DNA from: Roseateles koreensis
GTDB lineage: Bacteria; Pseudomonadota; Gammaproteobacteria; Burkholderiales; Burkholderiaceae_C
Reading direction: 5' to 3'
DNA length: 64,000 nucleotides
NCBI RefSeq assembly: GCF_028595305.1
Contig: NZ_JAQQXS010000005.1
Span: forward strand, 186,001 to 250,000
Under the pieces are notes generated by a model. The model saw only the letters and a list, made by a program, of their open reading frames with translations. It did not search any database and was not told the DNA's origin. Within the stretch, counting starts at the first letter, position 1. The number at the start of each line of letters is the position of its first letter. Both the position numbers and the translations under genes were made by a program. Positions 1 to 64,000 of the stretch are shown here, one piece after another.

Positions 1-569
1 CCGATTTGATGCATCGCATCCTGGCCATCAACGCCGAGGCCGTGGCCCAGTACTTGAACGCACAGATCGAAGCCGGCGCCCAAGCGGTGATGCTGTTCGA
101 CTCCTGGGGCGGCGTGTTGGCCGATGGCATGTTCCAGCAATTCAGCCTCGCGTACTCACGCCAGGTGCTGGCGCGAGTGAAGACGGAGCACGAAGGGCAA
201 CGCATCCCGCGTCTGCTGTTCACCAGGGGCGGTGCGTTGTGGCTGGACGAGATTGCCGATGCCGGCGCCGATGTGGTTGGCCTGGACTGGACGGCCAACC
301 TCGGGCGTGCACGTGCGCGGGTGGGTGACCGGGTTGCGCTGCAAGGCAACCTGGACCCGAACGTGCTGTTTGCGCCGCCCGATGCGGTGCGCCAGCAGGT
401 GCGGGCCGTGCTGGACAGCTTTGGCAATCCGCACCGCGCCGATGGCGGTTGGGACGGGCATGTGTTCAATTTGGGGCACGGCATCAGCCAATTCACGCCG
501 CCTGAGCATGTGACGGCTTTGGTGGATGAGGTGCACCGCTATTCACGTCATTTGCGCCAGCCGGTTTGA
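1..569 (+). CDS. hemE: Uroporphyrinogen decarboxylase, C-terminal part (5' end outside window)
   Basis: This is the C-terminal 188 residues of uroporphyrinogen III decarboxylase, the cytosolic haem-pathway enzyme that converts uroporphyrinogen III to coproporphyrinogen III. The family is about 350 residues long, so a little over half is present and the start lies before the window. The sequence shows the conserved blocks FDSWGG, VVGLDW, LQGNLDP and NLGHGI in the expected order; these belong to the active-site face of the TIM-barrel fold in this family. It ends with TGA at 567-569 and is followed by a 384-base gap and priA in the same direction, an order seen in related betaproteobacteria. Nothing suggests damage to the part that is visible. 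Confidence 0.95.
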
Positions 570-953
570 CGCTTAGCGCTGGGGCTGTGCGGGGCCCCGC
601 GCCTTTTCTTGGTGCGGCCATTCGTGAAGTAAGCACTCAGGTTTCAACTTATCCCCAAAACGGGGCAGTGTGCTGAGCGGAATATTTCATGGGATGAATC
701 CCATCATGGTTTTCCCGGTTGAATGCTAAGTGATTGAATTTCAATGGTTTGTGGATTCACTGCGCCAAACGGCTCATCCGGCCGAGTGGCGATGACAAGG
801 CTGTCGTCCTTGTGTCTCTCGCACTTTTCCCACAAAGTTATCCACAGATTTCTTACCGATATTTTTGCCCATTCAAATCATGTACTTAGCGCGCAAATTT
901 AAGGCGAACTTTCGCGAACATGCGCGCCTTGGCCGATTTGTGCCTGGGGCCCC
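570..953. promoter_or_regulatory. hemE-priA gap with DnaA-box-like sites and a 16-bp palindrome
   Basis: No gene is seen in this gap. It holds an exact DnaA-box consensus TTATCCACA at 838-846 and a one-mismatch copy TTATCCCCA at 649-657, both on the plus strand. A perfect palindrome ATGGGAT-GA-ATCCCAT lies at 689-704, and an AT-rich stretch runs from about 847 to 905, just before priA. What these sites do is not shown by sequence. Control of priA by DnaA or by another operator-binding protein is possible. No dnaA, dnaN or rpmH flanks the gap, so it is not a standard replication origin. Confidence 0.5.
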
Positions 954-3062
954 ATGAGTGAAACGCTGCAAGCGCATGACACCGTCTTGCGAGTGGCGGT
1001 GGATGCGCCTCAGCACAGCGGACTGATCGATCCCCTGGACTATCTGAGCCCTGGCCCCTTGCCGCCCGGCAGTTTGGTGCGGGTGCCTTTTGGGCGGCGA
1101 GAAACCTTGGGCATCGTCTGGCCGGGGAATTCCGCGTCGGAGATCGACCCTGCTTCCTTGCGCCCCATTCAATCCACTTTGGACGCCTTGCCGCCGCTCA
1201 GCCGCACCTGGTGCCGCTTGATCGAGTTCGCCGCCAGTTATTACCAACGCAGCATTGGCGAGGTGGCCTTGTCGGTGCTGCCGCCGCAGTTGCGCGATCT
1301 GGACAGCCAGCAGCTCAAGTTGCGCCTGAAACGTGCAGCGAAGTTGCCCGTTGGCGCGTCGATTGGCAGCCCGGGGGAGGAAGTTTCAGTCACGGATGCA
1401 GCCGGCCCTACGCTCAATCCCGCGCAAGCCCAGGTTCTGGCCGAGTTGGATGCCTTGCTCCAGGCCGATGTGCCGCAAACGGCACCCGCACCCGTGCTGC
1501 TTTATGGTGTAACAGGCAGTGGCAAGACTGAGGTTTATCTGAGGGCGGCGGCGCATGCCCTTAGCCAAGGCCGCCAAGTGCTGGTGCTGGTGCCTGAGAT
1601 CAATTTGACGCCGCAATTGGAGGCGCGTTTTGCCGAGCGCTTTGCCGGCCGGCGCATGGTTTCTTTGCACAGCGGACTGACGCCCGCGCAGCGCCTGCGC
1701 CATTGGTTATCGGCCCATCTGGGCGAGGCAGAGCTGGTGCTGGGCACGCGTCTGGCGGTGTTCGCCTCGTTGCCCCGTTTGGGACTGATCGTGGTCGATG
1801 AAGAGCACGACCCCTCTTACAAGCAGCAAGACGGGGCCCGCTATTCAGCACGCGACTTGGCCGTCTACCGCGCCCATCAGGAAAAAATACCTGTCATCTT
1901 GGGCTCGGCAACCCCTTCGCTCGAAAGCTGGCAGCGTGCCAATGAAGGGCGCTACAAGCGCCTGGTGTTGCCCGGGCGCATTGGCGGCGGCGCCCTGCCG
2001 AGAGTGCGCCTGTTCGACATGAAGATGTTGCCCTTGACCAAGGGTGTGACGACGGCGCTCACTGCACCGCTCATTCAGGCGCTGAGAGCGCGGCTGGAGC
2101 GCGGCGAGCAAAGCCTGATCTTCTTGAATCGGCGCGGCTACGCGCCGGTGCTGCATTGCGGTGAATGCAACTGGAAAAGCGACTGCCCGCATTGCAGCGC
2201 CTGGCGGGTCTTTCACAAAGGTGACCGAACCTTGCGCTGTCACCACTGCGGGTTCACCGAGCGAGTGCCGTTTGCCTGCCCCACCTGCGGCAATCAGGAC
2301 ATCGCGCCGCTCGGGCGAGGTACCGAGCGGCTGGAAGAGCAACTCGCCGAGACTTTTCCCGGCGCGCGCGTAGCTCGCATCGATGCCGATTCGACCAAGC
2401 ACAAGGGTCAGCTGGAAGCGGCCTTGCAAGCAGTGCACGATGGCGAGGTGGATATCCTGGTGGGCACCCAGATGATCACCAAAGGGCACGACTTTCGCCG
2501 CATCACCTTGGTGGCGGCGGTCAACCCAGATGGTGCCTTGTTCAGCAGTGATTTTCGGGCGCCGGAGCGGCTGTTCGCCCTGCTCATGCAAGCAGGTGGG
2601 CGGGCAGGGCGCGATGCCGAGCAGGCCGCCCGCAGTGAGATGTGGGTGCAAACCTGGCACCCTGAGCACGCCCTGTACAAGGCGCTGGTCCAGCATGATT
2701 TCGAATCATTCGCGAAGAGCCAACTCGCTGAGCGCGCCTCCGCCGGGCTACCGCCCTTCGCCCATTTGGCGCTGCTGCGTGCCGAAGGGCGGACGGTGGA
2801 GGTCGCCAAGGGCTTTCTCGACGCAGCCGCAGCTTTTGCCCAGCAATTGCCGCCGGCCTCACAGGTGCTGATCTATCCCTGCATCCCCATGAGCGTGGCC
2901 CGGGTTGCTAACGTCGAGCGCATGCAGATGCTGGTGGAAGCCGCCAGCCGTGGGGCTTTGCAGCACCTGTTGTCGATGTGGATGCCTGAACTTCACGCCC
3001 TCAAGCGGACGCACAAGGGACTGCTACGCTGGGCGGTGGACGTGGACCCCTTGGCGATTTGA
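954..3062 (+). CDS. priA: Primosomal protein N' (replication restart helicase PriA)
   Basis: PriA recognises stalled or collapsed replication forks and starts reloading of the replicative helicase. The 702-residue product matches the usual length (about 730). An N-terminal DNA-binding region covers roughly residues 1-150. The helicase core follows, with Walker A GVTGSGKTE near residue 185 and the DEEH box in VVDEEHDPSYKQ near 282. A zinc-binding insertion near residues 400-450 carries four cysteine pairs (CGEC, CPHC, CHHC, CPTC), the diagnostic feature of PriA. The C-terminal helicase lobe contains GTQMITKGHDF and the GRAGR motif. It starts with ATG after a gap carrying DnaA-box-like sites, and runs convergently toward the next gene. 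Confidence 0.97.
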   Translation: MSETLQAHDTVLRVAVDAPQHSGLIDPLDYLSPGPLPPGSLVRVPFGRRETLGIVWPGNSASEIDPASLRPIQSTLDALPPLSRTWCRLIEFAASYYQRSIGEVALSVLPPQLRDLDSQQLKLRLKRAAKLPVGASIGSPGEEVSVTDAAGPTLNPAQAQVLAELDALLQADVPQTAPAPVLLYGVTGSGKTEVYLRAAAHALSQGRQVLVLVPEINLTPQLEARFAERFAGRRMVSLHSGLTPAQRLRHWLSAHLGEAELVLGTRLAVFASLPRLGLIVVDEEHDPSYKQQDGARYSARDLAVYRAHQEKIPVILGSATPSLESWQRANEGRYKRLVLPGRIGGGALPRVRLFDMKMLPLTKGVTTALTAPLIQALRARLERGEQSLIFLNRRGYAPVLHCGECNWKSDCPHCSAWRVFHKGDRTLRCHHCGFTERVPFACPTCGNQDIAPLGRGTERLEEQLAETFPGARVARIDADSTKHKGQLEAALQAVHDGEVDILVGTQMITKGHDFRRITLVAAVNPDGALFSSDFRAPERLFALLMQAGGRAGRDAEQAARSEMWVQTWHPEHALYKALVQHDFESFAKSQLAERASAGLPPFAHLALLRAEGRTVEVAKGFLDAAAAFAQQLPPASQVLIYPCIPMSVARVANVERMQMLVEAASRGALQHLLSMWMPELHALKRTHKGLLRWAVDVDPLAI

Positions 3063-3118
3063 GGTCGTTACGTTGTTGCGCGGCTGATCTCAATGGGCGA
3101 CGCGGGCCGCGCTCAAAT

Positions 3119-3817
3119 TCAGGCCAGAGGCTCCGCCGGATAGCCGGCTTCCGCCAAGGCTTCGCGCAGCAAACCTGGCAAGTCACGAACCAGATTGGGC
3201 TTGTGGATGACAGGCACACCCTCCAGGGCGAAGGCGTATGGCGCGCGTTCAGCCTCGCTCAGTGACGTCACCACAATCAGTTTGCTTTGCGCAAATTGAG
3301 GCTGCGAGCGCAGGCTGGTGATCAGCGTGGCACCGTCAATGCCCGGCAGCAAGATATCGACGATCAAGACATCGGGCAGCAAATTACCGCACATTGCTAA
3401 TCCGACAATGCCGTCATGGGCCACGTGCAACTCCAAACTTGGAAATTGCTGACCGACGAGGAGCGACACTAAATTTTGGAAGTGAACGGAATCTTCAATC
3501 AGCAGCATCCGGGGCGCACCTGAGGGGGGCGCGTTGCGGGATGCTTTGGTGCGCGGAGGCAGCGCCGGGGCGGCCCATTCAGCGCGTGCGCTCCGCTCGG
3601 TGCGTGATGCGCTTGCGCCATTCATGCGCTGTGCAGTCCAGGCCTCGACCGAGCTGCGGGAAATGCGCCGGTGGCCGCCGGGCGTCTTCCAGGCCACCAA
3701 CTCGCCACGATCAACCATCAACTGAACCGATCGAACGGCCAAGCCCAGCATGCGGGCGACCTCCATCGTGCTGCAGTCGTGACTTTCGTCGGCGGTTTGA
3801 ATTTGTTTGTTTGGCAT
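3119..3817 (-). CDS. Helix-turn-helix (excisionase/MerR-like) protein fused to a receiver domain
   Basis: A 232-residue two-domain regulator with an unusual order. Residues about 14-65 form an excisionase/MerR-type winged helix-turn-helix (STMEVARMLGLAVRSVQLMV, then a wing with TPGGHRRI). A basic/proline-rich linker (about 66-100) leads to a response-regulator receiver domain (103-225). The receiver keeps the acidic pair E108/D109, phospho-acceptor D154 in IVDILLPG, T184 and K206, so it should accept phosphate. Most response regulators carry the receiver first, so this N-terminal DNA-binding arrangement is noteworthy. No kinase is adjacent. It is divergent from the pseudokinase gene across a 328-base gap, which makes that operon its most likely target (inference). 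Confidence 0.85.
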   Translation of the reverse strand: MPNKQIQTADESHDCSTMEVARMLGLAVRSVQLMVDRGELVAWKTPGGHRRISRSSVEAWTAQRMNGASASRTERSARAEWAAPALPPRTKASRNAPPSGAPRMLLIEDSVHFQNLVSLLVGQQFPSLELHVAHDGIVGLAMCGNLLPDVLIVDILLPGIDGATLITSLRSQPQFAQSKLIVVTSLSEAERAPYAFALEGVPVIHKPNLVRDLPGLLREALAEAGYPAEPLA

Positions 3818-4145
3818 TCGTCAATTTTGCCGAAAATTTCTCACTTGTGCCGCAAAAATTACGGATTAAAACGGCGCTATTGATAGATATGGGTATCTGT
3901 TTTTCGCTGAATTTCGATCGTAGTGTCAATCTGATCGTCGGGGGGCGTGCTTTTCATACAGTTTGGGGATATGCGCCTGCGCGTAGGGTCTGTCGATTTG
4001 TCACCTGAAAACTGGGATGATGCCTGCCCGACTGTTCGTGTGCCCTTGTGGCGTGACTGTCGCCGCACTCCCCCTATCTGTGGGGCTTTGTAGTTAGAGG
4101 GGCAAAAACTGGCGATGAGCACACTAACATCACGGTAACTTTCCT
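3818..4145. promoter_or_regulatory. AT-rich divergent promoter region
   Basis: This 328-base gap separates the divergent HTH-receiver gene and pseudokinase gene. I see no gene in it. It is markedly more AT-rich than its surroundings between about 3820 and 3920. Two similar elements, TTGCCGAAAATTTC at 3827-3840 and GTGCCGCAAAAATTAC at 3847-3862, lie 20 bases apart, about two helical turns, directly upstream of the regulator start. They are candidate operator half-sites for autoregulation, but this is inference from spacing and similarity only. Confidence 0.4.
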
Positions 4146-5576
4146 ATGCGCATGCCAGAACTAAACCTTCCCCCGCCTGCCGCTCCTGTGTCCATGAGCG
4201 AGGGCTTGGCCCTGGGCGTATGGCGGGTGCGCTCTGCGTTGGAGAGTGGTGGCGTGGCGCCCTGGGGGTCGTCCGGCCAACCTGCCCAGTGGTACGGTGT
4301 GAGCCACGCTTTGGCTAAGGACCAAACGGCGGTCGCCTCGATTTTGCCCCGGGACGAGCGTTCTATAGCCGTCATGTTGCGGTTTGGGGATCTGGCTGCA
4401 GAGTTTGAACAACTGAGCCATCCCGCGCTCGCCCCCCCCACGGACAGCGGCGTCACGCCTACGGGGCAGCCGTATCTGATTTTCGAGCGAGGCCAGGGTC
4501 GGCCTCTGTTGCAGGCGGCCGCCGCTCTGCCCTTGAGGGAGCGCCTGGCCTTGTTGCTGCAGTTTTGCGAGGCCTTGCGCGCCGCGCATCAGCAAGGCTG
4601 GCTGTGGGCTGAAATCGATCCCTCCATGGTGTGGCTGGGCCATGACCATCAGGTTCGACTGATGGCCTTGGGCCTGATGCGCATGGCTGAACCCAGCAGC
4701 CCTTTTGAACATGTGATGGCGTTGAGTTCTGCAGCGGGCTATGCCAGCCCCGAAATCTTGGCGGGTGAAGTGCCCAACTTGGGCAGCGAAGTTTTTGGCG
4801 TGGGTGCGCTGCTGCGCGCGCTGGTGATGGGCGAGGCAATGGCCGGTGTGGCGGGCTCTGGCGACGTGGAGCCCGCCTTGAGCCCCAAGGCGCAGTTCAG
4901 TCTGGATGCCTTGATCCACAAGGCGCTGGCGCCGCAGCCTGAATTTCGCTATGCCAGCGTGGATGATTTTTCCAATGATTTGAAGGCTTGGCTGGCTGGG
5001 CAGGATCATTCGGCGCTGAGCTTCAAGCCGATGCCTGAACTGCGGGAGCCCCTGGCCGTGGCCATTGAATCAACGGTTTCGCCGTGGTCGCCCGCGCGCA
5101 GCGGGGGGCGATGGCTGGCGGCCTTGGTCTTGCTGGGTGTGCTGATGGCCGGGGCCTGGGTGGCGCGTGATGTGCTGAGGGTTCAATGGCAGCATTTCGC
5201 GGCCAAGGGCCCGGACAGCGAACTGGCGGCCTTGCGCCCATCGGTCGCGGCGGCACTGCCCTCCGATCCGCAGCCCGTGTCACTGCAACAGCAACAGCAA
5301 CCGGGCAAGCCTGTCGATCTGACCGATGCTCCGCCTGAACCCGCACGCGATACCGCGACGCTTGTGCCAACCGGCCATGGCGACACCCGTCCCGCACTCA
5401 AATCAATGGGCAAGGCGGCCGTGAAAACTCAGGGTTATGGGATCAAGCCGGACCTGTCGGCGGCGTCGGGCGTGGTGCCAGGTGAGGGCGGCACGTTTGA
5501 CCCTAACGCCGAGTCCCCGCTGAGCGCCGCCGCTCAGGAGGCACCGCCCGTCGCATCTGGCGCGTTGCGGCCTTGA
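4146..5576 (+). CDS. Membrane-anchored Ser/Thr protein pseudokinase
   Basis: The product has 476 residues. The first ~290 have the overall order of a bacterial Ser/Thr kinase fold, but the catalytic residues are gone. The beta-3 lysine (VAIK) is absent in TAVASILP. The HRDxKPxN loop reads WAEIDPSM (W154-M161), so catalytic Asp is Glu, Lys is Asp and Asn is Met. DFG is ALG (174-176). GYASPE of the activation-segment end is kept. One transmembrane helix lies near 323-344, followed by a low-complexity Pro/Ala-rich tail with a five-Gln run, presumably periplasmic. It sits 31 bases before the O-antigen-ligase-like gene and is probably co-transcribed. A scaffold or sensor role in polysaccharide assembly is inferred. 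Confidence 0.8.
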   Translation: MRMPELNLPPPAAPVSMSEGLALGVWRVRSALESGGVAPWGSSGQPAQWYGVSHALAKDQTAVASILPRDERSIAVMLRFGDLAAEFEQLSHPALAPPTDSGVTPTGQPYLIFERGQGRPLLQAAAALPLRERLALLLQFCEALRAAHQQGWLWAEIDPSMVWLGHDHQVRLMALGLMRMAEPSSPFEHVMALSSAAGYASPEILAGEVPNLGSEVFGVGALLRALVMGEAMAGVAGSGDVEPALSPKAQFSLDALIHKALAPQPEFRYASVDDFSNDLKAWLAGQDHSALSFKPMPELREPLAVAIESTVSPWSPARSGGRWLAALVLLGVLMAGAWVARDVLRVQWQHFAAKGPDSELAALRPSVAAALPSDPQPVSLQQQQQPGKPVDLTDAPPEPARDTATLVPTGHGDTRPALKSMGKAAVKTQGYGIKPDLSAASGVVPGEGGTFDPNAESPLSAAAQEAPPVASGALRP

Positions 5577-5607
5577 GCATGGCGACCGTGGTGTGGGCGG
5601 TCTGTCT

Positions 5608-8163
5608 ATGAGTCGATCTACCCCGTCCCCAGCCACGCCACCAGCATCACCTCATTCGAGGCGTCTGGCCTTTTTGCCTTTGTTGATGGGGCTGCCTTGC
5701 GCGCTGGCCGGTGCTTGGTTGGCGAGTCACCATCCCTTGTCTGGCATCGGGGCTGCGGCGCTCTTTGCGCTGGTGTTGGCATTGGCCTTCCGTGCCTGGA
5801 CGTGGACACCGCTTATTCTGGGCGTTTTGCCAATCCTGGGCTTGGCTTCTTGGTCCGGTTGGCTCACGGTTGAAGAACTGGACCTGCTGGTGCTGGCCGC
5901 AGCCGCCGGTGCTTATCTGGCTTGGGGCTTGGCGCCGCGCCCGCGTGAACGGCATCGGCAATCCTCGACAAAAGCGCGCCAGGCCCTGGTGCTGACCCCG
6001 GCCGTGAGCTTGCTGTTGCTGGCCATGGCCGTCGCATTGTTGACTGCCACGGTGCGCGGCGTGGCGGATGCCGGCGGCTTGACATGGGGCTGGTTTCAGG
6101 GCTACCACGAGCCCTTGAACAGTGTGCGAGTGGGCAAGAGTTTCTTTCAGGCGCTGCTGATGCTGCCTTTGTGGATGGAGGTTGGCGCCCGCCAGCCGAA
6201 GCAAGTGGGGCGCACCCTGCTCTGGGGCCTGAGCCTGGCGGTCTTGTGCGTGAGCCTGGCGGCCTTGTGGGAGCGCGTGGCGTTTCCGGGGCTGCTCAAT
6301 TTTTCAAGCGACTACCGCACCACCGCCTTGTTCTGGGAAATGCACGTCGGCGGTGCCGCCCTGGATGCCTGTTTGTCCATGAGCATTCCCTTCGCGGTGC
6401 TCGCCTTGCTGCGTGCGCAAACGCGCTCCACCTTTGCTGCGCTTACCGGCCTGAGCTTGCTGGCTGCGTACGTGGCATTGACCACCTTTTCTCGCATCGT
6501 CTATGTGTCGGTGCCTTTGGGCGTGGTGTTGATGGGGGTCTTGCGCGCGCGTCAAACAGGGGTGCCCGCAATTGATGCCGTTGCAGTTGCTGACAGGCCA
6601 GCAACTGCGGCCACTGGCAGGCCACCGGCCGGCGAAGTGCGTGTGGGTATGGCGCTATGGGCGCTGGCTTTGCTGGTGTCGGCGGGTCTGGTGTTTGCGG
6701 GCGGAGGGGGCTATCGCGCCTTGCTGGCGCTGGTGGGCGCGGCCTTGTCCTTGTTGGCGCTGCCGCAACTTTTGTGGCAGCAGCCCTTGCGCCAACGGCG
6801 CAGCGCCTGGTTCATCGGGCTGGTGGGGGCTTGCGTGTTGAGCAGCCTGTGCGGGCTGCTGGTCTTGTGGTTCACTAAATTGGCCTACGTTTTGTACGCC
6901 CTGGTACTGGCCTTGAATTTGGGCTTGTGCTGGCGCTTGCGGGCGCGGCCTTGGCATGAGTCGCACGCGGTCTTGCTGGTGGGTGCTTGGTTGTGGCTGT
7001 TGGGCGGCACGGTGCTGGTGGCGGGCAATTGGGGCGGCATGCAAGCCGGCGTGCTGACCTTGTTGGCGGTGCTGATGTTGGCGGGCTTGATGTTGTTGAC
7101 CCTGCTGCGGCCCGGCCTGTGGCCTTGGGGGCGGCGCAATTCGCAGCAGCAGTGGCGCCACAAAGCCTTGATGTTTGTGGGCCTGCTGATTGCCTCGGCG
7201 GCGGTGGCAGCGTTGAGCGGCGGCACCTACTTGTTGAACCGAGCCGCCAACAGCCAGGATGATTGGCAGGGCCGCGAGCGGCATTGGCGTCAGAGCCTGG
7301 GGTTGCTCTCCGGCGCGGATGAGCGGTGGCTGGGCAAAGGGGCGGGCCGTTTTCTGGCGGGCCAATATTTCAGCGGCCTGCCCGACTCGCATGTGGGGGA
7401 CTACCGCGTCAAGCACGAGGAGGCTCAAAGTTATTTGGCCCTCAGTGCGGGTCAGCACATGCTCGGGCATGGCGAAATGTTTCGGGTGTGGCAGCGGATT
7501 GCGCCGCCTCAGGGCAACGTTCAGTTGATGCTGCGAGCCCGCGCTGTCAAGCCGGTCAGTCTGCATGTGGAGGTTTGTGCGCGGCACTTGCTCTACCCGG
7601 ACAGTTGCCTGTCTCACACGCAAGAATTGGCGGCCAGCCCTGATTGGCAAACGCTGCAAATTCCTTTGGGTACGGCGGCTGAAATGGGCGGAGCCTGGTA
7701 TGCACCCCGCCTGGTGTCCTTCGCCCTGGCGGTGGGCAATATGCGCGGTCAGGTTGACTTGACCCAGATGGCCCTGCACGACAGCTCGGGCCGCGATTTG
7801 CTGGCCAACGGCAATTTTGACCAAGAAATGGCCCGCTGGTTCTTCTCCAGCGATCGTCACCACATGCCCTGGCACGCCAAGAACCTGATCGTGCATGTGC
7901 TGTATGAACAGGGCATTGTGGGCCTGTTGCTGTTGCTTGCTGCCGTGGGGCTGGCGTTCTGGAATGTATGCGTCGGCCGTGGACGTCAGCACGAAGTGGC
8001 GCCAGCCCTGGCCGCCGCTTTGCTCGGCTTTTTGATCGTGGGCGCGGTAGACAGTCTGCTGGACACACCTCGCATCTCCTTCATGTTTTACACCCTATTG
8101 CTTCACGCCCTGACCTTGCAAGGCGCGAGCCCGCATGCCGCCAGGACATTGACCCGCCTATGA
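5608..8163 (+). CDS. O-antigen ligase / Wzy-type polysaccharide polymerase-like membrane protein
   Basis: An 851-residue inner-membrane protein with about a dozen hydrophobic helices, a large extracytoplasmic segment, then two final helices. The block HAKNLIVHVLYEQGIVGLLL near residues 753-772 resembles the His-containing HN..L...E.G..G motif of the WaaL/Wzy family, which transfers undecaprenyl-linked glycans. The large loop (about 560-750) is longer than usual and contains a jelly-roll-like stretch with LLANGNFDQEMARWF, reminiscent of carbohydrate-binding modules. I prefer ATG 5608 (MSRSTPS) over GTG 5593 because it is the first ATG. The stop overlaps the next start by ATGA, indicating translational coupling with the beta-helix gene. 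Substrate is unknown. Confidence 0.75.
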   Translation: MSRSTPSPATPPASPHSRRLAFLPLLMGLPCALAGAWLASHHPLSGIGAAALFALVLALAFRAWTWTPLILGVLPILGLASWSGWLTVEELDLLVLAAAAGAYLAWGLAPRPRERHRQSSTKARQALVLTPAVSLLLLAMAVALLTATVRGVADAGGLTWGWFQGYHEPLNSVRVGKSFFQALLMLPLWMEVGARQPKQVGRTLLWGLSLAVLCVSLAALWERVAFPGLLNFSSDYRTTALFWEMHVGGAALDACLSMSIPFAVLALLRAQTRSTFAALTGLSLLAAYVALTTFSRIVYVSVPLGVVLMGVLRARQTGVPAIDAVAVADRPATAATGRPPAGEVRVGMALWALALLVSAGLVFAGGGGYRALLALVGAALSLLALPQLLWQQPLRQRRSAWFIGLVGACVLSSLCGLLVLWFTKLAYVLYALVLALNLGLCWRLRARPWHESHAVLLVGAWLWLLGGTVLVAGNWGGMQAGVLTLLAVLMLAGLMLLTLLRPGLWPWGRRNSQQQWRHKALMFVGLLIASAAVAALSGGTYLLNRAANSQDDWQGRERHWRQSLGLLSGADERWLGKGAGRFLAGQYFSGLPDSHVGDYRVKHEEAQSYLALSAGQHMLGHGEMFRVWQRIAPPQGNVQLMLRARAVKPVSLHVEVCARHLLYPDSCLSHTQELAASPDWQTLQIPLGTAAEMGGAWYAPRLVSFALAVGNMRGQVDLTQMALHDSSGRDLLANGNFDQEMARWFFSSDRHHMPWHAKNLIVHVLYEQGIVGLLLLLAAVGLAFWNVCVGRGRQHEVAPALAAALLGFLIVGAVDSLLDTPRISFMFYTLLLHALTLQGASPHAARTLTRL

Positions 8164-9587
8164 AATTTGCGACGAAATTCCTTCTCGTACTCTTGAGCGG
8201 CGTGGCCTTGCTGGGAGTCGCGCTGGCGTGGGCTTGTATTGCTGTGCTGGACGTTTCTCCCAAGCAGGTTTGGGACGAAATGGGCCGCCGCAGCCCCAAT
8301 GAACTGATTCGTTATGCCGACGCCGCGTTGGCGCCGTATGAAGAGTTGCACGCCATCTTTCGCCCCGTGTTGTTGCAGCTGCAGCAACGTGTCGAGCGGC
8401 CGGTCGTGTCGGTGCAACTGCCCCAACTGGGTAAGGGGCGTCAGCCGGCGCGTGTGGGGGAGGGGCGTGTGGCAGCGAGCGTGGGGGTCAACACGGCGGA
8501 TGAATTGCGTCAGGCCTTGCAGCAGGCCCACGCCGGCATGGTGATCGAATTGGCGCCGGGCACCTATCGATTTCAAAAGTCCTTGAAGCTCGGCGGACCA
8601 GGCTCTGGCTTGGCGCCCATCGTGGTGCGTGCGGCCGTGCCCGACACAACACGGATCGAAATGAACACGGTTGAAGGCTTTCTGGTTGACCAGCCGTATT
8701 GGGTATTTGAAGATCTGACGATCACCGGCGTCTGCTTGCGCGACAGTGATTGCGAGCACGCATTTCATGTTGTCGGGCCGGCTGATTTTTTCGTGCTGCG
8801 CAACAGCGTGCTTGAAAATTTCAACGCGCCCGTCAAGATCAACGGGGTTGACGGGCGGTGGCCCGACCATGGGCTTCTGAGTCACAACACGTTGAGCAAC
8901 GCGCGGCCCCGCAAGACTTCGCTGCCGGTGGTGGGTGTCGATCTGGTGGGTGGAAATTTTTGGCACATCGACGACAACCTGGTGCGCAACTTTGTCAAAG
9001 AGCAGGGCGATCAAGTGTCTTATGGCCTGTTCGTCAAAGGCGGGGGCGAAGGGGCCCGCATCGAGCGCAATCTGGTGATTTGCTCTGCGTCCGAAATCTC
9101 GCGCACGGGTGTGCGTGTGGGGATTTCATTCGGCGGCGGTGGCACCGGCCCCGCCTTTTGCCGAGCAGACGGCTGCGAGCACTTTGAGCACAGCAACGGC
9201 CTGGCCGCCAACAACATCGTGGCGCATTGCAACGATGTCGGGCTGGACGTCAACCACAGCACGCACATCTTGCTAGCCCATAACACCCTCATCAACACCT
9301 CCGGCATCAGCTTGCGTGGGGAGGGCGCGCAGGCCCAGCTGTACGGCAATTTGTTTGAAGGCAAGGTGATGCTCAAGAATGGCAGCAGCCTCAAGCGTGA
9401 AATGAACCAGGCCATGCAGGCCGAGGCCACCTTTGCTGCACCCGATCAGCTCAATCTGGCTTGGCGAAAAGCGCCCGAGCGGGTGCCCTCCGTGCCGGCC
9501 GTGGCGGATGATTTCTGCGGGAAAAAGCGTCCTGCCGGCACCTTTCCTGGTGCCTTGGAGGGCGATGCGGCCTGTTCAGTCGAATGA
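8160..9587 (+). CDS. Secreted/anchored right-handed beta-helix protein (polysaccharide-lyase-like)
   Basis: A 475-residue protein with an N-terminal hydrophobic signal or anchor (MKFATKFLLVLLSGVALLG, running to about residue 30). A linker is followed from about residue 110 by a parallel beta-helix region with repeating strand/turn units such as TADELRQALQQA, GTYRF, FVLRNSVLENF, HGLLSHNTLSN, NNIVAHCN and LLAHNTLIN. The opening TADELRQALQQAHAGMVIEL..GTY is typical of the chondroitinase-B/alginate-lyase (PL6-like) superfamily. Catalytic residues cannot be assigned confidently by eye. ATG overlaps the preceding stop by 4 bases, so the two are translationally coupled and likely act on the same surface polysaccharide in the periplasm or outside. 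An upstream in-frame extension exists but would lie inside the preceding gene. Confidence 0.78.
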   Translation: MKFATKFLLVLLSGVALLGVALAWACIAVLDVSPKQVWDEMGRRSPNELIRYADAALAPYEELHAIFRPVLLQLQQRVERPVVSVQLPQLGKGRQPARVGEGRVAASVGVNTADELRQALQQAHAGMVIELAPGTYRFQKSLKLGGPGSGLAPIVVRAAVPDTTRIEMNTVEGFLVDQPYWVFEDLTITGVCLRDSDCEHAFHVVGPADFFVLRNSVLENFNAPVKINGVDGRWPDHGLLSHNTLSNARPRKTSLPVVGVDLVGGNFWHIDDNLVRNFVKEQGDQVSYGLFVKGGGEGARIERNLVICSASEISRTGVRVGISFGGGGTGPAFCRADGCEHFEHSNGLAANNIVAHCNDVGLDVNHSTHILLAHNTLINTSGISLRGEGAQAQLYGNLFEGKVMLKNGSSLKREMNQAMQAEATFAAPDQLNLAWRKAPERVPSVPAVADDFCGKKRPAGTFPGALEGDAACSVE

Positions 9588-9660
9588 CCGCGTTATGCCA
9601 AGACGGTGTACCAAGACGCGCACCACTCGCTATCATGCTCAGCCCTTTTGAAGAAGTCCC

Positions 9661-11721
9661 GTGGCCGAAGCACCTTCTACCCTGAATCCCGCACAACTTG
9701 AGGCTGTCCATCACTTGGACGGGCCCTGTTTGGTCATTGCTGGCGCAGGATCGGGCAAAACGCGGGTGATCACCCAGAAAATTGCCCGTCTTTTGCAGGC
9801 CGGCTATGCGTCGAAAAACATCGCCGCCATCACCTTCACCAACAAAGCCTCGCAAGAAATGCGCGAGCGCGCCAAGCACCTGATTGGCGCGCGTGCGGCC
9901 AAGGACCTGGTGATTTCCACGTTCCACAGCCTGGGCGTGCGCATCCTGCGCCAGGAGGGGACGCTGGTCGGGTTGAAAGAGCAGTTCTCCATTCTCGACA
10001 GCGACGATGTGCTCGGCCTGTTGCGGGACGCCGGGGGCACGGTGGACGCCAACCAGGCCAAGTCCTGGCAATGGATCATCTCGCTGTGGAAGAACCAGGG
10101 CCTGTCGCCCAAGCAGGCCTTGTTGGTCGCCAAAGACGATAACGAGCGTGCTGCTGCCGTGGTGATGGAGCGTTATCAAGAGCGCCTGGCCGCCTACCAG
10201 GCGGTGGACTTTGACGACCTGATCAGCCTGCCGTTGCGTTTGCTGGAAGCCCATCCTGAGGCGCGTGGTCGGTGGCAGGAGCAATTGCGTTATGTGTTGG
10301 TGGACGAATACCAGGACACCAATGCCATTCAGTACGATCTGCTCAAACAACTGGTGGGCAGCCGAGGCATGTTCACCGCCGTGGGCGATGACGACCAAAG
10401 CATCTACGGCTGGCGCGGCGCCACCATCGAAAACCTGAAGCGCCTGCCGCTGGATTTTCCCAATCTCAAGGTGATCCCGCTGGAGCAGAACTACCGCTCC
10501 ACCGGCGCCATCTTGCGCGCCGCCAACAACGTCATTGCCATCAATCCCAAGCTGTTCCAGAAAAAGCTCTGGAGTGAGTTTGGCGATGGCGAGCCGGTGC
10601 AGTTGCTTGAATCCGACGGGGAAGAGCACGAGGCCGAGCGTGCAGTGGCCCGCATTCAGGCCCTGCGCGCCGAGGGCAAGTGTCAGGCCTTTGCTGATTT
10701 CGCCATCCTCTATCGCGCCAACCACCAGGCGCGCATTTTTGAGCAAGCGCTGCGCCGGGCTGAGATTCCCTACAAGGTGTCGGGTGGCCAGAGCTTTTTT
10801 GACAAGAGCGAAATCAAGGACCTGTGCGCCTGGCTGCGCCTGCTGGTCAACCAGGACGATGATCCGGCATTTTTGCGTGCCATCACCACGCCCAAGCGCG
10901 GCATTGGTCACCAGACGCTGGGCTCGCTCAGCCAGTTCGCGGGGCGCTGGAAGTGCAGCATGTTCGAGTCGCTGTTTGCCGAGTCCTTGGGTGCGGCGCT
11001 GACCACGCGCGCGCTGGGTTCGCTGCACGAGTTCGGCCGCTTCATCACCGACCTGGAGTTCAAGGCCAAGCACACCAGCGGCGCCAAGGAGGCCAAGGCG
11101 CTGATGTTGGAGTGGCTCAAGGAGATTGCCTACGAACAGCATCTCTACGACAACGAAGAGAACGAAAAAGTCGCCGCAGCGCGCTGGAACAATGTGCTCG
11201 ATTTTGTCGACTGGGTGGCCAAGCGCTGCGGTGGTGAAATTACGCAAGACGGCGGCGCCACCTTCGAGAGCGAAAAACAAACCGTGCTGCAGGTGGCGCA
11301 AACCATCAGCGTGATCCTCTCCATGGCCGAGCGCGGCGAGGAGCAGGACCAAGTCACGCTCACTACCTTGCACGCCTCCAAGGGCCTGGAGTGGCCGCAT
11401 GTATTTCTCGCCAGTGTCAATGAAGGCCTACTGCCCTTTAAGGCCGACGACGAAGAGATGACCGCTCAGCGTCTGGAAGAAGAACGCCGCTTGATGTATG
11501 TGGGCATCACCCGTGCCCGCACGACGTTAGCCGTGAGCACCCTGCGGCGGCGCAAAAAGAGCCGCGAACTGGTGATGGGCATCCCCAGCCGCTTCATCAC
11601 CGAGATGCGCCTGAACGAAGGCGAAGCCAAAGAAGACCCGCGCGAGAAACTCAAGCGCCTGCGGGAAGCGTTTGCCGCCAAGGGCGCGGCCTCAACTGCG
11701 GCACAACAAGCGAAAGATTGA
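9661..11721 (+). CDS. rep: ATP-dependent DNA helicase Rep (UvrD/PcrA superfamily 1A)
   Basis: Rep is a 3'-5' helicase that clears proteins ahead of replication forks. The 686-residue product aligns along its whole length with E. coli Rep (673). Motifs seen are: N-terminal LNPAQLEAVHHLDGPCLVIA, Walker A GAGSGKTR near residue 28, TFTNKAS, VDEYQDTN (motif II), GDDDQSIYGWRGA (motif III), EQNYRS, TLHASKGLEWPHVF and EERRLMYVGITRA. The block NEEHEA..A in Rep is present as GEEHEAERAVA, favouring Rep over UvrD. The start is GTG at 9661. It overlaps or abuts the YhhN-like gene downstream, suggesting one transcript. Confidence 0.95.
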   Translation: MAEAPSTLNPAQLEAVHHLDGPCLVIAGAGSGKTRVITQKIARLLQAGYASKNIAAITFTNKASQEMRERAKHLIGARAAKDLVISTFHSLGVRILRQEGTLVGLKEQFSILDSDDVLGLLRDAGGTVDANQAKSWQWIISLWKNQGLSPKQALLVAKDDNERAAAVVMERYQERLAAYQAVDFDDLISLPLRLLEAHPEARGRWQEQLRYVLVDEYQDTNAIQYDLLKQLVGSRGMFTAVGDDDQSIYGWRGATIENLKRLPLDFPNLKVIPLEQNYRSTGAILRAANNVIAINPKLFQKKLWSEFGDGEPVQLLESDGEEHEAERAVARIQALRAEGKCQAFADFAILYRANHQARIFEQALRRAEIPYKVSGGQSFFDKSEIKDLCAWLRLLVNQDDDPAFLRAITTPKRGIGHQTLGSLSQFAGRWKCSMFESLFAESLGAALTTRALGSLHEFGRFITDLEFKAKHTSGAKEAKALMLEWLKEIAYEQHLYDNEENEKVAAARWNNVLDFVDWVAKRCGGEITQDGGATFESEKQTVLQVAQTISVILSMAERGEEQDQVTLTTLHASKGLEWPHVFLASVNEGLLPFKADDEEMTAQRLEEERRLMYVGITRARTTLAVSTLRRRKKSRELVMGIPSRFITEMRLNEGEAKEDPREKLKRLREAFAAKGAASTAAQQAKD

Positions 11722-11723
11722 CG

Positions 11724-12404
11724 ATGAGATTGAGTAGGTTTTTGCCCCTGTTGATACTGCTTGCGGCCATCGCCGCCATTGCGGCCGATGGCGCCCGTCT
11801 GACGAGTTACTTCTTTGTACTGAAGCCGCTGACCACGTTTTTCATCATTGCTTATGCGTGGCCGCGAGGGCAGGCTTTGCCGCAGGAGTCGCGTACGCGT
11901 CCCTGGGTCTTGCGTGGCCTGTGGTTTTCTCTGGGGGGTGATGTGGCCTTGTTGTGGCCCGAGCAGGGCTTCATCTTCGGCCTGCTGTCCTTTTTATGCG
12001 CCCATCTTTGCTATTTGTGGGCTTTCACGCGGGTGCAGCGGTTTGCCGCCTGGCCTTGGCCGTTCTTGGGCTACGGTTTGCTGGCCGGCGGTGTGCTGAG
12101 CCATTTGTGGCCCGGCGTGCCCACGCCTTTGCAGGGGCCGGTGATCGTCTATGTGCTGTGCCTGACCGCCATGGGCGCGCAGGCGGCCGTGGTTGGGTGG
12201 CGTGCGCAGGCTGAGCCTGAGGCGGTGCGTGGGCGCTGGCTGGCGCTGGGCGGCTTGTTGTTCGTGCTGTCTGACGCGGTGCTGGCCACCAACAAATTTG
12301 CCGGCCCCGTGCCGCAAGCCACGCTGTACGTGCTGAGTTTATATTGGGCGGGGCAGACCTGCATCGTGGCTTGGTTGTCGCCCAAGGGTGTCAAAACGTC
12401 CTAA
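11724..12404 (+). CDS. YhhN family membrane protein (lysoplasmalogenase-like)
   Basis: A 226-residue multi-pass inner-membrane protein with about eight hydrophobic helices. The family features are KPLTTFF near the N-terminus, GGDVALLW in the middle and GGLLFVLSDAVLATNKF toward the end, where the paired acidic residues are the conserved positions of the YhhN/TMEM86 family. Animal TMEM86B members hydrolyse the vinyl-ether bond of lysoplasmalogens; the bacterial role is less clear. ATG 11724 is preferred over TTG 11718, which would overlap the rep stop. Its position immediately after rep suggests co-transcription without an obvious functional link. Confidence 0.85.
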   Translation: MRLSRFLPLLILLAAIAAIAADGARLTSYFFVLKPLTTFFIIAYAWPRGQALPQESRTRPWVLRGLWFSLGGDVALLWPEQGFIFGLLSFLCAHLCYLWAFTRVQRFAAWPWPFLGYGLLAGGVLSHLWPGVPTPLQGPVIVYVLCLTAMGAQAAVVGWRAQAEPEAVRGRWLALGGLLFVLSDAVLATNKFAGPVPQATLYVLSLYWAGQTCIVAWLSPKGVKTS

Positions 12405-12427
12405 CAACGCCCCGGCAACGTCCTAAC
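12395..12427. repeat. Direct 11-bp repeat around the yhhN stop codon
   Basis: AACGTCCTAAC occurs at 12395-12405 and again at 12417-12427, 22 bases apart. The first copy includes the TAA stop of the YhhN-like gene; the second lies just before the end of the convergent LytTR regulator gene. No hairpin or T-run is formed. It looks like a local duplication. Confidence 0.7.
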
Positions 12428-12434
12428 GCTCGAG

Positions 12435-13265
12435 TTACATGCCCTTGAACAGGTGCGTGTAACTGCGACTGACCTCTAGCTTTTCGGCGTGACCTTTCAC
12501 GCCCACCAATTGCCGGCCCCGGAAGTCGCGGGTGATGCCGTCGATGGCGTGCGCGTTGACCAGCGTGGAGCGGTGGATTTGCCAGAACAGGGCCGGGTCG
12601 AGCTCATCCACCAGCTCTTTGATCGGCTTGCGGATCAGTGCTTCCACGCGCGCCGTTTGCACGCGGGTGTATTTTTCATCGCTGATGAAGAACAGCACCT
12701 CTTCCACCGGGATCATCTGAATCGCCTGGCCTACGGTGGCTTGAATCCATTGCAGGTAGCTGGGTTTGCCACCCGGATTCAGCTGGGCTGACAATTTGTG
12801 CAGCAGTTGTTGCAGTGGGGGGCTGGCGCTCAGGTTGTCGGCGTCGTTGCCTTGCTTGGCGGCCAGGCGCTTTTTGATGCGGTCCACCGTCAAGGTCAGG
12901 CGCTCCCGCTCGGCGGGCTTGAGCACATAGTCGGCCACACCTTGCTCGAATGCTTCGACGGCGTACTGGTCGTAGGCAGTGATGAACACGATCTCGGGCA
13001 CCAACCAGTCTTCGTCCTCGGGCAACTGGGCGATCTGGCGCGCTGCGTCGACGCCGGTAAGCCCCGGCATGCGTATGTCCAGAAAGACCAGATCGGGCCG
13101 GTGCTCGCGCACGAGGGCCACGGCTTCGAGGCCATTTTTGGCCTCGGCCACGATGTCCAGTTCAGGCCATACATCGGCCAGGCGGCTGCGCAACTGCTCG
13201 CGCATCAGGCGTTCGTCGTCGGCAATGATGGCGCGTACGGGCGTGGGCGGGGTGTGGGTGGTCAT
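12435..13265 (-). CDS. LytTR-family response regulator
   Basis: A 276-residue response regulator of the LytR/AlgR type. The receiver domain starts at VRAIIADDERLMREQL with the acidic pair D16/D17, phospho-acceptor Asp in LVFLDIRMPG near residue 60, and the switch Thr and Lys in VFITAYDQ and YVLKPAE. The C-terminal LytTR DNA-binding domain (about 170-276) contains VEEVLFFISDEKYTRV, FWQIHRSTLVNAHAI and LEVSRSYTHLF. ATG 13265 (MTTHTPPT) is chosen because upstream residues look non-coding and proline-rich. It is the last gene of a kinase-small membrane protein-regulator operon and is probably phosphorylated by the LytS-like kinase. Confidence 0.92.
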   Translation of the reverse strand: MTTHTPPTPVRAIIADDERLMREQLRSRLADVWPELDIVAEAKNGLEAVALVREHRPDLVFLDIRMPGLTGVDAARQIAQLPEDEDWLVPEIVFITAYDQYAVEAFEQGVADYVLKPAERERLTLTVDRIKKRLAAKQGNDADNLSASPPLQQLLHKLSAQLNPGGKPSYLQWIQATVGQAIQMIPVEEVLFFISDEKYTRVQTARVEALIRKPIKELVDELDPALFWQIHRSTLVNAHAIDGITRDFRGRQLVGVKGHAEKLEVSRSYTHLFKGM

Positions 13266-13314
13266 GGCGTTAGGGATGGGGGTGAGTCGATGGGTGGGCG
13301 GCCAATTGCGGCCT

Positions 13315-13746
13315 TCAGCCCCGCGAGGCCGGGCCGGCTTGGGATGAGGCGGGCCGCGTCCGCTTCTTGGGGGATCGCAGCAGCCGCGCCAGCAGAAATA
13401 GCGGCAGAGCAAGCAGGATCAGCGGCGAGAACAGCAGCCCGCCGACACCCAAAAATGCCAGCAGCAGGGCACCGAAAACCAGGCCGAGAATCAACACCGG
13501 CAAGGCCACGCTGAATAGCAGTGCCAAAGGCAGCACGATGCACAGCACCAGGCCGGCAATCACGCAGCCCAACAACCCGCCCGCCATGCCTTTGAATTCA
13601 CTCAGCTGAGTGAATTCCTGCCCGTTGATGGTGAGGTGAAAGTCCGGCGAGCTTGAGGCGAAATGCCATAGCAAGCCGCCGGTAAGTGCGCTCGTCAAGG
13701 CCACGCACAGGCCAATCAGCAAGATCAGTTTGAGGGTCGTTTTCAT
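13315..13746 (-). CDS. Small integral membrane protein between LytS-like kinase and LytTR regulator
   Basis: The 143-residue protein has an N-terminal hydrophobic helix (MKTTLKLILLIGLCVALTSA), a short polar segment (about 30-50, with LTINGQEFTQLSEFKG), and then a very hydrophobic region (about 52-128) of two to three helices ending in a basic tail. I do not recognise a family. Its ATG overlaps the kinase stop by ATGA, and the regulator follows 49 bases later, so it is firmly embedded in this two-component operon. An accessory role in signal sensing or as the controlled target is inferred from position only. Confidence 0.75.
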   Translation of the reverse strand: MKTTLKLILLIGLCVALTSALTGGLLWHFASSSPDFHLTINGQEFTQLSEFKGMAGGLLGCVIAGLVLCIVLPLALLFSVALPVLILGLVFGALLLAFLGVGGLLFSPLILLALPLFLLARLLRSPKKRTRPASSQAGPASRG

Positions 13747-15161
13747 GCTTGGCTTCCTTCATCTTGTGCGCAGCTGCGGTAGGGCACGCTAAGGGTCACG
13801 ATGCAGCCGGAGGGTTTGTTTTCGGTGATCGACACGCTGGCCTTGGCACCGTGCAGCAGGCTCAGGCGTTCACGGATATTGGCCAGGCCCACGCCTGTGC
13901 CGGCGGTTGCCGCCCGGCCAAAGCCCAAACCGGTGTCTGCCACGCTAACGGCGAGTTTGCCGTGAACGATTTCGGCCTTGACCTTCAGGCTGCCGCCCTC
14001 GGCCTTGGGTTCGAGGCCGTGCTTGATCGCGTTCTCGACCAAGCTCTGAATCATCATGGGTGGAAACTCGGCAGACAGCAAGCCGTCCGGCACATCGATC
14101 ACCGTTTGCAAGCGCTCCTCCATCCGCACCTTGAGGATTTCGAGATAGGGCCGGATGACAGCCAACTCGCGCCCCAGATCGCGCACCCCACTGGCGTTGG
14201 CCTCGCGCATGGTGGGCATCGAGGCGCGCAGCAAGGCGATCAGATTCTTCTGCATGATCGAGGCGCGCGGTGGGTCGGTTTCAATCAAATGGTCAATCGA
14301 GGCCAGCGTGTTGAACAAGAAATGCGGCTCCACCTGCGCCTGCATGGCCGCCATGCGAGCCTCCACCACCTGGCGCTTGAGGGATTCGGCCTCCGCCGTC
14401 TCGGTGGCTTGCGCGGCCTTCACCTCGGCCTGGATGCGGCCTTTGTAGGTGATCTTGATGACCGCCGAGGCCAGCACAAACAGCACCGCGAGATTGACCA
14501 AATAGTCGCCCAGGCGCACCACGGTGGTGGTGTTGCGTAGCTTGTGTGAGGCGCGTTGTGCCTCCATCGCCGCGTCGCGCTCGGCCTGTTGCGCTTCGCG
14601 GGCACTTTCTTGAGCGGCATCCCGGGCGTCACGGATGGCTTCTTCAATCGCCTGCTTGGCTTCTTCGATGGCTTGCTTCACCTGTGCGGCGTTGGCGCCG
14701 GGGGGTAAATCGACGTGAACGGCGGGTGGGTTGTCTTCCTTAGCGGGCGCGCTGGCTGCTGCATCCGACGCCGCTGAGGCAGCGGGTTTGCTGTTAGCAG
14801 CATCCGAGGGGGCGATGCGCACGCCTTTTTCGTCGATATTGATTTCGTAGTGCAGGGGCTTGTCCAGCTTGATCTGCGGCTTGGCGGTCTTGGCGGGGGC
14901 GGGTGCTGGGGTTGGCGTTGGCGGGGCGGGCGGTTCTTCCGCGTCGATGGGGTCCTCAACCACCTGGTGATTGATGCGCCAGGTGAAGGGCGGCAGCTCT
15001 TGCAGAATATTGGCGGCAATGATCAGGGCGATGGCCAGCACCACGAAACGGCGCCAGCTGATGCCGACCAGCCAGTTGGCATAGACATGAAATCCCTGCA
15101 CCACGGTTTGCGAAAAGCGCTGCCAGCGCTCGTAGTTCGTCAATGTCTTGCCTGCGTTCAT
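13743..15161 (-). CDS. LytS/YpdA-type sensor histidine kinase with coiled-coil sensor segment
   Basis: The 472-residue kinase has a first transmembrane helix near 38-52, and a proline-rich region (75-95). A long Ala/Glu/Arg-rich coiled coil (about 160-205, AIEEAKQAIEEAIRDA and similar heptads) follows, then a second transmembrane helix near 218-236. The His_kinase (PF06580-type) motif VEPHFLFNTL carries phospho-acceptor H280. The ATPase domain follows with NAIKHGLEP and DTGLGFG. The presumed periplasmic segment between the helices is therefore a coiled coil instead of a PAS or Cache fold. The gene leads an operon with the small membrane protein (ATGA overlap) and LytTR regulator. Confidence 0.9.
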   Translation of the reverse strand: MNAGKTLTNYERWQRFSQTVVQGFHVYANWLVGISWRRFVVLAIALIIAANILQELPPFTWRINHQVVEDPIDAEEPPAPPTPTPAPAPAKTAKPQIKLDKPLHYEINIDEKGVRIAPSDAANSKPAASAASDAAASAPAKEDNPPAVHVDLPPGANAAQVKQAIEEAKQAIEEAIRDARDAAQESAREAQQAERDAAMEAQRASHKLRNTTTVVRLGDYLVNLAVLFVLASAVIKITYKGRIQAEVKAAQATETAEAESLKRQVVEARMAAMQAQVEPHFLFNTLASIDHLIETDPPRASIMQKNLIALLRASMPTMREANASGVRDLGRELAVIRPYLEILKVRMEERLQTVIDVPDGLLSAEFPPMMIQSLVENAIKHGLEPKAEGGSLKVKAEIVHGKLAVSVADTGLGFGRAATAGTGVGLANIRERLSLLHGAKASVSITENKPSGCIVTLSVPYRSCAQDEGSQA

Positions 15162-15295
15162 GGAATGGACCTGCTGATGCCTTGGCTTTGCACTGTACGC
15201 AAGTCGGTTGCCCCCCGCCCGGTTCAGGCGATGCGTGGTGAAGCTGCGGGGGTGAACTGCAGGTTCGACCGACAGTCTGTTTGTTGTTGGACGTG

Positions 15296-15330
15296 AAAAA
15301 GCCCGCTGAACTTGACAGTCAGCGGGCTTT
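15296..15330 (-). terminator. Rho-independent terminator of yceI
   Basis: GCCCGCTGA at 15301-15309 pairs with TCAGCGGGC at 15319-15327 around a 9-base loop. On the minus strand the stem is followed by a T-run (AAAAA at 15296-15300 on the plus strand). It lies about 17 bases past the stop of the yceI gene, and ends the cytochrome b561-yceI-yceI transcript. Confidence 0.85.
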
Positions 15331-15346
15331 GCAGGAGACGGCCGGT

Positions 15347-15916
15347 TTATTGCTTGACGGCTTCGACTTGGATGATCAGCTTGACGTTCTTGGGGAAGCC
15401 ATAGGCCAGGCCGTAATCAACACCCCACTGGGTGCGGTCGATGACGGCTTCGAAGTCGCCGCCGCAGACTTCACGCTTGAGCATCGGGTTTTGATAGCAG
15501 TTGAAGTGGGTGGCCTTGAGCGTCACCGGCGCGGTCTTGCCCTTGAGGGTCAGCTCGCCTTGGACTTCGCTCACCTTGTCGCCGTCGAAGCTGAACTTGT
15601 CGCCAACAAACTTGGCGGTTGGAAACTTCTCTGCAGAGAAGAAGTCGTCGCTCAACAGGTGCTTGTTCATGGGGCCCACGCCGGTGTTGACCGAGGCCAG
15701 CTCGAAGCTGACTTCCACGCGGCCGGTCTTGGCGGCACGGTCAAGCTGGACGGTGCCTTCTTTCTTGTCGAAGCGACCCCGGTTGGTGGAGGTGCCGAAG
15801 TGTGTGATCTCGTAGGTCACGAAGGTGTGGGTCGGGTCCATCGCGTAGGTCGCGGTTTCCGCGTGGGCCAGGCCGGCTGCAGCAGCCAATGCGGCGACAA
15901 GGAGAGCTTTTTTCAT
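15347..15916 (-). CDS. YceI family periplasmic lipid-binding protein (first copy)
   Basis: A 189-residue periplasmic protein with a clear signal peptide (MKKALLVAALAAAAGLAHA, cleavage likely after AHA). The mature part begins with ATYAMDPTHTFVTYEITHFG, and contains the YceI-family features SFELASVNTG, LTLKGKTAPVTLKA and DRTQWGVDYG. YceI proteins form lipocalin-like barrels that bind long polyprenyl or amide lipids. ATG 15916 is preferred over TTG 15922, since it gives the compact signal peptide. It is the last of a three-gene run with a second YceI gene and cytochrome b561, and ends at a strong terminator. Confidence 0.93.
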   Translation of the reverse strand: MKKALLVAALAAAAGLAHAETATYAMDPTHTFVTYEITHFGTSTNRGRFDKKEGTVQLDRAAKTGRVEVSFELASVNTGVGPMNKHLLSDDFFSAEKFPTAKFVGDKFSFDGDKVSEVQGELTLKGKTAPVTLKATHFNCYQNPMLKREVCGGDFEAVIDRTQWGVDYGLAYGFPKNVKLIIQVEAVKQ

Positions 15917-16000
15917 GAACAAGTCTTTCTTGGGTGGAACGGTGAAAAAAATGGAGCGGGGTGAGTCAGGGAAGAAAAATGGCGGCCTTGCGGTAATACC

Positions 16001-16024
16001 GCGTTACAGCGTTAAAGCGTTACA
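16001..16024. repeat. Three tandem 8-bp units at the end of the second yceI gene
   Basis: GCGTTACA, GCGTTAAA and GCGTTACA follow one another at 16001-16024. On the minus strand this reads as repeated TAACGC, so the gene's TAA stop lies in the right-hand unit and further TAA triplets follow. A short GCGGT-AAT-ACCGC inverted repeat sits directly left of it. Confidence 0.7.
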
Positions 16025-16736
16025 GCGGCGCGATGCCGCTGAGTGCCAGTTTGAATTTCACTTGCACTTCATTGGCGACCATGGAGGTGTCGGCCCAATC
16101 GCCGTCACCGACCTTGAACTCCAGCCGCTTGAGCACAAAGCCGCCCGTGGCCGTGGTGGTGTTGCCTGACTGCGTCAAGGCAATGGGCAAGGTCAGGTCA
16201 CGGGTCTGGCCTTTGAGGGTCAGCTTGCCGGTGATTTCATACTTGCCACCGCCCAAGGCTTTGATGGCCGCGCTTTGAAAGCTGGCTTGCGGCGATTTTT
16301 TGACATCGAACCAGGCCGGCTTGGCCAGCTCGGCGTCAAACTCCGGCGCGCCGAGCGTGACGCTGCCCAGGTCGATGGTGAAGGCAATGCGGCCAGCTTC
16401 GGGCTTTTTGGGGTCGAAGGTCAGTTGCGCGTCAAAGCGCTTGAAACTGCCGTTCACTGGCACGCCCATCTGTTTGCTGGTGAAGCTCAGTTCACTTTGT
16501 GCGGCCAGCAATTTGGCCGCGGACGTTGTTGTGGTCGGCGCTGCCGCAACTGCTGTGGTGTCTTGCGTGGTGAGCACGGGCTTGCTCTTGGCTTGGGCCG
16601 GCGCCGCAGAAAAGAGCATGAGCGCTGTGGCCCCAAGGGCCAGCAAGGGGGGCAGGGCGGTAGCCCACACCCGGTGACGGGCTGTGTGTGGGGCGGCGGA
16701 TGGGGCCGTAGCTTTGGCCGAGTTAATGCGGGTCAT
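16020..16736 (-). CDS. YceI family periplasmic protein (second copy)
   Basis: A 238-residue YceI homologue. A long basic signal peptide (about residues 1-50, ending LMLFSAAPAQA) is followed by an Ala/Thr-rich spacer. The YceI barrel starts near residue 75 with SELSFTSKQMGVPVNGSFKRF, and includes DLGSVTLGAPEFDAEL, FDVKKSPQASFQS and ITGKLTLKGQTRDLTLPIAL. ATG 16736 is chosen because residues upstream are low-quality and the signal peptide starts here. It lies 38 bases after the cytochrome b561 gene and 103 before the other YceI gene, all in one direction. The pairing with cytochrome b561 is common and points to a redox-linked periplasmic lipid (quinone-type) role. Confidence 0.9.
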   Translation of the reverse strand: MTRINSAKATAPSAAPHTARHRVWATALPPLLALGATALMLFSAAPAQAKSKPVLTTQDTTAVAAAPTTTTSAAKLLAAQSELSFTSKQMGVPVNGSFKRFDAQLTFDPKKPEAGRIAFTIDLGSVTLGAPEFDAELAKPAWFDVKKSPQASFQSAAIKALGGGKYEITGKLTLKGQTRDLTLPIALTQSGNTTTATGGFVLKRLEFKVGDGDWADTSMVANEVQVKFKLALSGIAPL

Positions 16737-16774
16737 GGTGTGGACTCCCAGGGTTAGGGGCGGGGCAGTTTCAA

Positions 16775-17344
16775 TCAGTGCTGGCGGCTGGGCAGCATGC
16801 GCAATAGCAAGCCGTCGCGGTCCAGCAACTGGTGTTTCAGGGCTGCACCCAGGTGCATCAGCACGAGCAGGGCCAGCGTCCAGGCCAGCAATTCGTGGGC
16901 GTCTTTCAGGATGTCGGCCAGGGCCTTGTCTTTGGGGACGAAATCCGGCAAGGGCACCAGCCCGAACCACACAACCGGGAAGCCCGCTGCCGAGCTGTAG
17001 GCCCAGCCGGCCAGCGGTACCGCGAAGAACATGGCGTACAACAGGCCATGGGTCAGGTGCGCTGCCGTGGCCTGCCAGGCGGGCATGGGCAGGTCGGCCG
17101 GCGGGCGGTGCGTCAAGCGCCACAGCAGGCGCAGGGCCGACAGGGCGAGGATGGTGATGCCCGCCCATTTATGCCAGTTGAAGAGCTTCAGCCGCGTGGG
17201 CGACAGGGGCAGATCCGCCATGTACAGGCCAACGCCAAACGCCGCCACGATGGCGAGCGCCAAAATCCAGTGCAGCAGGATGGCGACCATGCTGTAGCGG
17301 GCGATGGAGACAGGCTGGGCCGACGGCGTGCGGTATGAGGACAT
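16775..17344 (-). CDS. Cytochrome b561
   Basis: A 189-residue inner-membrane dihaem cytochrome b561 of the CybB type. It shows four membrane helices with the conserved histidines: ARYSMVAILLHWILAL (helix 1), KLFNWHKWAGITILAL (helix 2), ATAAHLTHGLLYAMFFAVPLAGW (helix 3) and LKDAHELLAWTLALLVLMHLGAAL (helix 4). The family moves electrons from ubiquinol to oxygen or periplasmic acceptors. ATG 17344 (MSSYRTPSAQ) is chosen; the longer frame adds a sequence with no membrane or family features. It is first in an operon with two yceI genes. Confidence 0.93.
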   Translation of the reverse strand: MSSYRTPSAQPVSIARYSMVAILLHWILALAIVAAFGVGLYMADLPLSPTRLKLFNWHKWAGITILALSALRLLWRLTHRPPADLPMPAWQATAAHLTHGLLYAMFFAVPLAGWAYSSAAGFPVVWFGLVPLPDFVPKDKALADILKDAHELLAWTLALLVLMHLGAALKHQLLDRDGLLLRMLPSRQH

Positions 17345-17550
17345 GGCTGACCTTGTGGGTGAGACGGACTTGAACAGAACTGAACGCAAGTGTCTGCCGG
17401 GAAGCGGGCCAGCAGATTCACGTGGCTTGACGCCAAGGTTCAGTGAATTTGAATCCCCAGCGCTTGCAAGCCTACTGCAGACGGATGTCATGGCGGGGTC
17501 ATGAGCTTGGGTACAAGATAGGGGGGTACATCGTCTTGGGGTGGGCTCGC

Positions 17551-18138
17551 ATGGATATTGTTTGCAAGATTGAAGCGCTGTTCAAGCGCCGTGGGGCGAC
17601 GCTCTACAACGGCAACCAGCTGGCCCGCCGGGAGCCTGTGACTGCCGTCGCGCATGCGCTGCAATGTGCGCAGCTGGCCGAATGGGCGCATGCCGACACC
17701 ACCTTGGTTGCGGCGGCCTTGCTGCACGACCTGGGCCAGTTGATGGGCGGTGCGCCGGACGAAGGCTTGTGTAACGACCAGCATGAGCGCAGTGCGCTGA
17801 CTTTTTTGGCCGGAGGTGGGTTTGGCCCCAGTGTGTTGGAGCCCATACGCCTGCACGTCGAGGCCAAGCGTTATCTGGTCGCAACCGATGAAGGCTATGG
17901 TGACAACCTGACCTTGGCGTCGCGCCATTCTCTGGCGCTTCAAGGCGGGCCAATGAGCATCGAGGAGCGCTTTGCTTTTCTTTCGCAACCCTTTGCCAGC
18001 CGCGCGCTGCAATTGCGCCGCTGGGACGATCTGGCCAAACACCCGGGCAAACGCACGCCGCCGCTGGCCTACTACCTGGACGTGCTAGACGATGTACTGC
18101 GCGACAGCAAGCAGCCCGCCCGTGTGGCCGTGGCTTAA
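17551..18138 (+). CDS. HD-domain protein of the PhnZ-like oxygenase group
   Basis: The 195-residue protein has an HD signature: H35 in AVAHALQCA, the H59-D60 pair in AALLHDLGQL, H78, and later H112-type residues, enough to hold two metals. The blocks REPVTAVAHALQCAQLAEWA, ALQGGPMS and RRWDDLAK match the PhnZ group of HD-domain mixed-valence di-iron oxygenases used in phosphonate breakdown. No phosphonate genes flank it, so the natural substrate is open; a plain phosphohydrolase is the alternative. ATG 17551 is used since the upstream frame has no family similarity. It is followed by a structured gap ending in a terminator. Confidence 0.75.
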   Translation: MDIVCKIEALFKRRGATLYNGNQLARREPVTAVAHALQCAQLAEWAHADTTLVAAALLHDLGQLMGGAPDEGLCNDQHERSALTFLAGGGFGPSVLEPIRLHVEAKRYLVATDEGYGDNLTLASRHSLALQGGPMSIEERFAFLSQPFASRALQLRRWDDLAKHPGKRTPPLAYYLDVLDDVLRDSKQPARVAVA

Positions 18139-18183
18139 GAGAGGCTTCGGCTCAACTTAGGGGGTATGTCTTTCGGCATCCCT

Positions 18184-18331
18184 ATTGCGAAGGATGGCGC
18201 AATGCACCCTGCAGGTGAATACTTGAGCCCTGATTGATGCGCCGCCTGGACCTCGGCGCATTGGTCGAGGGGAGGACCGCTATGCCGACAATCAACACCC
18301 GCAAGGGTGAAGGTTGTCGGCCTAGTTTTTT
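18184..18331 (+). ncRNA. Candidate structured RNA or leader ending in a two-tier terminator
   Basis: Three hairpins follow one another: ATTGCG/CGCAAT (18184-18203), CCTCG/CGAGG (18251-18270), and a nested final structure. In the latter the outer stem GCCGACAA (18284-18291) pairs with TTGTCGGC (18314-18321), and the inner stem CACCC/GGGTG (18296-18309) has a GCAA tetraloop. Six T residues follow at 18326-18331. It starts some 45 bases after the HD gene and ends 94 before the VirK/YbjX gene. It could be the HD gene's terminator with structured 3' tail, a small RNA, or a leader attenuator. I match it to no known RNA family. Confidence 0.4.
18284..18331 (+). terminator. Two-tier rho-independent terminator
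   Basis: An 8-bp outer stem (18284-18291 with 18314-18321) encloses a 5-bp inner stem with a GCAA loop, followed by CTAG and six T residues. The polarity fits transcription from the HD gene or from a small RNA starting in this gap. Confidence 0.75.
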
Positions 18332-18424
18332 GGGCGCTGGGGTTTGCGCATTGTTTCGTTGTGCGATGTTCAAACTCGGGGACAATCTCAAGCTTGACCA
18401 CTGTCAGGCCCTTGCTGCCCCGCC

Positions 18425-19297
18425 ATGAATTCCAAGCCCCCCCGGGTAGCCCTCAAGCCCAAGGATCGTGCCAAGATCTTCTTTGGCAGCCTTTTGCACC
18501 CCAAGCAGAGCCGCCGTTGGCTGGAGTTCGTCGAGCAAAGCGACATCCTGCACGACAAGCTGGTGCAATTTCCTTTTGCGCACAGCAAGATTTATAGGCC
18601 CTATCTGTCCACGCGCCTTGATTGCGCGCAGCGGGTCGACATTCTCATCACACATTACCGTTTTTTGAGCGCTTTCGGGCTGAGCGATTGGGTGCGGCAG
18701 GCTTCGCAGCAGCCGGTTCAACTGTGCGAGTTGTCGTGTAAATCCGGCGCCGTCGCAGCGCTTGAGCTGAGCGCCCTGCACGAAGGGCACCGTGAGGGCG
18801 AGTTGTGCCTGCGCCTGATCTACAAGGGTGAGTACATCTTTGCCGCGTCGCTGGTGATTTTTGAGCAAGACGGCAAGCCCTGCTTGATGGTGGGGCGGCT
18901 GCAAGGCAAGGCCACCGAGCAGGCGCGCGAGTTGGTGCGTGAGGCCACACGAGACCTCTACAGCACCCGTCCGGCGGGCCTGCTGATCTTGGCGGCCCGG
19001 CATTTCGCCTACCTGCTCGGCTGCCAACCGGTGCTGCTGGTGAGCAACCGTAACCGCATCAGCATCAATCTGTGGCGGCGTTGGCATATCACCTCCAACT
19101 ACGATCAAACCTGGACAGAGATGGAGGCCACGCCCCGTCCCGATGGCAACTTCGAGCTGCCCAACTTGGCCGCACCTTTCATCGACATCGAGGCCCTGCC
19201 CTCCAAAAAGCGCTCTGAGGCACGCAAAAAGCTGGCGCTGCTGGAAGCGATGTTCAGCGGCATGGCCGACAGCGTAAAGGCGGCACGGCGAAGTTGA
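18425..19297 (+). CDS. VirK/YbjX family protein (DUF535)
   Basis: A 290-residue protein of the DUF535 family, which includes Shigella VirK and E. coli YbjX. Characteristic blocks are KIFFGSLLHPKQSRRWLEF near the start, RPYLSTRLDCAQRVDILITHYRFL (about 58-82), LVIFEQDGKPCLMVGRLQG (about 140-158) and the C-terminal SNRNRISINLWRRWHITSNYDQTWTEM. Family members are linked to envelope stress, peptide resistance and virulence-factor surface display, but no enzyme activity is established. No signal peptide or membrane helix is visible. The ATG lies 94 bases after a terminator-like hairpin. Confidence 0.88.
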   Translation: MNSKPPRVALKPKDRAKIFFGSLLHPKQSRRWLEFVEQSDILHDKLVQFPFAHSKIYRPYLSTRLDCAQRVDILITHYRFLSAFGLSDWVRQASQQPVQLCELSCKSGAVAALELSALHEGHREGELCLRLIYKGEYIFAASLVIFEQDGKPCLMVGRLQGKATEQARELVREATRDLYSTRPAGLLILAARHFAYLLGCQPVLLVSNRNRISINLWRRWHITSNYDQTWTEMEATPRPDGNFELPNLAAPFIDIEALPSKKRSEARKKLALLEAMFSGMADSVKAARRS

Positions 19298-19313
19298 CCC
19301 GCCCGCCGCAATT

Positions 19314-20369
19314 TCAACGCGGCAAGAGATGCTTGGTGCGGGCTGCGGCCCCCAGCACCAAGGTGGCGGCGCTCAGGTAACGAGGGTCGCCGTAGAACGC
19401 CGCTTCCTCGCGGCAGGCGTGCACCAGTTTGACCACATGTTCGTCGTCCGACTCGGTGGCCGCCCTGCACAGTAACGGCCAGCTCAGACTGACCTGCTCG
19501 GAGGGCTCGGTCAGAGGGGTCGCAAGAGGAAGCACACGGGCTGCCAGATACGCTGCGGTGAAAGCCTGCACCAAGATCGCTTGCGCAAGGGGCATCTCGA
19601 CTTCAACCCATGGCAGCAACACGCGCAGTGCCCGCAGGCCCGTGATCATGTGCAGCACGGTGAAATTGCGGCTGACCAGATAGCGCTCAAGCGCCAAGCC
19701 TGCCAGACGCCGCAGTAATTGCGGCAGCTCGTTTTGCGGTGACAACGCGGCTCCCAGGCGCTGATAGGCCGGCGTTTGCAGGGCCGCCTCAATGCGCACC
19801 GAGATCAACGGGCCGTTCACTGAAGTCGTGGGCGCATCGGCCACCAATTGCGCCGCCCAATTCTCGAAATCCAGCAGCGGCCCGGCCACCCTTGCGGGCG
19901 TCAGGCCCTGCCAGCGGGCCGCCCAGTAAGCCAGGCCGGACGCAAGCTCGCCGTGGTGCTCGGCCTCCACTGCATGGGCAGTTCGGATCAGACCGTGGAA
20001 GGCTGCGGCAGTGATGCCCGGCAGCAGATCGGGCAGCGCCTGTCGCAACGTGGCCGCCATGCCAACGTCAGCCAGCGCCTGCGCAAAGTGGCTCCGCAGC
20101 GGGCCATAGGCCGCATCGCCATGGCCGCGCAGTGATTGCCAATCAGTCGTCGGTGCCTCGGCGAGGAGCCGGGGTTGACCCTTGAAGTGTTGCCCGTACG
20201 CCGTGCGGAACTGTTGCAAGCGCAGCGTGTCGGCGCCCATCGCCTGCAGTGCCTGCAACGCCATGGGCAAGTGATTGCCGAACCCGTTGTTGTACTCCGG
20301 CGGGAGATCCTGGTCGGCGTCCAGCAGGCGCCGCAGTATGTCGGCGGTCGAGGGGGTGCTTGTCGGCAT
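19314..20369 (-). CDS. Questin oxidase family protein (DUF4243)
   Basis: A 351-residue protein resembling the questin oxidase/AflY group of cofactor-poor Baeyer-Villiger-type oxygenases, which open anthraquinone-like rings in fungi. The N-terminal YNNGFGNHLPMALQALQAMG is the best family mark, followed by AFHGLIRTAHAVEA (near 123-136), GLAYWAARW and FTVLHMITGLRALR. It is divergent from soxR, and its promoter has a SoxR-type operator in a 19-base spacer, so it is likely induced by redox-cycling compounds. The ATG at 20369 has a GGAG ribosome site 5 bases upstream. The bacterial substrate is not known; quinone detoxification is inferred. Confidence 0.78.
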   Translation of the reverse strand: MPTSTPSTADILRRLLDADQDLPPEYNNGFGNHLPMALQALQAMGADTLRLQQFRTAYGQHFKGQPRLLAEAPTTDWQSLRGHGDAAYGPLRSHFAQALADVGMAATLRQALPDLLPGITAAAFHGLIRTAHAVEAEHHGELASGLAYWAARWQGLTPARVAGPLLDFENWAAQLVADAPTTSVNGPLISVRIEAALQTPAYQRLGAALSPQNELPQLLRRLAGLALERYLVSRNFTVLHMITGLRALRVLLPWVEVEMPLAQAILVQAFTAAYLAARVLPLATPLTEPSEQVSLSWPLLCRAATESDDEHVVKLVHACREEAAFYGDPRYLSAATLVLGAAARTKHLLPR

Positions 20370-20396
20370 AACGCGCTCCGTGATTGATTTGCCTTC

Positions 20397-20427
20397 ATTT
20401 TCAAAGTTAAAGTTAACTTGATGTCAA
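20397..20427 (-). promoter_or_regulatory. SoxR-type promoter and operator
   Basis: Reading the minus strand, TTGACA (20422-20427) and GAAAAT (20397-20402) are separated by exactly 19 bases, the over-long spacing typical of MerR/SoxR-activated promoters. The spacer contains the palindrome AAGTTAACTT (20410-20419), and TCAAGTTAACTT matches the core of the enterobacterial sox box. The predicted start near 20390 leaves a short leader with GGAG before the questin-oxidase-like ATG. Confidence 0.8.
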
Positions 20428-20444
20428 GCGCAAAGGAGAGTGAC

Positions 20445-20945
20445 ATGGCAAAGAATCGAACAAAGGCGGGCGATGCCGCGGACGGTGATTGGATTGCGAT
20501 TGGCGAGTTGGCTCGGCGCAGCGGCGTGGCCGCCAGCGCGCTGCGCTTTTATGAAACGGCCGGCCTGTTGGTCAGCGGCCGCAGTGACGCGGGGCGACGG
20601 CGTTATGCGCGCAGCACTTTGCGACGGGTCGGCTTCATCCGCGCAGCGCAGGCGCTGGGATTGAGCCTGGACGAGATTCGGCAGGCACTGGCTTCTCTGC
20701 CGGATGCACGCACGCCGAACCTGGCCGATTGGCAACGCTTGTCCAGGGGTTGGCAGCCCATGCTGGATGCACGCATCGCCGCGCTGACGCTGCTGCGGGA
20801 CAAGCTCACCGGCTGCATCGGCTGTGGTTGCCTTTCTTTGAAGAAATGCGCGCTCTACAACCCGGCTGACCAAGCTTCGTGCAACGGTGCGGGCGCCCGC
20901 TATCTCTTGGGGGATGCGTCCGCCGCGCCCAGTCGGTCGAAATAG
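20445..20945 (+). CDS. soxR: Redox-sensitive transcriptional activator SoxR
   Basis: A 166-residue MerR-family regulator. The winged helix (residues 15-85) starts with WIAIGELARRSGVAASALRFYE and keeps the RRRYARSTLRRV wing. A dimerisation helix follows, then the [2Fe-2S] cluster motif C124-x2-C127-x-C129-x5-C135 diagnostic of SoxR. Oxidation of that cluster by redox-active compounds or superoxide switches SoxR to an activator. ATG 20445 is chosen because AGGAG sits 6 bases upstream; earlier TTG/ATG at 20418-20421 lack such a site and would overlap the operator. It is divergent from the questin-oxidase-like gene, its likely target. No soxS is present, as is usual outside enterics. Confidence 0.95.
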   Translation: MAKNRTKAGDAADGDWIAIGELARRSGVAASALRFYETAGLLVSGRSDAGRRRYARSTLRRVGFIRAAQALGLSLDEIRQALASLPDARTPNLADWQRLSRGWQPMLDARIAALTLLRDKLTGCIGCGCLSLKKCALYNPADQASCNGAGARYLLGDASAAPSRSK

Positions 20946-21082
20946 GGCTCATCGGGTGGGGCGTTTCAGGTTATTTGCGGTGCCCCACAGGGCTGAATCC
21001 CTTGGGATTCTTGTGCGCCTCACCGCATGAAGCTCCGCGCTTGGAAAAGCCGCAGAGCGCCCAAGGTTTGAATTTGTATTGC

Positions 21083-21104
21083 AAATGAGAGTGATTCTCA
21101 ATTA
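21083..21104 (+). promoter_or_regulatory. Fur box upstream of tonB
   Basis: AAATGAGAGTGATTCTCAAT is an inverted repeat with TGAGA (21086-21090) and TCTCA (21096-21100) around five bases. It is close to the AATGAGAA-N-ATTCTCATT form of the Fur operator. It lies about 165 bases before tonB, with no other gene between, and predicts iron repression of the tonB-exbB-exbD cluster. Confidence 0.8.
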
Positions 21105-21144
21105 AGATGACATTCGGTGTGACGAACTGCGTGTCACAACGGGT

Positions 21145-21192
21145 GGGTGCACTTTCGGGTGCGCTTTTGGGTGCATTTCGGGATGCTTTTGA
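21145..21192 (+). repeat. Four degenerate 12-bp tandem units upstream of tonB
   Basis: GGGTGCACTTTC, GGGTGCGCTTTT, GGGTGCATTTCG and GGATGCTTTTGA follow head to tail at 21145-21192, between the Fur box and the tonB start. They would lie in the tonB leader if transcription starts at the Fur-controlled promoter. Confidence 0.75.
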
Positions 21193-21269
21193 GGTGGCGC
21201 CCCAAGCGATGCGCCCGCCGCAGGTGTTCACATCCCGCGCTCCTCTTGTTTGCAAGACTTTCATTCAGC

Positions 21270-22010
21270 ATGTCCGTGACTCATTCAATGCCTGCGTTTT
21301 CGCCGCTGCGCTCCACCTTGTTGGGCAGTGGCTTGTTGAGCCGTGGGCAGATGCGTGTCGTGCTCGCGGGTATTGCCGGCGTGCATTTGTGGGCAGCGTG
21401 GGTGCTTTGCCACGCGGTGGCGGCCCCTCAAAAATCCCTGGAGATGGCCCCCATCTTTGTCGAGATGCTGGCGCCAACGGCGGTTGTGCCTACCCGCTTG
21501 GCGCAGCCGCCCGCGCCGAGCCGGGTTTCGCCCGCGCGCGCCGAGCCCCGGCGGCTGCCGGTGGCGGCTGCGCCAGCGCAGGCCGCGCTAACGCCCGAAT
21601 TCGCGGTGCCGGCGCCAGTGGAGGCTAAATCCACGGCACCGGTGGGATCGCTGGAGGGGCAAGCCTCAGCTGCATCCTTGCCCAGTTCGACAGCGGCCCC
21701 CGTCCAGTCGCACGTGGCTGTATCGCCGCCCAAGCTGATTCCGGCCTCTGCCGTGCAATACCTCGTGCCCTTGCGGGTTGAGTACCCCCGTGCCGCGCAG
21801 CGCCGGCGTGAGGCGGGCACGGCCATCGTGCGGGTGTACATCGACACCGCCGGGCTTCCTCAAACCTTGCAGATTCACCGCAGCACGGGCTTCCCGCTGC
21901 TGGATGAGGCGGCGACTGCGGCGGCCAGCCGGGCGCGCTTCAAGCCCTATTCGGAGAACGGGCAGCCAACCGCAGGCTGGGCCTTGATCACCGTTGACTT
22001 CGTACTTTGA
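21270..22010 (+). CDS. tonB: Energy transducer TonB
   Basis: A 246-residue TonB. A short cytoplasmic start leads to one transmembrane helix (about residues 29-50, VVLAGIAGVHLWAAWVLCHAV). The periplasmic linker (about 70-160) is rich in Pro and Ala, and the C-terminal TonB domain starts near 165 with YLVPLRVEYPRAAQRRREAG. The conserved end shows GTAIVRVYIDTAGLPQTLQIHRSTGFPLLDEAATAA split across strands and helix. TonB couples the inner-membrane proton gradient to outer-membrane receptors. ATG 21270 gives a normal cytoplasmic tail; the longer frame would start inside tandem repeats. exbB follows directly, so all three transducer genes form one unit under the Fur box. Confidence 0.93.
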   Translation: MSVTHSMPAFSPLRSTLLGSGLLSRGQMRVVLAGIAGVHLWAAWVLCHAVAAPQKSLEMAPIFVEMLAPTAVVPTRLAQPPAPSRVSPARAEPRRLPVAAAPAQAALTPEFAVPAPVEAKSTAPVGSLEGQASAASLPSSTAAPVQSHVAVSPPKLIPASAVQYLVPLRVEYPRAAQRRREAGTAIVRVYIDTAGLPQTLQIHRSTGFPLLDEAATAAASRARFKPYSENGQPTAGWALITVDFVL

Positions 22011-22024
22011 ATTGGAGAAAAATT

Positions 22025-22768
22025 TTGAACCAAGAGTCTGCGCAGGGCTTCGCCCATTTCATCGGGCAAAGCGACGCGGTTGGCAAGACGCTGTTGCTGA
22101 TCTTGCTGGGGATGTCCATCGTCTCCTGGACCATCATCGTGATCAAAGGGCTGGCCCTGGTGCTGCGCAATCGCCGCAGCGAGCGGTTCTTGAGCCTGTT
22201 CTGGAATGCCTCATCCCTGGACGCCGTGGCCGGTGAAATTGCCACCCACGGCGCGCGCGACCCCTTCTCGCATCTCATCAGCCATGCCATGCACGCCCAG
22301 GCTCATCATGCGCGTTATGGCGCCGCCAAGCTCGAAGAAGCGGGCACCGCCGGCGACTTTGTCACCCGCACCATCAAGAAGGTGCTGGATGAAGAAATGA
22401 CGCAGATGGAAAACGGCCTGACGGTGCTTGCCACAGTGGGTTCCACCGCGCCGTTTGTGGGTCTGTTCGGCACGGTGTGGGGCGTCTATCACGCGCTGGT
22501 GGCCATCGGCCTGAGCGGCGCCGGCACATTGGACAAGGTGGCCGGGCCCGTGGGCGAGGCCTTGATCATGACTGGCGTCGGCCTGGCCGTGGCCATCCCG
22601 GCGGTGATGGGCTACAACGGGTTGACACGGGCCAACCGCGTGATCCTCTCCAAGTTGGATGCCTTTGCCTACGAGGTGCACACCTTTGTGGCCATGGGCT
22701 CGCCGATGAGCGCAGCGGGCGCGGCCTCCGCCAAGCCGGCCGCAAGCATCCGTCCCTTGGCGGCCTGA
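22025..22768 (+). CDS. exbB: Proton channel subunit ExbB (MotA/TolQ/ExbB family)
   Basis: A 247-residue inner-membrane channel protein of the TonB energising complex. It has three hydrophobic helices: LLLILLGMSIVSWTIIVIKG near the start, then GLTVLATVGSTAPFVGLFGTVWGVYHAL (near 133-160) and VGEALIMTGVGLAVAIPAVMGYN (near 180-202), the last two with the conserved Thr/Gly/Pro residues of the family. I choose TTG 22025 because GGAGA lies 6 bases upstream. TTG 22007 is also open, but overlaps the tonB stop and has no ribosome site. There is no ATG near the start, so this rare start codon is probably used. Confidence 0.92.
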   Translation: MNQESAQGFAHFIGQSDAVGKTLLLILLGMSIVSWTIIVIKGLALVLRNRRSERFLSLFWNASSLDAVAGEIATHGARDPFSHLISHAMHAQAHHARYGAAKLEEAGTAGDFVTRTIKKVLDEEMTQMENGLTVLATVGSTAPFVGLFGTVWGVYHALVAIGLSGAGTLDKVAGPVGEALIMTGVGLAVAIPAVMGYNGLTRANRVILSKLDAFAYEVHTFVAMGSPMSAAGAASAKPAASIRPLAA

Positions 22769-22775
22769 GGAGCGC

Positions 22776-23198
22776 ATGATGGCTTTTGCGAGTTTTGACG
22801 CGCGCAACGCCCGCGCGCCCATGGCCGAGATCAATATGGTGCCGCTGATCGATGTGCTGCTGGTGTTGCTGGTGATCTTCATCGTCACCGCACCCTTGCT
22901 GGCCCATCAAGTCAAGTTGGAACTGCCGCGGGTGAGCGCCCAGGTGCTCAGCGCCCCCACGGAGAAGATTGACTTCTCCATCGATGCCGCCGGCCGGTTG
23001 TTCTGGAACGGCCAAGCCGTGGACCGCGCCGAAGCCGCGCGCCGCTTCGCGTCCGAGGGCGGCAAGCCCGTTCAGCCCGAAGTGCATTTGCGCGCCGACC
23101 AGGACGTGCCCTACAAATTTGTGGCTCAAACCCTGGGTGATGCCGCCAAGGCCGGCTTGACCAAAGTCGGCTTCGTGAGCCAGGCCGATCAGCCTTGA
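22776..23198 (+). CDS. exbD: TonB-system protein ExbD
   Basis: A 140-residue biopolymer transport protein. After a short cytoplasmic segment, the single transmembrane helix INMVPLIDVLLVLLVIFIVT carries the essential membrane Asp (in PLIDVLLVLL, near residue 27). The periplasmic domain (about 50-140) follows with VHLRADQDVPYKFVAQTL. ExbD and ExbB form the proton-driven motor for TonB. It starts 7 bases after exbB with a GAGGAG site upstream of tandem ATG codons. The siderophore receptor gene follows at 117 bases. Confidence 0.94.
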   Translation: MMAFASFDARNARAPMAEINMVPLIDVLLVLLVIFIVTAPLLAHQVKLELPRVSAQVLSAPTEKIDFSIDAAGRLFWNGQAVDRAEAARRFASEGGKPVQPEVHLRADQDVPYKFVAQTLGDAAKAGLTKVGFVSQADQP

Positions 23199-23314
23199 TG
23201 CCTTGAACTGAGTCTTTGAAATTCCCCCTTCCCACCCCCTTTCCAGCCAGCCAACCGGGCGCACCCGAAGAGCAAGCCAAATCATCAAGAACCCCCAAGT
23301 ATTTGGAGCCTCTC

Positions 23315-25615
23315 ATGTCCTCGCGATTCCCTGAAACGGCGGCCTGCGCCCTGCCGGCTTCCTCCACCTTGGCCAAGCCCGGCCTCACTTGCGCACCGGC
23401 GCTGCTGCCGCTGGGTGCGTTTGCCGCCGGCTTCGGCCTGATGGTGGGTTCGGCCTTCGCGCAAAGCACGGTGCCCGTGCCGCCCGCCTTGGCCGCTTCA
23501 ACCGCCCCCGGCGAAGTGGTGCTGCCCGCGGTGCGCGTCAAGGCCGCTGCGGCCGACGACACCAAGCAGAACCTGCAAACCACCACCACCACCATCGGCA
23601 AGGGCCAGCAAGACATCCGGGACATTCCGCAGTCCATCACGGTGATGACGGAAAAGCTGCTCGACGACGCCAAGCTCGACACCCTCAAGCAGGCCTTGCA
23701 CTACACCGCCGGCATCACTTTTGCCGCCACCGAGAACGGCACCGACCAGGACATCCGCATGCGCGGCTTCCCCGTGGCCACCACGGGCGACCTGCTGATC
23801 GACGGCATGAAAGATCCCTCGCAATACGACCGCGACAGCTTCAATTACGACCGCATCGAGGTGATGCGTGGTTCCGCCTCCATGCTGTTCGGCCGCGGCT
23901 CGACGGGCGGCGTGATCAACCAGGTCACCAAGAAGCCCGAGTTGCTGGATCAAAGCGATGTGGTCACAACCGTCGGTACAGGGGGTTATGTGCGCGCCAC
24001 CGGCGACTTCAATGTGCGCCTGGGCGAATCAGCGGCGCTGCGTGTCAACGCGATGAACACCACCGCCGACAACAACGGCGCCAAGGTCAACAAGCACGGC
24101 GTGGCGCCCAGCTTCAGCTGGGGCATCGACAGCGCGGATGAATTCAATGTGGGCTTGTTTTATCTGAAGGTCGACAACGTGCCCATGTCCAACCTGCGCT
24201 ACCTCAGCGGCAGCGTGGCGGCTCAGATACCGGCGCAAAACTTCTACGGCACCGCGAGCGACTTTCTGAAGGGGGAGGCGCTGTACGGCAGCGCGTCATG
24301 GACGCACCGCTTTGCTGATGGCGGTACCCTGCGCACCCAGTTCCGCAAGGGCGACTACAAGCGCAACTCGTGGAGCACCACCGCCAGCTACCCGACAGGT
24401 TCTACGGCAGCCTCCGTGACCGACTCAACGCTGCTGAGCACCGTGGGCCTGGCCCCGCGCAAAGACGATATCGACGGCACCTATTTGCAAAGCGACTACA
24501 GCAATCGGTTTGAGTGGTTCGGCCTGCGCAACGAGGTGATCACCGGCGTGGACGCCGCCTATGAAAAAGCCACCCGCTTCGGCGCTTACGGCTCGGTGCT
24601 GACCAATTACAACAAGGGCAGCGTCAGCGTGGGCGACCCCAATAACGGCCGTGTGACAGCGGCCTTGCCCACCTACCGCCAAACCAGCGATTTCACCGGC
24701 ACCTCAGTTGGCGCCTATATGCAAGACCTGGTCTCGCTGACCGAGCATTGGAAGCTGCTGGGCGGCCTGCGCTACGACCGCTTCAAGGCCGATATGCACA
24801 GCAATGTTTACGCCAACAACACGACGGCCACCACCCCTACGTCGGTGACGCCATCCAATTTGTCTTACCCTGAGCTATGGAGTTATCGCGGCGGCGTGCT
24901 GTACCAACCCAGCCTGAGCCAGTCTTACCATTTCTCTTACGGCACCTCGTTCAACACCTCGGCCGATACCTACCAGTACACCACGCAGCAAATCGCCAAC
25001 GTGCCGGCTGAGCAAAGCCGCAATGTCGAGTTGGGTGCGAAGCTGGACTGGCTGAATGGCCAGTTGTCCACCCGCGCGGCGCTTTTCCGCACCGAGAAGT
25101 ACAACGAGCGCACGACCGACTCCGACTTTGCCGGCACCTACCCGGTGTTGAGCGGCAAGCGGCATTCGCAAGGGCTGGAGTTCGACATCACCGGGCGCAT
25201 CACGCCGGCCTTGGAGGTCTATGTGTCTTATTCCTTCATCCAAGAAGCCAAGATCGACAAGGCGGGATCGGCCGTCACTCTGCTGACCCACGACGTTGGC
25301 CTGACGCCCAAGCACAGCGGTGCGGCCTGGCTCAGCTATCAGCTGGCGCCCAAACTGCGCATTGCGGGTGGCGCACGCGGCGCTTCCGAGAACCGGCCGC
25401 TGCAAGGCGGCACGGCGGCAGCGTCGGTCACCGCACGGGCACCGGGTTATGTGGCGTACGACGCGATGGTCGAGTTCAAGCCGACCGAAGACTTCTTCGC
25501 GCAGCTCAACGTCAACAACCTGACCGACAAAGTCTACGGCGACCAGCTCTATCCCGGTTTTTACACGCCGGGAGAGGCACGCACCTTGCGGATGACGCTG
25601 GGCGTGCGCTTCTAA
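23315..25615 (+). CDS. TonB-dependent siderophore receptor (Fiu-like, catecholate type)
   Basis: A 766-residue outer-membrane receptor. An atypical long signal region ends near FGLMVGSAFAQS. A TonB-box-like VVLPAVRVKA follows, then the plug domain (DIRDIPQSITVMTEKLLDD, GFPVATTGDLLIDGMKD, RIEVMRGSASMLFGRGSTGG). The C-terminal beta-barrel ends in LRMTLGVRF with the terminal Phe typical of such proteins. The plug motif and the adjacent piuC/ybiX gene mirror the Fiu-YbiX pair of E. coli, so catecholate or mono-catechol iron complexes are the likely substrates. ATG 23315 with GGAG upstream is preferred over TTG 23216. Confidence 0.9.
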   Translation: MSSRFPETAACALPASSTLAKPGLTCAPALLPLGAFAAGFGLMVGSAFAQSTVPVPPALAASTAPGEVVLPAVRVKAAAADDTKQNLQTTTTTIGKGQQDIRDIPQSITVMTEKLLDDAKLDTLKQALHYTAGITFAATENGTDQDIRMRGFPVATTGDLLIDGMKDPSQYDRDSFNYDRIEVMRGSASMLFGRGSTGGVINQVTKKPELLDQSDVVTTVGTGGYVRATGDFNVRLGESAALRVNAMNTTADNNGAKVNKHGVAPSFSWGIDSADEFNVGLFYLKVDNVPMSNLRYLSGSVAAQIPAQNFYGTASDFLKGEALYGSASWTHRFADGGTLRTQFRKGDYKRNSWSTTASYPTGSTAASVTDSTLLSTVGLAPRKDDIDGTYLQSDYSNRFEWFGLRNEVITGVDAAYEKATRFGAYGSVLTNYNKGSVSVGDPNNGRVTAALPTYRQTSDFTGTSVGAYMQDLVSLTEHWKLLGGLRYDRFKADMHSNVYANNTTATTPTSVTPSNLSYPELWSYRGGVLYQPSLSQSYHFSYGTSFNTSADTYQYTTQQIANVPAEQSRNVELGAKLDWLNGQLSTRAALFRTEKYNERTTDSDFAGTYPVLSGKRHSQGLEFDITGRITPALEVYVSYSFIQEAKIDKAGSAVTLLTHDVGLTPKHSGAAWLSYQLAPKLRIAGGARGASENRPLQGGTAAASVTARAPGYVAYDAMVEFKPTEDFFAQLNVNNLTDKVYGDQLYPGFYTPGEARTLRMTLGVRF

Positions 25616-25666
25616 CCCAACGTTTCATCGGCTTCACGAACCCTGAGCGGACAAGGCACCATCACC

Positions 25667-26353
25667 ATGCTGTTGCACGTCAAAAATGTACTCACCCCCG
25701 ACGAGTTGCGTCAGGCGCGTGAGATCCTGGCTCAAGCCCCTTGGGGCGACGGGCGCATTACGGCGGGCGAGCAATCTGCCCAGGCCAAGAACAACCAGCA
25801 ATTGCCGGAGGGCTGCGAGGCCACCCAGCTTTTGCAGAAAATGGTGCTGCAGGGCTTGCAGCGCCATCAGTTGTTCTTTTCAGCGGCCTTGCCCAAGCAG
25901 ATTTCGCCGCCCTTGTTCAACCGCTATGGCGGCGAGGCCAACAGCTTTGGCAACCATGTGGACAGCGCCGTGCGTTACCTGCGCGACGGCACTGGCCGGG
26001 TGCGCACCGATGTCTCCTGCACCGTGTTTTTCGCCGACCCGGACGAGTATGACGGCGGCGAGCTGATGGTGGAAGACACCTTCGGCCAGCACCGCGTCAA
26101 GCTGCCGGCGGGCGATATGGTGCTCTACCCCGGCCACTCGGTGCACCGGGTCGAGCCGGTGACACGGGGGTACCGCCTGGCCAGCTACTTCTGGATCCAC
26201 AGCATGGTGCGCAGCGACGAGCAACGCCGCCTGCTCTTCGACATGGACACTCATTTGATGAGCCTGCGCAGCCGCATGGGCGAGAGCGATCCGGCGGTGA
26301 TCGGCCTGACCGCCAGCTATCACAACCTGCTGCGTATGTGGCTCGAATTTTGA
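25667..26353 (+). CDS. piuC: Fe2+/2-oxoglutarate-dependent PKHD-type hydroxylase (PiuC/YbiX)
   Basis: A 228-residue oxygenase of the PKHD family. The metal triad is visible as H97-x-D99 (in [10 protein letters not shown]) and H160 (in [10 protein letters not shown]), with R170 for 2-oxoglutarate in [10 protein letters not shown]. Length and blocks such as [14 protein letters not shown] and [16 protein letters not shown] match the YbiX/PiuC group. This gene is nearly always next to a catecholate siderophore receptor, as here, and is thought to act on the imported siderophore to free iron; direct proof of the reaction is limited. It is followed by a PepSY protein and a cytochrome b. Confidence 0.93.
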
Positions 26354-26390
26354 GCTCCGCAATCGACAAGATACAAGAGGACCTTGTGAA

Positions 26391-26681
26391 ATGACCAAAA
26401 CCAACCATTCCCTTGCCGCGCTGTTGCTGGCCACCGTCGCCTTTGGCGCCCATGCCCACGGCGATGTGAGCTGCCCCAAAATTCCCAAAGAAGAGTGGCG
26501 CCCCCAAATGGAGTTGCAGCACAAACTAAGCGCCGAGGGTTGGCGCATCCGCCAAGTTAAGACCTTCAGCACCTGCTATGAGGTGTACGGCTTTGACGCC
26601 AAGGGCGAGCGCGTCGAGGCTTTCTTCAACCCCAAGACCTTTGAACGCATCGAACCCAACTCGGCGCCGGAGAAAAAGTGA
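26391..26681 (+). CDS. Small secreted PepSY-like protein
   Basis: A 96-residue protein with a signal peptide (MTKTNHSLAALLLATVAFGAHA, cleaved before HGDV). The mature part has one PepSY-like unit: PKEEWRPQMELQHKLSAEGWRIRQVKTFSTCYEVYGFDAKGERVE broken into helix, strand VKTF, and VEAFFNPKTFE, with a Cys pair (CPK and TCYE) that could form a disulfide. AGAGGA precedes the ATG. Its stop overlaps the cytochrome b start, so the two are coupled. Periplasmic PepSY units next to membrane cytochromes are common in flavin or iron reductase loci. Confidence 0.82.
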   Translation: MTKTNHSLAALLLATVAFGAHAHGDVSCPKIPKEEWRPQMELQHKLSAEGWRIRQVKTFSTCYEVYGFDAKGERVEAFFNPKTFERIEPNSAPEKK

Positions 26682-27265
26682 CCTCTGTCCGAACCGGGAC
26701 TCAGACCAACGCTGAGGCCAGCGCCGAGGTCCGCGTCTGGGATCGCGCAGTGCGCGGTTTGCACGTCTTGTTGGCCGTGAGCGTCATCGCAGCCTGGGCC
26801 ACCGGGTTCCGCTTTCATCCCAATCACCATGCGCTGGGCTACGCGGCAGCCACGGTGGTGGCGCTGCGCCTGGCCTGGGGCTTTGTGGGCAGCAGCTACG
26901 CCAGGTTCGCCAACTTCGTGCGCGATCCGGCGGCCACGCTGGCCTACGCACGCAAGCTGGCGGCTAATCGGGCGCCGCACTACCTGGGGCATAACCCCCT
27001 GGGTGGATGGATGGTGATCGCCCTGCTTGCCTGTGTAGGCCTGTGCAGCCTCACGGGCTTTCTCTACACCACCGATTGGCTCTGGGGTTATGCTTGGCTT
27101 GATGCGCTGCACCGCGGCTTGGCTTGGCTGCTGGCGTTACTGCTCTGCTTGCACCTGTGCGGCGTGGCCATGATGAGCTGGCTCAGCCGCGAGAACCTGG
27201 TCGTGGCGATGGTGAGTGGGCGAAAGAAAGTTCCGGCGAGGGGCAAGCAAACCTTCAGTCATTGA
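26678..27265 (+). CDS. Cytochrome b561-family membrane protein
   Basis: A 195-residue inner-membrane cytochrome b with four main helices. Candidate haem ligands are His in VRGLHVLLAVSVIAAW, in the HPNHHALGY loop and in DALHRGLAWLLALLLCLHLCGVAMMSWL. The start is GTG at 26678, overlapping the preceding stop as GTGA. With the PepSY protein and PiuC it forms the tail of the iron cluster, so transfer of electrons for iron reduction in or across the membrane is a reasonable inference. Other family members exchange electrons with soluble cytochromes. Confidence 0.85.
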   Translation: MTSVRTGTQTNAEASAEVRVWDRAVRGLHVLLAVSVIAAWATGFRFHPNHHALGYAAATVVALRLAWGFVGSSYARFANFVRDPAATLAYARKLAANRAPHYLGHNPLGGWMVIALLACVGLCSLTGFLYTTDWLWGYAWLDALHRGLAWLLALLLCLHLCGVAMMSWLSRENLVVAMVSGRKKVPARGKQTFSH

Positions 27266-27304
27266 CGGTGGTTTTGCGGACTCTTGCTAGAACTTGTTAG
27301 GCCT

Positions 27305-27697
27305 TCAGCCTTTGCGAAACCCTTGGCTGCCCAACCATCTAACGGCTTCTTCAATATTGGCGCTATGTCGATAGTTGGATATCTGGGACGCTTTTTGGGC
27401 GAGGTCTTTGACCATCACCGCATGAAAAGACGAGGGTAATACGTCAGTGACTGTCGTCATGCCATGGCTTGCAGCGTCGGTAAAAAACTCCCACCATCGC
27501 TGAAATACATCCGGCGTGCCACCGTCCCAAAGCGTCGCGTCGGTCAACATGGCCCACGGCTCGTCGTTAAATACGCCCCAAAGCTTTTTGGCGTCCGCGT
27601 GCAAAGCCAGCACGGCTTCCACATTCCATGCGCCGATATAGCTAACTGACATGACACGGCCGTCTACTCGGATGATGTATTTACCATGCTGCCTCAT
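27305..27697 (-). CDS. Small STAS/SpoIIAA-like protein of a c-di-GMP signalling operon
   Basis: A 130-residue soluble protein. The pattern of alternating strands and helices (GKYIIRVDGRVMSVSYIG, AVLALHADAKKLWGV, WAMLTDATLWDGGTPDVFQRWWEFF, GMTTVTDVLPSSFHAVMVKDL) resembles the STAS/SpoIIAA-like fold, but identity is too low by eye for firm assignment. ATG 27697 is chosen because the longer frame would overlap the diguanylate cyclase by over 80 bases. It starts 28 bases after that gene, making it the third gene of a kinase-cyclase operon and a possible partner or output protein. Confidence 0.65.
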   Translation of the reverse strand: MRQHGKYIIRVDGRVMSVSYIGAWNVEAVLALHADAKKLWGVFNDEPWAMLTDATLWDGGTPDVFQRWWEFFTDAASHGMTTVTDVLPSSFHAVMVKDLAQKASQISNYRHSANIEEAVRWLGSQGFRKG

Positions 27698-27725
27698 ACG
27701 GTAACCCCCAATACTTGGTTCCCCT

Positions 27726-28694
27726 TCAGGCGCTTGTGATTTCAACAGATCTGACTTGCCCTCTCCCCCCCGCCTTCGATTCATAGAGCATTCGGTCGGC
27801 TGCATCAATCAGCGTCTCGGGATCATCTCCTTGGGCGGGCAGAGCCGCTGCAACGCCAAGACTGATGGTGACGACCGGAGCAACGCTTGAGCCCTCATGT
27901 GAAATTGCCAAGTCGCGCACCGCAGCTTCAAGTTCCTGTGCCTTGTGAATCGCACCTTTGAGCGGAGTTTCGGGCAGCAGGCAAACAAACTCCTCGCCCC
28001 CAAATCGGGCCAGCAAGTCGGCGGGCCTCCACATGCGCGACTTCATGGCCGAGGCAACCGAAGACAGGCAATAGTCGCCCATCGGATGCCCGTAGATGTC
28101 GTTGAATCGCTTGAAGAAGTCGACGTCGATGAATACCAGTGAGATAGGCAGCGAGTTGCGTGCGCAGCGTCGCCATTCCTTGAACAACGTGCTGTTGAAG
28201 TGCCTTCGATTGCCCAGGCCCGTCAAGGCATCAGTCCGTGCAATGCGTCTGAGGAGATCCGACTTGGCCTTGAGTCGTAACTGCGTATTGACACGGACTG
28301 AGACGATTCTTGGATTGAAAGGCTTAGAAATGAAGTCAGCCGCCCCTGCATCGAGGGCGCGCGCTTCGTCGTCGACGCTGCAATTTCCTGTAAGAAATAT
28401 GACCGGAATGTTCTGGGTCTCCGGGTCTTCTTTCAATTGCCGGCATACCTCCATTCCCGTCATCCCAGGCATTACCATGTCGAGAAGGACGAGGTCGGGC
28501 GGATTCACCTTGGCCCTGCTCAGTGCCTGGGCTCCGCTGGTCGCGACGAACACCTCATAGGTGTCCTTGAAGAGTTGATAGAGCGTTTGTAGCACCGCCG
28601 CCTGATCGTCCACGATCAAGACCGACGAGCGGCGCACTGGGGCCAATGCATCCTCTTCGATGTCGTCGGGCAAGTCTATGAACCCTGATTTCAC
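27726..28694 (-). CDS. Response regulator diguanylate cyclase (REC-GGDEF)
   Basis: A 322-residue PleD-like protein making the second messenger c-di-GMP. The receiver domain (about 24-140) has the acidic pair D29/D30, phospho-acceptor D72 in LVLLDMVMPG, T102 and K124. The GGDEF domain (about 150-315) has DALTGLGNRRHF, IDVDFFKRFND and an intact GGEEF active site (232-236). An RPAD inhibitory site (R223-D226) lies five residues ahead, so product feedback is expected. The ATG overlaps the hybrid-kinase stop by 4 bases; phosphotransfer from that kinase's Hpt domain is likely. Confidence 0.95.
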   Translation of the reverse strand: MKSGFIDLPDDIEEDALAPVRRSSVLIVDDQAAVLQTLYQLFKDTYEVFVATSGAQALSRAKVNPPDLVLLDMVMPGMTGMEVCRQLKEDPETQNIPVIFLTGNCSVDDEARALDAGAADFISKPFNPRIVSVRVNTQLRLKAKSDLLRRIARTDALTGLGNRRHFNSTLFKEWRRCARNSLPISLVFIDVDFFKRFNDIYGHPMGDYCLSSVASAMKSRMWRPADLLARFGGEEFVCLLPETPLKGAIHKAQELEAAVRDLAISHEGSSVAPVVTISLGVAAALPAQGDDPETLIDAADRMLYESKAGGRGQVRSVEITSA

Positions 28695-31600
28695 GGTGCT
28701 GTCTTCCGGAATTTTTGGAGTAGCTTGAAGGCCAGTTGAAAGTCTAAGCTGCCGATCGCTGCATCCAACTCAGCTATTTCACCGCCGTGGACCCTGCCTA
28801 AATCGAAACGCAATGAATCAAACTCATCGATTGCGCGCATATTTCCATCATGCAGAAGTGTGCTCAAATTTTCGAGTCGGCGTTGCATGTCGCGGCGCGC
28901 GACCGGCCGGTCGATAACTGCAGTTTGATCCATCAATGGCGCGTGCTGTGCCAGGTAGGCCTTGAGCGCCTCTACGGACTGTTGCGCCACGGCATCCATG
29001 CTGCGAAGAAGCTCTTCAATAAAGCGCGGCGAGAGATCACCTGACTTTGCCTGCTGTTCAGCACGGTCCTCTGCTTTGCCCGCAACGTCCGCCAACAACA
29101 CAGCGCCTGTCATGCCAGCATTGCCTTTGATGGTGTGCAGCAGTCGAATGGCCGCTGAGCTGTCCCGAATGCCCTCTTCATGCATTTGCTTCGGCAATGA
29201 TTCAATCGCCGCGATCAAGGTTCGGATACTGCGCTGCAACAGCGCTTCACGGCCTCCGAAACGGACCAACGCCAGAGGCATGTCCAGCACGGACTGACCA
29301 CCGTGAGAATTTTCATCTGATCTTGGTGGCGAGTGTTCGAGCGGCGCTGGACTCAAGCGATGGGTGTGACGTTGGACGATTTCAACCAACTCAGCAAAAT
29401 CGATGGGCTTGCCGATGTGGTCATTCATGCCTGCATCAAGACATGCCTGACGGTCGGTCGGCATCGCGTTGGCGGTCATGGCAATGATGGGAATCTTCAC
29501 CTGCCCGAGCTCACGTCGAATCTTGCGTGTGGCCTCGTATCCATCCATCCTGGGCATTTGTACATCCATCAACACGAGGTCAAATGGAGGCTGTGCACAC
29601 CGCACCGCATCGACAGCGGCCAAGCCGTCTTCGGCCAATGAAACGGCGGCGCCTTCGTCGCTCAACAGTTCGGTGGCAACCTGCTGATTGAATGGACTGT
29701 CCTCCACCAACAGAATTCTCAGGCCTTTGAGCAACATGGCACTGACGTGGCCGGTCCGGGGGGCAACTTCGCCATTCGTTTTCATTTTCACGCTTGCTTC
29801 GGTGACTGTCTCCAGAAGCATCGAAGGTGTTATTGGCTTGACGAGGAATCCGTCCAAGGAACTATTTGAATGCTCAGCCTTCTTTGACAGGACTTCACGG
29901 CCGTGCGCGGTGACCATGATGAGCACAGGCTGGCTGTCGTTGGTGAGGCCTCGAATGCGTTCGCACACCACCCATCCATCCATTGCTGGCATGTTCCAAT
30001 CCACCAGAACGACGTCAAAGGGTTGCTTGTTTGCGGTCGCGTCCGCCAGCTTGGCCAAACCTTGCGCACCGCTGGATGCCACCTGCACATGCCAGCCAAA
30101 CTCATGCCCGTAGGCGCAAAGCAAGTCGAGCGACGCCGCGTTGTCGTCGATTGCCAGTACCCGCAATGCCTTGAGTAACGGTGAAATGCGTTGAGGTTCA
30201 GCGAGAGTGCTTACTTTTTCGAAAGTGACTTCAAAACTGAACAAACTGCCCTTGCCAAGCTCACTGTGCACGGTCAGGCGACCGCCCATCAAAGCCACGA
30301 AGCGCTGGCTGATGGCCAGGCCCAGCCCCGTTCCACCGAATCTGCGGGTGGTTGAGGCTTCGGCTTGCGAAAACCCTTCAAAGATCGTTTCGAGCTTGTC
30401 CGGCGGGATGCCAATGCCTGAGTCTTGAATCGAAAATTTGGCCACCACACGCTGCTCATCGTTGGCGATCGAATCGATGGAAATCACAACCTCACCGCTG
30501 TCCGTGAACTTGATCGCATTGCTCGCCAGATTGATCAAAATTTGCTTAAGGCGCAATGCGTCGCCGATAAGGTTGTTGGGAATTTGATCGGAAATCTGGA
30601 ACAAGACTTCGATGTTCTTGTCGCCCACATTGGTCGAAACGATCACCGCAAGATCGTCTAGCAATTGACTCAATTGGAAGGGCTGAGGATCCAGCGTCAT
30701 CTTGCCAGCGTCGATCTTGGAGAAGTCGAGAATGTCGTTCAGGATGGACAGCAGCGTCTTCGCCGCCAGTTGTGACTTGTCGACATAGTCGGCTTGGCGC
30801 GGCGTCAGATCAGTGCGCTTCATCAACTGCAGCATGCCCAGCACAGCGTTCATCGGCGTGCGCAGTTCGTGGCTCATATTGGCCAAAAATTGGGCTTTGG
30901 CCGCGCTTGCAGACTCGGCTTGACGGGTTCTAAGCCCAAGCTCATCGTTCAAGGATTGCAACGCGAGATGGGCCTGCTTGATCTCGGTGATGTCAGCCAC
31001 CAGCACAAAGAATCCCCGCACCTCATTGACGTCTTTGTCGGGCACGTAGTGCCCCCAAGTATGGCTGAGCGAACCATCTGATTTCGTCAAGGAGCGCTCG
31101 AAATGCTGTGTTTCGCCACGCAGAGCAGCGTTGATGTAGGGTTCGTTCGCCGCGAACAATTCCGGGCCCAGCAATTCGGCCAACGAGATGTTGTTCATCT
31201 GCTGAGCTGATTTGCCAAACCACGCTTGATAGGCGCTATTTGAGAACTTGCAATGCAGACTTGTATCCCAGTACGCCACCAAGCCTGGCAGTACTTCGAC
31301 GAGGGTATGCATGAAGCGGTTACGCTCCAACAATGCGGCTTGCGCTTGCTTACGTTCAGAGATATCAAGGTGAGTGCCTGCCATCCACTCCGGATCGCCG
31401 TTTTCAAGCCTTGACTTCAGGCTGCCGCGCGCCTGAACCCAGACCCAGTGGCCTTGGCGATGCCGCATTCGCAACTCGCAGTCGTAATACGCAATCTTGC
31501 CGTCGAAATGCTCGGTCAGGGCCGTCAATGCCGCGGCCAAGTCTTCTTCGTGACAAAGACGCTGCCATGTTGAAATGTCGACCGGGCTCAACTCGCTCAG

Positions 31601-32605
31601 CGTGTAACCGAGCATGCTCGCCCACCGCTCGTTCAACCTCACGGCCCCGGTGCCGACGTTCCATTCCCAGATGCCTGCACCGGTGCCTTCGATGACTGAG
31701 GCCAGGAACTGGCGCTCGGCCTCCAGGGCCTTCTCGATAGCCATGGTTTCGGTAATGTCTTCGACCGAACCTACAAAGCCAATCAATTCTTTGTCGTTGC
31801 CGACAACAGGCTTAACCCAAGCGCGCACGGTACGCACTACGCCATATGCTGGTTGTAAACGGTACGTGCGGCGAAAATCCTGGTTCGCTCTGAGGGTTGT
31901 GCGCATCTCCTCCAGGACGCGGTCGCGATCCTCGGGGTGCAGTGTTTGGCTGTAGCCGCGCCCAAGACTCTGCGATAGCGTCAGGCCATGGATCTCCTGC
32001 CACCGCACATTGGTGTAGGTGCATTCACCCTCGACATTGGCAGCGAAGATGCCCAGCGGAGAAGCGTCGCTCAAGGCGCGAAACTTGGCCTCAGTTTTGA
32101 AGAACTCCAGGGCGTCACGCCGTCGCTCCAAGGCGGCCGTTGCGGCCTGGGCGAGCAGTCTCAATACGGTGCGCTGATGGTCATTGAGGTGTCTTGGCTT
32201 GCGGTCGATGACGCACAGCGTTCCAACTTTCTCACCACTGCTCAAAGTCAGGTTGGCGCCACAGTAAAAGCGAATGTAGGGATCACTGGCGACCAATGGG
32301 TTGCTGGCGAACCTCGGGTCGTCCAACGCGTTGTCGATCTCAAACAGACCGTCCTCTAGGATGGCGTGCGCACAAAACGCAACGTCTCGCGGCGTTTGTT
32401 CGGCCTCTGGCAATCCAACTTTGGCTTTGAACCACTGGCGATCAAAGTCAACCAAGCTGACCAGGGAAATCGGCACATCGCACACGGCCGCCGCCGCCTG
32501 CACAAGCGCCTCGAACTCCGGCTCAGGCCCGGTGTCTAGGACGTTGAGGTCGAGCAGCGCCTTCAGGCGCCCGGGCTCATCCTTTCCCAACGGAGCAGCA
32601 ACCAT
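28691..32605 (-). CDS. Hybrid sensor histidine kinase: GAF-PAS-PAS-PAS-HisKA-HATPase-REC-REC-Hpt
   Basis: A very large (1304-residue) multi-step phosphorelay kinase with no clear transmembrane helix, so probably cytoplasmic. An N-terminal GAF domain (about 10-165) is followed by three PAS units (about 175-300, 300-425 and 430-550, with PAC-like DISERKQAQ after the second). The dimerisation/phospho-acceptor box FLANMSHELRTPMNAVLG (His near 578) comes next. The ATPase domain has NLASNAIKFTDSGE, DSGIGIPPDKL and GGTGLGLAIS. Two receiver domains (VVLVDWNMPAMDG; LVLMDVQMPRMDGYEA) and a C-terminal Hpt domain (LLHTIKGNAG) complete the relay. It is coupled by ATGA to the diguanylate cyclase gene. Confidence 0.95.
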   Translation of the reverse strand: MVAAPLGKDEPGRLKALLDLNVLDTGPEPEFEALVQAAAAVCDVPISLVSLVDFDRQWFKAKVGLPEAEQTPRDVAFCAHAILEDGLFEIDNALDDPRFASNPLVASDPYIRFYCGANLTLSSGEKVGTLCVIDRKPRHLNDHQRTVLRLLAQAATAALERRRDALEFFKTEAKFRALSDASPLGIFAANVEGECTYTNVRWQEIHGLTLSQSLGRGYSQTLHPEDRDRVLEEMRTTLRANQDFRRTYRLQPAYGVVRTVRAWVKPVVGNDKELIGFVGSVEDITETMAIEKALEAERQFLASVIEGTGAGIWEWNVGTGAVRLNERWASMLGYTLSELSPVDISTWQRLCHEEDLAAALTALTEHFDGKIAYYDCELRMRHRQGHWVWVQARGSLKSRLENGDPEWMAGTHLDISERKQAQAALLERNRFMHTLVEVLPGLVAYWDTSLHCKFSNSAYQAWFGKSAQQMNNISLAELLGPELFAANEPYINAALRGETQHFERSLTKSDGSLSHTWGHYVPDKDVNEVRGFFVLVADITEIKQAHLALQSLNDELGLRTRQAESASAAKAQFLANMSHELRTPMNAVLGMLQLMKRTDLTPRQADYVDKSQLAAKTLLSILNDILDFSKIDAGKMTLDPQPFQLSQLLDDLAVIVSTNVGDKNIEVLFQISDQIPNNLIGDALRLKQILINLASNAIKFTDSGEVVISIDSIANDEQRVVAKFSIQDSGIGIPPDKLETIFEGFSQAEASTTRRFGGTGLGLAISQRFVALMGGRLTVHSELGKGSLFSFEVTFEKVSTLAEPQRISPLLKALRVLAIDDNAASLDLLCAYGHEFGWHVQVASSGAQGLAKLADATANKQPFDVVLVDWNMPAMDGWVVCERIRGLTNDSQPVLIMVTAHGREVLSKKAEHSNSSLDGFLVKPITPSMLLETVTEASVKMKTNGEVAPRTGHVSAMLLKGLRILLVEDSPFNQQVATELLSDEGAAVSLAEDGLAAVDAVRCAQPPFDLVLMDVQMPRMDGYEATRKIRRELGQVKIPIIAMTANAMPTDRQACLDAGMNDHIGKPIDFAELVEIVQRHTHRLSPAPLEHSPPRSDENSHGGQSVLDMPLALVRFGGREALLQRSIRTLIAAIESLPKQMHEEGIRDSSAAIRLLHTIKGNAGMTGAVLLADVAGKAEDRAEQQAKSGDLSPRFIEELLRSMDAVAQQSVEALKAYLAQHAPLMDQTAVIDRPVARRDMQRRLENLSTLLHDGNMRAIDEFDSLRFDLGRVHGGEIAELDAAIGSLDFQLAFKLLQKFRKTAP

Positions 32606-32795
32606 AGCGGTCCCATGTTCGTTTCTAAGGCCCCCACATTATTCATGCCTCGAAAGCCTCAATGACATCGCATATGAGCCTACATACAGGCCCTTTTCTT
32701 CGCCAACACGCAAGCAGACAAAGTTGATGACGAACGTCAAATCGGATCTTTAATGAAATTCGGCAAGTGGCCTGCTGTTGTGGCCCCGCACTCGC

Positions 32796-35700
32796 TCAAC
32801 GGGCCTGCTTCCACTGCGCCATCAAGCCCTCCCACTTGCTACGCGCGGCCTGGAGGTGGCGGGCTTTCACATGGCCATAACCCCGAATCTCTTCGGGGAT
32901 ACGGGCAATGTCAACGGCCAAGCCCAAGCGCTCAGCTGTGAGGCCTTTGCTCAGGATGGCTTCGATGCTGGCGCGGTATTCGTCGATCAGGGCGCGCTCG
33001 GTCTTGCGTTCTTCGGTATGGCCGAACAGGTCGAATGCCGTGCCGCGCAGGCCTTTGAGCTTGGCCAGCAGGCCGAAGGCGGGGCGGATCCAGGCGCCCA
33101 TTTGTTGCTTGACCAATTCGCCTTGTGCGTTCTTCTTGGCGAACAGGGGCGGCGCCAGATGGTGCACGATTTTGTAGTCGCCTTCGAACTGGGCGGCGAT
33201 CTGATCGGTGAACTTTTTGTCGCTGTGCAAGCGTGCCACCTCGTACTCGTCTTTGTAAGCCATCAGCTTGAAGGAGTAGCGGGCCACAGCTTCGCTCAGG
33301 CGGGTGGTGTTGAGCGGCTTTTCTGCGGCGCGCACTTGGTCGACCAGGGCAAGATAACGTTGCGCGTAAGCGGCGTTCTGGTAGTCGGTGAGAAAGGCGA
33401 CGCGCTTGGCAACCAGTTCGTCCACACCGGGGCGCTTGACGATGTTGATGACTTGGCTGGCCGCGAACAAGGCCCGCACTGCGGCCAGGTCGTGGGCGCA
33501 GCGGCGACCCCATTCAAAGGCCTGCTTGTTGTTGTCGATCTGCACATTGTTCAACTCGATGGCGCGCATCAAGGCCGCGTAGCTGAGCGGGATGCGGCCT
33601 TGCTGCCAGGCGTAGCCCAGCATCAGCGGGTTGGTGTAGAGCGAATCGCCGAGCAGCTTGACGGCCACTTCTTCAGCATCAAACACACCCAACTGGCTGG
33701 CGCCCACCGCCGCCCGCACGGCGCTCTCGCAGGCTGCGCCGGGGAAGCTCCAGTTGGCGTCGTTCACCAGATTGGCTGTGGGTGAGCCGTGGGTGTTGAG
33801 CGCCACATAGGTATGGCCCTCGCGCATCACGGCCAGGGTGGCCTTGTTGGCGGCCACGATGGCGTCGCAGGCGATCACCAAGCGGGCCTCGGCGGTGCCA
33901 ACCTTGGTGCAATGGATGGCTTCATTGCTGTTGGCGATTTGGATGTGGCTCCAGGTTGAGCCGCCTTTTTGGGCTAAACCGGCCGCGTCTTGCGTGATCA
34001 CGCCCTTGCCTTCAAGGTGGGCGGCCATGCCCAGCAACTGGCCGATGGTGATGACACCCGTACCGCCCACGCCCGCAACGACGATGCCCCAGGCGGTGTC
34101 GGCATTGGGCACCAGTGGTTGCGGCACGGCGGGCAGTTGCGGGTCAAAGGCGCTGCGGCGGCCTTCTTTGCTGGGCTTCCTTAGCGCGCCACCCTCAACT
34201 GTGACGAAGCTGGGGCAAAAGCCCTTCACGCAGGAGTAGTCCTTGTTGCAGCTGTTTTGGTTGATCTGGCGTTTGCGGCCAAAGTCGGTTTCAAGCGGCT
34301 CGACCGAGAGGCAGTTGCTCTGCACGCTGCAGTCGCCGCAACCCTCGCACACCAAGTCGTTGATGACCACGCGCTTGGCCGGGTCCACCAGCTTGCCGCG
34401 CTTGCGGCGGCGGCGCTTTTCGGTGGCGCAGGTTTGGTCGTAAATGATGACGCTGGTGCCCGTGATCTCGCGGAACTGACGCTGGAGGGCGTCCAACTCG
34501 TCGCGGTGGTGCACCGTCACGCCGGGCAACAGGGCGACACCGTCGTACTTCTGCGGCTCGTCGGTCACGATCACCAACTTGCTCACGCCCTCGGCGGTGA
34601 CGCTTTGCATGATCTGCAGCACGGTGTGGCCCTCGGCCCGCTCACCCACTTGCTGGCCGCCGGTCATGGCCACCGCGTCGTTGTAGAGAATCTTGTAGGT
34701 GATGTTCACCCCGGCGGCGATGCTCTGACGGATCGCCAGCAGGCCGCTGTGGAAGTAGGTGCCGTCGCCCAGGTTGGCGAAGATGTGTTTTTCGTGGGTG
34801 AAGGCCGATTGGCCCACCCAAGGCACGCCTTCGCCGCCCATCTGCGTGAAGGTGGCGGTGTGGCGCCCGGGCATCCAGCTGACCATGTAGTGGCAGCCAA
34901 TGCCGGCCACCGCGCGCGAGCCCTCCGGCACGCGGGTGGAGGTGTTGTGCGGGCAGCCGCTGCAGAACCAGGGTGTGCGGTCGGCGCCGCCGGCGGCTTT
35001 TTCTTCGGACTTGAGCGCGTTCTCCTTGCCGTCGATCAGGGCGAGCCGCTCGTTCAGGCGGGCTTCCACATCGGCGTCCACGCCCAGCTTTTTCAGGCGC
35101 TTGGCAATGGCGCGGGCGATGATGGCGGGTGTGAGGTCGGCCTGCGGGCGCAGCAACCAATGGCTGCTGGGGTTGGGCATGCTCCATTCGCCGCCGTCAC
35201 CCTTTTCGTCGTCGAATTTACCCAGCACGTGGGGGCGCACGTCGCCGCGCCAGTTGTACAGCTCTTCCTTGAGTTGGTACTCAATCATCTGGCGTTTTTC
35301 TTCGATCACCAGAATCTCTTCCAGTCCCTGGGCGAAGTCGCGGGTGATGGTGGCTTCTAGCGGCCACACCACATTGACCTTGTGCAGGCGGATGCCCAGC
35401 CGGCGGCAGGTGTCGTCGTCCAGGCCGAGGTCGTACAGGGCCTGGCGGGTGTCGTTGTAGGCCTTGCCGCTGGCGATCAGGCCGAAGCGGTCTTGTGGCG
35501 TTGAAATAACGTTGTAGTTCAACTTATTGGCACGGATGTAGGCCAGCGCGGCGTACCACTTGTAATCCATCAAGCGCTTTTCTTGCTCCAGCGGTGCATC
35601 GGGCCAGCGGATGTGCAGGCCGCCTTCGGGCGTCTGGAAATCCTCCGGCAGGATGATCTTCACGCGGTCTGGGGCCACATCGATCGAGGCGGAACTCTCC

Positions 35701-36350
35701 ACGATTTCCTGGATGGTCTTGAGCCCCGACCACAGGCCTGAGAAACGGCTCATGGCGAAGGCGTGTACGCCCATGTCGAGAATATCTTGCACGCTGGTCG
35801 GGAAGAACACCGGGAAGCCCACCGCCTTGAACACGTGGTCGCTCTGGTGCGCGGCGGTGGAGCTCTTGGCGATGTGGTCGTCGCCCGCCACGGCAATCAC
35901 GCCGCCGTGCTTGGCGGTGCCGGCCATATTGGCGTGCTTGAACACGTCGATGCAACGGTCCACGCCCGGGCCCTTGCCGTACCAGAGGCCAAACACGCCG
36001 TCGAACTTGTTCTTCTCCGGAAACAGGTCCAGCTGCTGGCTGCCCCACACGGCGGTGGCGGCCAGTTCTTCATTGACGCCGGGTTGAAAGACGATGTGTT
36101 GCTTGGCCAGATGCTTCTTGGCGGCCTGCAGGGATTGGTCGTAGGTACCCAGCGGCGAGCCGCGGTAGCCGGAGATGAAGCCGGCGGTGTTCAGGCCCGC
36201 CAGCGCGTCGCGGGTGCGTTGCAACATGGGCAGGCGTACGAGGGCTTGCACACCGCTCATGAAAGCCCGGCCGCTGTCCAGCGCGTATTTGTCGTCCAGG
36301 GTGACGGTGTCCAGGGCGCGCAAGAGGTGTTCGGGCAGGGGGGCGTTCAT
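32796..36350 (-). CDS. Indolepyruvate ferredoxin oxidoreductase, fused alpha/beta subunits
   Basis: The 1184-residue enzyme oxidatively decarboxylates aryl-pyruvates (from Trp, Tyr, Phe) to acyl-CoA with ferredoxin as acceptor. The N-terminal half carries the oxidoreductase alpha fold (FISGYRGSPLGTYDQ, GVNEELAATAVWGSQ) and the thiamine diphosphate block GDGTYFHSGLL..N. A ferredoxin-like cluster region CEGCGDCSVQSNCLSVEP and CSCVKGFCPS-type cysteines lies near 690-740. The gamma-like domain begins GVGGTGVITIGQLLGMAA. The fused form is typical of betaproteobacteria, where archaea have separate iorA and iorB. It is divergent from an Lrp/AsnC regulator, its probable controller. Confidence 0.94.
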   Translation of the reverse strand: MNAPLPEHLLRALDTVTLDDKYALDSGRAFMSGVQALVRLPMLQRTRDALAGLNTAGFISGYRGSPLGTYDQSLQAAKKHLAKQHIVFQPGVNEELAATAVWGSQQLDLFPEKNKFDGVFGLWYGKGPGVDRCIDVFKHANMAGTAKHGGVIAVAGDDHIAKSSTAAHQSDHVFKAVGFPVFFPTSVQDILDMGVHAFAMSRFSGLWSGLKTIQEIVESSASIDVAPDRVKIILPEDFQTPEGGLHIRWPDAPLEQEKRLMDYKWYAALAYIRANKLNYNVISTPQDRFGLIASGKAYNDTRQALYDLGLDDDTCRRLGIRLHKVNVVWPLEATITRDFAQGLEEILVIEEKRQMIEYQLKEELYNWRGDVRPHVLGKFDDEKGDGGEWSMPNPSSHWLLRPQADLTPAIIARAIAKRLKKLGVDADVEARLNERLALIDGKENALKSEEKAAGGADRTPWFCSGCPHNTSTRVPEGSRAVAGIGCHYMVSWMPGRHTATFTQMGGEGVPWVGQSAFTHEKHIFANLGDGTYFHSGLLAIRQSIAAGVNITYKILYNDAVAMTGGQQVGERAEGHTVLQIMQSVTAEGVSKLVIVTDEPQKYDGVALLPGVTVHHRDELDALQRQFREITGTSVIIYDQTCATEKRRRRKRGKLVDPAKRVVINDLVCEGCGDCSVQSNCLSVEPLETDFGRKRQINQNSCNKDYSCVKGFCPSFVTVEGGALRKPSKEGRRSAFDPQLPAVPQPLVPNADTAWGIVVAGVGGTGVITIGQLLGMAAHLEGKGVITQDAAGLAQKGGSTWSHIQIANSNEAIHCTKVGTAEARLVIACDAIVAANKATLAVMREGHTYVALNTHGSPTANLVNDANWSFPGAACESAVRAAVGASQLGVFDAEEVAVKLLGDSLYTNPLMLGYAWQQGRIPLSYAALMRAIELNNVQIDNNKQAFEWGRRCAHDLAAVRALFAASQVINIVKRPGVDELVAKRVAFLTDYQNAAYAQRYLALVDQVRAAEKPLNTTRLSEAVARYSFKLMAYKDEYEVARLHSDKKFTDQIAAQFEGDYKIVHHLAPPLFAKKNAQGELVKQQMGAWIRPAFGLLAKLKGLRGTAFDLFGHTEERKTERALIDEYRASIEAILSKGLTAERLGLAVDIARIPEEIRGYGHVKARHLQAARSKWEGLMAQWKQAR

Positions 36351-36513
36351 GTGGGCGTGCTCCAGGGCTGTTGTGGCTGCGGCAGTGGCAGGGCATTTCG
36401 CACGGCGGCTTGTGGCTGCGGTGCGAGCGGTGCTACCGGCTTTTTACCGGCTCCGGCAGTGTATGAAAAGGCCTGCGCGTGGTGCTTGCTATTTGTAGCC
36501 GCAATAGTTCAAC

Positions 36514-36534
36514 TTGAGCAACAATCTTGCTCAA
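36514..36534. promoter_or_regulatory. Perfect palindromic operator between ior and lrp genes
   Basis: TTGAGCAA (36514-36521) and TTGCTCAA (36527-36534) form an exact 8-bp inverted repeat around CAATC. It lies 20 bases before the Lrp/AsnC start, and in the divergent promoter region of the indolepyruvate oxidoreductase, the expected place for an Lrp-family operator controlling both genes. Confidence 0.75.
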
Positions 36535-36554
36535 ATCGTTTTGATTGATATGAA

Positions 36555-37112
36555 ATGGCTTCAAAAAATCAAACTTCAGTAAAAACCCTTGAGCGTGAAG
36601 AGGTGGCTGCGCCTTCCGGTCAGTCCGTTGGGCTGGATCGTTATGACGTCGCCATCTTGTTGGCGCTGCAGCGTGACGCACGCCTGTCTAATGCCGAGTT
36701 GGCGACCCGCATCGGCCTGTCTGCCGCGCCCACCTGGCGGCGCGTCAAGTGGCTGGAAGAGCAGGGCTACATCACCGGCTACCGGGCCGAGATCGACCGG
36801 CGCAAAGTCGGCCTGGGTGTGCTGGCTTTTGTGCGCGTGGATGCTGACCGCAACAACGGCGCCAGCACCAAGGCGCTTGAAGAGGCGCTGCGCGGCCTGC
36901 CCGAGGTGATCAGCTGCCACTACATCTCGGGCGCGGGCACCTTTGAGCTGCAGGTGATGGCAACCGACCTGGACGCGTTCTCGCGCTTTTCGATCGACAC
37001 CCTGCTCAACCTGCCCAACGTCAAGGACGTTCACACCAGCTTCTCGCTGGGCGAGGTGAAGGCTGGGGCGCTCACGCCTCTGGGGCATTTAGAGATGGGT
37101 CGGGGCGGCTGA
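36555..37112 (+). CDS. Lrp/AsnC family transcriptional regulator
   Basis: A 185-residue feast/famine regulator. The N-terminal helix-turn-helix (about 28-80) reads LDRYDVAILLALQRDARLSNAELATRIGLSAAPTWRRVKWLE in two helices and a loop, then GYITGYRAEIDRRKVG leads to the ligand-binding RAM domain (about 85-165) with YISGAGTFELQVMATDLDAF. Members bind amino acids or related metabolites. Its divergence from the aryl-pyruvate oxidoreductase and the palindrome in between suggest it senses an aromatic amino acid or its keto acid. A downstream EamA-type exporter may share the signal. Confidence 0.92.
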   Translation: MASKNQTSVKTLEREEVAAPSGQSVGLDRYDVAILLALQRDARLSNAELATRIGLSAAPTWRRVKWLEEQGYITGYRAEIDRRKVGLGVLAFVRVDADRNNGASTKALEEALRGLPEVISCHYISGAGTFELQVMATDLDAFSRFSIDTLLNLPNVKDVHTSFSLGEVKAGALTPLGHLEMGRGG

Positions 37113-37209
37113 ATCTGCAAAGAGGGGGGGGCCGTGAGCTTTGGGGCAAGCCGGTGCCCGTATCGCCCTCACAATCAGCCTCTGCTTTCAAAACTTGCTT
37201 GTGCATCCC

Positions 37210-38133
37210 ATGTCTTCTCAACACGCTCGCCTGCCCTTCAGACACTTCTTGCTGGCACTGGCCGTGGTGGCCGTCTGGGGCAGCAATTTCGTGGTGATTC
37301 GCGTGGGGCTCAATGCCTTGCCTCCCCTGCTGTTCGCCGCGCTGCGTTTCACGTTTGCCGTTTTGCCGGCCATCTTTTTTCTGAAAAAGCCGCAGCTGCC
37401 CTGGCGCAATCTCATGGGCTACGGCCTGTTGTTGGGGGTGGGGGAGTTTGGGCTGCTGTTCCTGGCCATGCGGGGTCATATTTCGCCGGGGCTGGCCTCC
37501 TTGGTGATTCAGACTCAGGTGTTTTTCACGCTGTTTCTGGCGATGCGTGTGACGGGGGAGCGGGTGCAGGGCTACCAATGGTTGGCCTTGCTGCTGGCCG
37601 CTTCGGGCATTGCCGTGATTGCGCGCCATACCGATGGCAGCGCCACGCCGCTGGGTTTGTTGATGGTGCTGGCGGCGGCGTTCTCCTGGGCGTGCGCCAA
37701 TATGGTGGGCAAGGCGGCGGGGCGGGTGAATATGTTGGCCTACATGGTCTGGACCAGCCTGTTCTCGGTGCCGCCCTTGTTGTTGCTGTCCTTCATTTTT
37801 GAAGGGCAGGCGGTGATGGCGCAAGGCCTGGCCCGGGCCGACGCGGTCACTTGGGCCGCGGTGGTGTGGCAGGCCGTGGGCAATACCTTGTTCGGCTACG
37901 GCGTGTGGGGCTGGCTGCTGGCACGCCATGCTGCGGCCACAGTGGTGCCCATGGCCCTGCTGGTGCCCATCTTTGGCATGAGTACGGCGGCCTGGGTGCT
38001 GGGTGAAAGCCTGCCGGCCTGGAAGATGGTGGCAGCCGCGCTGGTGCTGTCAGGCCTGGCGCTCAATCTGTTGTGGCCCCTGCGGCCCTGGCGCCGTGGC
38101 GTGGGGGCGGCGCAGCCGGTGGTGAAGGGTTGA
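37210..38133 (+). CDS. eamA: EamA-type drug/metabolite exporter
   Basis: A 307-residue inner-membrane transporter with ten helices in two EamA repeats. It follows E. coli EamA closely: VVAVWGSNFVVIRVGLNALPPLL at the start, ALRFTFAVLPAIFFLKKP, GLASLVIQTQVFFTLFLA, LAAAFSWACANMVGKAAG at the second repeat start and GYGVWGWLLARHAAATVVPMALLVPIFG. EamA exports O-acetylserine and cysteine; the substrate here could differ. ATG 37210 (MSSQHARL) gives the usual short N-terminus. It follows the Lrp/AsnC gene by 97 bases in the same direction. Confidence 0.85.
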   Translation: MSSQHARLPFRHFLLALAVVAVWGSNFVVIRVGLNALPPLLFAALRFTFAVLPAIFFLKKPQLPWRNLMGYGLLLGVGEFGLLFLAMRGHISPGLASLVIQTQVFFTLFLAMRVTGERVQGYQWLALLLAASGIAVIARHTDGSATPLGLLMVLAAAFSWACANMVGKAAGRVNMLAYMVWTSLFSVPPLLLLSFIFEGQAVMAQGLARADAVTWAAVVWQAVGNTLFGYGVWGWLLARHAAATVVPMALLVPIFGMSTAAWVLGESLPAWKMVAAALVLSGLALNLLWPLRPWRRGVGAAQPVVKG

Positions 38134-38165
38134 TGCAAGCCGGTTCTGCGACCGTGTGGATAGTC

Positions 38166-38885
38166 TTAGAACCGCGTGCCCACCGCCAGGCGCACCGCGT
38201 CCTGGGTTGAGAAGTTCTGCTGTCCGTCGCGCGTCAGGCGGATGAACCAGTGCGGAAAATCGTAGGCCACGCTCAGCCCCCAGGCGTAAACATAACCCGC
38301 GTCGCCCATGCCTTGCTTGTAGAGCAGGTCGACCGTCAGGCGGTCGCCCCCGTTCACCGGCCAGCGTGCCAGCGCATGCACATGGCGTTGCCCGGTGCCC
38401 AGGCGGTCATCGGCAATCAGAGTGAGGCTCAGGTTTTGCCCTTGCGCGCCTTGCCAGCCCACGCCTGCGGTGATCGCGTCGTTGGGGTCGAAATTGAGAT
38501 TGAAATAGGGCCGCACATTGGTGCGCCCTAAGCCCATCACCGTGTACCAGGTGGTGCCCAGTTGCAGATTGATGCTGCCACCGATAAACCCTTGCGTGGC
38601 CAGTTGCAAGGAGGGTTGCAGCTGCGCCCAATCGTTCAAGGTGAAGCTGTGGTCGAGGCCAGCGCGCCATTGTTTGCCGAAGTCTGGGTCTTGGTAATAG
38701 CCGACCCAGGCATCGCTGTCGTGGCCGCGCCAGCGCAGGTTCAGGTCTTTGCCCTGGCTGCTGCCGTAGTCGTACAGCCCGGCAGTCAGCTTGAAGGGGG
38801 CGGCATCGCCCTCATCAGCCATTGCCGGGGCACTGAAACAAGCTGCAGCCACACTGCAGAATAAAACGATGGCACGTTGCTTCAT
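38166..38885 (-). CDS. Outer-membrane beta-barrel protein at the end of the czc operon
   Basis: A 239-residue secreted protein with a signal peptide (MKQRAIVLFCSVAAACFSAPAMA) and amphipathic beta-strands throughout the mature part, such as FKLTAGLYDYG, NLRWRGHDSDAWVGYY, RLTVDLLYKQG and AVRLAVGTRF. It ends in the aromatic Phe typical of outer-membrane barrels. I do not recognise a named family. It lies 48 bases after the CzcA-like gene in the same direction, so it is probably the fourth gene of the metal-efflux operon, and may act in metal passage or sensing at the outer membrane (inference). Confidence 0.75.
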   Translation of the reverse strand: MKQRAIVLFCSVAAACFSAPAMADEGDAAPFKLTAGLYDYGSSQGKDLNLRWRGHDSDAWVGYYQDPDFGKQWRAGLDHSFTLNDWAQLQPSLQLATQGFIGGSINLQLGTTWYTVMGLGRTNVRPYFNLNFDPNDAITAGVGWQGAQGQNLSLTLIADDRLGTGQRHVHALARWPVNGGDRLTVDLLYKQGMGDAGYVYAWGLSVAYDFPHWFIRLTRDGQQNFSTQDAVRLAVGTRF

Positions 38886-38933
38886 TCAAGGGCTCTGATC
38901 ATGTATCGGGTTAAAGCCTGGACGCCTGGGCGT

Positions 38934-41900
38934 TCAGAGTTTGCCACTTCGTTCGGGCGGAATCTCGCCTCCCTTGGGTGTGAACCAAGCCACGTACAGG
39001 GCGGGCAGCACCACCAGGGTCAGCAAGGTCGCGGTCAGCAGGCCGCCGATCACCACAATCGCCAAAGGCCGCTGCGTCTCCGCCCCGATCTCGTGCGACA
39101 GCGCCATGGGCAGCAGCCCCAGGGCGGCGAGCATGGCGGTCATGAGTACCGTGCGCAGGCGTTGCATGGAGCCCATCTTCACGGCCTCCAGCACCGTGTG
39201 GCCGTTGTTGCGCAGCTGTTGGTAGACCGTCAGCATCACCACGCCATTCAACACGGCTTGGCCTGACAGGGCAATGAAACCGATGGCGGCGGAAACCGAC
39301 AGCGGAATGTCCAGCACCCACAGCGCCACAAAGCCACCGATCAGCGCCAGTGGCACGTTGAGCAGAATCAGCGAGGCCGTCTTGAAGCTGTTGAAGGCGT
39401 TGAAGAGCAGCACGAAGATCAGCAGCAGCGAGATGGGCACCACCACGGTCAGGCGCTTCATGGCGCGCTCCTGGTTCTCGAATTCACCTGACCAGGTAAT
39501 TTGGTAACCGTCCGGTAGCTGCACGTGCGCGTCGACGCGCTGCTTCATGTCAGCCACCACCGAGCCCATGTCGCGGCCCTTGATGAAAATGCCGATGGCC
39601 ATGGTGCGTTGCCCCGCCTCGCGGGCGATGTTCATGGCGCCGCTGGTCTCGCGAATACTGGCCACCGCCCCCAATTGCACCGTGCCGCCGGCGGGCAGTG
39701 AGATGGGTGTGCGTGCCAGCTCCGACAAAGCGCGGTGCGCCTCCGGCAAGCGCACCGTCACGGCGAATTTGCGCTCGCCCTCCCACAGATAAGTGGTGGC
39801 CTTGCCGGCCAGCGCGGCCTCAATCACGTCTTGCACGTCGCCCACATTCAGGCCCAGGCGCGCGGCCCGGTCGCGGTCGATGTCCACCAGCACCTGGGGC
39901 AGGGCGCCCAAACGGTCTACCTCAGCGCGTTGGATGCCCGCCACCTGTTTGAACTCGCGCTGCATCTGCTCGACGATGCGCTGCAATTCGCCCAGATCGT
40001 CGCCCGATACCTTGATGACGATTTGGCCCTTGATCTGCGAGATCGACTCCAACACGTTGTCGCGAATGGGCTGGGAAAAGGCAGGGTCGATGCCAGGGAT
40101 CACGCTCAGCTTGGCGGCCATTTCTTCCACCAAACGCTCGTGGTTCATGCCGGGGCGCCATTCTTCTTGCGGCTTCACGTCGACAAACACCTCGGCCATG
40201 CTGAGCGTCTTGGGGTCGGTGCCGTCTTCCGGCTGGCCGGCTTTGGAGACCACGGTGCGCACCTCGGGCACCGTGCGCAGAGCCTGCCGTGCCAACCGCA
40301 GGATGTGCACTGCTTCTTGTTGCGACAGGCTGGAGGGCATGTCCCAGTTCACCCAGAAAGTGCCTTCGTCCAGCTCAGGTAAAAACTCTGAGCCCAGCCG
40401 GCTCGCCAGGCCCAGCGCGCCTGCAAAGGCCAGGCCGGCGATGACAAACACCAGGCTGCGGCGGCGCGTGGCCCAGTCCAGCACCGGGGCGTAGATTTTC
40501 TTGGCGGTCAGCACCACGCGGTTGTCGCCATGCGGCAGGCCGCGGCGCAACATCCAGTAGGCCAGCAGCGGCACCAGCGTGAGCGAGAAAATCAGCGAGC
40601 CCACCAGCGCTGTGCTAACGGACAGCGCCATCGGCTGGAAAATACGGCCTTCGTGGCGCTGCAGCGCAAAGATCGGGATGTGGGCCGCGATGATGATCAG
40701 CATCGAGAACAGCGTGGGCCGGCCGACTTCATCAGTGGCATCGGCGATCAGTTTGAGGCGCTTGCGGTCGTCCAGGTCTTCGCCGCGTTCTGCCAGGCGG
40801 TGCATGATGTTTTCGATCACGATTACCGCGCCGTCCACGATGATGCCGAAGTCCATGGCGCCCAGCGACAGCAAGTTTGCCGGTACGCCCATGATCTTCA
40901 AACCCAGAAAGGTGGCCAGCAGCGCGAGTGGAATCACCACCACCACGGCAAGGCTGGCGCGCAGGTTCGACAAGAAGATGTACAGCACTAGCGACACCAG
41001 CAGCGCGCCCTCGACAAGGTTGCGGAACACGGTGGACAAGGTCTTGCCCATCAACCAGGTACGGTCGTAGAAGGGGACGATGCTGACACCCTGCGGCAGG
41101 CCGCGGGCGTTGAGCGTGGCGATCTTTGCCTTCACGCCTTTGAGCACCTCGCTGGCGTTTTCGCCCTTGCGCATCACCACGATGCCGGTGACCGCGTCGT
41201 CGTCGTCGTCTTGCCCGACCACGCCCAGGCGCGGTACCGCGCCCACGGCCACCTGGGCGATGTCGCGAACCAGCACCGGCGTGCCATTGCGGGCGGTGAC
41301 GACGATGCTGCTGATGTCGTCCGCGCTGCGCAGCAGGCCAATGCCGCGGATCGCGTACTGCTGCGATCCCTGCGCCACATAACTGCCACCCGCGTTGGAG
41401 TTGCCACGGCCCAGCGCGTCCAGCAGGTTCTGGAAGGTCAGGCCGTAAGCGCGCAGCTTGTCAAGGTCAGGTTGCACCTCGTATTGCTTGATGAAGCCCC
41501 CCATGGCCACCACATCGGCCACGCCGGGCACCTGGCGCAGCGCGCGCTCGACCACCCAGTCTTCGATGGAGCGCAGATCGGTGCTGCTCTTGCCGTCACC
41601 GCGCAGGCGGTAACGCATGATCTCGCCGACCGGCGTCGCATTGGGCGCAATATTGGCTTGCACGCCGGGGGGCAGGTCGACGCCGCCCAGGCGCTCGTTG
41701 ACCTCTTGGCGCACCCGTTGTACCGAGGTGTTGTCGTCATACGTGATGACGGTGTAGGAGAGGCCGAACTGGGTGTGCGAGAACACGCGGATCGAATTCG
41801 GCAGGCCAGACAAGGCCACCTCGATCGGCAGGGTCACCTGCTTCTCAACCTCCTCAGCGGCGTGACCAGGGAACAGCGCGATCACCGTGACTTGGGTGTC

Positions 41901-42026
41901 GGTGACATCCGGAAATGCCTCCACCGACAAGTTCTGGAAGGCGATCAGCCCCGAGCCGATGAACAGGATCAGCGCAAGGACGATCAGCACCGGCTGGTGC
42001 AGGGCGAACTGGATCAGGCGTTTCAT
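38934..42026 (-). CDS. czcA: Heavy-metal RND efflux pump, inner-membrane subunit (CzcA family)
   Basis: A 1030-residue proton-driven RND pump of the heavy-metal efflux group. It starts MKRLIQFALHQPVLIVLALIL, with two six-helix bundles and two large periplasmic loops. The fourth-helix motif DFGIIVDGAVIVIEN (near 402-416) is the proton-relay signature of divalent-cation (Co/Zn/Cd/Ni) pumps; Cu/Ag-type CusA differs there. The periplasmic block SVEAFPDVTDTQV and VEKQVTLPIE near the start is typical of CzcA. It overlaps the adaptor gene by ATGA, and is preceded by czcC and czcB and followed by an outer-membrane protein. Confidence 0.94.
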   Translation of the reverse strand: MKRLIQFALHQPVLIVLALILFIGSGLIAFQNLSVEAFPDVTDTQVTVIALFPGHAAEEVEKQVTLPIEVALSGLPNSIRVFSHTQFGLSYTVITYDDNTSVQRVRQEVNERLGGVDLPPGVQANIAPNATPVGEIMRYRLRGDGKSSTDLRSIEDWVVERALRQVPGVADVVAMGGFIKQYEVQPDLDKLRAYGLTFQNLLDALGRGNSNAGGSYVAQGSQQYAIRGIGLLRSADDISSIVVTARNGTPVLVRDIAQVAVGAVPRLGVVGQDDDDDAVTGIVVMRKGENASEVLKGVKAKIATLNARGLPQGVSIVPFYDRTWLMGKTLSTVFRNLVEGALLVSLVLYIFLSNLRASLAVVVVIPLALLATFLGLKIMGVPANLLSLGAMDFGIIVDGAVIVIENIMHRLAERGEDLDDRKRLKLIADATDEVGRPTLFSMLIIIAAHIPIFALQRHEGRIFQPMALSVSTALVGSLIFSLTLVPLLAYWMLRRGLPHGDNRVVLTAKKIYAPVLDWATRRRSLVFVIAGLAFAGALGLASRLGSEFLPELDEGTFWVNWDMPSSLSQQEAVHILRLARQALRTVPEVRTVVSKAGQPEDGTDPKTLSMAEVFVDVKPQEEWRPGMNHERLVEEMAAKLSVIPGIDPAFSQPIRDNVLESISQIKGQIVIKVSGDDLGELQRIVEQMQREFKQVAGIQRAEVDRLGALPQVLVDIDRDRAARLGLNVGDVQDVIEAALAGKATTYLWEGERKFAVTVRLPEAHRALSELARTPISLPAGGTVQLGAVASIRETSGAMNIAREAGQRTMAIGIFIKGRDMGSVVADMKQRVDAHVQLPDGYQITWSGEFENQERAMKRLTVVVPISLLLIFVLLFNAFNSFKTASLILLNVPLALIGGFVALWVLDIPLSVSAAIGFIALSGQAVLNGVVMLTVYQQLRNNGHTVLEAVKMGSMQRLRTVLMTAMLAALGLLPMALSHEIGAETQRPLAIVVIGGLLTATLLTLVVLPALYVAWFTPKGGEIPPERSGKL

Positions 42027-43282
42027 GGACGCTTGGCCTCCGTGGCCGAACCTGCGGAGGTGGGCGGTGCGGCCTCTGGCTTGGCCTCGTCTTGCGCCAT
42101 GCGGAACTGGCTGGCGAGCAGCAGGGCGTTTTCACTCACCACCATGTCGCCGGCCTTCAGTCCTTGCGCCACCACGGCCACGTGCGGGCCGTTGTAGCTG
42201 AGCTTGACCTCGCGCGCCGCAAAGGCGTTGGCCTGGGTCTGCACATAGACCCAGTGCCTTTCGCCGCGCAGCACGATGGCTTGCGCCGGCACGGTGACGC
42301 CGCCGCCCAGGCTGCGCTGCACATGTGCGGTGGCCAGCATCTCGGCTTTCAGCAGGCGGTCGTGGTTGTCGATTTCACCGCGAACCTTGATGGTGCGGCT
42401 GCCCGGGTCGATGGTGTCGGCCAGGGCTGTCACGCGGCCTTCGAAGCGGCGGCCGGGCCAGGCCGGCAATTCCAGGCTGAAGCGGGCGCCCACGTGCAGC
42501 ACGCCGGCGTCGGCCTCGCGCTCGTCCAGCAGTACCCACAGGCGGGTCGGGTCGCTGATGACGAACACCGGCGGCACGCCCGGCCCGCTTTGGTCGGGAC
42601 GCAGTTCCTGGCCTGGATTGATGTTGCGGTCGACCACCACGCCGCTGACTGACGCACGCAGGCTCAGGCGCTGATTGACGTTGGCGTTGCCGCCGTAGAG
42701 CTTGACGCGGGCCTCGGCCCGGGCTAACTCGGCCTCGGCGCGCGCGGCGTCGGATTCGTTTTGCTCGAAGTCGCGGCGGGCGACAAGGCCAGCGTCCAGC
42801 AACTCTTTCTGGCGATTCAATTGCTTGCGGGCCAGGGTGGCGTCGGCATGCGCGCGCGCCGCGTCCGCCTGAGCTTGTCCGAAATCGGGCGAGGCAATTT
42901 CAGCCAGCACCGCGCCGGCACTGACCTTTTGCCCCAGGTCGGCGCTGATGCGCTCCACTCGGCCGGCAAAGGCGGGGTAGATGCGCTGCGTGCGCGCTTC
43001 ATCCCAACTCAGCTTGGCGCTCATGGGCAGGTCTACGGCCTCAGTGGGCACGGCCTTGGCCAGCTTGATCAGGCGCAACTGCGGGTGGCCTTGCGGGAAC
43101 ATCAGTTGATCGCCCTGCAGAATCGCTTCGGTGGGCTCAGGTGGGGCGGCCGCATTGTCTTTGCAGGCCGACAGCGTCAGCAGGCAGGTGGCGGCCACCG
43201 CGAGGCAAACGGCGGTGGCGCGGAAGTTCAGGGCTTGAAAGTTCACAGGCTTGCCAATCGAAAAGGGGATCGGGAGAGACAT
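42023..43282 (-). CDS. czcB: Efflux RND periplasmic adaptor lipoprotein (CzcB family)
   Basis: A 419-residue membrane-fusion protein linking the CzcA pump to the outer-membrane channel. The N-terminal signal ends in a lipobox (LTLSAC near residue 40), so it is probably lipid-anchored. A lipoyl-like half motif (GRVERISADLGQKVSAGAVLAEIASPDF) follows near 105-130. The alpha-hairpin comes next (AQADAARAHADATLARKQLNRQKELLDAG), then the second half motif RASVSGVVVDRNINPGQ and the beta-barrel (FSLELPAWPGRRFEGRV). ATG 43282 is preferred over the adjacent TTG 43285. It lies 23 bases after czcC and overlaps czcA by 4 bases. Confidence 0.92.
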   Translation of the reverse strand: MSLPIPFSIGKPVNFQALNFRATAVCLAVAATCLLTLSACKDNAAAPPEPTEAILQGDQLMFPQGHPQLRLIKLAKAVPTEAVDLPMSAKLSWDEARTQRIYPAFAGRVERISADLGQKVSAGAVLAEIASPDFGQAQADAARAHADATLARKQLNRQKELLDAGLVARRDFEQNESDAARAEAELARAEARVKLYGGNANVNQRLSLRASVSGVVVDRNINPGQELRPDQSGPGVPPVFVISDPTRLWVLLDEREADAGVLHVGARFSLELPAWPGRRFEGRVTALADTIDPGSRTIKVRGEIDNHDRLLKAEMLATAHVQRSLGGGVTVPAQAIVLRGERHWVYVQTQANAFAAREVKLSYNGPHVAVVAQGLKAGDMVVSENALLLASQFRMAQDEAKPEAAPPTSAGSATEAKRP

Positions 43283-43305
43283 CAAAAACGGAGCCAGTCG
43301 TGGCC

Positions 43306-44649
43306 TTAATGGGGCGCCGCAGCGTCTTCAGCCGCGATGCGCAGCGTCCAGGCACCCAGGGCCTTGGCGTGATCCGCGCGGGCGTTCACCGCGTCGATCA
43401 CGCTGGCGCGCAGCGTGCGGCGGGCGTCCAGCAGATCGGTCAGGGGCGAGGCGCCTTTGGCGTAGGCCAGTTCGGCCTGGGCCAGCACTTGGCGGGCGCG
43501 AGGCAGGATTTCACGCTCCTGGCTGTCGGCCTTGAGCGCCGCGCTGCGCGCTTCTTGCCAGAGCCGGCGTAGCTCGCTGAGGCCCCGGTCTTCAATCTTG
43601 CTCAGCGCATCTTGGGCTTGCTGCAATTGGGCGCGGGCGCGGGCGATTTCACCCTCCTGGCCATAGCCCAGTTGCAGCGGCATCTGCAGGCGCAATTCAA
43701 CTTGGCGCGTGGAGGTGCCGGGGTAGTGGTCGAGCGACACGCCCCAGGTGATATCCGATTTGCGTTGTGCCAGTGCGCCGTCGACCAAGGCCTGTGCGGC
43801 CTGCACCCGTTGCTCGGCAGCCTGCACATCGCTGCGTCGGCTCAGGATATCCATGAAACGGGCTTCGGGTGCTTGCGCCCATTGCGCCACATCCAGGGCG
43901 GGCCAGGGGTCTTGCGCCTGCAGTGCAGGGGCTGACGACGCCGCCGACGCCGCAGATGCAACAGGCTGGCCGCTTGCCGACTTGCGGCCCCCGAGGCCCA
44001 GCAGGTCACGCAAAGCCCATTGCGCACGTTGATGGTCTAACTGGGCGCCCACGCTGTCGAGGCGGGCGCGCTCGGCTTCGATCTCGGCGCGGCTCAGGTC
44101 CTGGCCCGCCAGGTCGCCGAGAGAAAAGCGCTTGCGCAGCGTTTGCGTCATCGTGCGTGCGCTGTCGGCAATGGCGGCCACCTCTTGCTCACGAGCTTGT
44201 GCCGCGTGCAGCTCGTGGTAGGCCTGCAGGGCCTGTGTTTGCTGCTGCAGGCGGGTTTCGTTCAAGTCGGCGCGGGCGGCTTCGGCCAGGGCTTGCGCGG
44301 CTTGCGTGCGCAGGCCGCGCTTGTCGCCGCGCTCCCAGGTCCAATCCAGGCCCAGCGATTTGTCGATGCGTTTGTCGGTGATGATGTTCCCGCCGCCAAT
44401 GCCGTGCTCCAAATCCATCTGGCTGGACTTGAGCGTCAGCGTAGGCAGGGGCGCATGGTCGGCGCTGCGGATGTCGCCACGGGCGGCGTCCAGGGCTGAG
44501 CGGGCCATGGCCACGTCGCGGTTCTCGGCGGCCAGTTGCAGGGCTTGGGCGAGGGTGAGGTGTCCGTCGGGCGGCAGGGTTTGGGCGCTAACTGTGGCGG
44601 TGGACAGAAGGCTTAGCAGCAGGAGCGCAGGAAGGGGTCGAAATCGCAT
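43306..44649 (-). CDS. czcC: Outer-membrane efflux channel (CzcC/TolC family)
   Basis: A 447-residue outer-membrane factor. A signal peptide (MRFRPLPALLLLSLLSTATVSA, cleaved before QTL) is followed by two repeated coiled-coil/beta units, beginning HLTLAQALQLAAENRDVAMARSAL in the first and DAAEQRVQAAQALVDGALAQRK-like helices in the second. The C-terminal helical part shows YAKGASPLTDLLDARRTLRA, a common OEP signature. ATG 44649 is chosen for the signal peptide; the longer frame would run into the divergent regulator promoter. It is the first gene of the czc operon. Confidence 0.92.
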   Translation of the reverse strand: MRFRPLPALLLLSLLSTATVSAQTLPPDGHLTLAQALQLAAENRDVAMARSALDAARGDIRSADHAPLPTLTLKSSQMDLEHGIGGGNIITDKRIDKSLGLDWTWERGDKRGLRTQAAQALAEAARADLNETRLQQQTQALQAYHELHAAQAREQEVAAIADSARTMTQTLRKRFSLGDLAGQDLSRAEIEAERARLDSVGAQLDHQRAQWALRDLLGLGGRKSASGQPVASAASAASSAPALQAQDPWPALDVAQWAQAPEARFMDILSRRSDVQAAEQRVQAAQALVDGALAQRKSDITWGVSLDHYPGTSTRQVELRLQMPLQLGYGQEGEIARARAQLQQAQDALSKIEDRGLSELRRLWQEARSAALKADSQEREILPRARQVLAQAELAYAKGASPLTDLLDARRTLRASVIDAVNARADHAKALGAWTLRIAAEDAAAPH

Positions 44650-44671
44650 CCAAGGGTTATCCCTCAAAACC

Positions 44672-44689
44672 CCTGACCGGAGCCTGACC
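44672..44689. promoter_or_regulatory. Direct-repeat operator candidate for the czc response regulator
   Basis: CCTGACC occurs at 44672-44678 and 44683-44689, with an 11-base period, one turn of the helix. It lies in the 95-base divergent gap between czcC and the OmpR-family regulator gene. Tandem half-sites at this spacing are typical of OmpR-type regulators. Confidence 0.6.
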
Positions 44690-44744
44690 CCTGTGTGGCG
44701 TTTTCGCGTGAGTCTTGCTCCGAACCTTGCCTTAAAGTCTCGCC

Positions 44745-45455
44745 ATGCGAATTCTTGTCGTTGAAGACGATCCCACACTCAGTCAGATCATGCAGCGCAG
44801 CCTGGCGGATGCGGGCCACCATGTGGATCTGGCCGGTACCGCTGAGCAAGCGAATTATCTCTGGCGCATTCTTGAGTTGGACGCTGTGCTGTTGGACCTT
44901 AGCCTGCCGGATGGCCATGGCCTGAACGTGCTGCGTGAAGCGCGGGCGCGGGGCGATGGCACGCCGGTGTTGGTCCTGACCGCCCGCAACCGCACTGAAG
45001 AGCGCATCGCCGGGCTGGACGCAGGCGCTGACGACTACCTGGGCAAGCCCTTCGAGCTGGCCGAGGTGGAGGCCCGCCTGCGCGCGCTGGTGCGGCGCCG
45101 GCTTGACCTGCACGACCAGGCCCGCGTAGGCCGCTTGTTGCTGGACCGCCGGGCCCGGCGGGTATTTCTCGACGGCGATACGCTGGATTTGCCAGCCCGT
45201 GAGTTCGAGGTGCTGTGGGAATTGATGACGCCCCCGGGGCGGGTGGTGAGCAAGGCCATCTTGTCGGACAAGCTGTCGGGCTTTGACGATGCGCTGGGCG
45301 CCAATGCCCTGGAAGCCTTTGTTTCGCGGCTGCGCAAGAAGCTGCTTGGCAGCGGCGCCGGCATCCGCACCCTGCGCGGCCTGGGCTATTTGATGGAGAC
45401 AGAGGAGGCGCTCCCCGCCGCCCCAACGTTGAACGAAACCGGGCGCAAGCCGTGA
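44745..45455 (+). CDS. OmpR/PhoB-family response regulator of the czc locus
   Basis: A 236-residue regulator with a receiver domain (1-118) holding acidic residues E7/D8/D9, phospho-acceptor D51 in AVLLDLSLPDG, T79-type residue in LVLTARNR and Lys in LGKPFEL. The winged-helix DNA-binding domain (about 127-222) has RRVFLDGDTLDLPAREFEVLWEL, then VVSKAILSDKL and RLRKKLLGSGAGIRTLRGLGYLM. It is divergent from czcCBA across a gap with an 11-base-period direct repeat, and is followed by its kinase gene. The C-terminal dozen residues are outside the domain, and end at the start of a tandem repeat. Confidence 0.94.
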   Translation: MRILVVEDDPTLSQIMQRSLADAGHHVDLAGTAEQANYLWRILELDAVLLDLSLPDGHGLNVLREARARGDGTPVLVLTARNRTEERIAGLDAGADDYLGKPFELAEVEARLRALVRRRLDLHDQARVGRLLLDRRARRVFLDGDTLDLPAREFEVLWELMTPPGRVVSKAILSDKLSGFDDALGANALEAFVSRLRKKLLGSGAGIRTLRGLGYLMETEEALPAAPTLNETGRKP

Positions 45456-45478
45456 GCAAGCCGTGAGCAAGCCGTGAG
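45446..45478 (+). repeat. Three exact 11-bp units between regulator and kinase genes
   Basis: CAAGCCGTGAG occurs three times head to tail at 45446-45456, 45457-45467 and 45468-45478. Each unit contains GTG and an overlapping TGA. The first copy holds the regulator's stop, and the last the kinase's GTG start. Confidence 0.9.
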
Positions 45479-46913
45479 CAAACTGCCGCCCGCCGTGCCC
45501 AGCACCCCGCAGGCTGGGCGGCGCCCCTCCCTGCGCTTGCGCTTGCTGCGCCATGTGATGTTGCCGCTGCTGCTGACCTGGGCGTTGGGCAGTGCGGTGG
45601 CCTTGGGCGTGGCCTCGTTTTTCACCCAACGGGCGTTTGACCGTGCCATGCTGGACGACGCCCTGCTGCTCGCCTCCCGCCTGGAAATGCGCGACGGCGT
45701 TCCCACGCTCAACATCAGCACGGCCGACCTCAACACCGTGCTGTTCGACCAGAGTGAGTCCGAATATTTCGCGGTGCTGGACCCCAGTGGAAAACTGATC
45801 GCCGGCCACGCCGGGCTGCAGCCGCCCGCCGGTCATACGCCTAGCGCCGAAGGTTCGGCCGAGTTTTTGGACCTGCGCTTTCGTGAGCAGGATGTGCGCG
45901 CCGTGGTGCTGACGCGCGACCATCCCATTTCAGCGCGCGTGGTGGTCGCCTTGACCACGCGCAGCCGCAGTGAATTGCTGCGCCGCCTGTTCTTGTTCTC
46001 CATCGTGCCGCAAGTGGGTTTGCTGCTGATCCTGGCGGTTTGGTTGCGCCGGGTCATCAATCGCGACTTGCTGCCCCTGGCCAATCTGCAGCAGGAGCTG
46101 ACGCAACGTGATGCAGCCGATCTGGCGCCCTTGCCGGCAGCCGTCAGCCTGCAAGCGGGCTCACGCGAGGTACACGATCTCGCCGCGGCGGTGAATGCCT
46201 TGTTCGAACGCCTTGAAAACGGCATCAGCGCGCAACGCGAGTTCGCCGGCAATGTGGCGCATGAGCTCAAAACCCCCCTGGCGGGCCTGCGCGCAGCGGC
46301 TGAATATGGCCTGGCCCAGCGCGACCCGCAGCTGTGGCGCGAGCAATTGTTGGCGGTGCTGCAAAGCCAGCAGCGTGCCAGCCATTTGGTGGATCAGCTG
46401 TTGGCCCTGGCCTTGGCGGATGAAGCCAGCCGAGCCATCCGCCTGCAGCCCGTGCGCCTGGACGAATGCGCCCGTGATGTGCTGCTGCAAACCCTGCCTC
46501 TGGCTGACCGCGCAGGTGTGGAGTTAGAGGCCAGCGGCCTGGATGCGCCCGTGATGGTGATGGCCGATCGCGGCTTGCTGGAAGGGCTGCTGGGCAACTT
46601 GCTCGACAACGCCATGCGCTATGGCCGCGATGCACAGGGCCACGGCGTCATCAGCCTGAGCCTGGCGCGCCAGGGGCAGTTTTTGGCCTTGTCGGTGAGC
46701 GACTGCGGGCCGGGCATTGAGCCCGAGCAACGCGCCTTGCTGAGCGGGCGCTGGCGGCAAGGCAGTTGGGCCGCCAAACTGGGGCAGGGCGCAGGCCTGG
46801 GCCTCTCTATCGTGACGCGCTATGCCGAGTTGATGAATGCCCGGCTGGTGCTGGAGTCGGGGGTTGACGGGCGGGGCCTGCGGGCCTCGGTGATTTTTCC
46901 TGCCGTAATTTGA
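45474..46913 (+). CDS. Two-component sensor histidine kinase of the czc locus
   Basis: A 479-residue membrane kinase. The first transmembrane helix is near 28-50 (MLPLLLTWALGSAVALGVAS), then a periplasmic sensor region (about 51-165) and a second helix near 172-191. A HAMP-like linker with VHDLAAAVNALFERLE follows. The H-box FAGNVAHELKTPLAGLRAA carries H263. The ATPase domain shows LLGNLLDNAMRYG, SDCGPGIEPEQR and GAGLGLSIV. It starts with GTG in the last of three 11-bp repeats. It pairs with the upstream regulator, and metal sensing in the periplasm is inferred from the divergent czc genes. Confidence 0.93.
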   Translation: MSKLPPAVPSTPQAGRRPSLRLRLLRHVMLPLLLTWALGSAVALGVASFFTQRAFDRAMLDDALLLASRLEMRDGVPTLNISTADLNTVLFDQSESEYFAVLDPSGKLIAGHAGLQPPAGHTPSAEGSAEFLDLRFREQDVRAVVLTRDHPISARVVVALTTRSRSELLRRLFLFSIVPQVGLLLILAVWLRRVINRDLLPLANLQQELTQRDAADLAPLPAAVSLQAGSREVHDLAAAVNALFERLENGISAQREFAGNVAHELKTPLAGLRAAAEYGLAQRDPQLWREQLLAVLQSQQRASHLVDQLLALALADEASRAIRLQPVRLDECARDVLLQTLPLADRAGVELEASGLDAPVMVMADRGLLEGLLGNLLDNAMRYGRDAQGHGVISLSLARQGQFLALSVSDCGPGIEPEQRALLSGRWRQGSWAAKLGQGAGLGLSIVTRYAELMNARLVLESGVDGRGLRASVIFPAVI

Positions 46914-46916
46914 GGC

Positions 46917-46940
46917 TGTGACGTGAGGGTGTGACGTGAG
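46917..46940 (+). repeat. Tandem duplication (11 identical bases, 13-base period)
   Basis: TGTGACGTGAG occurs at 46917-46927 and 46930-46940, separated by GG, directly after the kinase stop codon. Confidence 0.8.
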
Positions 46941-47050
46941 CTCGCGTGGTGGCCGGGGTGTCGTCCTTCTGCCACAGGGTTCAGGGACAATCGCGGCGCC
47001 GCGTCTTGTCTTGCGCATCCCGCCGGCGGATGCATTGCCTCTCTGCTCCC

Positions 47051-48409
47051 ATGCGCCCAACTATCTTGCCTGCTTCCTTTCGTGTGACGCCCACCCTCGC
47101 GGGTCTGCTGATGTCCTGTGCGTTGTGCGCCCCGGCGGGGGCTGCAGAAGCGGCAACGGAGGCGGCCGCGGCCGCCCCGCAGCCCTGGGTTGCCACGGGC
47201 CAGTTCACCTACATCGGGCAAAGCAAAGAACACTTCACTTCGCCCTATGTCGGGCGCAACAGCCTGGGCGCTGAGCATGAGGCCTCGTACTCCATCTCCG
47301 CCACCGCCTACCTGGGGCTGCGCGTGCCGGTGCTGGGCGAGGTCTACCTCAACCCTGAGGTGATTCAGGGCCGGCCGCTGTCGGGTTTGGTGGGCTTGGG
47401 TGCTTTCAGCAACGGTGAGATGCAAAAAGTGGCGGGCACCTCGCCCAAGCTCTACATGCCGCGCCTGTTTCTGCGTCGGGACTGGGCCTTGGGTGATGAG
47501 CAGGTGGCGCAGGCTGCTGGGCAAAATCAGTTGGCCGGCAAGGTGGCCACGGACCGTGTCCGCCTGACCGTGGGCAAGTTCGCCATCACCGATATCTTCG
47601 ACGCCAATGGCTACAGCCATGACTCGCGCACCCAGTTCCTCAACTGGGCCTCGCTGGCGCAGGGGTCCTACGACTTTGCCGCTGATGCGCAGGGTTACAC
47701 CTTGGGGGCCGCGCTGGAGTGGATGCAAGGCGATTGGGCTCTGCGGGTCGGCCGGTTCATGGTGCCGCTGGAGTCGAATGGCGAACGGCTCAACGGTGCC
47801 CTTGCCAACTTTCATGGCGACCAATTCGAGCTGGAGCACAGCCACCACTGGGCGGGGTTGCCGGGAACCGCACGCCTGCTGCTCTGGCGCAACCGTGAAA
47901 ACATGGGGGCCTACCGCGATGCTCTGCAAGTTGCCGGCGTGGGCGAACCCCAAGTCTCAGCGGTACGCCGCCCGCAGACCAAATCCGGCTGGGGCCTGCA
48001 CCTGGAACAAGCCCTGACCGCCGATCTCGGCGGCTTTGTGCGTTGGAGCGAGGGCGACGGCCGTACCGAGAGCTACTCCTTCGAGGAGGTGGATGGCAGC
48101 CGCCAGATCGGCCTGAGCCTCAAGGGCCTGCGCTGGGGGCGCGAGGCCGATACGGTGGGGCTGCTCTACATCGCCAACACCTTGTCCAGCGCACATCGCG
48201 ACTACCTGGCGGGCGGTGGCTATGGGTTTTTCATCGGCGACGGCAAGCTCAACTACCGTGACGAAACCATTGTCGAGGCCTATTACAGCTGGAGCTTGAG
48301 CGAAGCCTGCAAGCTCAGCCTGGATCTGCAGCACATTCGCAACCCCGCCTACAACGCCGACCGGGGCCCTGTGACCCTGGCTGCCTTGCGTTTTCATGCG
48401 GAGTTCTAA
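47051..48409 (+). CDS. Carbohydrate-selective porin, OprB family
   Basis: A 452-residue outer-membrane protein with a signal peptide (about 1-33, ending CAPAGAAEA). The mature part begins WVATGQFTYIGQSKEHFTSPYVG. OprB-type features include the block FAITDIFDANGYSHDSRTQFLNW (near 170-195), GYTLGAALEWMQGDWALRVGRFM and the C-terminal strands up to ALRFHAEF, ending in the usual Phe. The family forms sugar-selective channels. ATG 47051 gives the signal peptide; the upstream frame does not. It lies 137 bases after the metal kinase, so probably has its own promoter. The nearby chitinase could supply chito-oligosaccharides, but that link is inference. Confidence 0.85.
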   Translation: MRPTILPASFRVTPTLAGLLMSCALCAPAGAAEAATEAAAAAPQPWVATGQFTYIGQSKEHFTSPYVGRNSLGAEHEASYSISATAYLGLRVPVLGEVYLNPEVIQGRPLSGLVGLGAFSNGEMQKVAGTSPKLYMPRLFLRRDWALGDEQVAQAAGQNQLAGKVATDRVRLTVGKFAITDIFDANGYSHDSRTQFLNWASLAQGSYDFAADAQGYTLGAALEWMQGDWALRVGRFMVPLESNGERLNGALANFHGDQFELEHSHHWAGLPGTARLLLWRNRENMGAYRDALQVAGVGEPQVSAVRRPQTKSGWGLHLEQALTADLGGFVRWSEGDGRTESYSFEEVDGSRQIGLSLKGLRWGREADTVGLLYIANTLSSAHRDYLAGGGYGFFIGDGKLNYRDETIVEAYYSWSLSEACKLSLDLQHIRNPAYNADRGPVTLAALRFHAEF

Positions 48410-48484
48410 GCGCATGCGCTGAGGCTGGCCGTCAGCCCGCCTGGCGCTTATGCTTGTGGCATGCGTGCCTTGCCCTGTTTCGCT

Positions 48485-49231
48485 ATGCCCCATCGTCGCC
48501 AGGCCTTGCGCTTTTTGTGGCGCGCCGGGCTGGGTGTGGCCAGCTTGGCGCTTGGCGTGCAGGGCGCTCCCGCCGCCGAGCGGGGGCCACGGCAAAACCT
48601 GTGGATTGAAATCCGTTGGGTGAACAGCAGCCTGAGCGGCGCGGTTTTGGCAGGCACGCGCGACGGTGGCGTGGTGGTGGGGACGGCGGGCTCGGTATCC
48701 CCGCGCGGCCAGATCAGCTGGAGCACCCAGCGGCATGAAGACGACGCTACACGACATCAGACGCAGCGCTTGCTGGTGCTCAACGGCAACACGGCGCGCT
48801 TGCAGCTGACCGAGCAAGTGCCCATTCAGTGGGTGGACTACGGCGTGGAGATGGACGCAGCAGGAGCCGCTTCCGCCGTGAGCGGCCGCAACAACGCGAG
48901 CCCTGGCGGCATGGCAGGCGCCAAGGTGTTTGCGGCACCGCGCAGCGGCACGGTCGACAAGGTCAGCGAATTCCGCATGACGCCGCGCTGGCCGGGTGGT
49001 CAACAGCCGGTGACCGTCGAGTTGCAAGTGCAGGGCGCTGGCAATGGTGGCAGCAATGGCAACTTGCAGACGCGGGTGGACAGCACGGTCAGCGTGCCGC
49101 TCGGCACATGGTTGACGGTGGCGCGCAGTGGTGATGCGCTGCGCGCCAGCGAGCGCGGCACCCTCAGCAGCACCGATGCCGAGGTGCGTCAGGTGCGCGA
49201 ATTGCAACTGCGGGTTGATCTGGCACCTTGA
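48485..49231 (+). CDS. Secreted protein of unknown function
   Basis: A 248-residue protein with an N-terminal twin-Arg-containing signal (PHRRQALRFLWRAGLGVASLALG), cleavage likely after APA. The mature part is beta-rich: NLWIEIRWVNSS, QRLLVLNGNTARLQLTEQVPIQWVDYG (near 96-122), EFRMTPRWPGGQQPVTVELQVQG and RQVRELQLRVDLAP. The segment LVLNGNTARLQLTEQVP is reminiscent of the secretin N-domain/STN region of type II/III secretion proteins, but no secretin pore domain is present. ATG 48461 is an alternative start adding eight residues; neither has a clear ribosome site. Function is not recognised. Confidence 0.65.
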   Translation: MPHRRQALRFLWRAGLGVASLALGVQGAPAAERGPRQNLWIEIRWVNSSLSGAVLAGTRDGGVVVGTAGSVSPRGQISWSTQRHEDDATRHQTQRLLVLNGNTARLQLTEQVPIQWVDYGVEMDAAGAASAVSGRNNASPGGMAGAKVFAAPRSGTVDKVSEFRMTPRWPGGQQPVTVELQVQGAGNGGSNGNLQTRVDSTVSVPLGTWLTVARSGDALRASERGTLSSTDAEVRQVRELQLRVDLAP

Positions 49232-49350
49232 TCTTCATTCGGTATGGATGAAAGGCTCAGTGTGGGTTTAATTGGTATTTGATTGGCCTCATTGTTCTGC
49301 TACGCTTGCGCCGTCCCAATGTCTGTCCTAACGCTCGCCCATTGCTGACC

Positions 49351-50652
49351 ATGCGCTCATTTCACTCACGTTCTTGCCTTGCGCCAGGCCGCCTTGCCGC
49401 TGCGCTGACCTTGGCCGTTGTCAGCTTGTTCTCAGGGGGCGCGCAGGCGGCCGGCCCAGTGCCAGAGGGCCACCCTTACCCGGTGTTCGGCGGCAAGCCT
49501 TTGGCGGTGGAGCGCACCAGCGCCAAAGTGGTGGGCATGTATGTGCCGATGTGGGAGCCGGTGGCCTTGGTGGATGCCCTGCAAGGTGAAAGCGTGACGC
49601 ATGTGCTGTACGCCTTTTTGCGCCTGTGCGGGCCAGGGCAATTGCCGGCAGATGCCGCACGGTGCCAGGGCAAGCAGGCGTTCGAATTGACCACGGGCGC
49701 GGCGGAAACCACCTTCGACGCCGCTTTTCAGCGCCTCAAGCAGCGCGCGCCGCACGTCAAGGTGATCGCCTCGGTCGGAGGCTGGGGCGGGTCGGATCCT
49801 TTCTTTTTGATGAATGGGGATGCGGCCAACCGCGCCGCATTTGCAGGCTCGGCCGCCCGATTCTTGCGTGAGCATCCGGCCTTCGACGGCATCGACATCG
49901 ACTGGGAGCACCCCGGCAACAACGGCGCGGCCAATGGGGTGCAATTGGGCAGCGACGCTGATGGCCAGCGTTATGCCGACTTGTTGGTAGACCTGCGCGC
50001 GGCGCTCACCACCTTGAGCGCGGAGACCGGCCGTCCCTACCTGGTGAGCATGGCCGTCAACACCACCAGCCCCATCATCAACCGCATTGATTTCAAGCGT
50101 GCAGAGCCTGCGCTGGACCTTGTGTTCATGATGACATACGACTTTTACGGCGCATGGTCAGACGGCATTGGCAACCACACCACGCTGTTCAGCAGCGCGC
50201 CCGAGGCCGATGACAGCCTGGCGCGCTCGGTGCGCAATTTGATGCAAGCCGGCATGCCGGCCGCAAAACTGGTGGCGGGCGTGGGGCTGTATGGGCGTGG
50301 CTTCAGCGGCGTGACCCAGGCGCGCACGGGTGCAGCCAAGGCGGGCGGCTTCCCTGGGGTTGAAGGGGCTTTGCCCTATCGGCAGATTGCCAGCCGCTAC
50401 CTCGGCCCGCAGGGTCACGGGCTGCGCGGTTGGCAGGCGCGCTTCGACGCTACCACCCAGGCCTGGAATCTGGTGCAGCCCACCCAGCACCTGTTCATCG
50501 GCTATGACGACCCCCGGGCGGTGATCGCCAAGGGTCGTTATGCGCTCAAGAATGGCCTGGCGGGTGTCTTCGGGTGGGAGTTGAGCCAGGACAACGGTGA
50601 CATCTTGAATGCAATGAACTTCGGCGTGGGCAACTTGTTGCAGCAACCTTGA
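49351..50652 (+). CDS. Chitinase, glycoside hydrolase family 18
   Basis: A 433-residue secreted endochitinase-type enzyme. The signal peptide covers about residues 1-34 (LTLAVVSLFSGGAQA). The GH18 TIM barrel shows SVGGWGGSDPF (141-151) and the catalytic DGIDIDWE motif, with D179, D182, D184 and proton donor E186. MMTYDFYGAW follows near 258-267, and the C-terminal strand motif is GVFGWELSQDNGD. The enzyme cuts beta-1,4 GlcNAc chains by substrate-assisted catalysis. No chitin-binding module is seen, so it may act on soluble oligomers or peptide-linked chains. ATG 49351 is used; the longer frame lacks family similarity. Confidence 0.92.
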   Translation: MRSFHSRSCLAPGRLAAALTLAVVSLFSGGAQAAGPVPEGHPYPVFGGKPLAVERTSAKVVGMYVPMWEPVALVDALQGESVTHVLYAFLRLCGPGQLPADAARCQGKQAFELTTGAAETTFDAAFQRLKQRAPHVKVIASVGGWGGSDPFFLMNGDAANRAAFAGSAARFLREHPAFDGIDIDWEHPGNNGAANGVQLGSDADGQRYADLLVDLRAALTTLSAETGRPYLVSMAVNTTSPIINRIDFKRAEPALDLVFMMTYDFYGAWSDGIGNHTTLFSSAPEADDSLARSVRNLMQAGMPAAKLVAGVGLYGRGFSGVTQARTGAAKAGGFPGVEGALPYRQIASRYLGPQGHGLRGWQARFDATTQAWNLVQPTQHLFIGYDDPRAVIAKGRYALKNGLAGVFGWELSQDNGDILNAMNFGVGNLLQQP

Positions 50653-50682
50653 GTTGCCTCAGGCATGGACCCAAGTGCCGGA

Positions 50683-51672
50683 TCAGGCCGCTTGCGCAGG
50701 CGCCCGGTCGTGGTCCAGATCGGGGCGATGCCAGGGGTCCAGGTGCGTCATCAGATCAAGCACCCGGTGGTGCTGCAGCACGCGCTGGCGGGCCAGCACC
50801 GTGATGTCGTGGCCGGCTTCAACGGTGATCTGCGCGTCCACCTCCAGGTGGGCGTCCACGATGATCATGTCGCCCATCTTGCGGGTCCGCACATCGTGGA
50901 CGTTACGCACGCCGGGTGTTTCCAGCAGCGTCCTCTTGATAGCGGCCACCTCGACTTCATCGACCGCCCGGTCCATCAGGTCGTGCAGGGCGTCCCAGCC
51001 GAAGGTCCAGCCCATCTTGCCGATCATCAGGCCAACAACCAGTGCCGCCACCGGGTCCAGCAGCGGGTAGCCGGCCAGATTGCCGACAATGCCCGCGCCC
51101 ACCACCAGCGATGAGGCCGCGTCGGAGCGGGCGTGCCAGGCATTGGCCACCAGCATGCTGGACTTGACCCGCTTGGCCACCGCAATCATGTAGCGGAAGA
51201 GGCTCTCTTTCGCGATCAGGGCGATGCCGGCCACCCACAGCGCCGTGCCATGCACCTTGGGAATGGCATCGGGGTTTTGCAACTTCTGCGCGGCCGACCA
51301 CAACATGCCCGCGCCAACGCCGAGCAAGATCAGGCCCAGGGCCAAAGAGGCTGCAGTTTCAAACCGGTGGTGGCCATATGGGTGGTCCTCATCGGCATCC
51401 TTGCGGCTGTGATGGGAGGCAAACAGCACCACGAAATCCGACACCAGGTCCGACAGGGAGTGAATGCCGTCCGCCACCAGGGCCTGCGATTTGGCGAGCG
51501 TGCCCACGGTGATCTGCACGGCTGTCAGCACGACGTTTACCACCACGCTGACCCAGGTGCTGCGCGAGGCGGCCGCTACTTTTTCTTGTGGGCTGATGGT
51601 GTTGTCTTCCGCCTCGGGCGGGGGGGCGGGCACGCGGGGCGCGCGATGGGGGCTTGGGGTTTTGCTTGGCAT
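50683..51672 (-). CDS. Cation diffusion facilitator metal exporter (FieF/MamM-like)
   Basis: A 329-residue inner-membrane Zn/Fe-type exporter. An N-terminal proline-rich tail (1-30) precedes six helices. The metal site is visible as HSLSDLVSD in helix 2 and HARSDAASS in helix 5, each giving the paired His/Asp ligands. A histidine-rich loop HHSRKDADEDHPYGHHRFE follows helix 2. The cytoplasmic ferredoxin-like dimer domain begins near 225 (DRAVDEVEVAAIKRTLLETPGVRNVHDVRTRKMGD in strands and helices). It is convergent with the chitinase gene. Substrate is not certain. Confidence 0.92.
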   Translation of the reverse strand: MPSKTPSPHRAPRVPAPPPEAEDNTISPQEKVAAASRSTWVSVVVNVVLTAVQITVGTLAKSQALVADGIHSLSDLVSDFVVLFASHHSRKDADEDHPYGHHRFETAASLALGLILLGVGAGMLWSAAQKLQNPDAIPKVHGTALWVAGIALIAKESLFRYMIAVAKRVKSSMLVANAWHARSDAASSLVVGAGIVGNLAGYPLLDPVAALVVGLMIGKMGWTFGWDALHDLMDRAVDEVEVAAIKRTLLETPGVRNVHDVRTRKMGDMIIVDAHLEVDAQITVEAGHDITVLARQRVLQHHRVLDLMTHLDPWHRPDLDHDRAPAQAA

Positions 51673-51885
51673 GACGGACGCTATCGTAAAGGCTCAGCGT
51701 GTCGTGCGAGTGCTGTCGCAGGCCATTTCCTGCGCTGCCATCGCTTTTGCGCGCATTGGCCAATCATTGGACACTCATTGGCCACTATTGCGGCATGGCT
51801 TCAACGTGAGGTCCTAACGTGTTACCTCTACGCGTAGACTGACTTGACGCTGCCCCGTAACCGTTCCCGCCCTAAGATCTGGCGC

Positions 51886-52260
51886 ATGAACATCGCCCTG
51901 ATCGCCCACGACGGCAAAAAGAACGACATGGTGGCCCTGGCCAGCGCCTTCAAACCTTTGCTGGAGCGCTCCACGCTGCTGGCCACTGGCACCACGGGAG
52001 GGCGCTTGCAGGCCGAATGTGGCCTGACTGTGGAGCGCCTGCTCAGCGGCCCGATGGGTGGTGACCTGCAAATTGGCGCCCGCCTGGCCATGGGCGCGGT
52101 GGACGTGGTGATCTTTCTGCGCGACCCCATGACGCCGCAACCGCACGAACCCGACATCAACGCCCTGGTGCGCGCCTGCGACGTGCACGACATCCCATGC
52201 GCCACCAACGTCGCCAGTGCACGCCTGCTGCTCACCCAACTCAGCGCCTTAACTCTTTAA
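51886..52260 (+). CDS. mgsA: Methylglyoxal synthase
   Basis: A 124-residue enzyme that turns dihydroxyacetone phosphate into methylglyoxal and phosphate, a bypass of lower glycolysis when phosphate is short. Conserved blocks are [11 protein letters not shown] at the start, [22 protein letters not shown] with catalytic D60, and [23 protein letters not shown] with H87 and D90, the equivalents of the E. coli H98/D101 pair. It is shorter than E. coli MgsA (152), lacking extra residues at both ends. ATG 51886 is chosen; the longer TTG frame adds residues not found in the family. Confidence 0.93.
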
Positions 52261-52621
52261 TTGGGGTCAGAGTCGATTTTTTTGAAGGCGAACGCCCCGA
52301 TTCAGGGCGTTGATCGGGGGCAAGGTGTGGCGCGATTGTCTGGAATTTGCAGTCCTGCCAGCCCAGCGCAGCACCTGAAATCCAAAAATGCGCAAGAACA
52401 CCGTAAAATGCGCGGTTCATTCCAACTCAGTCGCGCCGGGTTTGGCTTTGCTTTCGGGTGATTGACCCGGGGGGTCTTGATGAAGCGTTCGGGTTTGTGC
52501 TTGCACAGGCGCCCGGGTGCAGGGTCCGGAACTCCCGAGGTTCAGAGTCTGAATCGGGGCTGCGGCAGCGGGTTGGTGATCTCTTGCTTTTTGCATCCAA
52601 TCCCTTGTACCGGAGCCATTC
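52261..52621 (+). other. Gap with REP-like motif, inverted repeat and long leader
   Basis: No gene is seen here. Directly after the mgsA stop is GGGGTCAGAGTC with a seven-T run (52263-52283), a motif reminiscent of sequences flanking REP-associated transposases. A perfect inverted repeat AACGCCC/GGGCGTT follows at 52291-52311. A TAAAAT -10-like element lies near 52404, giving the small basic gene that starts at 52622 a leader of about 200 bases. Confidence 0.5.
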
Positions 52622-52789
52622 ATGGGCAACAAAATCGTTACCGAAGCCGCACGTCGCGCTACTCCCCGTCCCGCAGCGCCCAACGGTGTGACCTTCACCG
52701 CCCCCCGTGGCCAGAAGATCAGCCTCGAGCGCGGCTCGCACACCCGCAGCAAGAAGAACCCGGGCAAGCGTCCTTCCAACGGCGGTTGA
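52622..52789 (+). CDS. Small basic protein of unknown function (55 residues)
   Basis: This short gene encodes MGNKIVTEAARRATPRPAAP and then a Gly/Lys/Arg/Ser-rich half ending GKRPSNGG. The predicted charge is strongly basic, there is no membrane helix or signal, and codon choice matches highly expressed genes in this region. A GGAG site lies 6 bases before the ATG. A strong terminator 53 bases downstream suggests it is a complete single-gene transcript with a long leader. I do not recognise the family. A nucleic-acid- or ribosome-associated role would fit its composition, but that is inference. Confidence 0.75.
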   Translation: MGNKIVTEAARRATPRPAAPNGVTFTAPRGQKISLERGSHTRSKKNPGKRPSNGG

Positions 52790-52842
52790 TCCCCGCACGG
52801 CTCGGGCCGCGTTGTTGTGCAACGTGGCTGCAGCTGTGAACA

Positions 52843-52878
52843 ACAGGCCCTACCATTCGGCAGGGCCTGTGTTTTTTT
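52843..52878 (+). terminator. Strong rho-independent terminator
   Basis: ACAGGCCCT (52843-52851) pairs with AGGGCCTGT (52862-52870) around a 10-base loop, followed by G and seven T residues (52872-52878). It ends the small basic gene's transcript, just ahead of the FAD oxidoreductase gene. Confidence 0.92.
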
Positions 52879-52909
52879 GTGCTTTCGAATCGATTGAAGA
52901 GCCATCACC

Positions 52910-54613
52910 ATGCTTCGCATCACCGAACTCCGCCTGCCGCTTGACCATGCCGAGGACGCTTTGCGTCCCGCCATTGCGCAACGCCTGGGTCTGCGGGGTG
53001 ATGGCCGCGCGGAGCTGCTGAACTTCACCGTCTTCAAACGCAGTTATGACGCGCGCAAGAAAAGCGCGATCCAGCTGATCTACACGGTGGACTGCGAGAT
53101 GGCTGAGGGTCAAGAGGCTGCGTTGCTCACGCGTTATGCCGGCGACCCGCACGTCAAGCCTTCGCCCGATACCCGTTACCAATTTGTCGGCCATGCGCCG
53201 GCGGATTTTTATGCCGAACATGGCGGGCAGGCTCGCCCGCGGCCCGTGGTTATCGGCTTTGGCCCGTGTGGCATCTTTGCGGCGCTGATTCTGGCGCAGA
53301 TGGGTTTGCGGCCCATCGTGCTGGAGCGCGGCAAGCCGGTGCGTGAGCGCACCAAAGACACTTGGGGACTGTGGCGCCAGAGCGAGTTGAATCCGGAGTC
53401 GAATGTGCAGTTCGGCGAAGGCGGGGCGGGCACCTTCTCCGACGGCAAGTTGTGGAGCCAGATTTCCGACCCGCGCCACCTCACGCGCAAGGTGTTGACT
53501 GAGTTCGTCAAGGCGGGCGCGCCGGACGAAATTCTCTACGTGAGCAAGCCGCATATCGGCACCTTCCGCCTCGTCAGCATGGTGATCAAGATGCGCGCCG
53601 ACATTGAGGCCCTGGGCGGGGAGATCCGTTTTGAGCAAAAGGTGGCGGATGTATTGATTGAGAAGGGGCATGTTCGGGGCGTGACGCTGGAGAGCGGTGA
53701 GCAGATCCGTAGCGATCACGTGGTGCTGGCGCTGGGCCACAGCGCGCGCGACACCTTCACCATGTTGCATGGGCGGGGGGTGTACATGGAGGCCAAGCCC
53801 TTTTCCATCGGCTATCGCATCGAGCATCCGCAAAGCCTGATCGACCGTGCGCGCTTCGGCCCGAACGCGGGCAACGCCCTTCTTGGCGCGGCTGATTACA
53901 AGCTGGTGCACCACGCCGCCAACGGACGCTCGGTCTACAGCTTTTGCATGTGCCCCGGAGGCACCGTGGTGGCCGCGACGAGCGAGCCGATGCGCGTGGT
54001 CACCAACGGCATGAGCCAATATTCGCGCAATGAACGCAATGCCAACGCCGGCATCGTGGTGGGCATCAATCCGCAAGACTACCGCCAGGACGGCCGGCAC
54101 GACGGCCCAGTCAATCCGCTGGACGGCATGGCTTTTCAGCGCATCTGGGAGTCACGGGCCTACGAGCTCGGTGAGGGCGGCTACCAGGCCCCGGCCGCGC
54201 TGGTGGGTGACTTCATCAAGCGCCAGCGCAGCAAAGTGCTGGGCAATGTGGAGCCCTCGTACAAGCCCGGCGTGACGCTGACGGATCTGCAACAAAAGGG
54301 CCGTGGCAGCTTGCCTGACTATGCCCTGGACGCGATCCGCGAGGCCCTGCCGGCCTTTGAGCGCCAGATCAAGGGCTTCTCCATGCCCGACGCGGTGTTG
54401 ACGGGGGTCGAAACACGCACCTCTTCGCCGCTGCGCATCACACGTGGCCGAGACTATCAAAGCGTCAATGTGAAGGGCTTGTACCCGGCCGGTGAAGGTG
54501 CAGGTTACGCCGGCGGCATCATGTCGGCCGGTGTCGATGGCATCGAGGTGGCCGAGGCCCTGGCAGCTGACCTGCTGGGCCTCAAGTCACCATCAGATCG
54601 ATCAACTCCTTGA
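52910..54613 (+). CDS. FAD-dependent oxidoreductase (uncharacterised, NAD(P)/FAD family)
   Basis: A 567-residue flavoprotein. The first ~95 residues form a small separate domain (MLRITELRLPLDHAEDALRP onward). Then comes the FAD dinucleotide-binding motif VVIGFGPCGIFAALILAQMG (near 106-125), and PIVLERGKPVRERTKD. FGEGGAGTFSDGKLWSQI and VVLALGHSARDTF follow, with the C-terminal GEGAGYAGGIMSAGVDGIE closing the FAD site. It belongs to the YhiN/'FAD-dependent protein' group widespread in bacteria without a known substrate. Its last 32 bases overlap a convergent small gene. Confidence 0.9.
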   Translation: MLRITELRLPLDHAEDALRPAIAQRLGLRGDGRAELLNFTVFKRSYDARKKSAIQLIYTVDCEMAEGQEAALLTRYAGDPHVKPSPDTRYQFVGHAPADFYAEHGGQARPRPVVIGFGPCGIFAALILAQMGLRPIVLERGKPVRERTKDTWGLWRQSELNPESNVQFGEGGAGTFSDGKLWSQISDPRHLTRKVLTEFVKAGAPDEILYVSKPHIGTFRLVSMVIKMRADIEALGGEIRFEQKVADVLIEKGHVRGVTLESGEQIRSDHVVLALGHSARDTFTMLHGRGVYMEAKPFSIGYRIEHPQSLIDRARFGPNAGNALLGAADYKLVHHAANGRSVYSFCMCPGGTVVAATSEPMRVVTNGMSQYSRNERNANAGIVVGINPQDYRQDGRHDGPVNPLDGMAFQRIWESRAYELGEGGYQAPAALVGDFIKRQRSKVLGNVEPSYKPGVTLTDLQQKGRGSLPDYALDAIREALPAFERQIKGFSMPDAVLTGVETRTSSPLRITRGRDYQSVNVKGLYPAGEGAGYAGGIMSAGVDGIEVAEALAADLLGLKSPSDRSTP

Positions 54614-54818
54614 CGAACTCCAGCGCCTCTTCCGGCGTGGCAAAGTAGTACTCGCCTCCCAGGTCCGCCACATCGCCTTCGGGGCCGATGTGCACGACGG
54701 ACCAGCCCTCCGCGCCGCCGCCGATGGCACAGACGCCGAAGCTGCCGGGCGCCAGTTCCCGGGCGGAGCCGGCGGTGATGAAAATGTCTTTGCCTTGGTG
54801 GGAGTAATAGCGTTTCAC
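54582..54818 (-). CDS. Small hypothetical protein overlapping the FAD oxidoreductase end
   Basis: A 78-residue acidic protein (MKRYYSHQGKDIFITAGSAR at the start; GGEYYFATPEEALEFVKELI near the end). No signal or membrane helix is seen and I do not recognise the family. It starts with GTG after a GAGCGG-type site, and its final 32 bases overlap the convergent oxidoreductase gene tail to tail. The well-formed secondary-structure pattern, with a conserved-looking GWSVVHIGPEG strand, supports a real gene. Confidence 0.65.
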   Translation of the reverse strand: MKRYYSHQGKDIFITAGSARELAPGSFGVCAIGGGAEGWSVVHIGPEGDVADLGGEYYFATPEEALEFVKELIDLMVT

Positions 54819-54876
54819 CCGCTCATTGTCGGCGTTTGGATGGCTATAGTCTCCCGCTCAACCAAGGAATTTGACA

Positions 54877-55158
54877 ATGAAAGCAGTCTGGAACGGCGTG
54901 GTCATCGCCGAGAGCCCCGATACCGTCGTGCTGGAAGGTAACCATTACTTTCCCGCCGAGTCGCTCAAGCGGGAGTACACCAGCTTCAGCAACCACCGCA
55001 CGGGCTGCGCCTGGAAGGGGCAGGCGCAGTACCTGAGCCTGTTCGTGAACGGTGAGATGAATCCTGATGCCGTCTGGTTCTACCCCGAGCCCACCGAGGC
55101 AGCTGCCGAGATCAAAGGCCGTTATGCGTTCTGGAAAGGCGTGCAGATCGTTGAATAG
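54877..55158 (+). CDS. DUF427 domain protein
   Basis: A 93-residue single-domain DUF427 protein. Marks are MKAVWNGVVIAESPDTVVLEGNHYFP (start), then a conserved Ser/Gly-rich loop SNHRTGCAWKGQAQYLSL and AVWFYPEPTEAAAEIKGRYAFWKGVQI. The fold is a small beta-sandwich; no enzyme activity is established for the family. ATG 54877 is preferred over TTG 54871, since an AAGGAA site lies 8 bases upstream. It is divergent from the small 78-residue gene and convergent with mltA. Confidence 0.9.
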   Translation: MKAVWNGVVIAESPDTVVLEGNHYFPAESLKREYTSFSNHRTGCAWKGQAQYLSLFVNGEMNPDAVWFYPEPTEAAAEIKGRYAFWKGVQIVE

Positions 55159-55161
55159 GGC

Positions 55162-56343
55162 TCACAGCGATGAGCCTTGCGGCCACAGCGCCCACAGCCG
55201 CAGTGGTTGTTTCATGCGACCGGCCTGGGCTTCGGCTTCGCGGCCCCAGCCCCAGAAATAGTCGGCCCGCACCGCGCCATTGATCGCGCTGCCGGTGTCC
55301 TGCGCCATCACCAGGCGGCGCAAGGCGGGGCCGGTGAGGGGCTCCCCGGCGTCCAGCCAAACGGGGGTGCCGTAGGGGATGCTGGCCCGGTCCACCGCGA
55401 TGGAGCGGCCCGGCGTGAGCGGCACGCCCTGTGCGCCGCGTGGCCCCAGATTGATGTCGAGCAACGGCTCTTCACGGAAGAACACATAGCGCGGATTGCT
55501 CCACAGCAGTTCGTTGACGCGCCCGGGGTTGCGCCGCAGCCAGTCCCGGATCTGCGGCCAAGAGGCTTCGCCGGGGCGCAACTCGCCGCGCTCGATCAGC
55601 GTCTTGCCGATGGACTGATAAGGGTGGTCGTTATGGCCAGCAAAGGCCATGCGCACCCATTGGGGGTTGCCGTCGGCATCGCTCAAACGCAGCCGGCCTG
55701 AGCCCTGAATTTGCAGCACCAGCAGGTCCAACGGGTCTTCCAGATAAACCAGCTCACGGTCGCGCAGCCGCGCGCGGGCCTGCGGATCGGAGTCAATTTG
55801 CTGGCGCGTGAAATAGGGGCGGCGTTGCTGCAGATCGGGCGGCACCGCCAACACGGGTACCTTGTAGTTGCCCTGCGGGCGCCGCGTGGCCTCCAGCTGC
55901 GGTTCAAAATAGCCGGTCAGCAAGCCTTGTGCGCTGCCGTCCAGGCTTTCGATGCGGTAGGGGCGCAGGTGCTGCATCAACCACAGGCTGGCGGCGAGGT
56001 CGTCTTGCGGTGCGTCTTGGCGAGCGCGGACGCAGAGTTCGCTCCATCCAGGGGCCGGGCGGACGCAGCCTTGCAGCAGGGCGGGCCATAGTTCAGCGGC
56101 GCGGTCTTCACCCCATCCGGGCAATTCACTCCAGTCCGCAGCCACCCAGCGCGAATGTTCGCGCAGCAGTGTGTTGCGCTGGCGTGATGCGTTATTTGCA
56201 CTGTCAGAGGGGCGGCCTTCGGTGCCAAGGTCGGGCCTGGGCGGTGCCATCGGGGGCAGCGGCGTTGAGCTGCAGGCCGCCAGCAGCCCTAGAATCGCTG
56301 CGCAGGCACCCAGCCGTTGCCCTTTTTTTGAAATCGAGCCCAA
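55162..56343 (-). CDS. mltA: Membrane-bound lytic murein transglycosylase A
   Basis: A lipoprotein that cleaves peptidoglycan glycan strands between MurNAc and GlcNAc, forming 1,6-anhydro ends. The lipobox LLAAC is followed by a Pro-rich spacer. The MltA domain has GLLTGYFEPQLEATR, LQIQGSGRLRL, GHNDHPYQSIGKTLIERGEL and the C-terminal 3D domain GRSIAVDRASIPYGTPVWLD, VMAQDTGSAINGAVRADYFWG with the catalytic Asp. The start is uncertain. TTG 56343 gives a normal 24-residue signal (SISKKGQRLGACAAILGLLAAC); ATG 56397 or TTG 56442 would add an unlikely long n-region, and overlap the opposite-strand 39-residue gene. Confidence 0.88.
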   Translation of the reverse strand: MGSISKKGQRLGACAAILGLLAACSSTPLPPMAPPRPDLGTEGRPSDSANNASRQRNTLLREHSRWVAADWSELPGWGEDRAAELWPALLQGCVRPAPGWSELCVRARQDAPQDDLAASLWLMQHLRPYRIESLDGSAQGLLTGYFEPQLEATRRPQGNYKVPVLAVPPDLQQRRPYFTRQQIDSDPQARARLRDRELVYLEDPLDLLVLQIQGSGRLRLSDADGNPQWVRMAFAGHNDHPYQSIGKTLIERGELRPGEASWPQIRDWLRRNPGRVNELLWSNPRYVFFREEPLLDINLGPRGAQGVPLTPGRSIAVDRASIPYGTPVWLDAGEPLTGPALRRLVMAQDTGSAINGAVRADYFWGWGREAEAQAGRMKQPLRLWALWPQGSSL

Positions 56344-56344
56344 A

Positions 56345-56464
56345 ATGGAAGTGATCTTGCTGGAAGCCTTGACCGCCTTGGCGCTGTTGGTGTTCATCGT
56401 GTGGTGGACCATGTTTTCAGGCCGCAAGGGCGGTGAGCGCAAACCGGATCGTGATCAGCCCTGA
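56345..56464 (+). CDS. Single-pass small membrane protein (39 residues)
   Basis: This short gene encodes one hydrophobic helix (LLEALTALALLVFIVWWTMF) followed by a short basic/acidic tail (SGRKGGERKPDRDQP). It faces away from mltA, its ATG abutting mltA's probable start. The ribosome site is weak. Real-gene support is the complete helix-plus-tail design typical of small membrane proteins, and the fact that the opposite-strand extension of mltA here lacks such character. A role beside the envelope enzyme MltA is inferred only from position. Confidence 0.55.
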   Translation: MEVILLEALTALALLVFIVWWTMFSGRKGGERKPDRDQP

Positions 56465-56486
56465 GCGCATCGCCGCACCCCGCCAC

Positions 56487-58526
56487 TCAGGCCGGTGGCA
56501 GCAGGAAGCTGCGGGGCTCGCGGCGCATGCGGCGCCAGATTGCGCCGCCCACGCGCGAGCGATCCGCCAGGCGAATGCCGCGTGAACGCAGCGCCACCTT
56601 CAGCGCCAAAATAAAGCTGACGCCTAGATTCAGCAGACCAGTTCCGGCGATGCCCGCCACGCACCACCAAAACTCTGGCAGCCTGAAAATCTGTGTGCCC
56701 AAGGCACCGATGGCGGCGGCGAGTTGGCCGGTCGACAGCGTCACATGGCGCACCTCCAGCGGCAGGCCGATGAAGGCCAGTACCGGCGGCACAAGGCCCA
56801 GCATGAAGCCCAAAGACACATTGGCTGCAATGCCGCTGATATTGCCATGCCACCAGGCGGCCCAGCGCGCGGCACGCGCAGCGCCGAGGCGGGCGATGAT
56901 GCCGGGGTTCCAGGCGATGGCGTTTTCGATGCGGTGCAGCACGAACCAGTTCTCCGCCCAGCCCGCCACCAGGCTGCTGGCGAACAACAAGATGCCGGTG
57001 AAGGCCGCAAACAGCAGCGACGGGCCCAGCAAGGTCAGGCTATGCAGCACGTAATGGGCTTGTTCAGCGCCCACCAGCGGCACGCCGAACAGTGCTTTGC
57101 ACACCAGTTGCACACCCAGCACGAGCGGTGCCACCACGGCCAGATTGCCCAGGATGCCGGCGATCTGCGAGCGCAGCAGGTTGGCCACCTCGTCGACGAA
57201 GGCTTCCAGCCCAGCTTCTGATTCGATGTGTTGCAGCTTCTGCGCCATCGCCGGTGCGGTCATCGCAGGCTGCTTGGTCGCAACCGTCCAGTGCAGCAGA
57301 TGAATAACGACGAAACTCAGCGCATAGTTGGCGCCCGCCCAGAAGCCACTCCATAACGCGCCCAGGCCCAGCACCATGACCAGGAATTTGACAAAGGTGG
57401 TGAGGGCAATGATGGCGCCGCCGCCCGCGGCGTGGCGCAACATCATGCGGTAATCGCTGCGATCCCGAGTGATGTAGTGTTCGCCTGTTTCGGCGCTACG
57501 CTCGGCTACCTTGCGGGCCAGCAGCGAGTAATGGCGGCTGAACAGGGTACGGATGCTGCGCCGCTCATGACCCACGCGCACCAGGCTGGCCAGCAGGCGA
57601 GCAAGTTCGCGCTGGGGGTGGCTGCCGGCCAGGCAGTCCAGCAGCGCTTCGATGCGCAGGATGCGGGCCTGCAGTTGCTCGACCGCGAACATGATATCGA
57701 CCGAGACCCCGAATTGTTCGAGATGTTCCGGCACGCTGGCCGCCGCACGGCTGCAGGCGTCCAGCAGGGCCCGCAGGAATTGCAGTGCTTGCAAGGCGGT
57801 TTCCTGCTCGCCCGCACGCAGGGCCATGATCAGGCTGTCGTTGGCGCGGGCGAGTTGCTCGAAGGGGTTGTTCAGCAAGAGTTCGTGGCTCATGCGCCGC
57901 CGCAGGGCTCCGGTCAATCCGGCGGAACGCACGTTGCTGATCAAGGCAGACAAGCCGGTCAGCATCGGATCGGTCCAGGGCTTGGTTGGTGCGCCGGGTG
58001 GCCGGCCATGCGCCAAGGCCAGCAGACTCCGCATGCGCAGCAGCAAGCCATCGTCGAGGGCGGCCAGCCACAGCTCGTCGCTTTCCTCGGGGAACAGCAG
58101 ATTGAAAAGCTCGCCCAGATCGGTGGTGTTGGCTGTGCTTGGCAGCAGGTGCTGGCGCAGGCGGTGGGCAAACTCGCTCCACAGATCCACCCGGGGTGCA
58201 AAGCCCACATCGGCGAACAGGCCCACGGCGTCCATATCGCGCCAGATCGAGTTCAATAACTCCGAAATGCTGCGGGCATGTTCGGGGTGGCGGTCCAGCA
58301 CATTCAGCAGGTGCTTGAGGCGCAGCAGCGGCAGGGCGGTTTGCGGGGCGGCCTCGGCGGGGAACGCCTCAGTCCCAGGCCGTTCTTCACGCTCTGCCGG
58401 GTGCCGCAACCATTCCAGCAAGCGGGCCAGCCAGAGATTGCGCATCGCCAACTCGGCGCGCGGGTCGGCGGCATTCAGCAGCGCGGTGAGATCCCAGGTT
58501 CTGGCGGTGCGCAAAAAAGCCATCAA
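56487..58526 (-). CDS. 'Site-specific recombinase' family membrane protein (PF10136-like)
   Basis: A 679-residue protein of the family named after Neisseria Gcr. The N-terminal half (about 1-350) is helical and soluble (LLRLKHLLNVLDRHPEHARSIS, HERRSIRTLFSRHYSLLARKVAERSAETGEHYI). The C-terminal half has at least six membrane helices (AGGGAIIALTTFVKFLVMVLGLG, LGNLAVVAPLVLGVQLV, LLFAAFTGILLFASSLVAG and others). No tyrosine- or serine-recombinase active-site pattern is visible. The membrane design contradicts the historical family name, so an envelope role is more likely. Its ATG overlaps the apaG stop by 4 bases, so it is translated with apaG. Confidence 0.82.
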   Translation of the reverse strand: MMAFLRTARTWDLTALLNAADPRAELAMRNLWLARLLEWLRHPAEREERPGTEAFPAEAAPQTALPLLRLKHLLNVLDRHPEHARSISELLNSIWRDMDAVGLFADVGFAPRVDLWSEFAHRLRQHLLPSTANTTDLGELFNLLFPEESDELWLAALDDGLLLRMRSLLALAHGRPPGAPTKPWTDPMLTGLSALISNVRSAGLTGALRRRMSHELLLNNPFEQLARANDSLIMALRAGEQETALQALQFLRALLDACSRAAASVPEHLEQFGVSVDIMFAVEQLQARILRIEALLDCLAGSHPQRELARLLASLVRVGHERRSIRTLFSRHYSLLARKVAERSAETGEHYITRDRSDYRMMLRHAAGGGAIIALTTFVKFLVMVLGLGALWSGFWAGANYALSFVVIHLLHWTVATKQPAMTAPAMAQKLQHIESEAGLEAFVDEVANLLRSQIAGILGNLAVVAPLVLGVQLVCKALFGVPLVGAEQAHYVLHSLTLLGPSLLFAAFTGILLFASSLVAGWAENWFVLHRIENAIAWNPGIIARLGAARAARWAAWWHGNISGIAANVSLGFMLGLVPPVLAFIGLPLEVRHVTLSTGQLAAAIGALGTQIFRLPEFWWCVAGIAGTGLLNLGVSFILALKVALRSRGIRLADRSRVGGAIWRRMRREPRSFLLPPA

Positions 58527-58897
58527 TGCAGGGCGCCGCTGCCGGCGAGCATGAATTCAGGAACCTCGGCGTCGAACACCTCGGCGGCTTCCGTCACGCA
58601 CAGGAAGCGCCCGCGCATACTGCCCTGCGGCGTTGCGATCTGCGCCCAGGAGCTGTACTGAAAACTCTGCCCCGGTGCCAGCAGCGGCTGGTGCCCGACG
58701 ACGGCCAGGCCGTGCACCTCTTGCTCATGGCCGCGGGCATCGACGATGGTCCAGTGGCGGCCGATCAATTGCGCGGTGATATCGCCGACATTTTCAATCG
58801 TGATCGTGTAGCTGAACGCGTAGACGCCCTGATCGGCCTGGGTCTGCTCGGCCAAAACTTCGACCTTCGCGCTGCATTTGAATTGAGGGTTTGCCAT
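58523..58897 (-). CDS. apaG: ApaG protein
   Basis: A 124-residue protein with the FN3-like ApaG fold. Family marks are the start KCSAKVEVLAEQTQ, FSYTITIENVGDITAQLIGRHWTI, VHGLAVVGHQPLLAPGQSFQYSSWAQIATPQGSMRG (read across strands) and the C-terminal F-x-A-x-VPEF. ApaG is associated with diadenosine-tetraphosphate metabolism genes and Mg/Co resistance in enterics, though its exact activity is not known. No apaH is adjacent. It leads a two-gene unit with the PF10136-like membrane protein. Confidence 0.94.
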   Translation of the reverse strand: MANPQFKCSAKVEVLAEQTQADQGVYAFSYTITIENVGDITAQLIGRHWTIVDARGHEQEVHGLAVVGHQPLLAPGQSFQYSSWAQIATPQGSMRGRFLCVTEAAEVFDAEVPEFMLAGSGALH

Positions 58898-58993
58898 GGC
58901 CTTAGTTTAGGCCTTTCGAACTGCGAGGGGCTGTTGTGACGGGCGGCGTGTGGGGCGGGTAGGATCGCGGCACCCTTGTGATGAGATCTGACA

Positions 58994-59605
58994 ATGAGCG
59001 CACTCCCCCTGTTTCAGGCCGCTGACGGTGGCCATCGCTGTGCCTGGTGCGCGGCACCGGACTTTCCGGCCTATCAGCGCTATCACGACACCGAATGGGG
59101 CTTCCCCGTGGCGGAGGACAGGCGGCTGTTCGAAAAAATCAGCCTGGAGGGCTTTCAGTCCGGTTTGAGTTGGCGCACCATCCTGGCCAAACGCGAGGCC
59201 TTTCGGGCAGCGTTTCAGGGCTTTGACGTTGCGCGCATCGCCCAATTTGACAACGCTGATGTTGAGCGCTTGGTGCTGGACGCCGGCATCGTGCGCCACC
59301 GCGGCAAGATCGAGGCCGTGATCAACAACGCGCAGCGTTGTATTGACCTGGTGGCGGAGCAGGGCTCGCTGGCGCATTACATCTGGTCTTTCGAGCCGGC
59401 TGCGCTGGCCACTCCCCAGCATGCCACCGAATCCGAAGCCTCACGGGCGCTGTCCAAAGACCTGAAAAAGCGCGGCTGGAAGTTCGTGGGGCCGACCACC
59501 ATGTACGCCTTCATCCAATCTATGGGCTTGATCAATGACCATGACCCACGGTGCGTGACGCGGGCCGTCTGCGAGGCAGCACGGGCGACATTCAAGCGGC
59601 CTTAA
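58994..59605 (+). CDS. tag: DNA-3-methyladenine glycosylase I
   Basis: A 203-residue base-excision repair enzyme that removes 3-methyladenine from alkylated DNA. The zinc-site start [24 protein letters not shown] is clear, and is followed by [30 protein letters not shown] and [15 protein letters not shown]. The C-terminal [20 protein letters not shown] supplies the remaining zinc/aromatic residues. Length matches E. coli Tag (187). ATG 58994 is used. It lies upstream of rpe, and probably shares transcription with it. Confidence 0.95.
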
Positions 59606-59679
59606 AATTCGGGCTACCCGCCTCCTTGGCGCTGTCCGCCCCTTCATCCGTATTTCCTTTCTCCTTCAAGGCCCGCGCC

Positions 59680-60363
59680 ATGAGCAAGACTTTCCGCATC
59701 GCCCCCAGCATTCTTTCGGCCGACTTTGCCCGCCTTGGTGAGGAGGTGCGCAATGTGCTGGCCGCTGGCGCCGATTGGGTCCACTTCGACGTGATGGACA
59801 ACCACTACGTGCCCAACCTCACCTTCGGGCCGATGGTCTGCGAGGCCTTGCGCAAGCACTCGGTCAAGCCCGACGGCACGCCTTGCCCGATCGACGTGCA
59901 CCTGATGGTGGAGCCCGTGGACGCGCTGGCCGTGGCCTTTGCCAAGGCGGGCGCTGACTTGGTCAGCTTTCACCCCGACGCCTCCAAGCACGTGGACCGC
60001 ACGCTGCAATTGATCAAGGCCGAGGGCAAGCAAGCGGGCCTGGTGTTCAACCCCGCCGAACCGCTGGACGTGCTGGAGTGGGTGATCGACAAGGTGGATC
60101 TGGTGCTCATCATGAGCGTCAACCCCGGCTTTGGCGGCCAGAGCTTTTTGCCCAGCGCCTTGAAAAAGCTGGAAGCCGCCCGCCGCATCATCGAAGCCAG
60201 CGGCCGCGACATCCGCTTGGAGATTGACGGCGGCGTCAAGATCGACAACATCCGCCAGATTGCCGATGCTGGGGCCGACACCTTTGTGGCCGGCTCCGCC
60301 ATTTTCGGCAAGCCCGATTACAAGGCTGTGATCGATGCCATGCGCCAGGAACTGGCGCGCTGA
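59680..60363 (+). CDS. rpe: Ribulose-phosphate 3-epimerase
   Basis: A 227-residue TIM-barrel enzyme that interconverts ribulose-5-phosphate and xylulose-5-phosphate. Active-site blocks are [36 protein letters not shown] (metal-binding His and Asp), [27 protein letters not shown] and [14 protein letters not shown] 59680 gives the standard N-terminus [10 protein letters not shown]; the upstream frame overlaps tag. A low-molecular-weight phosphatase gene follows after 2 bases, so the two are probably in one operon. Confidence 0.96.
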
Positions 60364-60365
60364 CC

Positions 60366-60857
60366 GTGCCGGCGATCTTGCTGGTCTGTGCGGCCAATCT
60401 GTGTCGCTCACCGATGGCGGAGTTGTTGCTCAAAGCCCGCCGCACGCACTTCGGGCCGGGGGCTGACGCCGCATTTCAGCGCATTGAGTCGGCTGGCACG
60501 CGCGCCGCGCCGCAGGCCGAGGCGATGGATGCGCGGGCCGCCGCCGCCGCGCAGCGGGCGGGGCTCAAACCGCTGCGCAAATGGCGCTCGCGCCGCGTGG
60601 CTGCGCAGGACTTCGAGCGTTTTGAGTTGATTCTGGCCATGGACGCCGACAATTTGCGCGAACTCCGGCAGCTGTGCCCGCCGCAACTTCAATCCCGCCT
60701 GCACCTGTTTTTGGACTTCGCGCCGGGCTTGCAAGGGCAGGAGGTGCCGGACCCCTACTTCGGGCCTGCTGCCGGGTTTGATCATGTGATGGGTCTGCTG
60801 GATCAGGGCGTGCAAGGGCTGGCACAGGCCTGGATGGCCGGCCGCCTGCCGGTTTGA
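60366..60857 (+). CDS. Low-molecular-weight protein tyrosine phosphatase
   Basis: A 163-residue phosphatase of the LMW-PTP/Wzb/ArsC-like fold. The P-loop C8-x5-R14 (VCAANLCRSPMA) is at the N-terminus, as usual. The general-acid Asp sits in EVPDPYFG near residue 132. Such enzymes dephosphorylate tyrosine kinases or sugar-modifying proteins in capsule systems; no kinase is next to it here. The start is GTG 60366, 2 bases after the rpe stop, consistent with translational coupling. It is followed at 25 bases by the NRDE-family gene. Confidence 0.9.
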   Translation: MPAILLVCAANLCRSPMAELLLKARRTHFGPGADAAFQRIESAGTRAAPQAEAMDARAAAAAQRAGLKPLRKWRSRRVAAQDFERFELILAMDADNLRELRQLCPPQLQSRLHLFLDFAPGLQGQEVPDPYFGPAAGFDHVMGLLDQGVQGLAQAWMAGRLPV

Positions 60858-60882
60858 AGCGGCGAGCGCTGCCTCGTTCACC

Positions 60883-61677
60883 ATGTGCTTGATCGCCTGG
60901 AACTGGCAACCCGGCAGCGCCACGCCGCTGACGCTGATTGCCAACCGCGACGAGTTCTACGCCCGCCCGACCGCGCCCTTGCACCGGTGGGGCGACGCTG
61001 CCTTGTTGGCCGGGCGTGACCTGCAAGCCGGCGGCACCTGGCTCGGCATGGCCGTGCATGAAGGCCGCGGGCGTGTGGCGGCACTGACCAATCACCGCGC
61101 CCCGCGCTTGCTTGATGCGCAGGCCCGCTCCCGAGGCGAGTTGGTCAGCGAGTTCTTGCAGGGGCAGGCCAGCGCTGCGGATTTTCTGGCCGCATTGGCC
61201 GCACGCGCCACGCGCTACAACCCTTTCAATCTGCTGCTGTTTGATGGTGTGCAGTTGTTGGGTTTTGAGGGCCGGCAGAGTCGCATCGTCACGCTGCAAG
61301 CGGGCTTGGGCGCCGTGTCCAATGCCGACTTCAACACGCCCTGGCCGAAGCTGCGCAAGCTCAGGCAAGCCCTGGCCGATGTGTCCGGCGATGCACCCGG
61401 CGAGGTGGACAACCTGCTGGCGCTGCTGCGCGATGCCGATCAGGCCGCTGATGGCGATCTGCCGGCTACGGGCGTTCCGATCGAGATTGAGCGGGCGCTG
61501 TCGGCCATTTTCATCGCCACGCCGGGCTACGGCACGCGCTCCAGCGCGGTGCTGCGTTTGCGTGCCCACGCATTTGAGTTTGTCGAGCAGGGCTTTGGTG
61601 AAAGAGGTGAGCCAACTGATGTAACGCGTTATGTTGGCGTGCTCACTGCACTCACTGCAAAAGCCTCAGACCGGTAG
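60883..61677 (+). CDS. NRDE family (TANGO2-like) protein
   Basis: A 264-residue protein starting MCLIAWNWQPG and carrying the family motif ANRDEFYARPTAPLHRW (N21-R-D-E24). AGRDLQAGGTWLGMAVHEGRVAALTNHRAPRL-type blocks follow. The N-terminal Cys2 is the conserved possible nucleophile of the Ntn-hydrolase-like group. Animal TANGO2 is linked to lipid/haem handling; the bacterial role is not known. It closes a run of plus-strand genes, and its last 12 bases overlap the convergent VTT gene. Confidence 0.88.
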   Translation: MCLIAWNWQPGSATPLTLIANRDEFYARPTAPLHRWGDAALLAGRDLQAGGTWLGMAVHEGRGRVAALTNHRAPRLLDAQARSRGELVSEFLQGQASAADFLAALAARATRYNPFNLLLFDGVQLLGFEGRQSRIVTLQAGLGAVSNADFNTPWPKLRKLRQALADVSGDAPGEVDNLLALLRDADQAADGDLPATGVPIEIERALSAIFIATPGYGTRSSAVLRLRAHAFEFVEQGFGERGEPTDVTRYVGVLTALTAKASDR

Positions 61678-62283
61678 CTTCAGCCACAGTGCCAATTGCT
61701 TGAAGAAAATGCAATACAGGGCGATCGGCAAGGGCAGGCCGATCAGGGTGCCCAGCAGGTAGCTGCGGAACCGGACCCCCGAGAGGGCCAGCGCATAGTT
61801 CAGCGCCGGCACGGTTTGAAACAGCAGGCGCAGCAGCGCCACGCTCTGTACGGGATGTGAGTCCAGCCGTGCGAGCAAGCGTGTATACAGCCGCGTAAAC
61901 AGGCTGGCCAGGCTGGCAAACAAGCGTTGCCGCGCGGGGCCTTGCTGCCAGCCGCGCAGCGCATCGCCGCCCAGGCCGCGTATCACCGCAAAGGTGCCCA
62001 CACAGGACAAGCAGGCCGCCACATAGGTGCTCAACCCGCCCCAGAGGGGCCCCAGCGTGAGCACCGCGGCCGCCAGAAACAGCCCGCCCGGAATCTGCAG
62101 CAGATTGCCCGCCATGAACGCCAGGCAAAACACCAGCAGGCCCACGCCCGTGTGCAGGCCGAACAAGGCCCGCAGATGAGCCAGGCTGAATTGCGTGTCC
62201 AGCCCGCTGAGCCGCATGCCGACCCACAGCAAGGCCAGCAGGCCGGCGACCAGCAGGAGGCGCTGGCCGCGTGTCATCGTCAT
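61666..62283 (-). CDS. TVP38/TMEM64 (VTT/DedA-like) membrane protein
   Basis: A 205-residue inner-membrane protein with about five helices. The family motif is FMAGNLLQIPGGLFLAAAVLTLGPLWGGL near residues 56-84, with VALLRLLFQTVPALNYALALSGVRFRSYLLGTLIGLPLP in the C-terminal half. The Pro/Gly loops and the Arg in ALLRL are typical of VTT-domain lipid scramblase/transport candidates. The ATG overlaps the RND pump stop by ATGA, so it is translated from the pump's transcript. Whether it helps the pump or only shares expression cannot be told. Confidence 0.85.
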   Translation of the reverse strand: MTMTRGQRLLLVAGLLALLWVGMRLSGLDTQFSLAHLRALFGLHTGVGLLVFCLAFMAGNLLQIPGGLFLAAAVLTLGPLWGGLSTYVAACLSCVGTFAVIRGLGGDALRGWQQGPARQRLFASLASLFTRLYTRLLARLDSHPVQSVALLRLLFQTVPALNYALALSGVRFRSYLLGTLIGLPLPIALYCIFFKQLALWLKLPV

Positions 62284-64000
62284 GTCTGCACGCTTGTCGG
62301 CGCAGCCGCGCCGTGCGCGGTTTTGCGCACATCGGTCACTTCGCGCATGTCCGGGCCCTGGCCGCTGAAGCGGTCCAGCGCCAGATAGATCACCGGTGTG
62401 ATGTACAGCGTGACGGCTTGCGAGAGGATCAGGCCGCCGACCACGGCCAGGCCCAGGGGCTGGCGCAGTTCAGCGCCGGCGCCCAGGCCCAGAGCGATGG
62501 GCAGGGCGCCCATCAGTGCAGCCAGGGTGGTCATCATGATGGGCCTGAAACGCAGGATGCAGGCCTCGCGGATGGCCTGCTGTGGTGTCATGCCGCCGTT
62601 GCGCTGGGCGTCGAGTGCGAAGTCGATCATCATGATGGCATTCTTCTTCACGATGCCGATAAGCATCAGGATGCCGATGGTGGCGATCAGCGTCAGCTCC
62701 ATGCCAAAGAGCTGCAGCGTGATCAGTGCGCCCACCGCCGCCGAGGGCAGGCCGGCCAGAATGGTCAGCGGGTGGATATAGCTTTCATACAGTACGCCCA
62801 GCAGTACATAGATCACCGCCAGCGCCAGGCCAATCAGCAGCAGCTGGCCGCCTTGCGAGTCTTTGAACACCGCTGCGTCGCCGCCGTAGCTGGTGATGAT
62901 GGTGGCGGGCATCTTCATGTCGCTGGCATAACGGTCTAGTTTGGCAGTGGCTTCACCCAGGGGTACTTCGGGGGCGAGGTTGAAGCTCAGGGTGATGGCC
63001 TGCAATTGGCCCTGGTGATTCACCGCCGTGGGGCCCAGCTCGCGTTTCACCGAGGCAAAGGCGGTCAGTGGCACCAGTGCGTTATTGCGGCCGCGCAAGT
63101 AAATTTTGTTGAAGGCGTCTTCACTTTGCCGGTCGCCGTCGCTCGCTTCCATGATCACCTGGTAGGTGTTGCTCTCGGCGTAGATGCTTGACACCTGGCG
63201 CTCGCCAAAGGCGTCGTACAGCGCGTTGCGAAGGTCTTGCATCTGTACGCCCAGCAGCGTGGCGCGGTCGCGGTCGATCACCAGATTGGCCTGCAGGCCG
63301 CGCAGCTGCGAGTCGCTGGTGACGTCACGAAACAGCGGATCGGCGGTGAGCTTCTCCTGCAATTTCGACGCCCATGAGTTGAGTTCTCCCGCGGCCACCG
63401 ATTGCAGGGTGTACTGATAGCGGCTCTTGCTTTGCCGGCCGCCCAGTTGCAGGTTTTGCACCGGCTGCAGGTAGACCGCGATGCCGGGCAGGGTCTTCAT
63501 CGTCTTGCGCAGGCTCTCCATCACCTTGGCCATGGGCGCTCGTTCGCTGCGAGGCTTCAGGTTGATAAACATGCGGCCGGTGTTGACGGCGCTGCCGTTG
63601 CCGCCCACGGCGGTGGCCACACTGGCCACGGTGGGGTTGGCTTTGACCAGTGCGGCTGCGCGCTCTTGCAGCACCGTCATGGCGGCGAAGGAGATGTCTT
63701 CCGACGCTTCGGTGCTGGCGCGAATCTGGCCAATGTCTTCTTCTGGGAAAAAGCCTTTGGGGATGACCACGTAGAACCAGGCGGTGGCCGCAAAGCTCAG
63801 CACCGCCACGCCCAGCACCCAGGCACGGTGGCGTAGCGCCAGGTCGAGCGAGCGACTGTAGGCGCCCAGCACGGCGTTGAAACCGCGCTCGAAAAGTTGG
63901 CCCAACGCGCCCTCTTCAACGTGGTCGTGCGGCTTGAGGAAGCGGCTGCACAACATTGGCACCAGGGTCAGCGAGACACCCGCCGACACCATGATGGAGA
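62280..64000 (-). CDS. RND multidrug efflux permease, C-terminal part (MdtB/MdtC-like)
   Basis: The last ~573 residues of an RND permease whose start lies beyond the window; full-length relatives have about 1030 residues. Visible parts are the end of the first transmembrane bundle (VSLTLVPMLCSRFLKPHD), and the second periplasmic loop (FPEEDIGQIRASTEASEDISF onward). The second bundle contains the hydrophobic block GVLYESYIHPLTILAGLPSA, then KKNAIMMIDFALDAQRNGG and LRFRPIMMTTLAALMGALPIALG. These are closest to MdtB/MdtC among HAE-type drug pumps. It is followed by a coupled VTT-domain gene. Confidence 0.92.
   Translation of the reverse strand, partial: SIMVSAGVSLTLVPMLCSRFLKPHDHVEEGALGQLFERGFNAVLGAYSRSLDLALRHRAWVLGVAVLSFAATAWFYVVIPKGFFPEEDIGQIRASTEASEDISFAAMTVLQERAAALVKANPTVASVATAVGGNGSAVNTGRMFINLKPRSERAPMAKVMESLRKTMKTLPGIAVYLQPVQNLQLGGRQSKSRYQYTLQSVAAGELNSWASKLQEKLTADPLFRDVTSDSQLRGLQANLVIDRDRATLLGVQMQDLRNALYDAFGERQVSSIYAESNTYQVIMEASDGDRQSEDAFNKIYLRGRNNALVPLTAFASVKRELGPTAVNHQGQLQAITLSFNLAPEVPLGEATAKLDRYASDMKMPATIITSYGGDAAVFKDSQGGQLLLIGLALAVIYVLLGVLYESYIHPLTILAGLPSAAVGALITLQLFGMELTLIATIGILMLIGIVKKNAIMMIDFALDAQRNGGMTPQQAIREACILRFRPIMMTTLAALMGALPIALGLGAGAELRQPLGLAVVGGLILSQAVTLYITPVIYLALDRFSGQGPDMREVTDVRKTAHGAAAPTSVQT

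Follow-up and report, generated by a model that had tools for sequence, protein, structure and literature searches.

A pseudokinase, a Wzy-like protein and a beta-helix protein of Roseateles koreensis: probably an accessory part displaced from the exosortase A exopolysaccharide system

The literature on PEP-CTERM begins with PMC1569441. In Aquincola tertiaricarbonis, floc formation is reported to require genes of the PEP-CTERM/exopolysaccharide system (PMC9850573). A pseudokinase, EcpK, is described as serving a Wzx/Wzy pathway in Myxococcus xanthus, as proposed without phosphorylation (PMC12004946; also PMC12802240). Bacterial Ser/Thr pseudokinases have been surveyed (PMC12599244), and one group described there is the GLW family, in which LLLL/W stands instead of the beta-3 Lys. 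Among the papers listed in our literature search, we saw none linking a pseudokinase to a Wzy-like protein of the type reported here.

The window, meaning the whole stretch of R. koreensis DNA that was analysed (64,000 nucleotides), lies on contig C31 of a genome of 4.37 Mb. It includes a four-gene locus flanked by priA and rep, with the following features.

priA: 954-3062, flanks the locus on the REG side
REG: 3119-3817, minus strand, 232-aa protein with an HTH_17 domain (excisionase/MerR-like) and a receiver domain
PK: 4146 (ATG) to 5576 (stop), plus strand, predicted Hanks-type membrane pseudokinase
WZY: 5608-8163, plus strand, polytopic Wzy/WaaL-like protein, 851 aa
WZY enlarged hydrophilic loop: 7213-7911, plus strand, residues 536-768
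BH: 8160-9587, plus strand, N-terminal hydrophobic anchor or signal, then a right-handed beta-helix, lyase/epimerase-like
rep (DNA-helicase gene): 9661-11721, flanks the locus on the BH side

An earlier note on this DNA had described a regulator divergent from a tight three-gene run, and its frames and coordinates were reproduced. A gap of 31 nt separates PK from WZY, whose ATG is at 5608; the stop of WZY and the BH ATG overlap as ATGA (8160-8163), and REG and PK diverge from a region of 328 bp (3818-4145). A codon-usage gene caller found each of the four frames but placed the starts of PK (4194) and WZY (5674) further downstream. Scans for repeats, Rfam families and tRNAs, as well as a promoter and terminator scan (no promoters, terminators at chance level), found nothing bearing on the locus. 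Beyond rep and YhhN (12435-15161) are genes for a LytTR regulator, a small protein and a histidine kinase, an arrangement also seen in several relatives.

PK consists of a kinase-like domain (residues ~24-300), a predicted TM helix (321-339) and a C-terminal tail of ~135 residues, presumed to be periplasmic. A profile of 13 homologues matched solved kinases (9eed, the best chain, at 1.3e-30; PknA at 5.9e-26; PknB at 1.5e-25), pointing to a Hanks-type (Ser/Thr) kinase fold, and the PHROGs match was to a serine-threonine kinase family alone. The HRD position is (W/L)(A/S/R/I)E in all 13 aligned homologues, in which Asp also stands instead of the catalytic-loop Lys and the Asp of DFG is missing; a conserved beta-3 Lys was not seen in the alignment, its position being judged by eye. 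Judged by the HRD Asp, the catalytic-loop Lys and the DFG Asp, PK is predicted not to be an active protein kinase. Five other kinase-like places in the genome served as a control: at four of them a gene carrying HRDxKPxN was called, and at the fifth (L005) no motif was found with the caller used. A simple hydropathy scan, at the threshold used, placed a single TM helix beyond the kinase-like domain, both in the PK of the window and in 7 of 12 homologues. The membrane pseudokinase proposed in the earlier note is thus borne out by the kinase profile match, the lost catalytic motifs and the predicted helix. Assignment of PK to the GLW pseudokinases, as these are described in PMC12599244, was rejected because its HRD position reads (W/L)xE and not GLW. 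The longest tails in the 13-row alignment were those of the window's genus, and at some other loci the called PK genes were 430 to 630 aa long.

Among the genomes searched, PK was found solely in the taxonomic family of the window. In 349 order-level genomes, a search at E <=1e-45 with at most five candidates scored per genome returned the window's own genome and one 888-aa frame (G091), taken to be a true kinase; this sample differs from the 150 family genomes used below. In those 150, PK was counted as present at E up to 1e-30, so that the homologue of G149 (L064), which is in the alignment, fell below the cut-off and was not counted.

WZY itself had no Pfam or NCBIfam match up to E 1, PF04932 included, so by the curated cut-off it would not be assigned to the Wzy/WaaL (PF04932) superfamily. 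Among eight WZY relatives scanned, three had Wzy_C matches below the cut-off (E 4e-4 to 1e-2; 16-21 bits against a cut-off of 31.7), and two relatives from rep loci had likewise such matches. When the WZY profile was compared with TIGR03097 proteins, the alignment was confined to the surroundings of the SRG motif (E 0.0025, probability 12%). By sequence, the kinship of WZY to known Wzy/WaaL families is weak. The enlarged loop of the supposed ligase-like protein is present, with 233 hydrophilic residues (536-768), in which C657 and C667 were invariant in 50 of 50 sequences; R174, K177, E222, W243, E244, R556, N734, D819 and R822 were also invariant. The end of the loop (residues ~710-748) resembles part of PDB 4mgq (38 of 169 profile positions, E 3.4e-4), a chain of 168 aa from a GH10 protein, which we take to be a carbohydrate-binding module. 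Wzz-like matches of the loop (E 0.085 to 0.15) were judged to be due to chance. A Pfam search of the loops gave nothing for that of the window and no family in more than one of 34 members. In the plasmid collection no match to WZY was found.

BH matched Beta_helix at 1.4e-5, with 25.3 bits against a cut-off of 25.9, and no NCBIfam model at a meaningful score. Its profile matched alginate lyases at up to 7.4e-11, with matches ending at residue 261 of 475, consistent with the anchored, lyase-like beta-helix of the earlier note. The matched beta-helix alginate lyases presumably belong to PL6 and PL31. A PL6-type lyase is a beta-helix with catalytic Lys/Arg and a Ca site. In eight BH sequences K226, D236, R251, K293, R303, E343, H344 and D359 were invariant. 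The protein is rare: it was found in 7 of the 150 genomes from the family and in 6 of the 349 from the order, both counts including the window's own genome.

None of the 54 called genes of the window had an XrtA-cluster reference protein as its best BLAST match, in keeping with the earlier statement that genes for a glycosyltransferase, a flippase or sugar nucleotides are absent nearby, here in a comparison with XrtA references. Such a cluster was found elsewhere in the same genome. Profile matches on contig C3 identified TIGR03098 (2e-224), TIGR03097 (6e-141) and exosortase A (5e-102), and BLAST added TIGR03099-, amidotransferase-, ACP-, GT4- and flippase-like genes. Exosortase B was on contig C7. 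The XrtA cluster (C3) and the PK-WZY-BH locus (C31) thus lie on different contigs.

In the 150 family genomes WZY was present in 34, one of them (G106) doubtful, by a weak 100-residue match alone. The XrtA marker TIGR03098 occurred in 29 of the 34 genomes with WZY and in 9 of the 116 without it (Fisher 4e-18, a value that ignores kinship). Its absence from five genomes with WZY, the doubtful one among them, counts against the association. TIGR03098 was also found in 13 of the 14 genomes with PK and in all seven with BH. TIGR03097 was found in 32 of the 34 genomes with WZY, and therefore WZY is additional to the usual XrtA ligase.

WZY loci were taken as the best 80 of 292 in the GTDB collection. 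By type, 38 of these 80 were rep loci and 42 were not, and no rep-locus row was classed by PK alone. TIGR03098-, TIGR03099- or ACP-like genes were found at 22 of the 42 other loci, and an amidotransferase-like gene alone at six more (scored with TIGR03108, the reference for this gene reaches 238 bits, below the cut-off of 817). The remaining 14 had no XrtA gene, some being on short contigs, and are counted against the link. The XrtA cluster of Scleromatobacter humisilvae (L109:10022-14460, also L063) holds two WZY-family genes in tandem, of 794 and 678 aa.

A tree of WZY was built from 83 rows, which included 71 of the 82 called WZY genes of the best 80 loci, short or contig-cut genes being dropped. 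Rows were classed as rep (39), xrtA (30) or other (14); L159, whose stretch had no XrtA gene, was not classed as xrtA. The 39 rep-locus rows formed one side of a single branch (SH-aLRT 100, by a quick method), and the rep group corresponds to one change. The tree suggests one relocation of WZY to the rep locus, because the midpoint root, although a root is not given by the data, places the rep-locus rows inside the XrtA-type rows.

Eleven BH homologues were found outside the genus, eight of them in XrtA-type clusters (G036, G028, G068, G069, G440, G412, G362 and Photobacterium sp. GJ3). XrtA markers were on the same contig in G036 and were detected for G028 as well, and in G068 the BH homologue lay between TIGR03098- and TIGR03099-type genes. 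The homologue of the gammaproteobacterium Photobacterium sp. GJ3 (L206:12001-13392, 34%) is carried on a 1.69-Mb plasmid, in a cluster judged XrtA-like by GT4 homologues, a TIGR03097-like protein and a homologue of the amidotransferase (52%); an exosortase was not found in the 25 kb read. Two further homologues were near WZY: one adjoins the WZY gene on a 9.8-kb contig (G284), and that of Inhella proteolytica (L146) is 5.2 kb downstream of it. The last (G468) had neither an XrtA gene in ~58 kb nor WZY nearby, which counts against the association. Other beta-helix-like proteins, with PF13229 just under the cut-off, were seen near WZY in XrtA-type clusters (L154:3611-4564 and L117:15240-16097); these had no BLAST match to BH. 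A beta-helix partner may be a recurring feature.

As genomic context shows, XrtA exopolysaccharide clusters are where most of the WZY and BH families belong, and by this clustering and by co-occurrence with XrtA markers both families would be assigned to that system as accessory. The locus is probably a displaced accessory part, or satellite, of the exosortase A exopolysaccharide system, and its link to that system is well supported by context. Besides the exceptions above, we count against this reading the weak sequence kinship of WZY, the end of the BH lyase matches at residue 261, and the sigma-54 scan, which with up to two mismatches found no sigma-54-like site in 3818-4145. In the whole window that scan gave 28 matches against 39.6 expected.

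The earlier note had proposed a self-contained polysaccharide module, a reading that the absence of XrtA-type best matches in the window would favour. It does not agree with the XrtA cluster in the same genome, with the prevalence of WZY and BH homologues in such clusters, or with the restriction of BH directly after WZY to the window's genus, and we consider it very improbable. Nor do we expect WZY to be a routine O-antigen ligase (WaaL) in a locus serving LPS. WZY is like the Wzy/WaaL superfamily in topology and in SRG and loop motifs, but it lacks a PF04932 match of its own, many of its homologues lie inside XrtA clusters and its presence tracks TIGR03098, which makes this reading improbable. 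Both were set aside on genomic context.

The place of PK is a separate matter. The earlier note had called for a search for the same neighbours beside the pseudokinase, and the pairing of PK with WZY does recur. PK was present at 33 of the best 80 of 292 WZY loci, on the strand of WZY in 33 of 33; WZY directly followed by BH was seen solely in three genomes of the window's genus. PK, WZY and BH form an unbroken row in one genome of that genus (G013), and SBP3 lies between PK and WZY in another (G144). The four-gene set as a unit is local to the genus, because the direct adjacency of WZY and BH is confined to it and SBP3 separates PK and WZY in one genome.

At 18 of the 33 loci nothing was called between PK and WZY, and at two Inhella loci the two genes were 7 nt apart or overlapped by 1 nt. 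Intervening genes at the other 15, which are counted against the pairing, were PhoD and/or SBP3, on the other strand only (seven loci), an unnamed same-strand gene (five), or several genes including rep (three). Also counted against it are three of the 14 family genomes with PK, which lack WZY (G007, G028 and G067), and four of 36 rep-clade rows, in which WZY is without PK. A metagenome-assembled genome of an uncultured Pelomonas (L082) had PK and WZY together with no rep gene in the stretch, which may reflect a relocation or an assembly fault.

Genomes with PK but no WZY, and loci with WZY but no PK, would also be expected if PK, WZY and other genes simply stayed near priA and rep in a stretch that is rarely rearranged, with PK unrelated to WZY. 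S9pep, AEC, PhoD and SBP3 recur at the rep locus too, and rep itself was present in 31 of 36 rep-locus rows, some contigs ending early. However, PK was kept with WZY more often (32 of 36 rows, on the same strand in 32 of 32) than S9pep (17), AEC (15), PhoD (7) or SBP3 (6), and in Pelomonas-type loci it stays with WZY where other neighbours have been replaced. Changes on the tree were counted for the 33 rep-locus rows whose upstream stretch was 7 kb or longer. PK (29 of 33) changed twice and AEC (14 of 33) eight times; PhoD, SBP3 and sensHK (5 of 33 each) changed three times each. S9pep (17 of 33) changed once and is as clade-stable as PK, which counts against a special bond of PK with WZY. A stable neighbourhood devoid of function is thus a real possibility, albeit not the reading we favour. 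Context shows that the rep-locus WZY clade is mostly accompanied by the pseudokinase, and we regard a partnership of PK and WZY as possible to likely.

REG had HTH_17 (3.3e-11) and Response_reg (8.3e-11) domains and the receiver motifs LLIEDS, VDILLPG, VVTSLS and VIHKPN. Loci L067 and L150 carry its two close homologues, with identities of 75% and 66%. In L067 a membrane sensor kinase gene (sensHK) is one gene away, and this gene and an S9 peptidase separate REG from PK; in L150 the REG homologue is directly divergent from a sensor kinase gene. In the window both the sensor kinase gene and the S9 peptidase are absent between REG and PK, so that REG faces PK, an arrangement that looks like the result of gene loss. 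Membership of REG in the same functional unit as PK, WZY and BH is doubtful, and REG is probably a separate response regulator, although it may still control the PK-WZY-BH run.

From resemblance and neighbourhood we infer the following roles for WZY, BH and PK within a satellite of the XrtA system. WZY would have moved once to the rep locus, and in the inner membrane it would act as a second polymerase or ligase beside TIGR03097, on undecaprenyl-linked chains from the XrtA cluster, with the glycan bound by its large periplasmic loop. An anchored BH would trim or epimerise the chain at the periplasmic face, as AlgL and AlgG do with alginate. PK would be a non-catalytic scaffold: on the cytoplasmic side it would bind WZY, or a partner, and might switch or assemble WZY in the phosphorylation-independent way suggested for EcpK and EpsV of Myxococcus. 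A bolder form is that a eukaryote-like transmembrane pseudokinase of Hanks fold directly gates a Wzy/ligase-type enzyme without phosphorylation, and in this way controls polymerisation or attachment of the chain in the XrtA system, the pair having arisen once as the enzyme left its biosynthetic cluster; this we offer tentatively, as an idea with the balance against it. If the satellite reading is true, two families lacking a meaningful NCBIfam match (the large-loop Wzy-like and beta-helix proteins) join the exosortase A exopolysaccharide system, and the locus lets a link between a Hanks-fold pseudokinase and polysaccharide assembly be put to the test.

Among known systems, the XrtA/PEP-CTERM cluster (TIGR03097, TIGR03098, TIGR03099 and TIGR03109) is nearest, as it encloses WZY and BH homologues in many other genomes. 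Unlike its members elsewhere, WZY and BH of the window lie on another contig, beside a pseudokinase; neither had an NCBIfam match at a meaningful score. TIGR03097, a putative O-glycosylation ligase associated with exosortase A, shares with WZY the Wzy/WaaL-type membrane character, the SRG motif and the system; it is a 408-position family, whereas WZY, which co-exists with it in the same 32 genomes, is about twice that length and has the large loop. BH shares the right-handed beta-helix with beta-helix alginate lyases and AlgG, but its profile aligns with the lyases only up to residue 261. The GLW pseudokinases, as characterised in PMC12599244, resemble PK in being mostly proteobacterial, in having lost the catalytic motifs and in having a C-terminal TM helix; HRD is replaced by GLW in the former and by (W/L)xE in PK. 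In the M. xanthus EcpK-EpsV pair a pseudokinase is proposed to help a Wzx/Wzy exopolysaccharide pathway without phosphorylation, a role like the one we suggest for PK. EcpK is tyrosine-kinase-like (BY) and acts on a co-polymerase (PMC12004946), whereas PK has a predicted Hanks (Ser/Thr) fold and adjoins a Wzy-like protein.
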